From: a virus | Reading direction: 5' to 3' (one strand) | Length of the DNA: 48,703 nucleotides | IMG/VR virus record: IMGVR_UViG_3300033388_001701 | Span: 1 to 48,703 of that record | Shown: in pieces, positions 1 through 48,703 of the stretch | Layout of the letters: every line of letters starts with the position of its first letter | Numbering within the stretch: position 1 is the first letter of the stretch | Notes under the pieces: model-generated | Told to the model about the DNA's origin: nothing | What the model saw: only the letters and a program-made list of their open reading frames with translations | Database searches by the model: none | Made by a program: the position numbers and the translations under genes

Positions 1-114
1 AATCGGGTAATGACTTCTCCAGATGGTATCAATTGGACTATCCAGACTTCAGCAGCAAATATTGATTGGCGTTCAGTTACTTATGGGAATGGTCTTTTTG
101 TAGTAGTATCAGCA
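1..114. repeat. Terminal direct repeat, left copy (identical to 48590-48703)
   Basis: Bases 1-114 are identical to the last 114 bases of the window. The adhesin frame open at the right end enters this copy in phase. The simplest reading is overlap from a circular or circularly permuted genome of 48,589 bp. A true short terminal redundancy is possible but less likely, because the repeat lies inside a coding region. Confidence 0.9.
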
Positions 115-444
115 ACGCCTAGTGGCAGTAACCAAATAATGACTTCTACCAATGGGGTTAACTGGACATTGAGAGAAGTTCCAATTGCGAACCAATGGCT
201 ATCAGTTGCCTATTACGATGGTCTTTTTGTAGCAGTATCAAATACTGGTACTGGTGATAGGGCAATAATTTCGCATGATGGGATAATATGGGAAACCAGA
301 AAAACAGTAGTAGATAATGATTGGCGTTCAGTTGCTTATGGTAATGGTCTTTTTGTAGCAGTATCATACACTGGTACTGGTAATCGTGTAATGACTTCAT
401 CAGAGGGGTCTGGTGGTATTTTAGCAAGCGTGGAGGCAATATAA
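1..444 (+). CDS. Tail adhesin with BNR/Asp-box-like repeats, C-terminal part (continues from 47696-48589)
   Basis: This is the 3' part of the gene that begins at 47696. Joined across the map junction it is 445 residues. The piece holds the last three of six repeats of about 42 residues, each with a W-S-V-x-Y-G-N-G-L-F-V core and an Asp-box-like S-x-D-G-x-x-W segment, followed by a short glycine-rich tail (SGGILASVEAI). Such repeats in sialidases and related proteins form beta-propeller blades, so six copies may make one propeller. The stop codon lies just before the S74 fibre gene at 446, so the two are probably co-translated. A receptor-contact role is inferred from repeats, position and the DUF2612-like N-terminus. 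Confidence 0.85.
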   Translation, partial: NRVMTSPDGINWTIQTSAANIDWRSVTYGNGLFVVVSATPSGSNQIMTSTNGVNWTLREVPIANQWLSVAYYDGLFVAVSNTGTGDRAIISHDGIIWETRKTVVDNDWRSVAYGNGLFVAVSYTGTGNRVMTSSEGSGGILASVEAI

Positions 445-445
445 T

Positions 446-2038
446 ATGACAAAGCCAGCGGATAAACTTGAGTGGATTCCTGACAATACAACGAATATTG
501 AAGAACCAACAGGGGCAAAAAAGAATAGTGGTTTTGTCGCTGAAAAACCCCCTTTCCAGTTTCATAATTGGATTTTTAATATTGCTAGTCAGTGGATCAA
601 TTACCTTTCTGGTAATGCTAAATACAATGTAATCATTTCCGATGATTCACTAGAAGCGGATTACGCGACCCTGGCAGCTTATTTGGCTGACGCCCCTGCT
701 GCTGGTGATCGGGTTCTGTTGAAGAACTCTGAGGTATTGACTACTAATGCTTCTATTCCAGCCGGGATTTTGTTGTCTCAGGAGAAAGGGCAGACATTAA
801 CGACTACCACGAATTTCTCACCGATAATGACGTTGGCCGATGGTGTTGTTTTGGAAGGGTCGTTCTATTTAGGATCTTCTGATACTGGAACAACTGCAAA
901 AGGTGTGTCGGTCAATGGTGATGGTTGTCAGGTTGACAACCTAATTGTCGAGAATACCAGCACAGGCACAATCACTAATGCTTTCTATATTGAATCAGGA
1001 AAATTAACGAATACCATAAAAGGGCAATCTGATAATTCCGGTGGTGGAGCGATAACCAATGCCATTACTGATAATTCGGGGAATGCAACTAATGATTATG
1101 TTATTAGGGATGGAACTGTTGTTATTTTGCAGGGTAATTTAAAAGGGAATGTATTAGAGCCATCTAGTGGTGTTGGCGTTGATATTGATGGTTTTTTGAT
1201 CAAAGATGGATTTGGGCATCGACAAGATGATACAACTGTTGGGTATGGCTACAACGCTGGAATCAACAGTTCGATGGGTTTTATAACAGCCATCGGGCAT
1301 GGTGCGCTTGAGGACAATACAACTGGGCAGAATGTAGCTGTTGGGCAGAGTTCAACGTCTAATAATACAACAGGAACAAACCACGTAGCGGTTGGTACAT
1401 TTTCGTTACAGGCTATGTTAAGTAACAATTCATGTACTGCTATTGGTAATAGTTCTTTGAACGATGCAACTGGTGGAGGAAATACCGGCTTAGGGGCGAG
1501 TTCCGGCGATAACATAACAGTTGGAATTAACAATACTTGCATGGGCTATCTTTCTGGGGGAACTTTATCCACAGGAAGCAACAACACTTACATCGGTTAT
1601 TCTGCTTACCCAACTTCTTCATCTGTTTCAAATGAATTCACTCTGGGCAATTCAAGCATTGCTACTCTTCGATGCCAGCAGACAACAATCACCGCTCTTT
1701 CAGACAAACGGGATAAAGCTAATATTGAAGAGCTTACTTTGGGCCTTGACCTGATTAACGCTGTTCGGCCTGTTACCTGGAATTGGGATAAACGAGAATG
1801 GTATGAAGATGGTGTTTCTGATGGCTCTAAGAGGGAAGATAAAGTTAGTTATGGATTTATTGCCCAAGAGCTTGATAAAACTCAAACGGGCTTAGACGCC
1901 GAATGGCTTGATCTGGTTCTTAAAAACAATCCAGAAAAGCTCGAAGCAACCCCTGGTAAATTGCTATTCCCTCTTATTAAAGCTGTTCAAGAACTCTCAG
2001 CGGAAGTTAATAGATTAAAGGCGCAGATCAATGATTAA
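446..2038 (+). CDS. Tail fibre/tailspike with C-terminal S74 self-cleaving chaperone domain
   Basis: 530 residues. The N-terminus has the W-I-P and N-W-x-F pattern common at the particle-binding end of phage fibres. Residues of about 270-400 are rich in short G-x-N and A-V-G repeats like those of trimeric beta-prism fibres. The end matches the peptidase S74 intramolecular chaperone: a TALSDKRDKANI segment followed by YGFIAQELD and a C-terminal coiled coil. Known S74 proteins trimerise and then cut themselves just before the serine, here Ser419, releasing about 112 residues. RBS GGAGG precedes the ATG. It follows the repeat adhesin directly, so the phage has two neighbouring candidate host-range proteins. 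Confidence 0.9.
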   Translation: MTKPADKLEWIPDNTTNIEEPTGAKKNSGFVAEKPPFQFHNWIFNIASQWINYLSGNAKYNVIISDDSLEADYATLAAYLADAPAAGDRVLLKNSEVLTTNASIPAGILLSQEKGQTLTTTTNFSPIMTLADGVVLEGSFYLGSSDTGTTAKGVSVNGDGCQVDNLIVENTSTGTITNAFYIESGKLTNTIKGQSDNSGGGAITNAITDNSGNATNDYVIRDGTVVILQGNLKGNVLEPSSGVGVDIDGFLIKDGFGHRQDDTTVGYGYNAGINSSMGFITAIGHGALEDNTTGQNVAVGQSSTSNNTTGTNHVAVGTFSLQAMLSNNSCTAIGNSSLNDATGGGNTGLGASSGDNITVGINNTCMGYLSGGTLSTGSNNTYIGYSAYPTSSSVSNEFTLGNSSIATLRCQQTTITALSDKRDKANIEELTLGLDLINAVRPVTWNWDKREWYEDGVSDGSKREDKVSYGFIAQELDKTQTGLDAEWLDLVLKNNPEKLEATPGKLLFPLIKAVQELSAEVNRLKAQIND

Positions 2039-2393
2039 GGCACTCCTCATATTACTATTATTTCCGATTCAGGCCAATGCCTCAGAGTGGTTTACACCCT
2101 TTGACAAAGAAGATTATGCCTACCAAGCTGTATACACTATCGCTGCTTGTATTGATTGGAGACAAACCCAAACATTTACTAAAACTGGTAGAGAAGAGCA
2201 GAATATTATACTTGGGAAAAATCCGTCAAGAAAACGAATTGATACGTTAATACCATTGGCAATTGCTGCAAATTGGGCGACTTCATATATTCTTCCGAAA
2301 GACATGAGGAAATTGTGGCAAGTGTTTTTTGTGGCAGTGGAAGGATCAGCTATAATGCATAATCATAAAATTGGTGTAAGGATGTCTTTCTGA
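2031..2393 (+). CDS. Small phage membrane/secreted protein
   Basis: 120 residues, start overlapping the fibre gene by 8 bp. Residues 1-17 form a signal peptide or membrane anchor (MIKALLILLLFPIQANA). The rest has the pattern D-W-x-Q-T, N-x-I-L-G-K-N-P-S and a late H-N-x-K-I-G-V segment. I recognise this as a recurring phage family of unknown function, often with hydrophobic stretches (here about 73-108). It could sit in the inner membrane or periplasm. Its place between fibre and lysis genes does not settle its role. Confidence 0.6.
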   Translation: MIKALLILLLFPIQANASEWFTPFDKEDYAYQAVYTIAACIDWRQTQTFTKTGREEQNIILGKNPSRKRIDTLIPLAIAANWATSYILPKDMRKLWQVFFVAVEGSAIMHNHKIGVRMSF

Positions 2394-2394
2394 T

Positions 2395-2715
2395 ATGTCG
2401 GCAGATAATCTTAATACTAAAAATTCCGGTGTTCCGAATAGATTAAATGACACCATTATTGCCGCAAGCTCAATATCAAATTCTTTTTCTACGCTTGTTG
2501 ATTTGGCTCCATGGAGTTATACTTCAATAATCATTGAATCTTCTTTAAATCAAGATATAACAATTCGTTTCAAGTATGGTGAAGGATATAGTGAATTGAT
2601 AGTTCCGATTAATAGAATTTTCGTTCTTGATGATTTTCTACACCTTGGGCTTGTTGGAATAAAATTTAATGGGGCTGCTCCCGATTCAGGTGAATTAAAG
2701 ATGGTGTCTTGGTAA
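2395..2715 (+). CDS. Hypothetical beta-rich protein of the tail-fibre cluster
   Basis: 106 residues, family not recognised. No signal peptide, membrane segment or cysteine. Alternating hydrophobic and polar residues suggest a small beta-sandwich, which would fit a fibre accessory or attachment protein. It begins directly after the preceding stop and its TAA overlaps the next ATG, so it belongs to one translationally coupled late operon. Confidence 0.6.
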   Translation: MSADNLNTKNSGVPNRLNDTIIAASSISNSFSTLVDLAPWSYTSIIIESSLNQDITIRFKYGEGYSELIVPINRIFVLDDFLHLGLVGIKFNGAAPDSGELKMVSW

Positions 2716-3536
2716 TGAGTGGATACGGGAGTTCTCCTATAAGCCAAGAAGGGGCATTAAAGACTTCTGACCAAGATCATCATACAGAAGTAATTGATCT
2801 ATATTTATGCCAAAGATTATCCTTTGTGACTCCATTAACGAATATGCCCTTAGATGGTATTACTTTAAGTATAGAGACCGATGGCTTTGTACCAGATGTA
2901 GCTGAAGATCATTGGTTATGTTTGAAAGAGGGAACTGCATTCCTACAAGTTCAAATATTAGGAGTTACCCCATTGGGAGGTGATCAATATGAATTGACTA
3001 TTGATTCCCCCGTTGATTATGCTTTTACAACTAACGCTCATGTCACTATTATAAATGTTAACCTCGCAATAGACGGATCAGTCACCCCCGTTGATTTTAT
3101 AATGACCCCAGCCTTTCTTGATCCTGATATTGAATTTGATATTAATAGATTGATTTTTACATTCTTGGGAGTAGGCTATGGTAGTCCTGATCCTGATCCT
3201 GATGATGGGGGATTCGGTGCGAGTGGACCACTGACCAAAGGTCTTGTGGTAAGATCAGAAAATGGCATTCACAAAAACACTTTTAATGTCAAGACAAATT
3301 TCGATCTTAGAAGCAGGGCGTATAATGTTGAATATATCCCGGCTAATAAAAATGGATTCTATTCAGTTGGAGCGAGGAAAACATTTAATGGGAAAGATAA
3401 AAGTGGTTCGACAATCAGGATGAAAGGTGCTGTTCTTGATGTAGATGCAGATAGACTTAGAGCCATCGTACAAGATAATCTTGCTGATCACGAAAGAATA
3501 TTGATTTGCGCTCACGGTCATGTGAGGGAGGTTTAA
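2715..3536 (+). CDS. Hypothetical structural/tail accessory protein
   Basis: 273 residues from the ATG at 2715, which overlaps the upstream stop in a TAATG junction; a TTG two codons earlier is less likely. Mostly beta-strand-like sequence with an acidic D-P-D-P-D-P-D-D-G linker near residue 157, suggesting two domains. The C-terminal half has many charged residues and ends H-G-H-V-R-E-V. Family not recognised. The location between fibre and lysis genes suggests a tail or host-contact component. Confidence 0.6.
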   Translation: MSGYGSSPISQEGALKTSDQDHHTEVIDLYLCQRLSFVTPLTNMPLDGITLSIETDGFVPDVAEDHWLCLKEGTAFLQVQILGVTPLGGDQYELTIDSPVDYAFTTNAHVTIINVNLAIDGSVTPVDFIMTPAFLDPDIEFDINRLIFTFLGVGYGSPDPDPDDGGFGASGPLTKGLVVRSENGIHKNTFNVKTNFDLRSRAYNVEYIPANKNGFYSVGARKTFNGKDKSGSTIRMKGAVLDVDADRLRAIVQDNLADHERILICAHGHVREV

Positions 3537-4057
3537 TGGTAACTCTATCACCCGAAGACATACAATTAATACGAACAGGCTTCACAATAACGGGTGCAGC
3601 GGATTTTCCCATGTTAAAATGGCTGGTGGGTGGAACGATAGCGATTATTGTTGCGTTGTGGGCTTTAATAGTTGTTCTTCTAAGGTTATTTTTGTCACAA
3701 CATACACAGGGTATAAAAGCAGAAATAGCAGATAAACACATTAATGTTACTGAGAAACTAGAACATTACCATTCAGATGATGAAAAATGGAGAATAAAAA
3801 AAGACGAACAATGTAAATCCTGCCATACAGGCTTAATAGGGAACGATGATAAATTAAAAATCGAAATCATGGAAGATGTCCAAAAATGCGAAGAAGTTTT
3901 AATCCGTGGGCAAGATAATTTAAGGGATTCTTTATTGTTAAAATTTGAGGATCACGTTAAATGGAAACTTGGCATAGATAGAAAATATGATAAGGTTATA
4001 GCAGACCGATTAACAATAGACAGTGTTAAAGCGTTAATTGCTGAAAGCAAACAATAG
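3536..4057 (+). CDS. Single-pass membrane protein with coiled coil and CxxCH motif (holin or i-spanin candidate)
   Basis: 173 residues from the ATG at 3536, which has GAGGGAGG just upstream; a longer frame from 3506 starts with a rare TTG. One strong membrane helix near residues 22-48 (FPMLKWLVGGTIAIIVALWA) is followed by a charged helical region. A C-K-S-C-H motif occurs near residue 90. CxxCH is the haem-c signature, but one copy in a phage protein could equally bind zinc or be chance. One N-terminal helix plus a soluble coiled coil ahead of the amidase fits a holin-like or inner-membrane spanin protein; this is inference. Confidence 0.6.
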   Translation: MVTLSPEDIQLIRTGFTITGAADFPMLKWLVGGTIAIIVALWALIVVLLRLFLSQHTQGIKAEIADKHINVTEKLEHYHSDDEKWRIKKDEQCKSCHTGLIGNDDKLKIEIMEDVQKCEEVLIRGQDNLRDSLLLKFEDHVKWKLGIDRKYDKVIADRLTIDSVKALIAESKQ

Positions 4058-4066
4058 GAGGAAGTT

Positions 4067-4465
4067 ATGGATATTAGAGAGTTACAATTTGTTTTACCCG
4101 GCACGACAGGCGGTCCAGGGGGTAAAGCAATCAGTGAGTTTCCATCAGAGATTGAGAATTTTCTGATTGCTGGTGGAACTCCTCAAGATGGTGATGTTTA
4201 TAGTCTCCCTTCTGGCCGGGTTTCATTCACCGGAGTGATGGACGCTGACGACACTGAAGTGTTTGCTGGAATAGCAGAAGGTTTCTTTTCAAACGATCCC
4301 GATAACTTCCCCGATGCTTATGGTATCCAAATGACTTTTGACGGAACAGGTGGGATTCCTGATGTTGTCGGTAATGGAATGGATCGTCCTTGGGGCTTTA
4401 TGCAATGGCGAATTAGGGATTTTTCCGGTGTTGGTGCTTCTTGTAAAATCAAGATAGGGGGCTAA
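4067..4465 (+). CDS. Hypothetical virion-associated protein
   Basis: 132 residues behind a very strong RBS (AGGAGGAAGTT-ATG). Glycine and aspartate rich with likely beta structure and no membrane segment. The pattern F-T-G-V-M-D-A-D-D-T-E and a C-terminal W-R-I-R-D-F-S-G motif are clear but I do not recognise the family. Separated by one base from the next gene. The next protein also ends with a W-R-x-R motif, so the two may be structurally related. Confidence 0.55.
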   Translation: MDIRELQFVLPGTTGGPGGKAISEFPSEIENFLIAGGTPQDGDVYSLPSGRVSFTGVMDADDTEVFAGIAEGFFSNDPDNFPDAYGIQMTFDGTGGIPDVVGNGMDRPWGFMQWRIRDFSGVGASCKIKIGG

Positions 4466-4466
4466 C

Positions 4467-5123
4467 ATGGGGGATTCAAGAGTAAATAGAAAATTTGTAG
4501 GGAATGATATTGGGATTCGTAATGTGCTTGAAGCAACTCCTGCTACGGCTCAGATTATTTGTCCTTTGACCATGGGTGATCCTGATATCGGCAATGAAGT
4601 TGAGTTATGGAAACCTAATTATATACACTCCGGGTTTATCCTCCCCTTTCCTGGTGTTATAGAGGAGATTGCGTTTTTTGCTCAAGGATCAACTGGCACA
4701 GCAGACCCGGTAACAGTCAAGGCAGCAATTTGCGCTATTGCTCCTACGTCAGAAACAAACTGCGTTGGGGCCACAATCGCTGAGGTTTTAGAGGTTATCT
4801 CAAATGCTGCCGTCCCCGGAAATGTTTCAGGTCTTGTTACTGTAGGCACTGGCTTAAGCATAGCGGTTCCAGAAATGCTTACTATCGGTTTAAAAGCTCC
4901 GTTTGGGGTATCAGGGGTGAACGGCCAAGCAGGACTATCCGCTGGTCCTATCCCTGGTGTTGTTGGTGTATATGAGGGTCCAGCCATAATGTCTGTTGCT
5001 GGGTATTTTGGGCCTAAAACTGTCACTTATGGTCTGAACCCGCCAGAGGATGAAACAACTGGAAAAATGTTAGCGTCTACTTACAAAATGCCATGTATGT
5101 ATATCAAATGGAGGGTTAGGTAA
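4467..5123 (+). CDS. Hypothetical virion-associated protein
   Basis: 218 residues, beta-rich and low in charge. Long runs of V, G, A, T and P resemble a carbohydrate-binding or jelly-roll module, but no family is recognised. The C-terminal M-Y-I-K-W-R-V-R resembles the end of the preceding protein. The stop codon overlaps the next ATG (TAATG). Probably a tail or host-surface accessory, inferred from operon position only. Confidence 0.55.
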   Translation: MGDSRVNRKFVGNDIGIRNVLEATPATAQIICPLTMGDPDIGNEVELWKPNYIHSGFILPFPGVIEEIAFFAQGSTGTADPVTVKAAICAIAPTSETNCVGATIAEVLEVISNAAVPGNVSGLVTVGTGLSIAVPEMLTIGLKAPFGVSGVNGQAGLSAGPIPGVVGVYEGPAIMSVAGYFGPKTVTYGLNPPEDETTGKMLASTYKMPCMYIKWRVR

Positions 5124-5656
5124 TGTCACAGATTGAAACTGCACAACAACTGCCTGGTGCAGCACAAACATACTTTAGCGGCCTGGGGATTACCTGTAGC
5201 CATTATAACGGTGGTGCTTTACTCCAAGCTGCCGACAAAACCGAAGCAGAATTGCAAACGATCTACGACAGCCGGGACGAAGCAGCAATTCTGGAACTCA
5301 CCCAAAAGGATTGTGCTAAACGAGTAGAGGTTGCTGCTGATAAGTCGATGGGAAATAGAATCTCTCTTAAGCCCTTGTATTCCGAAAAGAGTAGACAAGC
5401 AGAAGCACACAAAACTGCTGGTTATCCTGCGGACATGACAGAGTATCGGCATGTAGGAGTTGAGCAAACAGTCCGTGGTGGCACTCCTACTGAGGCATGT
5501 GAACGAATCCGTACTGCTGCTGCCGTTTCTGTCTCTGTAGAGATTGAGACGGAGAATATCAGATTACCAGCCAAGCGTGATATTGACGCCGAGACTGATC
5601 CTCTTGTCTGTGAACAACTTGCGGTAACTGCTATCAAGGCTTTAGAGGCTCTATAG
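5123..5656 (+). CDS. Hypothetical protein
   Basis: 177 residues, RBS GGAGGG. Mixed helical and charged, cysteines at scattered positions, no membrane segment. Family not recognised. The last base of its TAG is the first base of the next gene's GTG, so the two are translationally coupled. Confidence 0.6.
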   Translation: MSQIETAQQLPGAAQTYFSGLGITCSHYNGGALLQAADKTEAELQTIYDSRDEAAILELTQKDCAKRVEVAADKSMGNRISLKPLYSEKSRQAEAHKTAGYPADMTEYRHVGVEQTVRGGTPTEACERIRTAAAVSVSVEIETENIRLPAKRDIDAETDPLVCEQLAVTAIKALEAL

Positions 5657-6093
5657 TGGGTCCAAACAGCGCCTATTACAAGAAAGGTTATAAATATTGG
5701 TTTGACAGGTACTATGTCGGGCAAACTTCTTGTTTCCCAGAAAAAACCATCATAACTGATTTTATAGTCTTAACTACTGACGGCAAGATATATCTCTTAA
5801 AGGGTTTTGCTTCCGATGGTCCTTCAGGTCCTACTTGGGATACTGACTCTATTATGCGTGCTTCTTTTGAACATGATGGAATTTATCGGCTAATTCGTTG
5901 GGGTTTGCTTGAGCCAAGATGGAAAGACGCTGCTGATTTAGACTACATGATGACCTGTATAGAGGATTGCTGCTTTGAGTTTCGAGCAAAAGGTCACTAT
6001 TGGTCTTTACAAAAATGGGGTGATTCTAGCATTAACCCTAGAAATAAAATTAAAGTCCATTGTTCACCTAAGAAAAGAAGGAGAGCTAAATGA
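5656..6093 (+). CDS. DUF1353-like phage protein
   Basis: 145 residues beginning at a GTG that shares one base with the preceding stop. It has the DUF1353 layout: a strand pair, then G-F-A-S-D-G-P-S-G-P-T-W and a later H-D-G-I-Y motif. The biochemical role of DUF1353 is not established. The basic C-terminus (KKRRRAK) is unusual. It overlaps the endolysin start by 4 bases, so it is probably expressed with lysis genes. Confidence 0.6.
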   Translation: MGPNSAYYKKGYKYWFDRYYVGQTSCFPEKTIITDFIVLTTDGKIYLLKGFASDGPSGPTWDTDSIMRASFEHDGIYRLIRWGLLEPRWKDAADLDYMMTCIEDCCFEFRAKGHYWSLQKWGDSSINPRNKIKVHCSPKKRRRAK

Positions 6094-6530
6094 CCCCCCC
6101 TACACATATAATCATCCATCATAGTTTAACAAAAGATTCTAAAACAGTATCGTGGGGTGCTATAAGAAAGTATCATGTTGATGCTCTCGGTTTCGATGAA
6201 ATCGGATATAGATATGGAATAGAATTAGCTAGAGATTCCATAGAAATATTTGTTGGTCGGTTTGATACAGAGGATTATGGCGCACATTGCCCTGAAATGG
6301 GCATGAATGATAGATCAATCGGGGTTTGCATAATCGGTAATTTTGATGTTGCCCCTCCATCTATTGAGATTTTTGACAAGGCAGCTAGGTTTATTGCTTA
6401 TCTTTGTAGGATACATGAAATCCCCACTTTTCATGTTTTAGGGCATAATCAATGTAATCCAAATAAGTCTTGCCCTGGAAAGCATTTTGATATGGAGTTG
6501 TTTCGTAAAGAGGTTACAAAACATTTGTAG
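6090..6530 (+). CDS. Endolysin, N-acetylmuramoyl-L-alanine amidase (Amidase_2, T7-lysozyme type)
   Basis: 146 residues, close to the length of T7 lysozyme, consisting only of the zinc amidase domain. The N-terminal I-I-I-H-H-S supplies the first zinc histidine (His10), and G-H-N-Q followed by S-C-P-G supplies His119 and Cys128, the usual H-H-C set. The enzyme cuts the bond between muramic acid and the peptide stem of peptidoglycan. There is no signal peptide, so export would rely on a holin. No separate wall-binding domain is present, as is usual for Gram-negative phages. Confidence 0.9.
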   Translation: MTPPTHIIIHHSLTKDSKTVSWGAIRKYHVDALGFDEIGYRYGIELARDSIEIFVGRFDTEDYGAHCPEMGMNDRSIGVCIIGNFDVAPPSIEIFDKAARFIAYLCRIHEIPTFHVLGHNQCNPNKSCPGKHFDMELFRKEVTKHL

Positions 6531-6556
6531 CCATAATTAGGCTAAAGGAGATCGCT

Positions 6557-6967
6557 ATGAAGAAGGTATTTGGGTTGCTGTTTGTTTTGATGTTGTTGGT
6601 CGGTTGCTCTGCTCAGAGAGTAACACCTATTGTTGAGGGCTTAGTCGAGTCGGGAATCTCTTCAGTTGTAGATTCACTTTACAAAGAGTTGCTGACCACT
6701 GATAAGATCCCGTTCAACGAAAAAGCTATGCTTGTTGAACTATTTGAAGAGAGGGTGCTTGCAAGCGGCAAGGTCGATGAATTGGTTGCCGACATTACAG
6801 GGGCGATTGTCGAATCTGATGCTTACAATGAGTCTCTTGAGTCTTTGCAAGATGCCCGGTCTAAATATGAAGATGCCAATGAAGAAATCTTGACCATCTT
6901 GAAAGAGATTGACGAAGGACCATCTGAAGGCAATTCTGCCTGGGAATGGATAACCTCTTTTTTCTAA
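6557..6967 (+). CDS. Lipoprotein, possible outer-membrane spanin subunit
   Basis: 136 residues with strong RBS (AAAGGAGATCGCT). Signal peptide with lipobox L-V-G-C at Cys17, so an SPII lipoprotein. The mature part is acidic and helical with coiled-coil potential around residues 85-120. It is the last gene of the late operon, right after the endolysin, where spanins often lie. It is longer than a typical o-spanin, so the assignment is tentative. Confidence 0.65.
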   Translation: MKKVFGLLFVLMLLVGCSAQRVTPIVEGLVESGISSVVDSLYKELLTTDKIPFNEKAMLVELFEERVLASGKVDELVADITGAIVESDAYNESLESLQDARSKYEDANEEILTILKEIDEGPSEGNSAWEWITSFF

Positions 6968-6970
6968 CCA

Positions 6971-7007
6971 ATTAAAGGTGGCCCATTAAACACGGGCCAC
7001 CTTTAAT
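6971..7007. terminator. Bidirectional intrinsic terminator between convergent operons
   Basis: Perfect 14-bp stem, ATTAAAGGTGGCCC pairing with GGGCCACCTTTAAT around a 9-base loop, with the A/T ends acting as tails in both directions. It ends the rightward late operon and the leftward replication operon. The stop codon of the 44-residue leftward gene (7003-7005) lies inside the stem. Confidence 0.9.
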
Positions 7008-7137
7008 CTATGCAAGAATGCAATTTGGATTCTGTTCTGTTTGCTAGTTTTTTAAAACTTAAACCTTCAAGCAAAGCACAGCCAACTAAGCCGAATATAT
7101 AAAACGCAAGAACCAAGCCATTAATTATCGCTTTCAT
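7003..7137 (-). CDS. Small lipoprotein or membrane peptide (44 aa)
   Basis: ATG at 7137 preceded by GGAGGCAACA. The sequence begins MKAIINGLVLAFYIFGLVGC, a hydrophobic helix ending in a textbook lipobox with Cys20, followed by a short basic and polar tail. It is the last gene of the leftward operon and its stop lies in the shared terminator. Its RBS overlaps the stop of the resolvase gene. Function unknown; a small lipoprotein such as an entry-exclusion or spanin-like peptide is possible. Confidence 0.6.
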   Translation of the reverse strand: MKAIINGLVLAFYIFGLVGCALLEGLSFKKLANRTESKLHSCID

Positions 7138-7146
7138 TGTTGCCTC

Positions 7147-7638
7147 CTATGATATCGCTATAAACAAAGCGTCAGCCTTGCCTTGATCCTTCTTTAATTT
7201 TAATGATTCATACAGTTCAGGATATGCCTTTAAAGCTAATTGTCGTGGGTGATCTTTCCCCTGGCAAGTTGCACCGATGTTTTCTTTCCACTGTTGCGGT
7301 GTTATCATCTTTAACATATATCCACCGAGTCTTACTACGGCTACAGCATTATGGAAAGATCCACCAAAATTAAATGCTCCAACAACACCTTGTTTTGGCA
7401 TTGAATGAACTATTTCCATTGTCACTATAGCATCTGTTGCAGCATTGGATAGTAAGAGGGTTTTAAGCTCACGAACAGCAACCATCTTTGTGAATACTAA
7501 TTCCCCGGCTTTGTTTTTCTTTGGTTTAATCCATGGGCAAACCATAGATGGCATATCGAACAGAAGAATTTTTTTTTCTGATACAAACGCAATAGCCCCT
7601 GTAATCCCTGGATCAATACCAACTCTTTTAGCCCACAT
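7147..7638 (-). CDS. RuvC-like Holliday junction resolvase
   Basis: 163 residues with the RNase H fold signature of RuvC-family nucleases: D-P-G near the N-terminus (Asp9), T-M-E (Glu75) and a C-terminal K-A-D-A-L-F motif (Asp156). These acidic residues bind the catalytic metals. In phages such enzymes resolve branched recombination and replication intermediates before packaging. Its ATG overlaps the stop of the small gene upstream. Exact substrate preference cannot be told from sequence. Confidence 0.85.
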   Translation of the reverse strand: MWAKRVGIDPGITGAIAFVSEKKILLFDMPSMVCPWIKPKKNKAGELVFTKMVAVRELKTLLLSNAATDAIVTMEIVHSMPKQGVVGAFNFGGSFHNAVAVVRLGGYMLKMITPQQWKENIGATCQGKDHPRQLALKAYPELYESLKLKKDQGKADALFIAIS

Positions 7639-7802
7639 TAACCAACTCCCAAAAACTTTAAGTTTACGTTTTTGCCAATTCGATATACCTTAAAGACTTC
7701 ATCACCAATTCTTATATTTTGACCATGTTTGAGTTTACGAATGATATTATCTTCTTTGCTTGTCTTATCGTCAGCAGGTGTCTCAGATTTCTCGTTTTGC
7801 AT
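7638..7802 (-). CDS. Hypothetical small protein (54 aa)
   Basis: Read from ATG at 7802 to a TAA at 7638-7640 that overlaps the resolvase ATG. RBS GGGGTAGAAT. Acidic N-terminus (residues 1-20), then a basic beta-like segment with I-R-I-G-D-E-V-F-K-V-Y-R. Overlaps the end of the HTH gene by 20 bp. No family recognised. Confidence 0.6.
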   Translation of the reverse strand: MQNEKSETPADDKTSKEDNIIRKLKHGQNIRIGDEVFKVYRIGKNVNLKFLGVG

Positions 7803-8019
7803 ATTCTACCCCGTATTTCTCTTTGTAGATTCGGATCAAATGATCGTATATAGCGCATTTTGTAATCCCACAATATTTTCCGGCCACTTCATATGTGTGG
7901 CCATGAAACAATACATCATAAAGCACCGAAGCTACTCTTGGTGATTTATCATCCAAAAATCTTGCGGTCTCATCTGGCTGCATATTAATAGCTTGAACTA
8001 GCTTGCTTTTGCTTCTCAT
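7783..8019 (-). CDS. Small helix-turn-helix protein
   Basis: 78 residues. Residues of about 41-65 fit a helix-turn-helix: T-Y-E-V-A-G-K-Y-C-G-I-T-K followed by a recognition helix with Y-D-H-L-I-R-I-Y. A DNA-binding regulator is the natural inference. The protein is only slightly longer than the domain, like small phage repressors or activators. It overlaps the ligase start by 4 bases. Confidence 0.6.
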   Translation of the reverse strand: MRSKSKLVQAINMQPDETARFLDDKSPRVASVLYDVLFHGHTYEVAGKYCGITKCAIYDHLIRIYKEKYGVEYAKREI

Positions 8020-9197
8020 TCTTCCACCTCTGTTTTATCATAGCGAAAACCTTTAAATCGTGGTTGTCTCATTGAGCCATTTTTCGTTTCTTCTTTGTAT
8101 TCACATTCAGCAATCTTTCCCATATTGTGAATTTGGTTAAACCATATATTTTTTCTTTGTGCATCAGTAAATCCCGTTCCAACTTTAACTGCTATCCCCT
8201 TAAAATCAACAATAATTTTCCCAAGGGAGCCAGCCAAGCGTCCTTTCCCTTCCTCGAAACCAATCACTTGACAATCGGCAGCTTTCTTTGGAACCAATCT
8301 TGTCCAATCCCAAGACCTGGCATCCCTATATTCATGGTTATTAGTATAAACAACCAATCCTTCTTCACCAGCTAATAATACTCCTTCATAAATAGCCATT
8401 AATTGTGCTTCATTCTTTATCCAATAGTGAGGGACAATTTTTATGCAATTCGTTACTTGAATGTTACGCAACATAAACAAGTATCTCGCCCACTTTGATA
8501 TATCAAGTCCAGGAATATCAAACAACCAATAAACAGCATTAGGCACTGATTGATGATTACGAATAAGACCTGAAGCACCATCGAAATCAATTCCGGGAAC
8601 CATCATTTCCCCGTCTTTTTCAAAGTTATATTTTTCCAATTCGTTTTCGATATGATCAAACCCTATGAAGCGATGACCGGCCCTTGTAAACATTTCATAA
8701 GCTACCGCTCTAGCTCGGACACCATCTTTCTTAATTGCGGCAACAAGAGGGTATTTCGCTTTTTCTGGATCGAAAGTCTTGAGCAGCATGATTGATGGTT
8801 TTTCAGACCCATCTTTTAATCCAGGGATCAGGCCGGGAAATATTTTATTAATTGTTTTCAGGCCAACGCCCATCCTTAAATCTTTATTGATGATTTTCTT
8901 GAACAGGTCTGCATGTTCTGGGATAAGGGTTATGATATGGTCGCAGACTGTTTCAAGAGCAGTATGGCCGGTTATCTCTCTATTCGCCAAATCGTCTAAT
9001 AGATCGAATGAGGATTCATCAATGACCCATCCAGCATTATCCCCTTCAGTAATAGGTGCGGTCATGTAAAACTTTATGAATGGGTCGTAAACGTATTTCA
9101 ATAACTTCTTGAAGTCGTCTGTATCACCATACCTATAAAGCAAATCCTGCTTCTCATTTCCACTGGCTTTCGCTATTTCGTTAATTAAGTGGTGCAT
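8016..9197 (-). CDS. ATP-dependent DNA ligase
   Basis: 393 residues, similar in length to phage T7-type ligases. Nucleotidyltransferase motif I is K-K-D-G-V-R, with Lys156 as the residue that carries AMP. Motif IV appears as E-E-G-L-V-V-Y and motif V as R-L-V-P-K-K. A C-terminal OB-fold with A-V-K-V-G-T-G-F-T-D follows. It seals nicks in double-stranded DNA during replication and recombination. The N-terminal helical extension of about 140 residues resembles that of longer ligases. Overlaps the polymerase gene end by 17 bp. Confidence 0.92.
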   Translation of the reverse strand: MHHLINEIAKASGNEKQDLLYRYGDTDDFKKLLKYVYDPFIKFYMTAPITEGDNAGWVIDESSFDLLDDLANREITGHTALETVCDHIITLIPEHADLFKKIINKDLRMGVGLKTINKIFPGLIPGLKDGSEKPSIMLLKTFDPEKAKYPLVAAIKKDGVRARAVAYEMFTRAGHRFIGFDHIENELEKYNFEKDGEMMVPGIDFDGASGLIRNHQSVPNAVYWLFDIPGLDISKWARYLFMLRNIQVTNCIKIVPHYWIKNEAQLMAIYEGVLLAGEEGLVVYTNNHEYRDARSWDWTRLVPKKAADCQVIGFEEGKGRLAGSLGKIIVDFKGIAVKVGTGFTDAQRKNIWFNQIHNMGKIAECEYKEETKNGSMRQPRFKGFRYDKTEVEE

Positions 9198-12006
9198 TTC
9201 TTGTGATCCTCCTTATTGCTGATATAAATATCATTCCCCAACCGTTTACCTTCTGGCCATAAACCATATACCAATCTTTTTCTTCTTTACCTGATTCGGC
9301 GATTGACCTTCCTAACCTCTCATAATCTTCAGATTTTATTTTACACATTATTTCGCCGGTATCGTCTTCAATTATTATGTTTAGATATGAAGTTGGTCCG
9401 ACAATATGTTTTCCATCCCTTTTAGCGACAAAACATGCTTCGTTTTTATCTCTAAGGCTTTTCTTAATTAGACAACCTATTACTGTGTAATCACCATCGG
9501 CTTTGATGTTTTGTATTTGATGTATCCCATTCGTTACACCATGAGAAGAAGGATCAGTATAATAATCCCCATATAATTCTTTTGCTGGATAAAGATATTT
9601 AAACGGAGTATCACCTATTTTTAACAGTTTGGTTAATCCAGCAGGAATAGTCTTTCCTTCTTTCCTACACTTAATTACTTTATTCGCTTTTACTGGTCCA
9701 ATCCCATCAATGGTCAGCAATCCACCATACAATATCCCATCATGGACGGACCATTTTTGTGTTGATATCTTTTCATCGAAGTGGATGTATTTAACTCCAT
9801 CGTTCTCGCAAACGTCACGCAACAACCTTAAAGCTGTTCTATCACTCTTTGCGTTGTTGAGCGAAGCAACTGTAAACTCTAAAAAATGATGTGCTTTCAT
9901 ATAGGCGCAAAGATACGATACAAGACCGTATGATACCGAATGCGATTTGTTAAAGGCGTATGCGCCCATTGTATTGATGCCATCCCAAACCTTTTCAGCA
10001 GTTTCTACATCGTCACCGTTCTTCAAAGCTCCTTCAATAAACAACTCTTTATATTTATCAAAAAATTCATCACCAAGGCTTTTACTAACCGCTTTTCTCA
10101 GTGTTCCGGTATCTTCCCAAGAAAGGCCACCATATTCTCTACATATTTTAAGCATTTGCTCTTGGTAAACAATTACCCCAAAAGTGCTTTTCGTTGCTTC
10201 AACAGTCGTATGATGGTTGCTTAAATATTTTATATCTTCTTTTCCGGTTCGGTATTTGAGGTAACGGTTTGCCCCGCCAGATGCCAAAGGCCCTGGCCTT
10301 CCTAATGCGGTAAGAGCGGAAATGTCTTCCATATCTTCAATAGGCATTTGTTTTGCTAATCTTTGGATTGCTGCCCCTTCAAATTGAAATATCCCGGTAA
10401 ACCGATGATCGTTAAACACTTTATATGTTTCTGGGTCGTCTACTGGAATATCATACAACCAGTTATACGGCTTTCCTATTTGATCACATACACCAGCAAA
10501 AATAGTCAATGTTCTTAACGCAAGAGAATCAATCTTTAACAGACCAATCGTTTCAGCATCTTTTTTGTCCAGCATTGCTATCCGCTTATTGTCTCTGCTG
10601 TTGACTCCTGCATAATTTGTTATGGGCGAATTGCAAACAAGTATTCCGGCTGCATGGACGCTTGTATGTGAAGCATGACCCTCAATCTTAGAAACGGATT
10701 TCATATGTGGGTATGATTCGATTATCTTTTTCCCAATCTCCGAATCATTAAATGAATCTTCAATGCAAAGATCAGACCTTTCATCACCGGCTGGCCTGGT
10801 GATTATTGAATCTTTAATTTCATGGACATCATCAAGAGGGATATGAAAGGCTTGGGCAAATCTCTGAATAGCGGATTTAGGCTTTAACCGAGAAATATTT
10901 CCTATTTGGGAAACCTTATCGTCACCATATTTTTTCTTCAAATAGTTCAATACCAGATGACGTTTGTCGTCCTGAAAATCAATATCAATATCTGGCAAGT
11001 CGAAGCGGTTTACATCAATAAACCTCTCAAAATAAAGGTCATATTCAATAGGATCAATTTCAGTAATCCCCATCAAATAACAGACTAAAGAACCTGCTGA
11101 AGAACCACGAGAAGGTCCAACAACCATTTTCTTTTTTGCATACCGAATGAGATCAGCAACTACAAGAAAATAATCTACATATCCTTTATCATGGATAAGC
11201 TTCATTTCTCTTACAAATCTTTCTGCATATGGTCCATTAAGGATATCGATGTCTTTCTCTTTGGCTCCTTTTCTACACCATTGAGCGATATCATCTTTTC
11301 CAATATACTCAACCATTGGAGCATGAGGGAGCTTAACGCTGCATTCATTGGTTAATCTTTCAAGATTGTCTAAAGCTGATTCCCTTCCCGGAAATTCCAT
11401 CAACCATTCTTCTCTAGTCAATATATGAATCGGGCTTGTTTTATGTTGTCTTAACCGTTGATCAGCAAATGGTTCATAAATTCCAATGTCGTCTACATCA
11501 GGATAATAATTATCAACACAAGCGATATAATAAAAACCTTTTAAATTTCTTTGGTGAATTGGCAACGATGGGGAAAGCTCCATGAAGATTTCCCGTTCAA
11601 TGAGGTCGAATCTTGGAGCCATACCGCTTAGAATTGCAACATCCTGGCTCACCAAGTTCATTTGGCGGTAGTCAATCCTTGGCATATAATAAAATTGTTT
11701 GTGTGCGGTATCAACCAAGGCATATAATTCTTGCAATCCCTTTTGGTTTCTAGCAATGAGCGTCATTACATTGAAAGGGCTTCGCCTTTCTTTGTTGTCT
11801 ATGCCATCTACAACAGGCAATTGAACACCATAGATGGGTTTGATTCCGGCTTTCTTACAAGCCTTCATCCATCTAATGTGACCAAAGGTATTATTAATAT
11901 CAGTCATCCCGGCACAAGAGCCAAGTTTAGCACATTTAGCAGCAACTTGATCTAAATGACCATACACCTGTTTAAATGAAAATTCTGTCTTACAGTTAAT
12001 CCACAT
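9181..12006 (-). CDS. DNA polymerase III alpha-like (family C, DnaE type) replicative polymerase
   Basis: 941 residues, shorter than bacterial DnaE (about 1,160). The family C palm is clear: G-P-S-R-G-S-S-A-G-S followed by F-E-R-F-I and P-D-I-D-I-D-F, with catalytic Asp339 and Asp341. A C-terminal OB-like region is present from about residue 820. The N-terminus has the shape of a PHP domain but the metal-binding H-x-H is replaced by N-C-K, so it is probably inactive. Proofreading may come from the DnaQ-like exonuclease two genes upstream. Phage-encoded family C polymerases are known but less common than families A and B. Confidence 0.92.
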   Translation of the reverse strand: MWINCKTEFSFKQVYGHLDQVAAKCAKLGSCAGMTDINNTFGHIRWMKACKKAGIKPIYGVQLPVVDGIDNKERRSPFNVMTLIARNQKGLQELYALVDTAHKQFYYMPRIDYRQMNLVSQDVAILSGMAPRFDLIEREIFMELSPSLPIHQRNLKGFYYIACVDNYYPDVDDIGIYEPFADQRLRQHKTSPIHILTREEWLMEFPGRESALDNLERLTNECSVKLPHAPMVEYIGKDDIAQWCRKGAKEKDIDILNGPYAERFVREMKLIHDKGYVDYFLVVADLIRYAKKKMVVGPSRGSSAGSLVCYLMGITEIDPIEYDLYFERFIDVNRFDLPDIDIDFQDDKRHLVLNYLKKKYGDDKVSQIGNISRLKPKSAIQRFAQAFHIPLDDVHEIKDSIITRPAGDERSDLCIEDSFNDSEIGKKIIESYPHMKSVSKIEGHASHTSVHAAGILVCNSPITNYAGVNSRDNKRIAMLDKKDAETIGLLKIDSLALRTLTIFAGVCDQIGKPYNWLYDIPVDDPETYKVFNDHRFTGIFQFEGAAIQRLAKQMPIEDMEDISALTALGRPGPLASGGANRYLKYRTGKEDIKYLSNHHTTVEATKSTFGVIVYQEQMLKICREYGGLSWEDTGTLRKAVSKSLGDEFFDKYKELFIEGALKNGDDVETAEKVWDGINTMGAYAFNKSHSVSYGLVSYLCAYMKAHHFLEFTVASLNNAKSDRTALRLLRDVCENDGVKYIHFDEKISTQKWSVHDGILYGGLLTIDGIGPVKANKVIKCRKEGKTIPAGLTKLLKIGDTPFKYLYPAKELYGDYYTDPSSHGVTNGIHQIQNIKADGDYTVIGCLIKKSLRDKNEACFVAKRDGKHIVGPTSYLNIIIEDDTGEIMCKIKSEDYERLGRSIAESGKEEKDWYMVYGQKVNGWGMIFISAIRRITRNAPLN

Positions 12007-12558
12007 TTATTCTTTTCCTGGACAATGATCGCTTTTTAAGATACGAGGATGGTGGTTCTTCCTACCTGGCTCAAGATGGAACACTCTTATGTGGTTCCTT
12101 AATATTTTTGTGCAAAAATGAGTAAAATGCCAACCGGGGGTGTTTGGTGGTTCTCGATTTTGTTCTTCTTCAGTAGGGTTTAACCATTTGCATCCATCAC
12201 AATAAATATCGTCTTCTTTAACCCCATTTTTAGGATATTTGATCCAATCTCTTCCAATGACCTCTGAGAAAGCAATATCGACACACTCTTTGAAATTTAT
12301 GTTTTTTGTGGTACAATAATTGCAAAGATAAATAACGAGATCACCGACAGCATCTTTTATTTCTTCTTCGGTTTTGGTTTTATCATAACCACGAATACCC
12401 TGTTCTCCTTTCAGGTCAGCATGGCTAAGTTCTCCAAGCTCTTCAACAACCCCTTTAAATTGTTGGTCAGAAGTAGTGTTTGGGAAATTGTGGTTAAGCC
12501 AAATTTGAAGCCTATTTTGTAATTCGTTTGCTATCATCTTCTCTGCCTCAATAACCAT
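12007..12558 (-). CDS. MazG-like nucleotide pyrophosphohydrolase with C-terminal Cys/His module
   Basis: 183 residues. Residues 8-95 carry the all-alpha NTP pyrophosphatase pattern E-E-x-x-E (Glu39, 40, 43) and E-x-x-D (Glu66, Asp69), which bind magnesium. Such enzymes remove non-canonical or excess nucleoside triphosphates. The second half has Y-C-D-G-C-K-W, H-F-C and D-H-C-P-G, a possible zinc site joined to the MazG domain. Its stop abuts the polymerase ATG and its start overlaps the exonuclease by 25 bp. The role of the C-terminal module is unknown. Confidence 0.8.
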   Translation of the reverse strand: MVIEAEKMIANELQNRLQIWLNHNFPNTTSDQQFKGVVEELGELSHADLKGEQGIRGYDKTKTEEEIKDAVGDLVIYLCNYCTTKNINFKECVDIAFSEVIGRDWIKYPKNGVKEDDIYCDGCKWLNPTEEEQNREPPNTPGWHFTHFCTKILRNHIRVFHLEPGRKNHHPRILKSDHCPGKE

Positions 12559-13067
12559 TTATATGATTCATAAGTTGCTAATACATCGTTTTTAGCCCGA
12601 TGCGCTCCGTCTATTTCTTTGCCGGTAGCTATTTTATACAACTCATTGTTTTTTAAACGGAACCCTTTAACCCACATGGACTGTTCAACCGTGCAAAATT
12701 TAATTGGTGGGTAGGGGAAATGATATTCTTTTCCTATTCTTTTCAACTCGTTAATTAATATCCCTTCATCAAATGTAAGGTTATGAGCAATTACCGTATG
12801 ACTGCCAAAAAAGACCTCAACAATCTTTCTGTAAACTTCTGGGAATGTTGGCGAGTTGGCAACCATTGCATTTGTGATCCCGTTTATCTTTGGGATATGG
12901 TCTGGGATCGGAATTGGTGGTCTGATCAATGATTCAAACTTTGAAGCCACTTCTCCATTATCATCAAATTGAATAGCACATATCTCTATCATATGCGGCT
13001 GAATAGACAATGGTGTTCCGACAGCTTCTAGCAATCCTGTTGTTTCTGTATCAAGGACCGTGATCAC
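12534..13067 (-). CDS. DnaQ-like 3'-5' exonuclease (DEDDh)
   Basis: 177 residues starting at a GTG at 13067. All three motifs are present: Exo I L-D-T-E-T-T-G (Asp6, Glu8), Exo II A-H-N-L-T-F-D and Exo III H-R-A-K-N-D. These are the residues of the proofreading epsilon subunit. It is encoded just ahead of the DnaE-type polymerase, which seems to lack an active PHP site, so it is a good proofreading candidate. A role in degrading host DNA is also possible. Confidence 0.9.
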   Translation of the reverse strand: MITVLDTETTGLLEAVGTPLSIQPHMIEICAIQFDDNGEVASKFESLIRPPIPIPDHIPKINGITNAMVANSPTFPEVYRKIVEVFFGSHTVIAHNLTFDEGILINELKRIGKEYHFPYPPIKFCTVEQSMWVKGFRLKNNELYKIATGKEIDGAHRAKNDVLATYESYKWLLRQRR

Positions 13068-13090
13068 TTGTTGACCTTTACTTTTTGTTT

Positions 13091-13128
13091 AAAAAATAAA
13101 GCAGAGCCTAATAGACCCTGCTTATTTA
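13091..13128 (-). terminator. Intrinsic terminator (leftward)
   Basis: On the - strand, AAATAAGCAG pairs with CTGCTTTATTT (one bulge) around a short loop and is followed by a run of six T. It lies just after the stop of 13142-13573 and may attenuate transcription into the exonuclease-polymerase genes. Confidence 0.7.
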
Positions 13129-13141
13129 ACGAGGTTGTTGA

Positions 13142-13573
13142 TCAGCCACCAGCAGTATGAGCCGGTCCCTGTCGTTTCTGAACCTCAACACCTTCATCGA
13201 GATTAACTCTCCACAGTTTGTTCTCGGTGTCCCATTCGGGAATCATCCGAAGTTTAATGTTGTGGAATGCCTTGTCGATCTTTTCTTGAACATTGCTCTT
13301 GATAGTTGCGGTTCGGCAACCAGCTTCAACTGAATGATCGCCAGATTTATTAAACCGAATGCCAAAAGCGTTCTCTTCAGGGTCATACAGAAGATTTGCT
13401 TTCTGATCATCACCGATTTCTTCATGGTCATATTCGCCATTAACACCGAGAATTTCACGACACGCCATGATATTCAAGACGAATTTCTTCCCATCAGTTA
13501 AAGTCACATAAGGAAATTTCTTCTTCCCTTCACCTGCCGGTGGCCTGGTCCGTTTTTCCAATACCTCAAACAT
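13142..13573 (-). CDS. Hypothetical protein of the replication cluster
   Basis: 143 residues behind a strong RBS (GGAGGAAAG). Charged, mixed alpha/beta, with motif D-G-K-K-F-V-L-N near residue 27 and a flexible basic/glycine end (KRQGPAHTAGG). No family recognised. It has its own upstream control region (inverted repeat and TATAAT) and its own terminator, so it may be expressed strongly and separately. A nucleic-acid-binding role is possible but unproven. Confidence 0.65.
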   Translation of the reverse strand: MFEVLEKRTRPPAGEGKKKFPYVTLTDGKKFVLNIMACREILGVNGEYDHEEIGDDQKANLLYDPEENAFGIRFNKSGDHSVEAGCRTATIKSNVQEKIDKAFHNIKLRMIPEWDTENKLWRVNLDEGVEVQKRQGPAHTAGG

Positions 13574-13619
13574 TTTCTTTCCTCCGAGTTGATTTTAAAG
13601 CCATAACGACTTCGTTAAA

Positions 13620-13660
13620 ATTATATCTTATCTTTACTTCATCTATTCTGAAAAGTAAAG
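13620..13660 (-). promoter_or_regulatory. Candidate operator/promoter with inverted CTTTACTT repeat
   Basis: CTTTACTT (13632-13639) and its inverse AAGTAAAG (13653-13660) are separated by 13 bases. Reading leftward, a perfect TATAAT (13625-13620) follows. No good -35 box is present at the expected distance, and the repeat covers that place. This suggests an activator- or repressor-controlled promoter for 13142-13573. The same octamer recurs at 13076, 20904 and 25147. Confidence 0.45.
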
Positions 13661-13661
13661 G

Positions 13662-14303
13662 TTAAATTTTATTTATTGAACGATTGCCCATTAAGTGAAC
13701 CTGATCCTCATACAACGAAGGTGCAAGGGAATACATAATAGCCAAAATAGCCCTCGCCAACTCTTGAATTTTTGGGTGAGCATCTTTAGCTGCTCTAAGG
13801 CTGATGAAGTGTCTAAGTTCCCTCACGTTCATCATCATAACTATTTCAGTCTTTAAAGAATGAGGTAACACATCACGAGCCTGTTGAGGCTTACAACCAC
13901 TTTCTATCAGTTCAAAATATGAAGATTCAGCTTCTTTGCATGACTGCTTCCAGATGTATTCTTGATCTGGATCAAGACCTTTGGGCATAACAAAAGATAT
14001 ATCTCCTTCAAATCGCCCATCGGCGTAATTGACCCATCGAGTTGATTCTTGTGCGTAGCTTGCCAATCTATGCCGTACAATCTCATGGGTAATTCCTTTA
14101 TCGGTGATAATGCGAAAACATGCGACCCCAAATTCAATCATCGCATGATGACCAGACTTCACCATTTTCTCACAAAAAATAGCAGCAGATTCATCCGTTA
14201 TTGACGATTCAGATTTATAACAAGTGCGGCCAGCAGCTTCTACGCTTTTTTCTATATCGGGCGTAGCCCACAACAAAGACACTTCTTGATTGATTATATT
14301 CAT
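13662..14303 (-). CDS. thyX: Flavin-dependent thymidylate synthase ThyX
   Basis: 213 residues. The ThyX motif R-H-R (77-79) followed by x-x-S and S-T-R-W is intact: R-H-R-L-A-S-Y-A-Q-E-S-T-R-W. The enzyme makes dTMP from dUMP with FAD, NADPH and methylenetetrahydrofolate. A C-terminal R-E-L-R-H-F-I-S-L-R segment also fits the family. It supplies thymidylate for phage replication. The start overlaps the stop of the upstream gene by one base. Confidence 0.95.
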   Translation of the reverse strand: MNIINQEVSLLWATPDIEKSVEAAGRTCYKSESSITDESAAIFCEKMVKSGHHAMIEFGVACFRIITDKGITHEIVRHRLASYAQESTRWVNYADGRFEGDISFVMPKGLDPDQEYIWKQSCKEAESSYFELIESGCKPQQARDVLPHSLKTEIVMMMNVRELRHFISLRAAKDAHPKIQELARAILAIMYSLAPSLYEDQVHLMGNRSINKI

Positions 14304-14611
14304 TATTCTGTTTCCTCCTTGACCAACCGATCAGCGGCAATAGCAGCATAGCCTTGAACGTCGATGTAGTTGTCACGACTTGTTTTTTGCCCTGAACAAC
14401 GAGCAATTTTAAACAACATCATCATATGGGCTACGTCTTTGGCACCAAAATATTCTCCAACTGCTAAACCAGTTTTAAATTTTTGCTTAAGATAAGTATT
14501 CCAATATTCAGCAATCAAAGTAAATGAGTCTTCAGGGTTTCCATATTGGTCTAGCCTTTCGCCAGTAATACACTTCTTTGCTTCGTCAAGTGATGATCCC
14601 AATTCCTTCAT
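14303..14611 (-). CDS. DUF6378-like phage protein
   Basis: 102 residues from the ATG at 14611, which has GAGGTG just upstream; a TTG four codons earlier is disfavoured. The pattern A-K-K-C-I-T-G-E-R-L-D-Q-Y-G-N-P, a central W-N-T-Y-L and the end D-V-Q-G-Y-A-A-I-A-A-D-R matches a helical phage family that I recall as DUF6378. Function not established. It lies beside thyX and may relate to nucleotide metabolism. Confidence 0.65.
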   Translation of the reverse strand: MKELGSSLDEAKKCITGERLDQYGNPEDSFTLIAEYWNTYLKQKFKTGLAVGEYFGAKDVAHMMMLFKIARCSGQKTSRDNYIDVQGYAAIAADRLVKEETE

Positions 14612-14612
14612 T

Positions 14613-16172
14613 CTACACCTCAAATTTATGTTCTTTGATATTTGGGTATTTACCCGCTTCGTCCACTAAAATCTTAACTGGCTTCTTTAAATGTGGTGCC
14701 ATTTCTAAAGCATGATAGACTTTATCCGGTGGTGTTCCATCGCAACGTCTTCGCCACCAATGTGCTGCCTTATGTGCGGCATATCCACTATGCTCTATAC
14801 AGACAAACTCTTTAAACACTCTTAGCCCACAACGATAAAAAACCTTTAACATCGGGATTTCTCTTCTGCCGACATAATTTTCATAAACTACTTCATCCAC
14901 CTTATGCCATTCTTCCTTTGAAATCACTGCGCCGTCATGGGTTTCACCCGAAAGATTATGGCGGAATTGAAAAACGTACTGGCAGACATGACAAATTCTG
15001 GTAGCAGCATAGACCATTTCCATGCACTGAGGGCATTCTTTCATAATTGCCTCACCACCACCCTTTCCTTTCTGTTTGACGGTAGGGTTATCAATAGGGC
15101 CTATCCTGGCGAGATTCCCCGCGAAGTCGAGGACAAGACAATCTTCTTTCCCTGTTTCTTTTGAGACACGAAGACCACGACCAATGATCTGAACATGAAG
15201 AACAGGACTTGCGGTTGGCCTTAAAACAGCTATAAGATCAACGGCAGGGGCATCAAAGCCAGTTGTCAAGACAGCAACAGATACAAGACATTGATAACCT
15301 TCAGGGGTTTGAAAACTATCAATGATCGTCTGTCTATCCCCTTTTATTTTTGAATGGATTACAGCGGAATCAATACCGTTTTCTTTTAACCCGTCATTAA
15401 TATGCTCTGCATGAGCGATATCAATAGCGAATACAAGCCATTTCTTCCTTAAATCTTTATAGATTAAAAGCTCTTTGATTATATCTTTAGTAATCGCTTT
15501 TCTGTCAAAAGCACTTGAAAGTTCTTTGATTATGAAATCACCAGCTTGTTTCTTTATATCAGATGAATCAAGTTTCTTTTTCGTTCCCTTTGATGACAAA
15601 AGACACAAATGACCAGCCTTTTGAAGCTCTTTAATTGAAATTGTGTAGACAATATCATCAAAGAAAGCATCGTCACCAAGATGAAGGAAACCAGACCCCA
15701 ACCGGAAAGGCGTTGCTGTATAGCCAACTATTGGAACCTTAATAGCAGCAAACAGTTTATGATACATTCCATCTTTACGGGGTATAGTATGGCACTCATC
15801 GACGATTACTATATCAAACTGTGAAAACAATTCTGGTTTATTATATATTGATTGAATACCAGCTATGGTCACTTGTGATATTTCTTTCTTTCCAAGCCCG
15901 GCACTATACAAACCAACATCTATCCCTTCACAATGCGCTTTTGCTCTTTCATAGTTTTGTTTTAAAATCTCTTTAACATAAGAGACAACCAATATTTTTT
16001 GTTCTGGCCATCGGTCCAAAACACGCTTGCAAAAATCAGCTATAATATATGATTTACCGCTACCTGTCGGTCCAACAACAAGCGGATTCCCTCTCTTCCC
16101 GGAATAAAAATAACTGAAGACAGCGGTGTTCGCTTCTTTTTGGTATTTTCTATCTTCAAACTTTGTTTTCAT
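14613..16172 (-). CDS. DEAD/DEAH-box SF2 helicase with zinc ribbon
   Basis: 519 residues from ATG 16172, chosen because it lies directly after the upstream stop and has AAGG. Walker A G-P-T-G-S-G-K-S (34-41), D-E-C-H (125-128), a T-A-T motif III and motif VI Q-I-I-G-R-G-L-R are all present. A C-P-Q-C ... C-H-V-C zinc ribbon follows the helicase core near residue 400, and a C-terminal region of about 110 residues is of unknown type. Similar to phage T5 D10-type branch-migrating helicases. Likely works with the resolvase and Sak4-like ATPase in recombination or replication. Confidence 0.9.
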   Translation of the reverse strand: MKTKFEDRKYQKEANTAVFSYFYSGKRGNPLVVGPTGSGKSYIIADFCKRVLDRWPEQKILVVSYVKEILKQNYERAKAHCEGIDVGLYSAGLGKKEISQVTIAGIQSIYNKPELFSQFDIVIVDECHTIPRKDGMYHKLFAAIKVPIVGYTATPFRLGSGFLHLGDDAFFDDIVYTISIKELQKAGHLCLLSSKGTKKKLDSSDIKKQAGDFIIKELSSAFDRKAITKDIIKELLIYKDLRKKWLVFAIDIAHAEHINDGLKENGIDSAVIHSKIKGDRQTIIDSFQTPEGYQCLVSVAVLTTGFDAPAVDLIAVLRPTASPVLHVQIIGRGLRVSKETGKEDCLVLDFAGNLARIGPIDNPTVKQKGKGGGEAIMKECPQCMEMVYAATRICHVCQYVFQFRHNLSGETHDGAVISKEEWHKVDEVVYENYVGRREIPMLKVFYRCGLRVFKEFVCIEHSGYAAHKAAHWWRRRCDGTPPDKVYHALEMAPHLKKPVKILVDEAGKYPNIKEHKFEV

Positions 16173-16174
16173 TA

Positions 16175-16369
16175 TTAACCTTGGTAGGGATAATCTGGAT
16201 GGAAAGATCCATATGCCCAAACCCCAATTATTCTCTGTTTTCTTCCGTAAAAAACCATTTCTGCTGGAACATTATCACCGGCTGTAGCAACAACACTGCT
16301 AGTAATATGACCAAAGCGCAACCAAATATAAACAGTCTTTAACCCTCTTAAGCCAAGGTTGAGCTTCAT
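16175..16369 (-). CDS. Hypothetical small protein (64 aa)
   Basis: Starts at 16369, abutting the upstream stop, and ends two bases before the helicase ATG. Beta-like and aromatic, with a segment V-V-A-T-A-G-D-N-V-P-A-E-M-V-F. Family not recognised. Tight packing in the operon supports it being real. Confidence 0.6.
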   Translation of the reverse strand: MKLNLGLRGLKTVYIWLRFGHITSSVVATAGDNVPAEMVFYGRKQRIIGVWAYGSFHPDYPYQG

Positions 16370-17191
16370 TTACTTCAACCCCTCTAATATTTGATATTGC
16401 ATACAACCGATTAACTGTTGTGAAAACGCTAATTCAATATTTAACTTCCCACAACGCCAAATTCCGTTATCGTGTATGTCTCCATGTTGGCAGGTTCGAC
16501 AATTTTTATTCACTTCTTCACCCATATAACAAATTTCGCTATGGTCGCAGAGTTTACAGGTTAAAAAGGTTGGTCTGTTAAAAGGGTTGGCTGGTGGCGT
16601 TTCTGAAGAGATAATATCAATACCACGGCTTAAAAGGTATTCGGCGTGTTCTGGATCAGGGTAAACCCTTTCGTAATATCTCGCGTCATCATTTTTATTA
16701 ACCATCACAAATAAGCCACGCTTTAATCCAAACTTGTGCATATAAGTAACAGTTTGACCATAATAAATAGGTTTTGATACCTTGAGTCTCTTCTTGACCA
16801 TATCTTTAAACGACTTGTCGTTGGCTGTTTTGAACTCCCCAAGATGTGGGGTTTTAGGGGCATCAGGAACATTTTCAAGAATTCCGTCACAATGCCCTTT
16901 GATATGCCCGTTACCATGGACGCATTCTTTTTGATCAGAATGATGGATGATCCCGGCTTTAGCCAAGTCTGCAACAATGATAGGCTCTTCTTTATGGCCC
17001 CTTTGAAACAACCGAGACAAACGTGGTGTAATGTGTTTATCGCTACAAATGCGGAAATCATACCATAGTTTCCTTGCACACTCATGGCCCAATCCCGACA
17101 TTCCAAGATAAGGTCTTGGGTCTTGTTTTATCAATCCATCTTCGATCATTTGTTCTGTTTTCAGTTTTGTACTAACCGGCAATAGAGCCAT
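16370..17191 (-). CDS. PD-(D/E)xK nuclease, Cas4/RecB-like with probable Fe-S cluster
   Basis: 273 residues. The nuclease core is D (Asp102 in G-H-C-D-G) and E-F-K (Glu119, Lys121). A cysteine in C-A-R-K-L-W-Y-D (Cys38) together with C-terminal C-K-L-C-x5-C (212, 215, 221) is the arrangement that holds a 4Fe-4S cluster in Cas4 and AddB. Two more cysteine pairs follow (C-R-T-C and W-R-C). In phages such nucleases process DNA ends for recombination or replication. It neighbours the Sak4/DUF669 pair, which supports a recombination role. No CRISPR array or cas genes are present. Confidence 0.82.
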   Translation of the reverse strand: MALLPVSTKLKTEQMIEDGLIKQDPRPYLGMSGLGHECARKLWYDFRICSDKHITPRLSRLFQRGHKEEPIIVADLAKAGIIHHSDQKECVHGNGHIKGHCDGILENVPDAPKTPHLGEFKTANDKSFKDMVKKRLKVSKPIYYGQTVTYMHKFGLKRGLFVMVNKNDDARYYERVYPDPEHAEYLLSRGIDIISSETPPANPFNRPTFLTCKLCDHSEICYMGEEVNKNCRTCQHGDIHDNGIWRCGKLNIELAFSQQLIGCMQYQILEGLK

Positions 17192-17338
17192 TTATTTCAC
17201 CTCGTTTCCTTTTAGTGATGACCAATCACACTTGTCACATTGCCATAAATCATCTTGGTTTTTATCTTTGGTGATACTACCACCACATTCACAAGGACAT
17301 GATTCTTCTCTATCTTCGGGTGTGTCTTCAAAAGCCAT
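17192..17338 (-). CDS. Small zinc-ribbon protein (48 aa)
   Basis: ATG at 17338, stop abutting the nuclease ATG. Acidic N-terminus, then C-P-C-E-C-G-G and C-D-K-C-D-W, a compact four-cysteine zinc ribbon. It overlaps the end of the upstream gene by 11 bp. Perhaps a transcription or protein-interaction module; no target can be named. Confidence 0.6.
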   Translation of the reverse strand: MAFEDTPEDREESCPCECGGSITKDKNQDDLWQCDKCDWSSLKGNEVK

Positions 17339-17606
17339 CTTGTTCACCTTGTTTGGTTTCTGTCAATGCAGCGAGGAGCCTATTTGCTTTATCTATGAAA
17401 TAATCAATAAGATTAGAACCCTCCTCAGTAGACATGATATCGTTTATTTCTCTTTCTGAAAACTTGTGTTTGTAAGCTGCATTATTCCGTGCATAAACTG
17501 CAATCACCAACCCATGCTTACAAGTTTCAATAGCTACGTTACAATCAAGGTTTATTTTTGTTTCAATCTCATATAACAGGCCCAATACCGATTTTAATTT
17601 GTTCAT
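17328..17606 (-). CDS. Hypothetical protein
   Basis: 92 residues, RBS GGGGATAAA, mostly helical with two cysteines. Family not recognised. Part of the leftward operon with short spacing on both sides. Confidence 0.55.
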   Translation of the reverse strand: MNKLKSVLGLLYEIETKINLDCNVAIETCKHGLVIAVYARNNAAYKHKFSEREINDIMSTEEGSNLIDYFIDKANRLLAALTETKQGEQDGF

Positions 17607-17614
17607 TTTATCCC

Positions 17615-17836
17615 CTATACCGTATCATCTTGGATTACCCCAAGCTTTATAAGTTCACGACAAGCATCATCTGCCCCAAAGTCAAACTCTGACATATCGT
17701 TTCCACATGTATAAGCATCTATTGACATAGGAGTTTCATCACCACGCAATAAGGCACCAGCGGCCCAATCATAACCCATTATTCTTCGCTCGGTCTTTCT
17801 CTTCTCTTTATACCCTTTAATAAAATTGAACATCAT
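17615..17836 (-). CDS. Conserved small phage protein
   Basis: 73 residues, strong RBS (GGAGGGA) before ATG-ATG. Basic N-terminal 20 residues, then a segment M-G-Y-D-W-A-A-G-A-L-L-R-G followed by an acidic part. I recall similar G-Y-D-W-A-A-G small proteins in other phages, but no function is known. It is separated from the DUF669 gene by a strong hairpin. Confidence 0.55.
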   Translation of the reverse strand: MMFNFIKGYKEKRKTERRIMGYDWAAGALLRGDETPMSIDAYTCGNDMSEFDFGADDACRELIKLGVIQDDTV

Positions 17837-17861
17837 TCCCTCCTTTGTTAATTATCATCTC

Positions 17862-17889
17862 ACAACCAAGGGGTTAACCCCTTGGCTGT
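17862..17889. terminator. Strong hairpin, possible terminator or processing site
   Basis: ACAACCAAGGGG pairs with CCCCTTGGCTGT around TTAA (12 bp with one G-T pair). It lies just after the DUF669 stop in the leftward operon. No T-run follows, so it may instead stabilise the 3' end of the upstream message or act as an RNA processing site. Confidence 0.5.
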
Positions 17890-17899
17890 AGGTTAATAA

Positions 17900-18436
17900 T
17901 TAATCGCTTGGAGTCTCCCAGGGAATTCCAGAAGGTGAATCTTCCGGCTGGTTATCAGCCACTTTGTCTTGTGAAACATTCTCTGCATTGTTAGGTTCAA
18001 TTGGAGCTTGAACCCCAGAGCCAGCCGGTTTATAACCACATGGCTCGTTTTTAGCTGGATAATCCCCTTTAGCACCAACATATTTCAGATGTAAGGTAAA
18101 CGGGATCGCGTGAAGTTCTTGAGTATCTTGAACAACACCCTTGCCACAGGCTCGGCATAGAGTAGCCAATTCCTTTTGGGCAATTTCAACAGCAATCGGG
18201 TTAGGATTGACAATATTGAGGTTAGTCCAGATTTTCCGACCTTTATACTTCCCATCAAGAATTGTGTATTCAAAAGAAATATACTGTCCATCTTTCTTCC
18301 TTGTTACTTTGATCTCCGATCCAGTGATATGGGCCAAAAAATCAACCCCATCGCATTCATTAGCAGGGATTGCGTTAAATGATCCCTGCATATCGTCATG
18401 TTGGCCTGAGTCAAAAGCTGCTGGTAATAGTGCCAT
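17900..18436 (-). CDS. DUF669 protein, probable ssDNA-binding recombination partner
   Basis: 178 residues from the ATG at 18436, which has AAGGAG upstream; a longer frame lacks an RBS. The pattern F-N-A-I-P-A-N-E, D-G-K-Y-K-G-R-K-I-W, L-N-I-V-N-P-N-P-I-A-V-E-I-A-Q and L-C-R-A-C-G-K is typical of DUF669. These proteins are usually encoded beside phage Sak/Sak4 or Erf ATPases and have been proposed to be single-strand binding proteins. The disordered acidic tail (PSGIPWETPSD) resembles SSB tails. Confidence 0.8.
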   Translation of the reverse strand: MALLPAAFDSGQHDDMQGSFNAIPANECDGVDFLAHITGSEIKVTRKKDGQYISFEYTILDGKYKGRKIWTNLNIVNPNPIAVEIAQKELATLCRACGKGVVQDTQELHAIPFTLHLKYVGAKGDYPAKNEPCGYKPAGSGVQAPIEPNNAENVSQDKVADNQPEDSPSGIPWETPSD

Positions 18437-18464
18437 GTTCAGTTCTCCTTTTTTTGTTGGTTTG

Positions 18465-19160
18465 TTACTCTTTGGTTTTCTTGGCTTTCTTGAGAGCCTT
18501 TGCAAACAATTTCTTCAGATTCGGTTCTTCTTGCAAAGAAAGTTTCCCGGAGCGATCCTTTGCAATCCACTGGATATCACCAGAAGTTTGAAGGTAGCGA
18601 AAATCTACACCTTCAGCGGTCCTCCCCATTTTAAGCGGGATTACGAAATCGAATAGATAAGGTGCTGCCGGACCTAATTGTTGCCCTGGCATTGAAGGAA
18701 TGAAAGTCACAAGTCCAGTTCCATCATCGACCAATCGTTTTGATTTGGCAGTGATATACACATGCCTATCGGGGATATCACGAAATTTTCTCATGATATC
18801 CATTACAACATCATTTAACCGGCCATAGGCTTGTCGTGGGTCTTTGCCAGCTTCCTCTTTGAATTTGAACAAGAGAGTTTCAGCAATATCAGAAATCGAA
18901 TCAAGACAAATTGTTTTAAAGCCTTTTGCTTCTTCGCTGTTCATCAAAAACCGATATGCCTCAGCAACATCATCAACAGTTTTTACTTCAATGACCGGAA
19001 TCTTAACATCAGAAAGGGACAAGAGGCCATTTTCTGCTGAAATGATTACCGGACTTGGTGCAGTCTTACATAGGGTTGTTTTCCCTATTCCTGATTCTCC
19101 ATATGTTAAACATTTAATAAATTTGTTTGATTCTGCCGTTGTCGTCAGTTTAATTGCCAC
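18465..19160 (-). CDS. Sak4-like RecA-fold ATPase (phage recombination)
   Basis: 231 residues from a GTG at 19160. Walker A G-E-S-G-I-G-K-T (21-28), Walker B-like I-C-L-D-S near residue 87 and an extended core fit the minimal RecA-like phage AAA_24/Sak4 group. Such proteins catalyse strand pairing with an SSB partner; DUF669 is encoded immediately downstream. The C-terminus is lysine rich. Its leader contains the 184-bp hexanucleotide array, ending 36 bases before the start codon. Confidence 0.82.
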
Positions 19161-19196
19161 AATATTGCCTCTTTATTGTTAAATGTGATGGTTTCA

Positions 19197-19380
19197 CCCG
19201 AACCCGAACCCGTCCCCGAACCCGAACCCGAACCCGGACCCGTCCCCGGACCCGTCCCCGGACCCGGACCCGGACCCATCCCCGAACCCGTCCCCGGACC
19301 CGTCCCCGTCCCCGAACCCGAACCCGGACCCGTCCCCGTCCCCGAACCCGAACCCGGACCCGGACCCGGACCCGAACCCG
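19197..19380. repeat. Tandem hexanucleotide array (CCCGAA/CCCGTC/CCCGGA)
   Basis: Thirty consecutive hexamers plus a final CCCG: 11 CCCGAA, 10 CCCGGA, 8 CCCGTC and one CCCATC. On the leftward transcript it reads as G-runs every six bases (GGGTTC, GGGTCC, GGGGAC), a strong G-quadruplex pattern. It fills the gap between the stop at 19385 and the leader of the Sak4-like gene. It is far more GC rich than its surroundings. All six frames are open only because the repeat lacks stop codons. Confidence 0.97.
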
Positions 19381-19384
19381 TAAG

Positions 19385-19741
19385 TTATTTCTTCCATACC
19401 GGAACCTCTTCAATCGATTCTTTTGCTTCTTTTGTACAAGGGATCAACTCAATCATTTCTGGCAATAATATGTTATCCACTTCACACGGGAATTTACACT
19501 TACCAGGATCTTTAACCCCTTCCATAGCCAATTGGGACAACGAGGCTGCGCCATACCATTGCCATAACCGTCTAGCGTCTACCAACTCGACTTCTTGGCC
19601 GTTCTTCTTTTTCAAAAAACCAGCAAAAACACCAGCAAAGCGTGTGCGAACGATTACATAGTCTTTCTCATTTAATTTGGCCATTAATTTTTTCTTAACA
19701 TACATTTCACCATCTATTTCAATTTCGTTTGGTCTTGCCAC
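19385..19741 (-). CDS. Small conserved phage protein (DUF6948-like)
   Basis: 118 residues from GTG with RBS GGAG. The motifs [29 protein letters not shown] and a C-terminal V-P-V-W are strongly reminiscent of a widespread phage family that I recall as DUF6948. Biochemical role unknown. Its stop lies 4 bases from the hexamer array. Confidence 0.65.
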
Positions 19742-19751
19742 AATGATCTCC

Positions 19752-20123
19752 TTATTTAGCTGGCTTAATTGCCAATGATGGGGTTCCTTCAGTTGTAGTT
19801 ATCACCTGGTGTAAAATAGATTTGACCCCCAGTTTTTTATATTCTTTGGCTACAATAGCCGGTTTCCAATTAATGCAATCTTTTTCAGCTTGTGAAAGAT
19901 CGTTCTGGATAGCAATTAATTGTTCTTTATCTATCTTGTTATTCAGTTTGCCGGTTGCGGTAACAACGAAGCCGCCAATAGTTGTTTTAACTGCTCCTGA
20001 TTGTCCAATCGAAAGAATCTCAGAACATATTTTTTTTCTAAGTTCCATTTCATCGGTTTTTGCACTATCAAGCCTCGCTTTTGCTCCTTCCCAAGCTCTA
20101 AGTCCTGCCATTGTCAATGCCAT
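19752..20123 (-). CDS. Conserved hypothetical phage protein
   Basis: 123 residues, RBS AAGGAGAG. Helical N-terminus, then a strand pair with G-G-F-V-V-T-A-T-G-K-L-N-N-K-I-D and a final P-S-L-A-I-K-P. This layout recurs in replication regions of phages next to DUF669/Sak4 sets, but no activity is known. Ends 10 bases before the next gene. Confidence 0.6.
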   Translation of the reverse strand: MALTMAGLRAWEGAKARLDSAKTDEMELRKKICSEILSIGQSGAVKTTIGGFVVTATGKLNNKIDKEQLIAIQNDLSQAEKDCINWKPAIVAKEYKKLGVKSILHQVITTTEGTPSLAIKPAK

Positions 20124-20144
20124 TTTGCTCTCCTTTAATTAAAT

Positions 20145-20291
20145 TTACTTTTTACGTTTGCCACGTTTCTTCCACGCTTTTTTGCTGGATACACGCTTTG
20201 GGATTGGTCTAGTAGACAACCCCGGAAGAAAATTCAAATGTCTAATATAAGCCGAAGCCACACTAAAAATTTCTACCACACTCTTGTTCAT
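20145..20291 (-). CDS. Small basic protein (48 aa)
   Basis: ATG at 20291 with GGAGGAAACG upstream; the longer in-frame start lacks an RBS. The last 20 residues are almost all lysine, arginine and serine, so nucleic-acid binding is likely. No family recognised. It follows a T-tailed hairpin at 20308-20373. Confidence 0.55.
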   Translation of the reverse strand: MNKSVVEIFSVASAYIRHLNFLPGLSTRPIPKRVSSKKAWKKRGKRKK

Positions 20292-20307
20292 CGTTTCCTC
20301 CTTTGAT

Positions 20308-20373
20308 AAAAAATCAGGTCCGGGCCAATCCCTTCGCACACGCTCATATACCGCACATTATATGCGCCTGATT
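20308..20373 (-). terminator. Large T-tailed stem (probable leftward terminator)
   Basis: Leftward, AATCAGG pairs with CCTGATT and is followed at once by a run of six T. The enclosed 48 bases contain a second small palindrome (CGCA...TGCG). It separates 20381-20683 from the basic protein gene. A structured leader is an alternative. Confidence 0.55.
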
Positions 20374-20380
20374 AAATTGT

Positions 20381-20683
20381 TTATGCTTCGTAGCTTTCTT
20401 CGGTCTTCGCTATAAAAATATCTCCCCATTCACTGGCGCTAAATGAAACAACCTTCCCATTTTTGAACCTGATCCAAATCATATCGCCATCGACATCTAT
20501 TGATGCTTCATCACTATCAATGCCTTTTGATTTTTCGGTCAATCTGGTTTCTGCATTGTCTGTGTCGGTGTCACATAATAAGTACGTGTTTGTTGTTACA
20601 AATGCTTTATCAACAATATCACCAAATATTTTAATGGCGATTCCGGTTAACTTAATATCATGTCTTATGGCAATCTTATCCAT
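20381..20683 (-). CDS. Hypothetical protein
   Basis: 100 residues, acidic, with likely alternating strands, a single cysteine and no membrane segment. No family recognised. Its 3' end carries GCATAAAC over the stop codon, the same octamer seen at the ends of two cassette-like genes to the right, so it may belong to or border that array. Confidence 0.5.
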   Translation of the reverse strand: MDKIAIRHDIKLTGIAIKIFGDIVDKAFVTTNTYLLCDTDTDNAETRLTEKSKGIDSDEASIDVDGDMIWIRFKNGKVVSFSASEWGDIFIAKTEESYEA

Positions 20684-20887
20684 GATGAGCCTTTTGCTCT
20701 ATTTGAGCGTTTTGGTTTAAAGTTTCTCGTTCCTAGTTAAAAGTCACCGGGCTTTCCACCCGACTTGGATAACTCTTTTGACATAGGCATTCCGGGTTGT
20801 GCTGATCAGGCAGTCCGGCCCTTGTGACAAGATGGTTTCACTCTTTTCTCAAGCCGAGACTCGGGGGAGTGATCGGCTAGAAATTCA
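20684..20887. other. Non-coding structured segment, possible RNA element
   Basis: No convincing gene. Several nested inverted repeats occur: GTCAC/GTGAC with GGGC/GCCC (20743-20828), ACCCG/CGGGT inside it (20758-20797), and a hairpin AGCCGA-ACTC/GAGT-TCGGCT (20852-20878). The arrangement suggests a folded leader RNA on the leftward transcript ahead of 20381-20683. I do not recognise a known riboswitch or tRNA. A 17-codon frame at 20737-20790 has no ribosome site. Confidence 0.4.
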
Positions 20888-20958
20888 TGTTAACTGATCC
20901 AAAAAGTAAAGTAAAGGTTTAATCACGCACTTGGAGCGGTTTATGCAAAAGGTTGTGT
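20888..20958 (-). repeat. attC-like imperfect inverted repeat A
   Basis: 71 bp. On the + strand TGTTAAC opens and GTTGTGT closes the element; TCCAA (20898-20902) pairs with TTGGA (20931-20935). The right box lies inside the 3' end of gene 20941-21222. Reading leftward, the sequence after the right box, CTTTTGCATAAACCGC, matches the end of element D. Boxes are less regular than in element B, so this is the weakest of the four. Confidence 0.45.
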
Positions 20959-21222
20959 AGAAACATCGCTATTAAGAAAGGCCGCGATGTCGGCGTTAGT
21001 GATCACGTGGGTTTCCAAGTAACCATCCACAGCCTCTCTTGCGCTCTTATAGCAATAAAAACTGTTATACTTCCCGGTATCGAAACAAAACCAATTGAAC
21101 CCGATAATGTCATACGATTTGCTAATTTGTGGCATTAAGATAAATTTCCGCCCGGTATCTTTGCTCTTGGCACATATTGGCATGTCATATCTTAAGTCGC
21201 CTTTTTCTTCCTGATACCACAT
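20941..21222 (-). CDS. Cassette-like gene, hypothetical 93-aa protein
   Basis: Start ATG at 21222 with AAAGGAGATT upstream; the longer frame would read through element B. Globular, mixed charge and aromatic rich. The middle has I-I-G-F-N-W-F-C-F-D-T-G and A-V-D-G-Y-L-E-T-H. No family recognised. It lies between attC-like elements B and A in the position of a cassette gene, with its stop inside element A. Confidence 0.6.
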   Translation of the reverse strand: MWYQEEKGDLRYDMPICAKSKDTGRKFILMPQISKSYDIIGFNWFCFDTGKYNSFYCYKSAREAVDGYLETHVITNADIAAFLNSDVSTQPFA

Positions 21223-21253
21223 AATAATCTCCTTTAAAGTCATCTGTGTTTCT

Positions 21254-21339
21254 GCCCAACCAGCCAATAAACCGGAGCCGATCAAGCTAAGTGTTATTAT
21301 TTGTGGCCCTTTGGCGGCCCGGTTATCACTAAGTTGGGC
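21254..21339 (-). repeat. attC-like site B (best match)
   Basis: 86 bp between the stop of 21342-21596 and the RBS of 20941-21222. Outer boxes GCCCAAC and GTTGGGC are perfect complements and match the integron R-box consensus RYYYAAC/GTTRRRY. Inner arms AACCGG/CCGGTT and GCCG/CGGC are paired with a single unpaired base at 21276, the type of extrahelical base that guides integron integrases. The loop is about 34 bases. The extra base sits on the arm opposite to the usual one if the cassette runs leftward. Confidence 0.65.
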
Positions 21340-21341
21340 GT

Positions 21342-21596
21342 TTAATCCCACTTAAGGGTTTCGGCCCAGTCAAACAATTCTTGTTTCGTGGTAAAGTCCT
21401 TTTTCCGGGCCTTCATCACCGTGGCCAATTTGCCAAACGCAAAACACAAAAACATAATACCGGTAACCAGCGTCCACCACTTGCTGCCCATACTTAGCCA
21501 AATGCAAAATGCGAGAAAAGAGAATGTTGTAAGGTCGCTAAACAGGCTCTTAACGAAAGACTCCGTGCGGTCTATTACTGCGTATTTTTGCTCCAT
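21342..21596 (-). CDS. Cassette-like gene, small membrane protein
   Basis: 84 residues, RBS GGAGGTAATT. Two hydrophobic helices at about residues 24-36 and 40-56 (WLSMGSKWWTLVTGIMFLCF region), with a basic loop and a polar C-terminus. TAA lies three bases from the R box of element B. No family recognised. Small membrane proteins are common cargo of integron cassettes; a role in exclusion or host interaction is a guess. Confidence 0.62.
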   Translation of the reverse strand: MEQKYAVIDRTESFVKSLFSDLTTFSFLAFCIWLSMGSKWWTLVTGIMFLCFAFGKLATVMKARKKDFTTKQELFDWAETLKWD

Positions 21597-21613
21597 AATT
21601 ACCTCCGAGTATC

Positions 21614-21701
21614 GCCCAACCAGCCGTTCTTGCGGACCAGAAGAACAGCAGTGTTAAAATCTATTAGGCCTCTGGCTGGCCGTAAAACTCAGTCGTTATG
21701 C
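21614..21701 (-). repeat. attC-like site C
   Basis: 88 bp. GCCCAACCAGCC at its left end is identical to the first 12 bases of element B. CCAGCC (21620-21625) pairs with GGCTGG (21674-21679), and GTTCTT/AAGAAC forms a side hairpin. The right box GTTATGC deviates from GTTRRRY at one place. The TAA stop of the neighbouring gene lies inside this box, as is usual in cassettes. Confidence 0.55.
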
Positions 21702-21947
21702 GTAAAACGGGTCAAGCACCAGGAATTTTTGTTCAGTGAAGTCAAACCTAGCCACCACCAAATCGCCTTTTATACCTATGAATGTTTCTCCCTGGCGCGG
21801 CGCATGAATGCCGACAAGAGCCGGGCATTTGCCTATCTCTACGTCATCATGATCTTGGCCGCAGTACATACAATCAGTCTCGCCTTTTTGGGCCTTGTGC
21901 CATAATCTTTTATCAGTTTTATTGTCCGTGATTTCTCTTACAAGCAT
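21696..21947 (-). CDS. Cassette-like gene, hypothetical protein with Cys motif
   Basis: 83 residues from ATG 21947 behind GAGGAATTTAATT. Contains C-M-Y-C-G-Q-D-H and a later G-K-C-P, a possible zinc site, then a beta-rich C-terminal half ending D-P-F-Y-A. No family recognised. Stop codon inside the R box of element C. Confidence 0.6.
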   Translation of the reverse strand: MLVREITDNKTDKRLWHKAQKGETDCMYCGQDHDDVEIGKCPALVGIHAPRQGETFIGIKGDLVVARFDFTEQKFLVLDPFYA

Positions 21948-21960
21948 AATTAAATTCCTC

Positions 21961-22048
21961 ACATAACCAGCGCATTAAATCGACCAGAAGAACGCCGGTG
22001 TTAAATGTGCCAGTTCTGGGGGCTGGCGGTTTATGCAAATCGTTGTGC
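21961..22048 (-). repeat. attC-like site D
   Basis: 88 bp, the same length as element C. Boxes ACATAAC and GTTGTGC share AAC/GTT ends. CCAGC (21967-21971) pairs with GCTGG (22022-22026), and CCAGAA (21984-21989) with TTCTGG (22014-22019). A segment ACCAGAAGAAC is shared with element C. The right box overlaps the end of the short frame at 22031-22186. Confidence 0.5.
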
Positions 22049-22186
22049 ACCTAGTCCTTGACAACCAAAAGGCCATTGCCACACTCCTGAACAATAATTC
22101 CATTCATAATTCCTCCGTGCGCACACCAGCACATGCACTCTGCGCAAGAGCGGGTTAACTTGGTCGCCTGTTGATATTGTGTTCAT
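22031..22186 (-). CDS. Short frame (51 aa), first cassette position, doubtful
   Basis: ATG at 22186 preceded by AAGGAGATACGGGA, about 40 bases downstream of a strong promoter. The product is cysteine and tryptophan rich with no recognisable family. A second start within it in another frame (ATG at 22107, RBS GGAGGAATT) gives an 18-residue peptide ending at 22051. Either could be a leader peptide, or the stretch may be a non-coding attI-like platform. Confidence 0.35.
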   Translation of the reverse strand: MNTISTGDQVNPLLRRVHVLVCARRNYEWNYCSGVWQWPFGCQGLGAQRFA

Positions 22187-22228
22187 TCCCGTATCTCCTT
22201 GTTTGTTTATCCATCAACCGTTAAATAT

Positions 22229-22257
22229 ATCTTAACAGGCACAAAGAACACTGTCAA
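22229..22257 (-). promoter_or_regulatory. Sigma70-type promoter upstream of the cassette-like array
   Basis: TTGACA (22257-22252) and TAAGAT (22234-22229) with a 17-base spacer, leftward. This is close to the bacterial consensus. It begins just after the primase-helicase stop and would drive the array, the place held by the Pc promoter in integrons. Confidence 0.75.
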
Positions 22258-22283
22258 GGATTATTTTTGTTATTGACAATTAT

Positions 22284-25043
22284 TTAATTCATTATGTTTA
22301 TTTGCCAATAAGCCATGTTACGATTCATTTTCGTTAATTGTTTATTTCCGAATACTGCTCCTGTCATCCCACCAAAGAATCTACCTACTGACATTGTGTT
22401 TTTTGCGTTCTTATCCATTAATTCTTCTAATGCTTCCCCTAACGGTGTGTCTCCTGCTTCAAATGCTCCAAATGCTTTCTTCATAAATTCTTTGGTTGTA
22501 AACTCTTTTATCCCAAAAGACTCATGAATTTCGTTTAATAGGTTCGTTTTCCCTTGAGCGTAAGGATCGGTCTTCTGGTTGTTATAGACCACTTCATTAA
22601 CATCTATTCCACTAACTACAAATAACGGCTTCCTTACAAACTGATCCCATAGTTTAAATCGTGTGGCCCCTTCCATGTCAGGTGCATTTTTCCCGGCAAT
22701 GACAATGCTTAAAACCGCGCTGATGATCTTTTTCCTGTTATCCATCGCCCACTGACCAATATTATCACGGCTAAAATGGCGTTGGTCTGGCTTTTCCATA
22801 TTGGGGTTAATTGTGATAGGATAAATCCTAGTCGCAAAATCTCCAATGAAATGTATATTATTACCAGTGAACATCCATAGAACAGAAGACGGTACTTCAA
22901 TAGTTTTGTTTTCACCTAATTTTCTCCCACCATAAATGTCTGTTGACATAGCTTTTGCCAAACGGCTTGAGCGAATATTGCTATTTTCTTGAATATTGTC
23001 GAATAGAACACAACTATGACCCTCCTGTAAGATTGCTAAAATGTATTTCCCTAACTCTTCATCGTCATTGCTCCAATCACTAGCAGCAGCAGGACGGTTG
23101 AATGAGGCATAAGAAATTAATTGAGCTAATGTCGTTTTACCGGAACTTTGGACCGGGCTAACAATTCCGAACCCTGGCATCCCACTATCGTCTGTGATTG
23201 ATGGTCGTTGGATAGCTGTCATTAAAGCAGCAACAGCCACGGCGCGATCTAAATCTGATTGAAAAGGGAATTCTGCAAAAACTGTTTCTGTTAAATATCT
23301 ATAGGCATCTTTAGGGTCCATTTGTGTCAATTTAAGTTTATGATGGATAACCGTAAAAAGTCCCGTTCTCTTATCATATCCCGGCTTTTGCATTAATTCC
23401 CAATTGTTGTTTATAAATGGGTGTTCAACAATCCCGGTAATCGGTTGAAAATTTTCGTTATCTGCTTCACCAACCATATGTAATATCCGAATAGGGCATT
23501 CAATATCTTGTCCGGTAGGACTAAGGAACATTATGTCTTTTTCCATCCTACCAGCTAATGTATAAAATGGTTTTGTGTAATGCCTAATTATCGGCATCTT
23601 CGGGTAATCCATTCCTAAATCGTCGGCCCTGGCCATTTGTCGTATTGATTTCGGTTTTCCCATTCCAATGCTAAGAAGACTTCCACCCATGACAAAAACT
23701 TGCGGTTCTTTTCCCGATCCGGCCAGGGCTTCGGCTGCAAGTTTAGCGGCCTCGCCTGTGTTCGTTTGATCGATTTCGATTTCGACAAAACCAGCAGCTT
23801 GTCTTTCTTCCGACTTTCTTTTTCTAAGTTCTTCTTTTTGTTCGTCTAATTTTTCCTGTCTGGCTATTTTAATTGTTTTCTTGACTGCATTTATCCCAAT
23901 GGATAATTTTTCCGATATGGCCCGAATAATATTTTCGAGATCAACCGGGTTAAAGCTCAATACCATCTCAGCAAAATCCTGTTGGATTTCCGAAACATTT
24001 GCAGAACTTACCCAATCATACACTTGGTCGAATGTCGGGTTATCTACAATGTCAACCGCGCTATCAACGCTCCTTTCAATATCATCAAACCGAATTTGCC
24101 ATTCGTTTAAACGGTTGTCGTCTGAAATTTCCCGTTTAGCTGCGTTCATTGCACCTTCAAGCATACTTTTGACTGTGTTAGGTGGTACACGCCTATTAAT
24201 TAATGATAGGGCTAATTTGTTTAGTTCGTTATGATAATTTTCACTTGTCAGGATTTTTTCAACCCCTGCCGCTAGATCGTAGGCTTCTTTCCTATTCGAC
24301 AATGGGATTGATTCAGATTTCCCATCCTCTTTTTCGATAACGACAGAAGGAATCCAAAATAATTTCCCGTCCTTCTTAACGTAACCGACAAAATCATCTA
24401 TCGGGTCTTCGCCACCTATACAGATTCGTTTCTGGATATACAATGGCTGGCTGCAAGTATAAATCGATTCATCAATGATATTCCCCCAGCCTTTATGTTT
24501 ATTGTATTCTTTCGCCCATTGTTTGACTTTTAAATTGTGAATCGGTTCGTCGAGCCAAAAGAAAATATGTGCTTTTAAGTCCGATGTGGTAAGCCCATAA
24601 GAGGAGGAAAATTGATAGATATAATCGGCATTGTGAAATTCCGATGGTAGTTCTTCATTAATAAAGCGTTCAATTATCAATTTCCCGTCGTCATTACCAA
24701 ATTTCCCATCGCATTTATAACCATCAACATCAATGGCAAAAAACTGTAAATCCTGGTCGATGATTGTTGGTGGTTCATTATCTTTGTTTGCCCTTTTCCT
24801 TCTGAGCATGTCAGTTTTATTTATCCCATCAACAAATTTCCCATGTATCATGAATACCGGGTAATCCATATTTTCAAGGATCGTTTCATATAAATCTTTT
24901 AAGTTTTCGACCGGGATTCCAAACCCGGTAAACCGTTTCCCGGCTTGATAGGACGCGGAAATTTCCCATCCTGTGTCTGTTTTTGTAAATTCTTTTGTTG
25001 CAATCCCTCGGCCTATCGGTGACATAAAATTAGCTTCAGTCAT
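22284..25043 (-). CDS. Primase-helicase (AEP-like primase plus P-loop helicase)
   Basis: 919 residues. An archaeo-eukaryotic-type primase site is suggested by F-F-A-I-D-V-D-G (Asp105, Asp107) and a later K-A-H-I-F-F. The C-terminal half has a P-loop S-P-V-Q-S-S-G-K-T-T (Lys636) and a Walker B-like C-V-L-F-D-N. A charged helical linker rich in K and E lies near residues 390-420. Together these fit a self-priming replicative helicase. It is transcribed leftward from the 25-kb divergent region. RBS AGGA is modest. Confidence 0.85.
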   Translation of the reverse strand: MTEANFMSPIGRGIATKEFTKTDTGWEISASYQAGKRFTGFGIPVENLKDLYETILENMDYPVFMIHGKFVDGINKTDMLRRKRANKDNEPPTIIDQDLQFFAIDVDGYKCDGKFGNDDGKLIIERFINEELPSEFHNADYIYQFSSSYGLTTSDLKAHIFFWLDEPIHNLKVKQWAKEYNKHKGWGNIIDESIYTCSQPLYIQKRICIGGEDPIDDFVGYVKKDGKLFWIPSVVIEKEDGKSESIPLSNRKEAYDLAAGVEKILTSENYHNELNKLALSLINRRVPPNTVKSMLEGAMNAAKREISDDNRLNEWQIRFDDIERSVDSAVDIVDNPTFDQVYDWVSSANVSEIQQDFAEMVLSFNPVDLENIIRAISEKLSIGINAVKKTIKIARQEKLDEQKEELRKRKSEERQAAGFVEIEIDQTNTGEAAKLAAEALAGSGKEPQVFVMGGSLLSIGMGKPKSIRQMARADDLGMDYPKMPIIRHYTKPFYTLAGRMEKDIMFLSPTGQDIECPIRILHMVGEADNENFQPITGIVEHPFINNNWELMQKPGYDKRTGLFTVIHHKLKLTQMDPKDAYRYLTETVFAEFPFQSDLDRAVAVAALMTAIQRPSITDDSGMPGFGIVSPVQSSGKTTLAQLISYASFNRPAAASDWSNDDEELGKYILAILQEGHSCVLFDNIQENSNIRSSRLAKAMSTDIYGGRKLGENKTIEVPSSVLWMFTGNNIHFIGDFATRIYPITINPNMEKPDQRHFSRDNIGQWAMDNRKKIISAVLSIVIAGKNAPDMEGATRFKLWDQFVRKPLFVVSGIDVNEVVYNNQKTDPYAQGKTNLLNEIHESFGIKEFTTKEFMKKAFGAFEAGDTPLGEALEELMDKNAKNTMSVGRFFGGMTGAVFGNKQLTKMNRNMAYWQINIMN

Positions 25044-25250
25044 AAAAATTTCCTAACCCCATTTTAAAATTTCCCGTTATCTATTGACACACAGACATTT
25101 TTCGACTTAAAAATGATGATATATTATTTTTTTATAAAAAGAAAGGCTTTACTTTTAAAAATTAAAATTTCTTAAAAATCAATTAAAAATAGAACACAAT
25201 GACGGAACAAATGCAAGATAAAAAATAATTGGTTATTATTAAAATAATGT
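25044..25250. other. AT-rich divergent control region, candidate origin
   Basis: About 200 bp with no gene between the leftward primase-helicase and the rightward early genes. It is very AT rich with several A/T tracts, TATA-like boxes on both strands, a TTGACA at 25073 and one copy of the CTTTACTT octamer at 25147-25154. The leftward promoter cannot be fixed by eye. Origins are often in such places, but no iterons were seen. Confidence 0.4.
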
Positions 25251-25280
25251 TTGACAGGGGATAATTGGTTGTGTTATAAA
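25251..25280 (+). promoter_or_regulatory. Early promoter P1
   Basis: TTGACA at 25251 and TTATAA/TATAAA at 25274-25280 with spacing of 17 or 18. The spacer GGGGATAATTGGTTGTG is nearly the same as in P3 at 26635. The downstream leader (ACAGTGAGTGAGGGACAA...ACGAGGTGAGACAATG) is nearly the same as that of P2. Confidence 0.75.
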
Positions 25281-25329
25281 TAGTCATACAGTGAGTGAGG
25301 GACAAACAAACCACAAACGAGGTGAGACA

Positions 25330-25620
25330 ATGGAAAAATTCACAGATTTTGCAAAACGGATTGATGAAACAATTAACCTAGACGGTATCAGTGGCAACGT
25401 GGCCCTAGCGTCTACAAACTATGCAGGATGGGCTGGTGTTTGGCGAGTGGGACTATTTTCTGAATCCACCCATGGCGGATACAGGATTGCCGATTGCCCA
25501 TCAACGGTAGATTACTCTAAAAACAGAGGCCGTTATTATACGCCGTCCACAAAATGTTTGCGGGAAATGGTTGAACATGCAAAAAATATCAGTCAATCGC
25601 ATAAAAATAATTGTCGCTAA
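25330..25620 (+). CDS. Early gene, hypothetical protein
   Basis: 96 residues from ATG 25330 with RBS GAGGTGAGACA; the longer frame from 25291 is inside the leader. Mixed alpha/beta, with A-G-W-A-G-V-W-R-V-G-L-F and H-G-G-Y-R-I-A-D-C. No family recognised. First gene after P1, so expressed early. Confidence 0.6.
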   Translation: MEKFTDFAKRIDETINLDGISGNVALASTNYAGWAGVWRVGLFSESTHGGYRIADCPSTVDYSKNRGRYYTPSTKCLREMVEHAKNISQSHKNNCR

Positions 25621-25632
25621 TGAAATAAATAG

Positions 25633-25661
25633 TTGACAATGCCTGAATGGTCGGTTATTAT
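25633..25661 (+). promoter_or_regulatory. Early promoter P2
   Basis: TTGACA (25633-25638), 17 bases, TATTAT (25656-25661). Followed by TTGACAGTGAGCGAGTGACAA, matching the leaders of P1 and P3. Confidence 0.72.
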
Positions 25662-25713
25662 AAAATTGACAGTGAGCGAGTGACAACAAACAAAAACAAA
25701 ACGAGGTGAGACG

Positions 25714-26097
25714 ATGAGAGCAAAACGACGCATACCAACCAAAGAAAACCTCATCAAGCATTATGGGATGACCGAATACCAGGCCGCCGAAGCGGTCAGA
25801 ATGATGCCCGCCGTCAAACGGGCTTTGAAGAACAACACCATCCATGCCAAGGTGGAGAGCGTCAGCCGATCTGGTATGTCCCGAACAATAAGTCTCTATA
25901 TTGTCCACAAAGGTAGGATATATGGTTTAAATTGGGCCTTTGGCAGGATATACGGCGACGTTTCCCGTGACCATGGCCACACGGTCCGCATTAATGGGTG
26001 TGGGATGGATATGCTTTTTGAGGCCAACTACCGGTTGTTCTGTACGTTGTGCCCACGGACGCCATACCAGGGCTACTGCCACTATCAGGGGATGTGA
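25714..26097 (+). CDS. Early gene, conserved phage protein with SVSRSGMSR motif
   Basis: 127 residues, RBS GAGGTGAGACG. Contains V-E-S-V-S-R-S-G-M-S-R-T and G-C-G-M-D-M, which I recall from a recurring phage and mobile-element family of unknown function. Basic N-terminus suggests nucleic acid contact. Cysteine-rich end (CTLCPRTPYQGYCHYQGM). Confidence 0.62.
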   Translation: MRAKRRIPTKENLIKHYGMTEYQAAEAVRMMPAVKRALKNNTIHAKVESVSRSGMSRTISLYIVHKGRIYGLNWAFGRIYGDVSRDHGHTVRINGCGMDMLFEANYRLFCTLCPRTPYQGYCHYQGM

Positions 26098-26101
26098 AGA
26101 T

Positions 26102-26287
26102 ATGGGTGAAATAGTGCATTACCGGGAAATCCGAGAGGAGAAACAGCGCCGTTTAAGGTCGAGTGGTAGTTTTATAGACGGCGCTCTGTGTGGTAACGGC
26201 GCGTATATTGGCCATATAAAGAGTTCCAGGGTGCCGCGTGAAATAACGTGCCCGGAATGTAAAAGACGATTAAAACGGAAGCGATAA
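26102..26287 (+). CDS. Early gene, small basic protein with CxxC
   Basis: 61 residues from ATG 26102, five bases after the preceding stop. Ends I-T-C-P-E-C-K-R-R-L-K-R-K-R, so a zinc or nucleic-acid-binding tail. A longer frame starting at 25940 overlaps the upstream gene and is unlikely. Family not recognised. Confidence 0.58.
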   Translation: MGEIVHYREIREEKQRRLRSSGSFIDGALCGNGAYIGHIKSSRVPREITCPECKRRLKRKR

Positions 26288-26288
26288 C

Positions 26289-26612
26289 ATGAAAACAATT
26301 TTTAGCGGCTTTACTATCACTTGTGGAAATTGCGGGGAAGAAGCTACGATAGAACACCATGCTGGTGAACTGACAATAGAGTGTCGGGTATGTACTAATG
26401 AGGAAATGGAAATCCTTGACGTGTCAGAACCGGAAAAGATTAATTTGATGGATGAAGTCGAGGAAATTCTGGGGAAGGTTGATAAAATTGAGGATGAAAT
26501 ACATGAGGGCGAACGATACCCCGACAGCGTTAGTTTTAGGGCCGTCCTAGGATATTTAGAGGTTATCAGGGAACAGTGTAAACAAATATATTCCCGGATT
26601 GAGGATGAATAA
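26289..26612 (+). CDS. Early gene, zinc-ribbon protein with helical tail
   Basis: 107 residues. Four cysteines as C-G-N-C-G and C-R-V-C in residues 12-35 form a zinc ribbon. The rest is acidic and helical (about residues 50-107), likely a coiled coil. Such small proteins often bind host transcription factors, but no target can be named. Confidence 0.62.
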   Translation: MKTIFSGFTITCGNCGEEATIEHHAGELTIECRVCTNEEMEILDVSEPEKINLMDEVEEILGKVDKIEDEIHEGERYPDSVSFRAVLGYLEVIREQCKQIYSRIEDE

Positions 26613-26634
26613 TTGTCAGTAACTAAATAAATGG

Positions 26635-26664
26635 TTGACAGAGGATAATTGATTGTGGTAATCT
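26635..26664 (+). promoter_or_regulatory. Early promoter P3
   Basis: TTGACA (26635-26640) and TAATCT (26659-26664), 18-base spacer. The spacer matches P1 at 15 of 18 positions, beginning G-x-GGATAATTG, which suggests a shared operator. TTGACAGTGAG follows as in P2. Confidence 0.65.
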
Positions 26665-26710
26665 GTAATTGACAGTGAGGAAAACGTTAATAATAATCGG
26701 AGGAATCGAA

Positions 26711-26923
26711 ATGGCAACCCAGAAGAGAAAAGACTGGCGAAACAAGTTGACAAAGGCTGAGTTGAGGCACTTGAAGGAAACAGCAGGTGTAAAGGACCTT
26801 GCCGGGCTAAAGCGAAACTTTGAAGGCCAAGCAGAAATGAGGCGGCTTAATGAAAACCCGGCGTGCGAACCGTGTTGGGAATGTCGATCAATAGCGTTAA
26901 AATTAGGCTTTGAGATATTATAA
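26711..26923 (+). CDS. Early gene, small basic protein
   Basis: 70 residues from ATG 26711, RBS GGAGGAATCGAA. Basic helical N-terminus, then C-E-P-C-W-E-C. First gene after P3. No family recognised; cysteines may bind zinc. Confidence 0.58.
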   Translation: MATQKRKDWRNKLTKAELRHLKETAGVKDLAGLKRNFEGQAEMRRLNENPACEPCWECRSIALKLGFEIL

Positions 26924-26925
26924 TA

Positions 26926-27081
26926 ATGAAACCAGTTAATTTTCTTTTGTCGGTCTGCCTAGAGTGCCACAAAAACTACGGCGTGAAATGCAGCCAGGGA
27001 GCACCGGGTGGCCTGAGTCATGGGCTATGCCCTGTATGTGGCCCTAAATACATAAAATCTTTGAGAGGATTGAAACGATGA
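26926..27081 (+). CDS. Early gene, small zinc-ribbon protein (51 aa)
   Basis: Read from ATG 26926 to a TGA that overlaps the next ATG. Cysteines pair as C-L-E-C-H and C-P-V-C-G with S-H-G-L-C-P between, a pattern found in many small phage zinc proteins. The CxxCH here is part of the zinc ribbon, not a haem site. Confidence 0.6.
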   Translation: MKPVNFLLSVCLECHKNYGVKCSQGAPGGLSHGLCPVCGPKYIKSLRGLKR

Positions 27082-27359
27082 AACATACACCGGGACCATG
27101 GAGAACTGAAGATTTATTTGTTTATCCAACCGACGAAACAAAAACAGCCGTAGCCGATTGTGGGCGCACTATCTATAACATAGAGCAGGGGAGAGCAAAC
27201 GCCAAGCTAATCGCCGCCGCTCCTGAGTTGTTGGAAATGCTGAAGGCCGCAAAAGAACATCTTGAATATTGCGGCTATGGTGATTCGTATGAAAGAGAAT
27301 GTGCCGGGAATTTAGATGATAGAATTCAAAACGCAATTGACAAGGCTACAAAGGAGTGA
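27078..27359 (+). CDS. Conserved small phage protein (HTPGPW family)
   Basis: 93 residues beginning M-K-H-T-P-G-P-W and with A-N-A-K-L-I-A-A-A-P-E-L-L-E, a hallmark of a very common phage early protein of unknown function. Helical C-terminus. Overlaps the preceding gene by 4 bases. Confidence 0.72.
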   Translation: MKHTPGPWRTEDLFVYPTDETKTAVADCGRTIYNIEQGRANAKLIAAAPELLEMLKAAKEHLEYCGYGDSYERECAGNLDDRIQNAIDKATKE

Positions 27360-27360
27360 A

Positions 27361-27537
27361 ATGCGTAAATTGACAATTGAATATTTAGTGGATTGGTGTC
27401 GAGTGTGTTCTGATAAGATATGCGAATGCCAAAAATGTGTAATCACGAAAAGGAAAATATGTGTAGATAATTGCATGTGTAAGCCGTTTGATAATAAACA
27501 ATTATCTGCGCCTTTTTGTTATAGGCAATACAATTAA
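27361..27537 (+). CDS. Cysteine-rich small protein (58 aa)
   Basis: ATG 27361 with AAGGAGTGAA upstream. Nine cysteines within residues 13-53 (C-R-V-C, C-E-C-Q-K-C, C-V-D-N-C-M-C), probably two zinc sites. Function unknown. Confidence 0.55.
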   Translation: MRKLTIEYLVDWCRVCSDKICECQKCVITKRKICVDNCMCKPFDNKQLSAPFCYRQYN

Positions 27538-27548
27538 CAGGCGATAAA

Positions 27549-27707
27549 ATGAACCGTTATGACCGTTATTTAAAAATCATTTCTTGGGCGCGTAGGCGTT
27601 ATACTGTTAATGGTCGGTTGTTCTATATGAAAAATGGGAAGAACACTAAATATACCCGGATAGAGCATAGCGCGGCGCGTAAGTATTTGAATGTAGTCAT
27701 TAATTAA
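27549..27707 (+). CDS. Small basic protein (52 aa)
   Basis: ATG 27549, weak RBS (AGGCGATAAA). Rich in R, K and Y, net strongly positive. No family recognised. Packed between two genes on the same strand. Confidence 0.5.
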   Translation: MNRYDRYLKIISWARRRYTVNGRLFYMKNGKNTKYTRIEHSAARKYLNVVIN

Positions 27708-27719
27708 AGGGGGTTTATT

Positions 27720-27950
27720 ATGTTTTGGGCTATTGTTTTGGTTTTGTGGGTGATAATTGGGATTTATTCCATCCAAAATAATTGGCGAAAAGACTTACCA
27801 ATTAGAAAAGTAAATATTTTGCCGTTGTTGTTGTTTGGGGTAATAATAGGCCCATTTGTTGGTTTTTTCGATATCGTTTGCTTTTGTTTTAAGCGGACGT
27901 TTCCAAATTTTGATTGGAACAAAGAAATTTTATCAAAGAAGGATAACTAA
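27720..27950 (+). CDS. Small membrane protein, two helices
   Basis: 76 residues, RBS AAAGGGGG. Hydrophobic helices at residues 2-18 and 32-56. Polar loop with basic residues. An early inner-membrane protein, perhaps exclusion or signalling; no family recognised. Confidence 0.58.
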   Translation: MFWAIVLVLWVIIGIYSIQNNWRKDLPIRKVNILPLLLFGVIIGPFVGFFDIVCFCFKRTFPNFDWNKEILSKKDN

Positions 27951-27963
27951 AGGAGATTTTATC

Positions 27964-28203
27964 ATGGCATGCGAAAAGTATTGTAAGGGAATGAAGCAAA
28001 CGAAAAGAGGCCCGGTGACGATTGATCTTGACCCGGAATTACACAAGAAATCTCGTTTTGTTAAATTGTCGGGGTGGTTGTGTCCGCTTGGGTGCTTGTA
28101 TGATCCAAAGACGGAAAAGGCCGCTAATAATTTAATTGCTAATGGCGGTGGGCATCATATTTGCATGAATAATAAGTATAGAGGGATGTTGTTTGCTGGT
28201 TAA
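27964..28203 (+). CDS. Hypothetical early protein with paired cysteines
   Basis: 79 residues from ATG 27964 with AAAGGAG upstream; the longer frame overlaps the membrane gene. Pattern C-E-K-Y-C, C-P-L-G-C and G-G-G-H-H-I-C. Possibly metal binding. Family not recognised. Confidence 0.55.
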   Translation: MACEKYCKGMKQTKRGPVTIDLDPELHKKSRFVKLSGWLCPLGCLYDPKTEKAANNLIANGGGHHICMNNKYRGMLFAG

Positions 28204-28227
28204 AAATAATCATTAAAGGTGCGAGAC

Positions 28228-28500
28228 ATGACTAAGACAGAGCTTGCAAAATACGCCGGTGAGCAAATTTATGCACTATGCACACGGCCAGGTGGTAAAT
28301 TTACAGATATACACTGTTTAACGGTCTACCGCATAACTGAGCGCGGCACGCTTAATCATGTCTGCGAGGTTATGGGTTGTGTTGCAAACAAAGCGCAATA
28401 TTCTGAAATATTTAAGTTAACGAACGGTTATTATGTTATGGGTCGGCCTACAGCCGCTAAAATATCAAAAGGGATAATTGGGAAATTAATTCAGGGATAA
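28228..28500 (+). CDS. Hypothetical early protein
   Basis: 90 residues from ATG 28228 with AAAGGTGCGAG upstream; a GTG at 28219 is weaker. Helical start, then a strand pair. No family recognised. Confidence 0.55.
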   Translation: MTKTELAKYAGEQIYALCTRPGGKFTDIHCLTVYRITERGTLNHVCEVMGCVANKAQYSEIFKLTNGYYVMGRPTAAKISKGIIGKLIQG

Positions 28501-28514
28501 TAAAGAGGGGTGTC

Positions 28515-28727
28515 ATGAAAGAAAAAGTTTTGCAGATAGTGGAAAACGCTCTTGGTAGTGCCGAAGATAATCTTTATCGTGCTGATAGTCAATTTGGGAA
28601 AATGACCGCTAGTGAGTTGTTGGAAGAGTATGGCGAATCGGGCGAACAATGCGGTGAAATATACAAAGGGTATAAAGAAAGGGAGAGGGAATTGAGGCAG
28701 TGTGTCGAATGGGTGAATGATTTGTAG
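28515..28727 (+). CDS. Hypothetical early protein, helical
   Basis: 70 residues, RBS AGAGGGG. Highly charged and helical throughout, likely a coiled coil. Last gene before the early-region terminator. Confidence 0.55.
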   Translation: MKEKVLQIVENALGSAEDNLYRADSQFGKMTASELLEEYGESGEQCGEIYKGYKERERELRQCVEWVNDL

Positions 28728-28750
28728 TAGCTAAACCAGCATAGTATTTT

Positions 28751-28798
28751 AAGGCCGTTAATCGTCTAATTGGTTGTTAGACTTTTAACGGCCTTTTT
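28751..28798 (+). terminator. Intrinsic terminator of the early operon
   Basis: AAGGCCGTTAA pairs with TTAACGGCCTT, with an inner GTCTA/TAGAC stem, followed by a run of T (TTTTTCTTTG). It isolates the early block from the terminase region. Confidence 0.88.
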
Positions 28799-28828
28799 CT
28801 TTGTTTTTCTCCTGAATTTTCCTAAAAA

Positions 28829-28995
28829 TAAGTCTCAGTAAGTCCAGGTTTAGAGAGTTATAGAGTATTTAAGTCTTTCCACCCTCCCCAAAATTTAGAG
28901 AGTATAGTATAAAAATAGTAAAGTATATATTTTTATACAACATATGGCCCAGATAGGGGAGGGTCGAAAGGTCTCGAAAAAGCGTTAAGTCTCAG
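28829..28995. other. Nested palindromes and direct repeats ahead of terminase (candidate packaging/control site)
   Basis: The 270-bp gap before terS contains no gene. Outer arms CTTTCCACCCTCCCC (28875-28889) and GGGGAGGGTCGAAAG (28956-28970) are complementary with one mismatch. Inside, GTATAAAAATA (28907-28917) and TATTTTTATAC (28928-28938) form a perfect 11-bp inverted repeat. Direct repeats TAAGTCTCAG (28829, 28986) and TTTAGAGAGT (28850, 28893) flank and overlap it. Confidence 0.55.
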
Positions 28996-29068
28996 ATGGA
29001 GAAATTTGTTTGTTTTTTCGGGCATATAGGGTAAAATGAGGCTTGAAAATCAATTTATAGGTGGAATT

Positions 29069-29527
29069 ATGGCGTTTGAACCAATAGAACCGGCACAAAT
29101 GAAAGAAACTGCTGAGAAGACGAAGGATGGTTTCTTTGCCCAACAATGCAATTTAAGAGGCAGACCCGCTTTTTACGATACGCCGGAGAAAATGGAGAAA
29201 AGGCTAACGGAATATTTTGAGATATGCCACGCAACGAAGAGACGGGCAACTAAGCCGGGAATGATGCTTTTCCTCGACTTTGCGGACAGACAATCATTAT
29301 ACGCTTATAAACGTAAATCAGCGGGTTTTAATTACTTACTAAAAAAAGCCGAAAGAATGATTCAAGAAAACCTCTGTCAGCAAGAGACACCAATGGCCAT
29401 GTTCCAGCTAAAAGCGTTCTATGGGTTGTCAGAGAACAGTCACGATAACAGCGAGGATGACGATCAAGAAGATGATGGTTTTGACGAACAAATGAACGCA
29501 GCAACTAAAGCGGCGTTTGGGGAATAA
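29069..29527 (+). CDS. terS: Terminase small subunit
   Basis: 152 residues from ATG 29069 with TAGGTGGAATT; an ATG at 29036 lacks a clear RBS. The G-R-P-A-F-Y-D-T-P-E-K-M and K-P-G-M-M-L-F-L-D-F-A-D-R-Q-S-L pattern fits a DNA-packaging small subunit with an N-terminal HTH-like domain. The acidic C-terminus (EDDDQEDDGFDEQ) would contact the large subunit. It recognises the packaging start on the phage DNA; the repeats just upstream are the obvious candidate site. Confidence 0.82.
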   Translation: MAFEPIEPAQMKETAEKTKDGFFAQQCNLRGRPAFYDTPEKMEKRLTEYFEICHATKRRATKPGMMLFLDFADRQSLYAYKRKSAGFNYLLKKAERMIQENLCQQETPMAMFQLKAFYGLSENSHDNSEDDDQEDDGFDEQMNAATKAAFGE

Positions 29528-29600
29528 CAATAGATTGTTAGAAGCCATCAACAATCGTCAGTAAACCATCAATGGTCAGTGATAATCAGCAAGGCAAACA

Positions 29601-30884
29601 ATGAAAAAACCAGCATTATTCAAATGGGGGCCAATAAGCCCCAAGCAGTTAAAAGTCCTCACGTGGTGGCGTAAAGGCTCACCGGTAGCAGACTGTGACA
29701 TGATCATTTGTGAGGGGTCAATCAGGTCCACTAAAACGGTTAGTATGTCATTGTCGTTCGTCGAGTGGGCCTTTGCTACGTTTGACAATGAGCTATTCGG
29801 CCTGACAGGCAAGACGATTGGGACACTAAGGCAAAATGTTGTAGAACCTCTAAAAAAGATCCTTGCCGGACGTGGTTACAAAGTTAAAGACAAAAGGGTC
29901 GATAAACTCCTAATAATCACCAAAGGGCGCAAGACGAACACTTTTGAGTTGTTTGGTGGTAAAGACGAAGGTAGCCAAGACTTGATCCAGGGCCGAACGC
30001 TTGCGGGTCTATTAGTGGATGAAGTGGCATTGCAACCTGAATCATTTGTTAATCAGGCTACAGGACGTTGTAGTGTACCAGATAGCAAGATATGGTTCAA
30101 TTGCAATCCAGAGGGGCCTTTGCATTGGTTTAAAGTCAATTTTATTGATAAGGCCGTTGATCTTAACGCTTATCTGCTACATTTCACTCTTGACGATAAC
30201 CACACACTGACTGATAAAATTAAAGATAGATATAAACGCATGTATCATGGCGTTTTCTATCAACGGTACATTCTCGGTTTGTGGGTAATGGCTGAGGGTT
30301 TGATATATGACATGTTCAATCAGGACGAACACGTTGTATATGCTCCAAAGGATCTTGACCGTTTTATAGTCGGTATTGATTACGGAACAACAAACCCCTG
30401 TACATTTGGATTGTATGGCTGGAAGGCCAGGGACCCAAAGAAAAGGGTCTATAAGATTAAAGAGTATTATTTCGACTCAAGAGCAGAAAGCAATAATAAA
30501 AACAATCGGAAAACCGATAGCCAGTATGCAGATGATTTCGTGGAGTTCATCGGAGATATTAAGTTAGATGGATTGTACGTTGATCCTTCAGCGGCTTCAT
30601 TTATCACAGAGTTACGGTCTAGGGGACTGATTGTTAAAGAGGCTACCAATGATGTGCTGGACGGGATTCGGTTTGTTGCATCTTTTATTAAAAAAGGTCG
30701 GCTTCTTTTCGATATATCTTGCAAAATGTCAATCCAAGAGATAAGTGGTTATTTATGGGATCAAAAGGCGCAACAAAAAGGCGAAGACAAACCAGTCAAA
30801 GAAAACGACCATACACCGGATGAAACCAGATATGCAATATTCAGTCATTTCGGTAACATAACTAACGTAACGGATGCATTATGA
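29601..30884 (+). CDS. terL: Terminase large subunit
   Basis: 427 residues, typical for the Terminase_3 (SPP1 G2P-like) group. ATPase: G-S-I-R-S-T-K-T (39-46), L-L-V-D-E (Asp140, Glu141). Nuclease: I-V-G-I-D-Y-G (Asp260) followed by further acidic residues. It drives DNA into the prohead and cuts it. Its stop overlaps the portal ATG in an ATGA junction. The relation to headful-packaging terminases fits the circular map. Confidence 0.95.
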   Translation: MKKPALFKWGPISPKQLKVLTWWRKGSPVADCDMIICEGSIRSTKTVSMSLSFVEWAFATFDNELFGLTGKTIGTLRQNVVEPLKKILAGRGYKVKDKRVDKLLIITKGRKTNTFELFGGKDEGSQDLIQGRTLAGLLVDEVALQPESFVNQATGRCSVPDSKIWFNCNPEGPLHWFKVNFIDKAVDLNAYLLHFTLDDNHTLTDKIKDRYKRMYHGVFYQRYILGLWVMAEGLIYDMFNQDEHVVYAPKDLDRFIVGIDYGTTNPCTFGLYGWKARDPKKRVYKIKEYYFDSRAESNNKNNRKTDSQYADDFVEFIGDIKLDGLYVDPSAASFITELRSRGLIVKEATNDVLDGIRFVASFIKKGRLLFDISCKMSIQEISGYLWDQKAQQKGEDKPVKENDHTPDETRYAIFSHFGNITNVTDAL

Positions 30885-32419
30885 CAGAGAAAGACGCGCA
30901 ATCACCGAAAGAGGTACATGCAAAACTAGATGCCATTGTCAACGCCGTGTCTGGTTTTGGTGGCTCTAATGATCCGGTAACAAGGTCCACGTTTCAATCT
31001 GGCGCAATTCTCACTCGTGAAGAATTAGAGATAATGTATCGTTTCGACTGGACGACCAGAAGGGCGTGTGACGTTATCCCGGAAGACGCAACAAGGGAAG
31101 GCTTCACAATCCAGATGGATGATGACAACCTTATTGCTGAGTTGTTGGAAGATCTCAAACGATTGAAGGTCCCACAAAAGATTAAAAAGGCTTGTAAGCT
31201 GGCAAACCTTCATGGTGGTTCTGTTATTCTGTTAGGCGCTTTAGACGGTGCCGGGGAAAATACAGAAAGCCCGCTAAATATAGACAGTATCAGTGAAGTT
31301 GCTTTTTTGACAGTCTTCGACAGATGGCAACTACACATTGCACAAAAGTACGACGACCCCTTACAAGCTAAATATGGTGAGCCTGAGATATATGAGATAA
31401 AGCCAATAAGCCACGATAAAAGCACCCTACAAAACAGAAAGATACACGAAACACGACTATTACGTTTCGATGGTGCGTTGTTACCTGATTATGTATTGGA
31501 GCTAAATCAAGGTTGGCATGATTCGATTATCATTGCGATCCACGATGCACTAAAGCATTTCCAGATCAGCACCCAGGCAGGCGCGGTTCTATTTCAGGAT
31601 TTCGTTACTAAAGTGTTAAAAATGCCTAGCCTTGCAACATTGATGCTTAACAAAGAATATGATCTAATTGAAAAGAGAATACAACTTGCAGTAGGCAAGA
31701 TGTCTTCTGTTGGCATTGCAGTGATTGGCAATGACGAAGAAATGGATAAGTTTCAAACTCCAATAACCGGCCTTGTCGAGTTAATGGACAAATACATCGA
31801 ATATGTATGTGCCGCCATTGAAACACCTAGAGCGCGGTTCTTTGGCCAACAATTAGGCGTATTAGCCGGAGCAACAGAAACAACCCGGCAGTATTATGAT
31901 AGAGTAGGCGTATATCAGGAAGACAAGATTAGAAACCCGCTTGAATATCTTTTAACCCTATTAATGGCGGCGAAAGGAAAAACGCCTGATAAATGGTCTG
32001 TTAAGTTCAATTCTCTTTACAAAGAAACGGAGAAAGAAATTGCAGAAACGAGAAAAGCGCAAGCCGACACTGACGCAATTTATATTGATCGTCAGGTACT
32101 TTCACCGGAAGAAGTTACTGCAAGTCGTTTTGGTTCAGGTGAGTACAGCATTGAAACGACTATTAACACTAATGAGCGAAGGGAATTCAACAAAGAAAAG
32201 AAAGATGTTGATATAGACCATGAACATCAATTCATGTATGATGACCGACCTTTTTACACTAACAGCACGTTTGATGCAGCCGATGGCCATTACCATAATG
32301 GGATGTTAGGTGGTGAATCATTTAACACTGGTTCAGCAATTTATGATGAAGACGAAAACGACCATTATCATGAATTTGTCTTTGAAAATGAAACACGCCG
32401 AACTTCAGGGAGGCTGTAA
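30881..32419 (+). CDS. Portal protein, DUF1073 family
   Basis: 512 residues. The R-A-C-D-V-I-P-E-D-A-T-R-E-G-F start and central P-R-A-R-F-F-G-Q-Q-L-G segment are typical of DUF1073 portals. Twelve copies form the DNA gate at the capsid vertex. The last 80 residues are histidine rich (HEH, HYHNG, HYHEF), an unusual C-terminal extension that may bind metal. The Pfam family also carries an Acb1-related name; this protein looks like a portal, not an isolated phosphodiesterase. Confidence 0.9.
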   Translation: MTEKDAQSPKEVHAKLDAIVNAVSGFGGSNDPVTRSTFQSGAILTREELEIMYRFDWTTRRACDVIPEDATREGFTIQMDDDNLIAELLEDLKRLKVPQKIKKACKLANLHGGSVILLGALDGAGENTESPLNIDSISEVAFLTVFDRWQLHIAQKYDDPLQAKYGEPEIYEIKPISHDKSTLQNRKIHETRLLRFDGALLPDYVLELNQGWHDSIIIAIHDALKHFQISTQAGAVLFQDFVTKVLKMPSLATLMLNKEYDLIEKRIQLAVGKMSSVGIAVIGNDEEMDKFQTPITGLVELMDKYIEYVCAAIETPRARFFGQQLGVLAGATETTRQYYDRVGVYQEDKIRNPLEYLLTLLMAAKGKTPDKWSVKFNSLYKETEKEIAETRKAQADTDAIYIDRQVLSPEEVTASRFGSGEYSIETTINTNERREFNKEKKDVDIDHEHQFMYDDRPFYTNSTFDAADGHYHNGMLGGESFNTGSAIYDEDENDHYHEFVFENETRRTSGRL

Positions 32420-32420
32420 A

Positions 32421-32606
32421 ATGGCTACACAGATCATCAAATATTTTGAATATGAACATCTACCGGAAACCCTACAGAAGATAAGCAAACCGATTGGGGA
32501 GCTTGCAAAAGAAATGGATAGACTATTGCCAGACGGAGCCGAAAAAAGCGCAGGGTTGCGCAAACTTCTTGAAGCCAAAGATTGTCTTGTTCGTGCAAAC
32601 ATCTAA
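32421..32606 (+). CDS. Small helical protein, possible Acb2/Tad1-type cyclic-nucleotide sponge
   Basis: 62 residues from ATG 32421, two bases after the portal stop. The pattern F-E-Y-E-H-L-P-E, L-P-D-G-A-E-K-S and L-R-K-L-L-E-A-K-D-C-L-V-R-A-N-I forms a two-helix hairpin. I recall the same P-x-G-x-E-K-S ... L-x-K-L-x-E-A pattern in the Acb2/Tad1 hairpin group, whose members bind immune signalling nucleotides of CBASS and Thoeris. Other phages carry this protein as an unnamed structural-operon gene. Function is therefore a hypothesis. Confidence 0.55.
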   Translation: MATQIIKYFEYEHLPETLQKISKPIGELAKEMDRLLPDGAEKSAGLRKLLEAKDCLVRANI

Positions 32607-32626
32607 AGGGATTGAGGTTAAATAAC

Positions 32627-32797
32627 ATGGCTTCTAACACGATCAAATTACCAATTAGCAGAGTGACCAGACGAATAACCATGAGCGTGAAAATTACTGG
32701 CTTTAGATCATGGGGGTTCAGATTATGGGTAGGCACACGATTGATTAAATTAGCTTGTTTTATCGTTGGTTGCAAAACTGAGATAGAGGTTAAATAA
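32627..32797 (+). CDS. Conserved small phage protein (56 aa)
   Basis: ATG 32627 with GAGGTTAAATA upstream. Basic amphipathic sequence with a hydrophobic end W-V-G-T-R-L-I-K-L-A-C-F-I-V-G-C, perhaps membrane associated. A recurring small protein of phage structural operons; role unknown. Confidence 0.58.
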   Translation: MASNTIKLPISRVTRRITMSVKITGFRSWGFRLWVGTRLIKLACFIVGCKTEIEVK

Positions 32798-33769
32798 ATG
32801 CCACTAATGCGCTGTAGGAAAGATGGTCGGAAAGGGTGGAAATATGGCAATAGTGGGGTTTGCTATATTGGGACCGATGCAAGAGGCAAGGCCGAAAAAC
32901 AAGGCCGGGCCATTGAGGTGTCTAAGGCCAAGCGTGATGCAAGACCAATAAGGCGCAAGGACCTTCCGGCAAAATCAAAAGTACCTTATCGACAGCGTGA
33001 AGGCCGGACTATTGCAAGAAGTTATACTACTGCAATAAAACGATTGATCGAACCACAACTAGATATTGTTAAAAAGGAATTAGATTCAGCAATTCCTCGT
33101 ATTGTTGCTACTTATAAAATGCAGACTAAAGTTGATTCGGACTCGTATGGGGTTCAGATAACAAATGTCTTTACTGGTATCCGTGACAAAGTAGGTTTTG
33201 CAGCAAATGAACGTGAAACTGAAATAGTTTCGCAGAGATTTGCAACAAGAACAGAAAAGTTTCAGCGAAGACAATTCGACAATCAATTCAAAGCCGTTTT
33301 AGGTATCTCTTTGGCCTTATCTGAACCGTATCTTAAAAACGTGGTTTCTTCCTTCGTTGCGGAAAATGTCAGTAGGATTTCAAGCATTGCCCCTGATATG
33401 GTCGATAAGATGGAATCAACGATTAGGCTAGGCGTTGAGGCCGGTGATAGCACAAAGACAATTCAGGATAAGATCGTAAACGATTTCAAGATCCCAGCAA
33501 GCAGGGCAAAGCTAATAGCGGTTGATCAAATCGCAAAATTCAATGGGAAACTGACAGAGCTACGGCACAAAGAGGCAGGGGTAAAAAAATACATCTGGTC
33601 AGATTCAGATGATCGCCGTGTAAGGCGTAGCCATCAAGGATTAGATGAAACGGTACAAAGGTGGGACAAACCACCTGTTTCGGGCGTAGGTGGAGAAAGG
33701 CTTCATCCTGGAATGCCTGTCCGGTGTCGATGTGTAGCAATCCCTGTTTTTGAAGGGTTCACAATTTAA
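32798..33769 (+). CDS. Minor head protein, Mu gpF-like
   Basis: 323 residues. The C-terminal domain has Y-I-W-S-D-S-D-D-R-R-V-R, S-H-Q-G-L-D and H-P-G-M-P-V-R-C-R-C, the signature of phage Mu protein F-like head morphogenesis proteins. The N-terminus M-P-L-M-R-C-R-K-D-G-R-K-G-W-K-Y-G is a separate small module also found alone in other phages. It probably enters the prohead with the portal. Confidence 0.88.
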   Translation: MPLMRCRKDGRKGWKYGNSGVCYIGTDARGKAEKQGRAIEVSKAKRDARPIRRKDLPAKSKVPYRQREGRTIARSYTTAIKRLIEPQLDIVKKELDSAIPRIVATYKMQTKVDSDSYGVQITNVFTGIRDKVGFAANERETEIVSQRFATRTEKFQRRQFDNQFKAVLGISLALSEPYLKNVVSSFVAENVSRISSIAPDMVDKMESTIRLGVEAGDSTKTIQDKIVNDFKIPASRAKLIAVDQIAKFNGKLTELRHKEAGVKKYIWSDSDDRRVRRSHQGLDETVQRWDKPPVSGVGGERLHPGMPVRCRCVAIPVFEGFTI

Positions 33770-33780
33770 AGGAGGTTAAA

Positions 33781-33972
33781 ATGTCTTATTCATTGGAAAG
33801 CAAATGTCACACTTGTAAACTTGAACCAAGATGTACCGATTACGAAAATATCCGTGGTGCTATTGATATCATTCACCACATTGGCTATGCAAAAAGCCAT
33901 CGGGGAGCCGGAACAATAAAACTTGAATGTCAGAATCATCAGCCAAAAGAGGAAAGCAATGATCAAAGTTAA
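33781..33972 (+). CDS. Small cysteine-containing protein (63 aa)
   Basis: RBS AAAGGAGG. C-H-T-C-K-L-E-P-R-C near the N-terminus and a later C could bind zinc. Helical middle with H-H-I-G-Y-A. Overlaps the DUF2213 start by 14 bp. Family not recognised beyond its occurrence in structural operons. Confidence 0.58.
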   Translation: MSYSLESKCHTCKLEPRCTDYENIRGAIDIIHHIGYAKSHRGAGTIKLECQNHQPKEESNDQS

Positions 33973-35140
33973 TTCAACAACGAAAATTGATGAAATTACT
34001 GGTGATATTGTAAAAGTAACCAGACAAGACACCTTTCGTCTTGATGCTGAACAAAAGTTCAAGGTCACGGATCAAGGGTTCCTTATTTGTTCTGCTTCTG
34101 TGACCAGGGCCGGTGTTTTTGTTTACCATGACGCGGCAGGAAAAGAAATCCGGGAGCTTCGCCATCCAAATGAGGTTTTCAACCAAGATTCTCTTGACTC
34201 TTTAAAATTAATTCCGTTGACTAATCAGCACCCATCTGTTCTAGTAAATTCAAGGAATATTAAAGATTATCAAGTTGGAACCACTGGAGAAATAGTAAAA
34301 AGGAAAGATGAATTTGTTGAAACAACCATTGTTGTTACTGATTCTCAAATGGTTCAAGAAATTCAACAAAGGCATTCCGATGGTGAAAGTATCGAGTTGT
34401 CTTGTGGTTATGATGCTGACACTATTTTTATTGCTGGTATTCACGATGTTGATGGGCCTTTTGATGCCGTTCAAAGAAATATTGTGTATAATCATGTAAG
34501 CATAGTTGATAAAGGACGGGCTGGCCGTCAAGTCAAACTAAAGTTGGACAAGGAGGAAACAAAGATGAAAATCAAGAGTAAATCCCTTGTTGCCGGTCTG
34601 TTTAAAATGGACGCGGCGACCCTGGAAGTTCACGAAGATTCCGCTAGTGTGGTGGAAAATCTTTTGGATAAACTGGACGAAGCGGTTGGTGTCATTAACA
34701 AAATGGGCATTGATTTTTCAAAGAAAAACGATGGGCTTCAGGCGAAACTTGATCAGGCCACGTCTGATCTTGATAAGGCAAAGAAAGACTCTGAAGGTAT
34801 GATCAAGGCTGATTCTGTCGCCGCTCTTGTTGAGGAGCGCATTTCCGTTATTGATATCGCCAAGAAGCTGAAAGTTGATACTGACGGCAAAGACACCAAA
34901 CAAATCAAGGTTGATATTATCTCGGCTTCTGATACCGATTGGAAAGCTGATGGCAAGAGTGACGATTACATTCAGGCCCGTTTTGATGCAATCGTAGGTG
35001 CCATCAAAAATGATAATTCAGGTCTTGGGGATATCAACAAGAATCTCAATCTGAAAAAGAAAGACGATGATAATGCTCCTGTTGACCACCGCAAGACATT
35101 CATTGACAAATCCGATAATCTTCACAAGGACGGTGAGTAA
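33959..35140 (+). CDS. DUF2213 prohead protease/scaffold-like protein
   Basis: 393 residues from ATG 33959 (RBS GAGGAAAG). Residues 1-205 form the DUF2213 domain with Y-N-H-V-S-I-V-D-K-G-R-A-G-R at its end. The remainder is lysine/aspartate rich and coiled coil, the layout of protease-scaffold fusions. It should assemble and mature the head. Its final TAATG couples it to the cement protein. Confidence 0.82.
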   Translation: MIKVNSTTKIDEITGDIVKVTRQDTFRLDAEQKFKVTDQGFLICSASVTRAGVFVYHDAAGKEIRELRHPNEVFNQDSLDSLKLIPLTNQHPSVLVNSRNIKDYQVGTTGEIVKRKDEFVETTIVVTDSQMVQEIQQRHSDGESIELSCGYDADTIFIAGIHDVDGPFDAVQRNIVYNHVSIVDKGRAGRQVKLKLDKEETKMKIKSKSLVAGLFKMDAATLEVHEDSASVVENLLDKLDEAVGVINKMGIDFSKKNDGLQAKLDQATSDLDKAKKDSEGMIKADSVAALVEERISVIDIAKKLKVDTDGKDTKQIKVDIISASDTDWKADGKSDDYIQARFDAIVGAIKNDNSGLGDINKNLNLKKKDDDNAPVDHRKTFIDKSDNLHKDGE

Positions 35141-35922
35141 TGCAAACTTCAGTTGAAACCACTATGACCATTGGGATGCCTGGTCAGTTGGCAGATATCG
35201 GGGATCACGATGTGGTGAGCCGATTAAACAACAGCAAACAGTTGATTACCACTACCATTAGTGCTGCTGATCTATCAACCACTTTGACCATTAATGGCAC
35301 TGCTTTTAACGTTAACTCCGGCGCAGCGTCTTTGACAGTTACCGAGCTACGGGACTTGTTAATTGCGGCTATTACTGCTGGTTCTGAGCCGGTTACTGCT
35401 ACAGTTAACGATGCTGATGAACTTTATGTTGAGGCAGACGTTGCCGGGACAGCTTTCACTTATGCGGATACTGTAAACGTTGCCAGTGTTGACATTATCG
35501 CTAACGAAACCGGGACCGAGTTTGGTCTTTTCGTAACTGAGGATGTCAATTCAAGCCTTGGTGACAATCTGGCCCATTCTCCGAAATCTGCAACGGATAT
35601 TACAACCGTCGGTAAACTTGCTGGTTTGACTGTTCATTCACATGCAAACGAGCAAGCTGCTGCTAATTCGGATAATGTTGGTTACGATCTTGCAAGTGCG
35701 ATGTCGGTTCTTCGCAAAGGCCGGATTTATGTGAGAGTCGAAGACGCTGTGACGAAAACCAGTGGTGTCTATGCCCGGCACACTGCTTCTGGTTCAAATA
35801 CCACTCTCGGTAAGTGTCGCTCTGATGATGATAGTTCTTCTGCCGGGTTGGTTCCAGGTGCCCGTTATGAGACTTCTGCTGATGCTGGTGGGATTGCAAC
35901 CGTTAACCTTAATTTGGTGTAA
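35140..35922 (+). CDS. Capsid cement/decoration-like protein (Gp24-like)
   Basis: 260 residues. M-P-G-Q-L-A-D-I-G-D-H-D-V-V-S-R-L near the start and the V-L-R-K-G-R-I-Y-V-R region match phage structural cement proteins. Residues of about 40-130 look like an inserted beta domain (T-I-N-G-T-A-F-N-V ... A-G-T-A-F-T-Y) that the basic family lacks. Related inserts occur in the sheath and baseplate proteins here. It would stabilise the capsid surface. Confidence 0.7.
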   Translation: MQTSVETTMTIGMPGQLADIGDHDVVSRLNNSKQLITTTISAADLSTTLTINGTAFNVNSGAASLTVTELRDLLIAAITAGSEPVTATVNDADELYVEADVAGTAFTYADTVNVASVDIIANETGTEFGLFVTEDVNSSLGDNLAHSPKSATDITTVGKLAGLTVHSHANEQAAANSDNVGYDLASAMSVLRKGRIYVRVEDAVTKTSGVYARHTASGSNTTLGKCRSDDDSSSAGLVPGARYETSADAGGIATVNLNLV

Positions 35923-35967
35923 TCAAATTTATCGACAATAGTTGATAATTCAATAAGGAGTGAAGTT

Positions 35968-36909
35968 ATGATTAAGATGGATGCTGTTGCCCATAAATTT
36001 GATGCCAACGAAACCCTGTTTATGCAGGGCCAGATGGAATCTATCGAAGCAAAATTGTATGAGTTCAAGAAAAAGGAACTCAGATATCGGATGTTTGTTC
36101 CTGTGAGCAATCGTGACCATCCTGGTGCTGAATCAATCACCTATCGTATGTACGATATGGTCGGTATGGCTCGGGTGATTTCCAATTACGCCGATGATCT
36201 ACCTCGCGCCGATGTGTTTGGTAAAGAATTTACTCAGGCTGTCAAGGGATTGGGTAGTTCTTTCGGGTACAGCACTCAGGAAATCCGGACTGCTGCCATG
36301 AACAACACTCCTTTGGATGCTATGAAGGCTGCCGCGTCCCGGCGGTCCATCCATGAGAAGGAATCAGCAATTTGTTGGAACGGGGACCCGGCTTCTGGCT
36401 TGAAGGGTTTTCTGGATAACGAGAATGTCCCCCTTTTGGCTACCCCTACTGGTTCCGGTGGTTATACTTGGCTGCTCAAGACTCCTGATGAAATCATCAA
36501 AGATGTTCGTTTGATGGTCACTCAGATTCGCACTCAATCGAAGGCCGTTCATGCTGGGGACACTCTTCTGTTGCCGATTGCACAGTATGATATCCTGGCG
36601 AATACCCCGAGAAGCACTCTCAGTGATATGACCATTCTTGAGTTCTTGACCAAACCGGGTAATTCATTTGGTTTGACCACGATCAGTTGGTTGATTGATG
36701 AACTTGATAATGCTTTTACGGGTGGGACCGAAGACGCCGCGGTTATGTATGAGAACTCGCCTGAAGTCCTTGAGCAACGGATTCCTTTGGAGATGATCAC
36801 TCATCCAGTACAGGAAAAGGGTCTTGAAATGAAGATCCCTGTTGAGTCTCGGCATGGTGGGGTTGTTATTCGTTATCCGCTTGCTATCGTATTTATGACA
36901 GGTATTTAA
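35968..36909 (+). CDS. Major capsid protein, DUF2184 family
   Basis: 313 residues with a strong RBS (AAGGAGTG). R-Y-R-M-F-V-P-V-S-N, the A-D-D-L-P-R-A-D segment and the C-terminal R-H-G-G-V-V-I-R-Y-P-L-A are typical of DUF2184 capsid subunits with the HK97 fold. Follows scaffold and cement genes in standard order. Confidence 0.9.
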   Translation: MIKMDAVAHKFDANETLFMQGQMESIEAKLYEFKKKELRYRMFVPVSNRDHPGAESITYRMYDMVGMARVISNYADDLPRADVFGKEFTQAVKGLGSSFGYSTQEIRTAAMNNTPLDAMKAAASRRSIHEKESAICWNGDPASGLKGFLDNENVPLLATPTGSGGYTWLLKTPDEIIKDVRLMVTQIRTQSKAVHAGDTLLLPIAQYDILANTPRSTLSDMTILEFLTKPGNSFGLTTISWLIDELDNAFTGGTEDAAVMYENSPEVLEQRIPLEMITHPVQEKGLEMKIPVESRHGGVVIRYPLAIVFMTGI

Positions 36910-36946
36910 TCGTAGCTTAAACAACAATCTCTCGGAGAAGATAACA

Positions 36947-37372
36947 ATGATTGTAATTAATAAAAGACCGTCAACTGTAACCCTGCCGTGTGGGAAAGGC
37001 CAATCCCACACTTTCCTTCCTGGTAAAAACGTTATTACCGAGGAGCTTTTTGAAAGTGTCAAAGAGGCATTGGGGCAGAAGAGATTTGGAAATTATTCTC
37101 TTATGTTCAACGTTATTGAGCCTGAAAAGGCTAGTAAGCCTGGGGCCGAAGAAAAACCAGACGAAAAAGAAAATGTCGATGATCTTTTTTCTTATGGGGC
37201 AAAAGAAGCGATTGAAATTGTTAAAGCGACCGCTTCTTTGGGAGAACTTGAGAAGTATAAAGCTTCTGAAGAGCGGGTCACTGTAGTAAATGCGATCAAA
37301 GAGCAAGAGAAGGTAATTGCCGACTTTGATCAGAAGATCGAAGACAGCAAGAAGGAAGAGGAAGAGGATTAA
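36947..37372 (+). CDS. Hypothetical head/neck-region protein
   Basis: 141 residues, RBS CGGAGAAG. N-terminal 55 residues beta-like, then a long acidic and lysine-rich helix (PGAEEKPDEKE and a coiled coil to the end). Located where head-completion or capsid-fibre proteins are often encoded. No family recognised. Confidence 0.58.
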   Translation: MIVINKRPSTVTLPCGKGQSHTFLPGKNVITEELFESVKEALGQKRFGNYSLMFNVIEPEKASKPGAEEKPDEKENVDDLFSYGAKEAIEIVKATASLGELEKYKASEERVTVVNAIKEQEKVIADFDQKIEDSKKEEEED

Positions 37373-37377
37373 GTTAA

Positions 37378-37743
37378 ATGGGAGACACTACAAAGGCATA
37401 TGTTCTTTTAATAGCTTCTGAATTGTCTGTAGTCACCAATGATGATATCTGGACTTTAATCCTTTCAGATGTCACCTCGGAGGTTGGTACTGCTTACGGA
37501 ACAAAACAAGAACGGGCGCAACGATATTTGACAGCGCATTATATGACTTTGGCAACTCCTAGTAATGTGTCGCCCTCTTCTTCTTCTGGTCCGTTGGTCT
37601 CCGAGTCGATTGGGAAGAGGAGGGTGGCATTTTCTGATAAAGCATTTTCTGATCATAGCAGATTAGATGAAACCAAATATGGGAGAATCTTTACTGATAT
37701 CAGAAGCAGTTGTTCGATAGGATTAATGGTGTTCACACCATGA
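37378..37743 (+). CDS. DUF4054-like head-tail connector protein
   Basis: 121 residues. A-Q-R-Y-L-T-A-H-Y-M-T-L, G-P-L-V-S-E-S-I-G and T-K-Y-G-R-I-F fit the DUF4054 group of head completion/connector proteins, which bind below the portal. ATGA overlap with the next gene. Confidence 0.75.
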   Translation: MGDTTKAYVLLIASELSVVTNDDIWTLILSDVTSEVGTAYGTKQERAQRYLTAHYMTLATPSNVSPSSSSGPLVSESIGKRRVAFSDKAFSDHSRLDETKYGRIFTDIRSSCSIGLMVFTP

Positions 37744-38189
37744 GCAGTCGAATCGTCACTAAAGATGACAAGAAAGAGTGGAACAAGCTCAAGAGACTAA
37801 TCCAAAAGACAAAGAAACGTGGTGCCGGAAGTGTTGACATAGGACTTTTTGGGAATCAAGGTAGCGATTTAGTTTATTATGCAACCGTTAATGAATTTGG
37901 TGAAGGTAGGGTTCCTGAAAGATCATTTTTAAGATCAGCGATTGACGAAAACAAAGAGAAGATAAGAAAGTTTGTAACAATTGAGTTTGCAAAAGTAGTG
38001 AAACGTGAACAAACGATGATAAAGTTCACCAAGCGTTTAGGAGTCTTTGGGGTTGCTCTTGTTCAAGCGAAAATAAAGAAAGGCCCGTTTAAAAAGAATC
38101 ACCCAATAACGATAAAAAGAAAAGGTTCAGACAAACCGTTGATTGATACTGGAAGAATGAGACAGTCAATAACATTCAGAGTACGTTAA
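37740..38189 (+). CDS. HK97 gp10-like neck/tail completion protein
   Basis: 149 residues from ATG 37740. V-D-I-G-L-F-G-N, Y-A-T-V-N-E-F-G and P-E-R-S-F-L-R-S are the hallmark of gp10-type proteins, followed by a helical and basic region and R-M-R-Q-S-I-T-F at the end. Joins head to tail. Confidence 0.78.
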   Translation: MSSRIVTKDDKKEWNKLKRLIQKTKKRGAGSVDIGLFGNQGSDLVYYATVNEFGEGRVPERSFLRSAIDENKEKIRKFVTIEFAKVVKREQTMIKFTKRLGVFGVALVQAKIKKGPFKKNHPITIKRKGSDKPLIDTGRMRQSITFRVR

Positions 38190-38509
38190 TGAGCCTATTA
38201 GATAGAAAAGCATTTACGATCACCCGGACGCCTTACACTTTTACTAAAGGTCGGCCAGTAGCCGGGTCCCCTGTTGTAGTAAAAGGGATAGCAGATTTTC
38301 AACCTGCTGATGGTGACGATCTTTTAAAATTGCCTGAAGGGGAAAGAGGGAAAAGAGTTTTAGAAGCTTTTTCTGATGACACTGAGTTTTTGAAACAAGA
38401 TAGACTTGTTATTGATGAATCAGGGGAAGAGTTTGAAGCCCAACACACTGAAGATTGGCATGATTCTTCAATTGGTTATTACAGTGCTTTAATTGTATCG
38501 GTGGATTAA
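38189..38509 (+). CDS. Neck protein, head-tail joining
   Basis: 106 residues, beta-rich. Pattern G-x-A-D-F-Q-P-A-D-G-D-D-L-L-K-L-P-E-G-E-R is typical of small head-closure-type proteins encoded between gp10-like and tail terminator genes. Shares bases with both neighbours' start and stop codons. Confidence 0.62.
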   Translation: MSLLDRKAFTITRTPYTFTKGRPVAGSPVVVKGIADFQPADGDDLLKLPEGERGKRVLEAFSDDTEFLKQDRLVIDESGEEFEAQHTEDWHDSSIGYYSALIVSVD

Positions 38510-39025
38510 ATGGCGATCGACGCGACATTAGAGGATGCTATTTATGATTTCATTGCGTCAGCTTCAGGGTTAACTCCGATATGGGCATATCCAGACACTG
38601 ACAGGCCGCCATTACCTTATATCACAATGAATATAAGCAGCGGCCCTAGCAAAGTCGGTGAAGTAACAGAACGCAGGGTTTCAGAAGACGTTTTTAAATA
38701 CCATCAAGTGTGGAGATTCACTTTAAGCATAAATGTGTATTCGCTTACGAATCACATGGAGTGTCTAACTAAGATTATAACGGCTACTAGCCTACCTAGC
38801 AAAATCGAAATTTTAAGGTTAGCAGGTTTAGCAGTGTGGGGTCCCCCTGGACCCACAACAGATATTACGGAATTATTGAATACAAGTTTTGAGCCAAGAG
38901 GCCATGTTGATTTATTTATGTCTTATGGCGAAGAAACAAACGACACAGTAGGTGAAATTCACACTGTAACATCTGATTACGATTTAAGCGAGAACACAGG
39001 GTCAATTACGACAACCATTGATTAG
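38510..39025 (+). CDS. Tail terminator-like protein
   Basis: 171 residues. P-D-T-D-R-P-P-L-P-Y-I-T-M-N-I and the middle W-R-F-T-L-S-I-N-V-Y-S resemble phage neck terminator proteins that cap the tail tube. Directly precedes the sheath gene, the expected place. Confidence 0.68.
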   Translation: MAIDATLEDAIYDFIASASGLTPIWAYPDTDRPPLPYITMNISSGPSKVGEVTERRVSEDVFKYHQVWRFTLSINVYSLTNHMECLTKIITATSLPSKIEILRLAGLAVWGPPGPTTDITELLNTSFEPRGHVDLFMSYGEETNDTVGEIHTVTSDYDLSENTGSITTTID

Positions 39026-39036
39026 GAGAAGGTGTT

Positions 39037-40377
39037 ATGGGAACAGAAATTAAAGACATCCTTGATGTTACAGTAACCAGGGAAACCGCAAGATTGGCTA
39101 GGGTGGGCTTTGGTGTTCCTCTAATCATGGACAATCATACTCGTTTGCCAGATAGAGTAAGAACTTATTCTGATCCGGCTGATATGCTGGATGATGGGTT
39201 CTTGGTTACTGATAACGCCTATATTGCTGCATCTACTTTGATGAAACAAGCTCTTTCCCCTAAGACTTTTAAGATTGGCCGGAAGTTTGGTGATGTGAAT
39301 GAGCTTCAGTCATTCACTATTGATGCCTTGGCTACTGGTGGGACTTTTACCATGACTTATGGTGAAGAAACCACTGCTGGAATCGCTTATGATGCTTTGG
39401 TCGCCACTATTGAAACTGCGATTGAAGGTCTAACTGGAATAACTTCGGTAACGGTAGTTGGCACATGGGATGCAGCCAAGACCATGACGGTAGAGTTTGA
39501 CGGAGCAGACGCTAATACTGCTTTTGATCAAATCACCTTAGATGGGTCTAGCCTTACAGGTGTCGCTTCTTATACGTCAAGCACGACTGATAACGGTTCT
39601 GCTACTGAGACTTGGGCAGTGGGTCTTGCTGCTATAATCGCTGCTGATAACGATTGGTATTGTCTCCTGGCCACTACTCGGATAGATGCAGATATCGAGG
39701 CTCTTGCCGATGCAATCGAGGTTCTTACCAAGGCTTATATCTGGTGTTCTGATGCAGCAGATTTATTATTGTCTCCAGCTACTGATATCGGCTCGATTTT
39801 GAAAGCAAAATCTTATGATCGGTCCATTGGCCTTTATTCAGCAGATGAAGCCGTCTTCCCCGAATGCGCTTGGGCAGGTGGGCAACTTCCTGAAGATCCA
39901 GGATCTATCACCTGGAAATTCAAGACGCTCGTTGGTGTCACCCCAGATGATTTGTCTGCCAATGATCTGACCAACCTTCAAAGCAAGAACGTAAATTACT
40001 TTGAAACGGTTGCAGACCGAAATGTTGTTACATCAGAAGCTATTGTGGCTTCCGGCGAATACATTGACATTATTCGTGGCATTGATTGGCTAATTGCCAG
40101 AATCGGTGAGGATGTGTTTTTGTTGCTGGTCAACGAAAAGAAGGTTCCTTTTACCACTCAAGGGATAACCTCAGTTGAAACGGTAATATTGTCAAGGCTC
40201 TTGGATGCAGAAAATGTCGGTCTTATTGCTCCCGGCACTTCTGGGGTGAATGCACCACTTATTGACGACATTTTAGTTGCGGAGAAAGGAAATCGTTTCC
40301 TTGATGATATGGATTTTTATGGTGATCTGGCCGGGGCTATCCACACTGCTGCTATCAGCGGGAAACTTTCTTTATAA
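39037..40377 (+). CDS. Contractile tail sheath protein, DUF3383 family
   Basis: 446 residues, RBS AGGAGAAGG. Start V-T-R-E-T-A-R-L-A-R-V-G-F and the C-terminal half match DUF3383 sheath proteins. Residues of about 92-190 hold an inserted Ig-like domain (G-T-F-T-M-T-Y, V-T-V-V-G-T, M-T-V-E-F-D-G-A-D-A). Presence of a sheath defines the contractile tail. Confidence 0.9.
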   Translation: MGTEIKDILDVTVTRETARLARVGFGVPLIMDNHTRLPDRVRTYSDPADMLDDGFLVTDNAYIAASTLMKQALSPKTFKIGRKFGDVNELQSFTIDALATGGTFTMTYGEETTAGIAYDALVATIETAIEGLTGITSVTVVGTWDAAKTMTVEFDGADANTAFDQITLDGSSLTGVASYTSSTTDNGSATETWAVGLAAIIAADNDWYCLLATTRIDADIEALADAIEVLTKAYIWCSDAADLLLSPATDIGSILKAKSYDRSIGLYSADEAVFPECAWAGGQLPEDPGSITWKFKTLVGVTPDDLSANDLTNLQSKNVNYFETVADRNVVTSEAIVASGEYIDIIRGIDWLIARIGEDVFLLLVNEKKVPFTTQGITSVETVILSRLLDAENVGLIAPGTSGVNAPLIDDILVAEKGNRFLDDMDFYGDLAGAIHTAAISGKLSL

Positions 40378-40389
40378 GGAGCATGATCT

Positions 40390-40785
40390 ATGAAAACGTA
40401 TAGCCCTGAAGAGGTATCAATAATCATCGGTGGAAGCATCATCAAAGGATGGGAGACAGTAACCGTTAGTCGTGATGAAGACGAATGGAGTTTTGTTGCT
40501 GGCACTGATGGTGAATCAACCAGGACAAAAAATGCGAACAAGTTGGGTATGTTTGAGCTTGTGATGTCTCAATCGTCCGAGGATAATCTTGTGTTGTCTT
40601 CTTTCTCTGTATCAGGATCACTTTTAAATTCTGCCATTAAGGATAATTCCGGGAACTCTCTTCATGTGATCCCGGCAGCAACGATAGTAAAACCTGCTGA
40701 TGCTGAATATGGCAAAGAGGCTGGAAACAGAACATGGCAAGCAAAGGGGGATCTTTCAGTTCATGTTGTTGGTGGAAACAGTTAA
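40390..40785 (+). CDS. Tail tube protein, DUF3277 family
   Basis: 131 residues, RBS AAGGAGCATG. T-Y-S-P-E-E-V-S-I-I-I-G-G and G-W-E-T-V-T-V-S-R-D-E-D match the DUF3277 tube family. Always paired with DUF3383 sheaths. Forms the inner tube. Confidence 0.88.
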   Translation: MKTYSPEEVSIIIGGSIIKGWETVTVSRDEDEWSFVAGTDGESTRTKNANKLGMFELVMSQSSEDNLVLSSFSVSGSLLNSAIKDNSGNSLHVIPAATIVKPADAEYGKEAGNRTWQAKGDLSVHVVGGNS

Positions 40786-40819
40786 TCAATAAAAACTGAA
40801 TTACTCGGAGGTTTCAGTT

Positions 40820-41269
40820 ATGGCTAAGAAGGAAGTGTCGAAAACGATTGATGGTAAAAAGTACACGTTTTATCAACTACCACCACGAAAGAGTGTTAAA
40901 ACTCTTTTCCGATTAATGAATATAATCGGGCCATCTTTGGGGTCGGTAGTCGGTTCAGCAAAAGATGTTAAAACGATTGAGGATTTGTTCTCTGCCGATA
41001 TTGATCTGTCGAAAGTTCTTGGGTCATTATTTGATAGGATTGACGAGGATAAAGTTTGGGGGATCATGGAAGATGTTTTGTCTCAAACAATCTGTGAGGA
41101 TGGCAAGGGTGAAATAGACATTGACATCCATTTTAAAGGTGATATCCAGACCCTATTCAAAGTCGTTTTTGAGGCTATTAAAGTGGAGTACGGAAGTTTT
41201 TTCGCCGGGAAATTCGACCTAGAAGGAGCATTGCAGGGCAAGGGGCCGGATACGATCCAGGGAAGTTAA
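40820..41269 (+). CDS. Tail assembly chaperone, short form
   Basis: 149 residues, RBS CGGAGG. Basic start (K-K-Y-T-F-Y-Q-L-P-P) then helical with D-I-D-L-S-K-V-L-G. It sits between tube and tape measure as G-type chaperones do. A T-TTT-TTC heptamer at 41197 allows a longer product. Confidence 0.78.
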   Translation: MAKKEVSKTIDGKKYTFYQLPPRKSVKTLFRLMNIIGPSLGSVVGSAKDVKTIEDLFSADIDLSKVLGSLFDRIDEDKVWGIMEDVLSQTICEDGKGEIDIDIHFKGDIQTLFKVVFEAIKVEYGSFFAGKFDLEGALQGKGPDTIQGS

Positions 41270-41421
41270 ATATTGAATGGGTGATCTGGCGACCAATCCT
41301 CGCCAAGATCACCACCCTGCAAGAAATAGAACAACATTGGTCTATAGATGACCTTTTTGATGCCCATGAAGCATTAGACATACAACAAGAGGCTGAAAAC
41401 CATAATGGCAAAGGGAACTAG
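40820..41421 (+). CDS. Tail assembly chaperone, -1 frameshift long form (GT-like)
   Basis: A -1 shift at T TTT TTC (41197-41203) joins the chaperone to an open frame ending with TAG at 41419-41421, giving a 200-residue product. The added part reads K-L-N-I-E-W-V-I-W-R-P-I-L-A-K and ends with helices (DLFDAHEALDIQQEAE), like the T part of lambda GT. This frame has no start codon of its own, which supports frameshifting. It overlaps the tape measure start by 17 bases. Confidence 0.75.
41197..41203 (+). promoter_or_regulatory. Slippery heptamer TTTTTTC for -1 frameshift
   Basis: In the chaperone frame the codons are AGT TTT TTC, so T-TTT-TTC fits the X XXY YYZ rule with full re-pairing of both tRNAs at wobble. 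GC-rich sequence follows. Confidence 0.7.
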
Positions 41422-43036
41422 CATAAGAGATTTATTTGTCAGTATTGGTTTTGATATCGAGTCTGAAGACTTAGACAAACTCGATAGAAGCCTTTCTGGT
41501 ACGATAAACACGGCCAAAAAACTTGCCTGGGCAATAGGTGGGGTCGGTGTTGCTCTTGGTTACGTTTTAAAAACAGCCGGTGGCTTTGAACAACAAGAAG
41601 TTGCTTTTGAGGTTATGCTTGGCGGAGCGGAGCTGGCGAAGAAAACCCTTGACGACTTGTTCCAATTTGCGGTTGTCACTCCGTTTAAAATCCCAGACCT
41701 TTTGACAAATTCAAAGCAGCTTCTTGCCATGGGGTTTGAAGCTAAAAACTTAATCCCCACTATGCGGATGCTTGGTAATGTTGCTTCTGGTCTAAGCGTC
41801 CCATTGCGCCAAATTGCCCATAACTTCGGGCAAGTCAAAACACAAGGGAAGTTAACAGGCAGAGAGCTAAAGGATTTTACTGTTGCTGGTGTTGATCTTC
41901 TCGCGGTCCTTACAAAACAATTGGGCACAGCAGGGGTTGAAGCCACAAGATCAATGATGCAAAGAGGCCAAATCTCTTTTGAAATGGTCAATAAAGCATT
42001 CAAAGCCATGACATCATTAGGCGGAAAGTTTTTCAAGCTAATGGACAGGCAATCCAAGACATTTCTTGGTATTGTAAATAATATCACAGATGCTTTATAT
42101 ATTTTAACTATTCAAGCTGGTGGCAAATTGTTACCAGCAGCGAAGAAATTGGCGAACGAAGCATTGCAGTTCCTTATAGTAAACAGGGAGCTAATAAAAT
42201 CAAAAGCAGCCGATTTCTTCACTAAATTAGCGAAAATCTTTTTTAGGCTTTGGAGGATTACAAAGAACATAGTCGCTGGAATAGATGGATTGGTTCAAGC
42301 CTTTGGTGGTTGGGAAAGAGTGATAAATGGAGTTATAACCGCTTTAGTTGTTTTGCTTGGATTGCAAGTGTTGTCTTTTATAGGGACTATGACGGCTGGC
42401 ATTTATAAGGTCATCAAAGCATTGACATTGCTGAAAGCTGGTTTATTTGCTGTTCAATTCGCCGCTCTTTTGGTTCCTGTTTTAATAGGTGCTGCTGTTG
42501 TTGCCCTTGGTCTTTTGTTTGATGATATCGTTGGGTATCTAACTGGGAAAGATTCGTTAACCGGATTAATCATTGAAAATTTTGAGAAAAAATTTCCAAA
42601 GGCTTTTAAAACATCCTTATCTGTATTGGAGTCGTTTAAATCTGCGTTTAAATGGATTGTAGAAGGGCTTTCTTTATGGGTCGATGGGATAAACAAAACC
42701 ATTAAAGCGTATAAAGAAATATCTAAGCTAATGGAAGAATCGGGTAATGCCGATAAAAAACCAGGCATATTTGAAAACATCAAGACGCTTATATTTGATA
42801 AAGACGAACTTGCAGCGTTAAGTGGTTTTTTGGGTTCCACTGGAATTCGTTCGCCAAGCGTTGCGCCTAATTCCAGCAATACGACCAATATTTCTTCAGG
42901 CCCTATTACTGTCAATGTCCCAGAAGGAACCTCAACCGAGCAGATAGGCCCCATTGTTCAAAAGAGTATTGAATCAGCGATGGAAGCGGTATGGAGATCG
43001 ACCCATATTGCGACTAAACCACAAGAGGCATTTTAA
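41405..43036 (+). CDS. Tail tape measure protein
   Basis: 543 residues. N-terminal helical segment, a central region L-T-G-R-E-L-K-D-F-T-V-A-G-V-D-L-L shared by tape measures, hydrophobic helices near 307-330 and 345-376, and a low-complexity end. Sets tail length and is ejected into the host. It is short, implying a short tail. It follows the chaperone pair as expected. Confidence 0.9.
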   Translation: MAKGTSIRDLFVSIGFDIESEDLDKLDRSLSGTINTAKKLAWAIGGVGVALGYVLKTAGGFEQQEVAFEVMLGGAELAKKTLDDLFQFAVVTPFKIPDLLTNSKQLLAMGFEAKNLIPTMRMLGNVASGLSVPLRQIAHNFGQVKTQGKLTGRELKDFTVAGVDLLAVLTKQLGTAGVEATRSMMQRGQISFEMVNKAFKAMTSLGGKFFKLMDRQSKTFLGIVNNITDALYILTIQAGGKLLPAAKKLANEALQFLIVNRELIKSKAADFFTKLAKIFFRLWRITKNIVAGIDGLVQAFGGWERVINGVITALVVLLGLQVLSFIGTMTAGIYKVIKALTLLKAGLFAVQFAALLVPVLIGAAVVALGLLFDDIVGYLTGKDSLTGLIIENFEKKFPKAFKTSLSVLESFKSAFKWIVEGLSLWVDGINKTIKAYKEISKLMEESGNADKKPGIFENIKTLIFDKDELAALSGFLGSTGIRSPSVAPNSSNTTNISSGPITVNVPEGTSTEQIGPIVQKSIESAMEAVWRSTHIATKPQEAF

Positions 43037-43770
43037 TGGCTTCTTTATCTGAATTAGCAAAATCAATAAAAAACAAACGCCTTACTATCTTGCCGCTAGA
43101 GAAAGACAAGGCGCCTATTGAAATATTGGATGTATCTATTTCTGAAGACCATACTCTTAATGCCAAAGCCACGAAACTTCCTGTTGAGGATGGTTCTGAT
43201 ATAACAGATCATGTTATAAAGAAAGGACGGACTCTAGCATTCCACGGCATTATATCAGATGATCCACTTGCTGTTGCTGAAGGATTGACGACAACGGCTT
43301 TAGGGATCGCTGGTAATATTTTTGGCAGTAGAGCGATTCAAACAGCCGGACAGCTTGTGAAATTGACAAGTAATTTAACAACAGATGAAGCCAAAAGAAG
43401 TGCAACGGCAAAAGCGAATTTAGAACAAATTTATGAAAACAATATCCCTGTTTCTATTGAAACATCAATAGGGACATATTCTAACATGGTTATGGAAAAG
43501 TTACATTTTCCGAGATCATCAAAAACCGCAAACAGTCTTGAAATAAACGCTGTATTTTCACAGATTGATTTGGTCGCAAGCCAGACTGTAACTATAGCGA
43601 TAGCCGATACTGCTGCCCCTGGAATCAAGCCTGTAGAGAAAGACGGGAATAAATCACCAATAGTTCCCACTAAAGCAATACAGGATAATACAACTCTTTT
43701 TCTAGACATTAGCAAAGGGATTTATGATTCGGCATCAAGAGCATATAAAAGCCTTTTCGGGGTTCAATAA
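43036..43770 (+). CDS. Distal tail/Dit-like baseplate protein
   Basis: 244 residues. I-L-D-V-S-I-S-E-D-H-T, P-V-E-D-G-S-D-I-T-D-H-V and L-A-F-H-G-I-I-S-D-D fit Dit-like tail proteins. Connects tube to hub. Overlaps neighbours by one base at each end. Confidence 0.72.
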   Translation: MASLSELAKSIKNKRLTILPLEKDKAPIEILDVSISEDHTLNAKATKLPVEDGSDITDHVIKKGRTLAFHGIISDDPLAVAEGLTTTALGIAGNIFGSRAIQTAGQLVKLTSNLTTDEAKRSATAKANLEQIYENNIPVSIETSIGTYSNMVMEKLHFPRSSKTANSLEINAVFSQIDLVASQTVTIAIADTAAPGIKPVEKDGNKSPIVPTKAIQDNTTLFLDISKGIYDSASRAYKSLFGVQ

Positions 43771-44093
43771 TGGCTATCAAACAGCTTCCATTGAACACAG
43801 AGAGTTATAATTTTGAGTTTCGTATTCCGTTAGATGGGAAAACATTCACACTTGCTTTTCGTTACAATCAAAGGGCCGAGCGTTGGATGATGGATGTTAG
43901 AGATAATTTAAACACCCCCATAAAAACAGGCTTGGCTATCCTTGGTGGGGCCGAATTGATTGAAAGGTTTGTTGCTGACAAAAACTTACCAGACGGGAGC
44001 CTATTCTTTTTAAACATAGAAGACATTAAATCAGATATAAGCTTTGAAGGCTTTGGCGAGAATGGCCTGGTTATGTATGAGGAATCAGCATAA
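43770..44093 (+). CDS. Baseplate plug/wedge-like protein (Pam3 gp18 type)
   Basis: 107 residues. Pattern F-R-I-P-L-D-G-K-T-F-T-L-A-F-R-Y-N-Q-R and L-P-D-G-S-L-F-F resembles a small baseplate protein group recalled from the cyanophage Pam3 structure. Lies between Dit-like and hub genes. Confidence 0.68.
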   Translation: MAIKQLPLNTESYNFEFRIPLDGKTFTLAFRYNQRAERWMMDVRDNLNTPIKTGLAILGGAELIERFVADKNLPDGSLFFLNIEDIKSDISFEGFGENGLVMYEESA

Positions 44094-44920
44094 TGGCAGA
44101 AAAGTTATTCGGAAGACAAGTTAAAGTTACTTTCGGGCAACGTGGCTCAAAAGGGGTTTCTGTATCAGGGCTTAGAGTCTCGTTTGATATAAAAACTGAT
44201 AAATCCGAAATGGGGAATGATTGTAAAGTAAAAATTTACAACATGAACAAAGAACACAGGGATATATTAAAAAACGAAGATGATATGGTCATAACCCTTG
44301 AAGCCGGTTATGAAAAAATATCTGAGCTTTATTTCGGGGATATTCAATATTCGATCCCAACTGAAAGAGTTGGTCCTGATCTTGTAACGACGATAGAAGC
44401 GAAGACAGGGCAAAAAGCCATAAGGGAATCTAGTTTCACTCGGACGTATAATGCTGGTTTTGGGTATGATAAAATATTTGACGATATTAAAAAAGAATTA
44501 GTGAAAAATGGCTCTGTGAATGTGAGTTTTGACGGGAAAAACATTGTTGGGCTAGAAGGATTATCGGTTAAAAATGTTTTTGTTTTGTCTGGGACCATCG
44601 AATCCGTGATGAATAAGTTTTTTGCTGGTCCTGGTCTTGAATGGAGCGTTCAAAACAAAGAACTTCAAGTCTTAGGGCCAACGCAGACAATCCATGAAGC
44701 GGTACAACTTTCTCCCAAGACAGGCTTGCTAGGGACACCAAAGCCAAGAGAGAAGGGGATTGAGTTCAAGGCTTTGATTCAGTCTACCGATTTATTGCAG
44801 CCTGGGAAACCTGTTGAGATTGTATCAGAAACGATGCCTGGGATCTTTAAAATCCAGAAAGCATCTTTTAAGGGTGATACTCATGGCCCTGATTGGTTCG
44901 TGAAGGTAGAAGCGGAATGA
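44093..44920 (+). CDS. Baseplate hub protein
   Basis: 275 residues. Consists of two to three beta domains as in gp27/gpD-type hubs: F-D-I-K-T-D-K-S-E-M-G-N-D-C-K-V-K-I-Y-N and V-I-T-L-E-A-G-Y. ATGA-type overlap with the spike gene. Confidence 0.78.
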   Translation: MAEKLFGRQVKVTFGQRGSKGVSVSGLRVSFDIKTDKSEMGNDCKVKIYNMNKEHRDILKNEDDMVITLEAGYEKISELYFGDIQYSIPTERVGPDLVTTIEAKTGQKAIRESSFTRTYNAGFGYDKIFDDIKKELVKNGSVNVSFDGKNIVGLEGLSVKNVFVLSGTIESVMNKFFAGPGLEWSVQNKELQVLGPTQTIHEAVQLSPKTGLLGTPKPREKGIEFKALIQSTDLLQPGKPVEIVSETMPGIFKIQKASFKGDTHGPDWFVKVEAE

Positions 44921-45576
44921 CAGAAAAACAAAAAGAAAACCCATCATTAAGCACAGTGATCAAATCAGCCATTGATGCTAAATTGTTGGAGACTCATACC
45001 GCTATTCCTGGGGTCATTAAAAAATATGACAAAGACACTCAGCTTGCGGATGTTCAACCGGCAATCAAAAAGAAATTTATTTTTAAGGATGAAGTTGAAA
45101 AATTACCTCAAATAACAAATGTTCCTGTTCAATGGCCTTCTGCAAACGGCGGCGAAGCGTTTATTCATTTGCCGTTGAAGCCTGGTGACACTGGATTGCT
45201 CGTTTTCTCAGAAAGGTCTATAGGGGATTGGATTCTTGGAGAGGGCGATGAAACCACTCCTACGGACCCCAGAAAGCATGACCTTTCCGATGCGGTCTTT
45301 ATCCCTGGCGTCAAGCCAACAAAAAAAGCCTTTGCCGGGGCTTCCGATGATAATATTGTAATAAAAAACGGGGATTTGGTTGTGGAAATCGCCCCTAGTG
45401 GTAAAATGAGTTTTACCAACTCAGCAGATGAAATGATCCAAGTGTTGAGCGATTTAATCCAGAATCTTCTCGATGCAAAAGTGATAACATTTATTGGCCC
45501 CCAACCTTTTTGGGCTGTTACTGTAGCGGCTTTAACAGCCACGAAAAACAAACTTGATTCATTTTTGAGGTCATAG
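44917..45576 (+). CDS. Baseplate spike, Gp138 N-terminal type
   Basis: 219 residues from ATG 44917. The OB-like domain (I-P-G-V-I-K-K-Y-D-K-D-T-Q-L-A-D-V-Q-P) and F-I-H-L-P-L-K-P-G-D-T-G-L-L-V-F match Gp138-type spikes. The end is a short helix. Pierces the outer membrane. Confidence 0.82.
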   Translation: MTEKQKENPSLSTVIKSAIDAKLLETHTAIPGVIKKYDKDTQLADVQPAIKKKFIFKDEVEKLPQITNVPVQWPSANGGEAFIHLPLKPGDTGLLVFSERSIGDWILGEGDETTPTDPRKHDLSDAVFIPGVKPTKKAFAGASDDNIVIKNGDLVVEIAPSGKMSFTNSADEMIQVLSDLIQNLLDAKVITFIGPQPFWAVTVAALTATKNKLDSFLRS

Positions 45577-45577
45577 G

Positions 45578-45823
45578 ATGGCACTGGCGGGGAGTGGTGA
45601 CGCATGGGGTTCATCAATAGTTTCGGCTATTTTGGCCCTTAACCCAGATTCAGGGAGCATGACTTCAGAAGAATTGGAAACGATTACTGAGGCATGGCAA
45701 ACTCTAGCCGGTGTTCATGCTTCGCATATAACAGGAAATTCAGTAATCAACCCCGGCTCGTTTATAACAACAGACGTTACGACAGGGGTTGAGACTGTAA
45801 CGGGTGCAACCGAGATTTCATAA
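45578..45823 (+). CDS. Small baseplate-region protein
   Basis: 81 residues. Sequence G-D-A-W-G-S-S-I-V-S-A-I near the start; helical then beta. Recurs between spike and gp25-like genes in this phage group. Role unknown. Confidence 0.6.
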   Translation: MALAGSGDAWGSSIVSAILALNPDSGSMTSEELETITEAWQTLAGVHASHITGNSVINPGSFITTDVTTGVETVTGATEIS

Positions 45824-46182
45824 TGGATTTAAAATTGGATTCAGATAATGATGTTCTTGTTGAAAATGGTGATCTTGTCTTATTGACAGGGGTTGAAGCC
45901 GTAGGCCAACATTTACGGAACAGATTAAATACTTTTTTTCAAGAATGGTTTTTGGATAAAAGAGAAGGTGTTCCGTATTTTGAGCATATCTTTAAAAAGA
46001 AAATTAACCCTCTTGTCGTCGATGGTATTTTCAAAAGAGAGATAATAAACACACCAGGGATACTCGAATTAAAATCTTTTAATTTAGATATTGACGGAAC
46101 TTTAAGGGTTCTTACTTTATCGTTTACTGCATCAAGTACGGATGGTGATATTAACTTTTCGGAGGTAGTGCCAAGTGCCTGA
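45823..46182 (+). CDS. Baseplate wedge protein, gp25/DUF2634-like
   Basis: 119 residues. N-D-V-L-V-E-N-G-D-L-V-L, a helix with L-R-N-R-L-N-T-F-F-Q-E-W and R-E-G-V-P-Y fit gp25-like wedge proteins. Overlaps the J-like gene by 8 bases. Confidence 0.85.
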   Translation: MDLKLDSDNDVLVENGDLVLLTGVEAVGQHLRNRLNTFFQEWFLDKREGVPYFEHIFKKKINPLVVDGIFKREIINTPGILELKSFNLDIDGTLRVLTLSFTASSTDGDINFSEVVPSA

Positions 46183-47692
46183 TTATGGATTAACAACAGA
46201 AGGGCTTGTGATTAAGAGTTTAGCGATAATTGATGCTGAGATTGACGCATCATTAAGGGCTACTTTTGGCGACCAGATAAACACGCTACCCCCTACAGTG
46301 TTTGGACAGTTGAAAGGTATTGTTTCAGAAAGAGAGTCTTTAATTTGGGAATTGGTCGAGGACGTTTATAATGCCCAATACCCCGACTCTGCGGAAGATG
46401 CCAGTTTAGATAATGTGTCCGCAATTACTGGTATTACACGCTTATCAGCGGTTGCGTCTACTGTCGATATGGCATTGTTTGGTACAGCAACAACGGTTAT
46501 CCCTGCTGGCACTGTTTTTTCGATTCCTGGGGTCACTGACACCTCATTTTCAACTGACGAGCCAGCTACTTTGGACACTGGCGTTGATGAAATCCAGACT
46601 ATAACCTTTTCAGGGACCCCAACAAGTGGAGCCTTTAAATTAATTTATGATGGAGAATCCACAAATGAACTATGGTTCTTTGTAACTTCTGCATATGTAA
46701 CAACTGAACTAAATGGGTTATCTGGTTTATCTGAAGTCATAGTAACCGGAACTTTTGCTGCTGGTTTTGTAATAACTTTTGCTGGTGCCGATGGGAAACG
46801 AGAACAAGCCACTCTAACCTATTCAGATAACACTCTTGATGATGGCGCAGCAGTAACCATAGTTGTTACAGAAACCACTCCTGGCGAATATCAAGCAACG
46901 GTTGGCTGTACAGCCTTAGAAACTGGTGCGTTGCAAGCTATTTCGCAAACCATAACGAGTGTTGACACCCCTGTTACTGGCCTTGATTCGGTTTTTAACC
47001 CCCTTGATGCAACTGTAGGCAGGGATATTGAATCAAATATTGAATTGAGAATCAGGCGTGGTTTAAGCACGCAAATATCTGAAGCTGGTCCTACCGATGC
47101 AATCAGGAATAAAATCTTATCTCTTAATGATGACGAAACAAAAACCGTTCTTGAGTCTGTGATTGTATTGGAAAACTACACCACAGTAACGGATGCAAAA
47201 GGATTACCACCTAAGAGTTTTGAGGCAGTCGTTTATGAATTTGGTGGCGCAAATGATCGTGACCAAGAAGTTGCAGAAGCTATCTATGCAGCAAAACCAG
47301 CCGGGATCGAAGCACACGGCGACAAGGATTTTACTGTAACAGATAGCCAGGGGTTTGATCATACTGTAAAGTTTACTGAGCCTGATGAAGTAGACATTTA
47401 TTTGATCTTAGATTTGACGGTTGATAGCACATACCCTGATGGTGGAGATGATACCCTTGAGGCAGATGTTGTTGAATGGGGAAATGAAATAGGGGTTGGC
47501 AATGACGTTATTGTTTATCCTTCTTTGGTTGGTCAATTAAATGGTGTTACCGGGATAACCGATGTTGTTGTGAAAATTGGTATTACAGCCTCACCTACCC
47601 TTGATAATAATATTGATATTGATGACGGAACAGGTGGCAATGTTGAATTGTCCAGATGGGACACAACCAGAATAACTATTAACCATGTGTAA
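46175..47692 (+). CDS. Baseplate J-like protein
   Basis: 505 residues from a GTG at 46175 with GGAGGTAGTGCC. Matches baseplate J/gp47 with P-D-S-A-E-D-A-S-L-D-N-V-S-A-I-T-G-I near residue 70. Residues of about 140-235 are an inserted Ig-like domain (T-I-T-F-S-G-T, V-I-V-T-G-T-F, I-T-F-A-G-A-D-G). Wedge component. Confidence 0.88.
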   Translation: MPDYGLTTEGLVIKSLAIIDAEIDASLRATFGDQINTLPPTVFGQLKGIVSERESLIWELVEDVYNAQYPDSAEDASLDNVSAITGITRLSAVASTVDMALFGTATTVIPAGTVFSIPGVTDTSFSTDEPATLDTGVDEIQTITFSGTPTSGAFKLIYDGESTNELWFFVTSAYVTTELNGLSGLSEVIVTGTFAAGFVITFAGADGKREQATLTYSDNTLDDGAAVTIVVTETTPGEYQATVGCTALETGALQAISQTITSVDTPVTGLDSVFNPLDATVGRDIESNIELRIRRGLSTQISEAGPTDAIRNKILSLNDDETKTVLESVIVLENYTTVTDAKGLPPKSFEAVVYEFGGANDRDQEVAEAIYAAKPAGIEAHGDKDFTVTDSQGFDHTVKFTEPDEVDIYLILDLTVDSTYPDGGDDTLEADVVEWGNEIGVGNDVIVYPSLVGQLNGVTGITDVVVKIGITASPTLDNNIDIDDGTGGNVELSRWDTTRITINHV

Positions 47693-47695
47693 GAT

Positions 47696-48703
47696 ATGAC
47701 TACTACTGCAATAACAACGCACACAACAGATGCTAAAGCTAGGCTTATCCAGCAATATAGAGGAAAGGCAAACATCGAAGCATTGATTGCTAATTATTCT
47801 GGCGATCAAATACAAGCATTAGAAGAGGCTATTAATACGCTATACGGTCGATTAAATATAGATGGTTCAGAAGGTATTTCTCTTGATTTAATAGGCTCAA
47901 TAGTCAGCCAAGATAGAGAAGGCTTCACAGATGCGGTTTATCGCTTATGGTTAAAAGCCAGGATTGGCAAAAACACATCAGAAGGGACCATTGAACAAGT
48001 TCTTTCTATCTGGAAAATCCTCGCATCAGCGAACACTGTTCAGTTGATAGAATCCTATCCCGCTGAGATTGATCTTTATACAGATACGAGCATTGATCCT
48101 ACATTAATTGATTTGATTTTTGAATTACTTCAAACAGTAGTAGGTGCAGGAATTTCAGTCGGATTCATCGTAGTTTTTGATCCTGATGAAGCATTTGGTT
48201 ATGAAGGAACAGGTGCAAACACTGCCGGGTATGATGATATAAGTTGGCCTATAAGAACTTCTGCTGCCGATAATAATTGGTTTGGTATCACTTATGGTAA
48301 TGGTTTATTTGTAGTAGTAGCTGCAACTGGTACTGGGAATCGGGTAATGACTTCTCCAGATGGTATCAATTGGACTATCCAGACTTCAGCAGCGGATAAT
48401 ATTTGGGTTAGTATCACTTATGGTAATGGTTTATTTGTGGCCGTAGCCTCATCTGGTACTGGGAATCGGGTAATGACTTCTCCAGATGGTATCAATTGGA
48501 CTATCCAGACTTCAGCAGCGGATAATAATTGGCAATCAGTTACTTATGGTAATGGTTTATTTGTGGCCGTAGCCAATAGTGGAATCGGTAATCGGGTAAT
48601 GACTTCTCCAGATGGTATCAATTGGACTATCCAGACTTCAGCAGCAAATATTGATTGGCGTTCAGTTACTTATGGGAATGGTCTTTTTGTAGTAGTATCA
48701 GCA
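47696..48703 (+). CDS. DUF2612-like baseplate/tail protein fused to BNR-type repeats (continues at 1-444)
   Basis: Starts at ATG 47696. Residues 1-170 match the DUF2612 tail layout: L-Y-G-R-L-N-I-D-G, S-L-D-L-I-G-S-I-V, Y-R-L-W-L-K-A-R-I-G-K-N and S-E-G-T-I-E-Q-V-L. From residue 185 come repeats of 42 residues (T-Y-G-N-G-L-F-V-A-V, S-P-D-G-I-N-W-T). The frame is open at the window edge and continues into 1-444; joined length 445 residues. The fusion puts a propeller-like adhesin directly on the baseplate. Confidence 0.9.
   Translation, partial: MTTTAITTHTTDAKARLIQQYRGKANIEALIANYSGDQIQALEEAINTLYGRLNIDGSEGISLDLIGSIVSQDREGFTDAVYRLWLKARIGKNTSEGTIEQVLSIWKILASANTVQLIESYPAEIDLYTDTSIDPTLIDLIFELLQTVVGAGISVGFIVVFDPDEAFGYEGTGANTAGYDDISWPIRTSAADNNWFGITYGNGLFVVVAATGTGNRVMTSPDGINWTIQTSAADNIWVSITYGNGLFVAVASSGTGNRVMTSPDGINWTIQTSAADNNWQSVTYGNGLFVAVANSGIGNRVMTSPDGINWTIQTSAANIDWRSVTYGNGLFVVVSA
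48338..48703 (+). repeat. 126-bp tandem repeats within the adhesin
   Basis: Copies begin at 48338, 48464 and 48590 with an exact 126-bp period. The first 53 bases of each are identical. Later copies at 127-444 are more diverged. Near-identical repeats allow copy-number change and can confuse assembly. Confidence 0.95.
48590..48703. repeat. Terminal direct repeat, right copy
   Basis: Identical to bases 1-114. See left copy. Confidence 0.9.

Follow-up and report, generated by a model that had tools for sequence, protein, structure and literature searches.

An integrase-free attC array in a tailed phage genome whose cassette genes are reversed relative to their putative attC sites

We analysed the record IMGVR_UViG_3300033388_001701 of IMG/VR, a virus record of 48,703 bases; the window, as the term is used below, is this whole record. 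Between two of its phage genes there are three inverted repeats, B, C and D, which are well supported as attC sites by their agreement with a covariance model, and the array that they belong to is, with the same support, a CALIN. The three sites point rightward (+ strand), and all the cassette genes, each with a Shine-Dalgarno sequence, are read leftward (- strand). That is, the genes of the array are antiparallel to their attC sites. This antiparallel layout predominated in the viral attC arrays sampled and was rare in the bacterial arrays sampled. We think, with a probability of about 0.6, that the array is of a phage type, made of cassettes with reversed genes that would be recombined in trans by the integron integrase (IntI) of the host.

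Results

Setting of the array in the phage record

The window carries the gene set of a tailed phage, including contractile tail genes (tail sheath, baseplate) and a terminase. It also has genes for replication and recombination, namely those of a DnaE-type polymerase, a DnaQ-type exonuclease, a ligase, a Sak4-like annealing protein and a Cas4-type exonuclease. The DnaE-type protein, a DNA polymerase III alpha subunit, and the separate DnaQ-type exonuclease adjoin the ATP-dependent DNA ligase (window 8016-13067). Two tandem repeats were also noticed in the window. One of them, between two phage genes at 19196-19380, consists of about 31 copies of a 6-bp/30-bp unit (ACCCGA) and yields long low-complexity open reading frames (ORFs) in several frames; the other has 3.4 copies of a 126-bp unit and lies near the tail genes at the end of the record (48257-48690).

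The array comprises three small genes and one very short gene, all of them leftward. On its left is a phage gene of 100 aa (20381-20683) and on its right a phage gene of the primase/helicase type of 919 aa (22284-25043), both on the - strand as the cassette genes are. Neither a match to TIGR02249, the integron integrase family, nor one to PF00589, the phage-integrase domain, was found anywhere in the 48.7-kb record, and in the absence of TIGR02249 the record does not hold a complete integron. Three putative attC sites of one orientation lie within 0.8 kb of this integrase-free virus record. We therefore class the array as a CALIN in a phage, as the sequence-only reading had proposed from the architecture of the repeats, and the matches of B, C and D to the covariance model described below bear out that proposal.

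A megablast search against phages returned no near relative of this phage. Of the proteins with which IMG/VR was scanned (primase, Cas4-type exonuclease and the three cassette proteins), the exonuclease alone gave matches: three loci with 41-48% identity, which are of no use as close relatives.

Inverted repeats of the array as attC sites

Element B (21254-21339, + strand, 86 bp) is composed of R'' GCCCAAC, CAGCCAATA, L'' AACCGG and a bulged A on its left arm, and of L' CCGGTT, ATCACTAA and R' GTTGGGC on its right arm. Element C (21614-21701, + strand, 88 bp) reads GCCCAAC, CAGCCGTTC, TTGCGG, A and CCAG on the left, and CTGG, CCGTAA, AACTCAGTC and GTTATGC on the right. Element D (21961-22048, + strand, 88 bp) likewise reads ACATAAC, CAGCGCATT, AAATCG, A and CCAG on the left, and CTGG, CGGTTT, ATGCAAATC and GTTGTGC on the right. 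On the + strand, the layout of the three is R'' (7 nt), 9 nt, L'' (6 nt), the bulged A and a stem, and then the stem, L' (6 nt), 9 nt (8 nt in B) and R' (7 nt). R'' pairs with R' in each of them. As had been noted from the letters, the pair in B (GCCCAAC/GTTGGGC) fits the consensus RYYYAAC/GTTRRRY perfectly, and those in C and D retain AAC/GTT with deviating outer bases; B and C also have the stretch GCCCAACCAGCC in common, as stated there. The fixed spacing and the extrahelical base on the L'' arm, by which L'' and L' of an attC are recognized, are present in all three elements on the + strand.

A fourth repeat, element A, of 71 bp, had been listed beside those of 86, 88 and 88 bp. The latter three lengths hold at B, C and D, but the 71-bp element does not hold as an attC. 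Only its right half resembles one: this remnant (20936-20958, + strand) consists of L' CGGTTT, ATGCAAAAG and R' GTTGTGT, and includes a 22-nt direct repeat of the right half of D (91% identity). The covariance model did not match element A, and its left half is unrecognisable. GTTTCAC and GGCTAGA were considered as its R'', but both are weak candidates and neither is claimed. Farther left of the array, at window 20767-20802, there is a pair resembling R'' and R' (GGATAAC ... GTTGTGC), which scored 6.5 bits on the - strand and 4.5 bits on the + strand and is possibly another attC remnant.

A scan with a strict consensus found B alone; when the rule was relaxed to the architecture of known attCs, all three elements were found. 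In this architecture scan of both strands of the window, B, C and D were the top three (21.0, 18.5 and 18.5), and a single match of 18.5 or more turned up when the window was dinucleotide-shuffled 60 times. The spacing rule was, however, set after both known attCs and the repeats of the window had been inspected, and an independent test with a covariance model was therefore made.

This model (R1) was built from 47 attCs of arrays at integron-integrase loci of whole genomes, with the sequence of the window excluded; since the 47 were chosen with the same scanner, their choice is not wholly independent. Over the whole 48.7-kb window the model gave exactly three matches, all on the + strand: B with 30.2 bits (E 1.9e-4), C with 38.6 bits (E 3.1e-6) and D with 35.2 bits (E 1.6e-5). 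On the - strand with the filters off, the scores were only 7.5 bits for B, 3.9 for C and 7.7 for D, the last from a partial match. The sequence-only reading had named such a model as its check and had counted the lack of a match for every element among the grounds for giving it up; it thus stands in this respect.

The same reading had suggested folding each element as a single strand, and here the outcome was divided. The bottom strand of B folds to the canonical hairpin (pfold 0.44), but the pfold values of C and D are 1.5e-4 and 7.7e-4, and the attC hairpin is not their minimum, so that these two may be poor substrates. Among bacterial attCs the median pfold was 0.018, and 31% of the sites were below 1e-3. 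The folding energy of C and D is unexceptional, a point in favour of unrelated intergenic hairpins, for example terminators or RNA processing sites. This explanation is scarcely credible in view of the three covariance matches, of the conserved spacing (7-9-6-bulged A in the left arm and 6-9(8)-7 in the right arm) and of the fact that the window has no other covariance match; terminators are rejected because of the covariance matches. Rfam gave no match. A DNA pattern common to C and D had no match in IMG/VR, and its two matches in genomes, one in atpA and one in an unrelated gene region, were judged to be chance.

Cassette genes and units

The leftward ORFs that had been read from the letters are all present, each with a Shine-Dalgarno sequence. 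Gene 1 (20941-21222, - strand) encodes 93 aa and has AAAGGAG; gene 2 (21342-21596, - strand) encodes 84 aa with hydrophobic segments and has GGAGGT; gene 3 (21696-21947, - strand) encodes a Cys-containing protein of 83 aa (CMYC...C). The short ORF of 18 codons (22051-22107, - strand, GGAGGA) lies beside attC D, where the array ends.

When the units are counted from G/TT to G/TT at the R' boxes of the + strand, unit 1 (20953-21333) is 381 bp long, unit 2 (21334-21695) 362 bp and unit 3 (21696-22042) 347 bp, and the genes of these units are reversed against attC B, C and D, respectively. Lengths of 366, 360 and 347 bp had been given earlier; only the last is retained, because G-TT on the attC strand gives 381 and 362 bp for the others.

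Searches with the cassettes gave little. Three Vibrio phages carry homologues of gene 1 (42, 38 and 37% identity), and no attC was found near them when it was looked for. Gene 1 had no match in 369 gammaproteobacterial genomes, in a search that was run without a positive control. The cassettes had no match in plasmids, no relatives were found for genes 2 and 3, and Pfam, NCBIfam and PADLOC reported nothing on the cassette proteins.

It might be supposed that the attC sites were born in place between existing phage genes and were not captured as parts of cassettes. The Vibrio phage relatives of the gene 1 family, which have no attC nearby, are in keeping with this supposition, and so are two overlaps: gene 1 ends, with its last codons and its stop codon, within remnant A, and gene 3 has its stop codon within R' of attC C. 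We regard birth in place as unlikely, however, because single cassettes are common to different viral contigs, which points to the movement of complete units, and because no near relative was found with an attC-free version of the operon. In one such pair of contigs (L130 1353-1879 and L149 826-1355), and likewise in another (L183 545-959 and L193 10608-11024), the similarity ends near an attC.

Polarity of genes against attC sites

A cassette gene is normally read toward its own attC, and the strand choice of IntI enforces the orientation of the cassette (PMC11023631). Because of this arrangement, insertion at attI places the gene in sense with the promoter Pc. In the present array, none of the three genes is read toward its attC; all three are antiparallel. 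The sequence-only reading had mentioned, as a caveat, that the unpaired base of B is on the arm opposite to the usual one for leftward cassettes. This proved to be the central fact: attCs and genes point in opposite directions.

In order to call orientation in the same way in all samples, we used one simple rule, the longest ORF weighted by its start codon and Shine-Dalgarno sequence. The bacterial samples comprised two broad groups and plasmids. Integrase-linked bacterial arrays gave 100 parallel and 8 antiparallel cassettes, with 9 uncalled, and a further set from bacteria, selected on attC and not on integrase, gave 26 parallel and 2 antiparallel. Thus 126 of 136 bacterial cassettes (about 93%) were parallel and 10 were antiparallel. 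If three cassettes were drawn independently from such a supply, the odds that all of them would be antiparallel are of the order of 4e-4.

These values bear on the possibility that the array is an ordinary CALIN, that is, a piece of a chromosomal integron of the host captured as such by the phage. Several observations would agree with it: the attC sites are genuine by the covariance model, an attC of a bacterial integron (L113) starts with 13 bases identical to those of C (GCCCAACCAGCCG), and Vibrio phage p16 is a precedent (PMC9892861). But host cassettes are about 93% parallel whereas three of three are antiparallel here, a reversal that is left unexplained if ordinary host cassettes were simply captured. 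Moreover, the cassettes were not found in plasmids, gene 1 was not found in the 369 gammaproteobacterial genomes, and its homologues are in phages. Plain capture from a host integron, as the sequence-only reading had it, is therefore not upheld by these counts and searches, and we consider ordinary capture decidedly improbable.

The viral sample was obtained by scanning IMG/VR with one general attC pattern, which matched at least 120 stretches; 80 loci (L128-L207) were read, and the attCs were placed by the model. Most of the 80 loci carry covariance-supported attCs, and among the matches listed intI was present in 1 of 39 IMG/VR attC records. Integrase-free attC arrays are thus common in viral contigs. 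Among the matches listed, 66 IMG/VR cassettes were antiparallel and 29 parallel, with 43 uncalled, in a sample of contigs part of which may be host DNA fragments. Compared with the first bacterial sample, the difference at the level of cassettes gave a Fisher P of 4e-21 among the matches listed, a value to be read with the reservation that cassettes within an array are not independent. At the level of arrays, again among the matches listed, 23 viral arrays were antiparallel and 13 parallel, with 5 ties, against 1 and 34 bacterial arrays (Fisher P = 2e-8).

A large terminase of one family was present in 13 of the 39 IMG/VR attC records among the matches listed, and the terminase-positive records alone, within the same matches, had 8 antiparallel arrays to 3 parallel ones. 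Shine-Dalgarno sites precede 65 of 73 antiparallel viral genes among the matches listed. In the same set 36% of the viral arrays are parallel, and the polarity of viral arrays is a bias and not a rule. The direction of the flanks failed to separate antiparallel from parallel viral arrays among the matches listed.

Comparison with known arrays

A CALIN in a phage is of an already known kind. According to the main text of Qi et al. 2023, there were 17 phage CALINs among 10,705 phages, including those of TJE1, PH101, P12002L and MW202573, and two attCs each of TJE1 and PH101 recombined with attI1 in an assay (PMC9892861). The polarity of attC against genes is not reported in that main text, as given in the open-access literature. 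The present array resembles those described there in being an integrase-free attC array with small genes mostly of unknown function and with similar attC scores. That is, model R1 gave 39.1, 30.4 and 26.3 bits for the attCs of TJE1, 32.7 to 21.4 bits for those of PH101 and 31.6 to 20.2 bits for those of MW202573. As for polarity, the genes of PH101 (L124, NC_029094, 25919-27987) and MW202573 (L126, 2069-3738) are mostly antiparallel to attC, as here, whereas the TJE1 array is parallel; one PH101 cassette with ORFs on both strands was left uncalled. Related cassette genes (MNCEYV...YGVPACIGR...) are parallel in TJE1 (L005 1072-1467) and antiparallel in an IMG/VR contig (L165 1-300), which indicates that a gene is not bound to one polarity.

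The array also resembles chromosomal and mobile integron arrays in the R''-L''-bulged A-L'-R' architecture, in cassette size and in genes that abut the sites. It differs from them in that intI is absent, in that it lies in a phage operon and in that every cassette gene is reversed. Reversed genes do occur singly in integron cassettes, for example symE/sRNA-Xcc1 in Xanthomonas (PMC12444791). In that case, however, the reversed gene is a single exception, whereas the whole array is reversed here, as are most of the viral arrays sampled among the matches listed.

Discussion

We infer that the array would act through IntI supplied by the host, on the basis of the sites themselves and of the published assay with other phage attCs. 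In this mechanism, the host integron integrase would recombine the folded bottom strands in trans and thereby exchange single cassettes. The first site would fix the polarity of the array, and the attC direction would be uniform along it because cassettes are inserted by IntI in a single orientation. The direction of the genes would be imposed by the phage operon; because the phage has to express them along that direction, it would retain only those cassettes whose genes are reversed. When the directions of attC and operon oppose each other, only reversed cassettes would be useful, so that a supply of them would be needed. Phages may draw on a pool of such cassettes, of which the sampled bacterial arrays offer hardly any. 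The recombinogenic bottom strand would then be the non-template strand of the genes, which may be more exposed in transcription.

The polarity may also be neutral. That is, the founding site would set the attC direction randomly, the genes would follow the operon, about half of the arrays would be antiparallel, and the polarity would have no function. The attC sites and the CALIN are retained in this explanation, and what causes the polarity is the sole point on which it departs from the one that we prefer. The ratio of 23 to 13 arrays among the matches listed fits either a modest bias or 1:1, and, being a modest excess over 1:1, it leaves room for random founding polarity; the related genes found in both layouts agree with this as well. 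Yet a fully antiparallel array built from the bacterial supply would need several rare reversed cassettes (8 of 108) each time. Because these cassettes are rare there, a separate source would still be required under neutral polarity. We judge a neutral origin of the polarity to be quite possible, with the odds somewhat against it.

Returning to the phage-type array recombined by host IntI, our data suggest that viruses maintain their own pool of cassettes. We propose, tentatively and with the odds somewhat against it, that there may be a distinct phage pool of reversed-gene cassettes, in which the strand that recombines is the non-template one of a phage operon under active transcription, and that polarity may separate this pool from that of bacteria while host IntI shuffles both.

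Phage CALINs have so far been rare in the published survey as its main text gives it (17 of 10,705 phages, PMC9892861), whereas at least 120 stretches of IMG/VR match the attC pattern. The antiparallel bias indicates that the viral arrays are something other than plain fragments of host integrons, and it offers a testable handle on the origin of cassettes and on the direction of their flow between phages and bacteria. If a cassette from such a phage were inserted at a bacterial attI, it is predicted to be antisense to the Pc promoter and hence silent from Pc, which would be a functional obstacle to exchange with host arrays.
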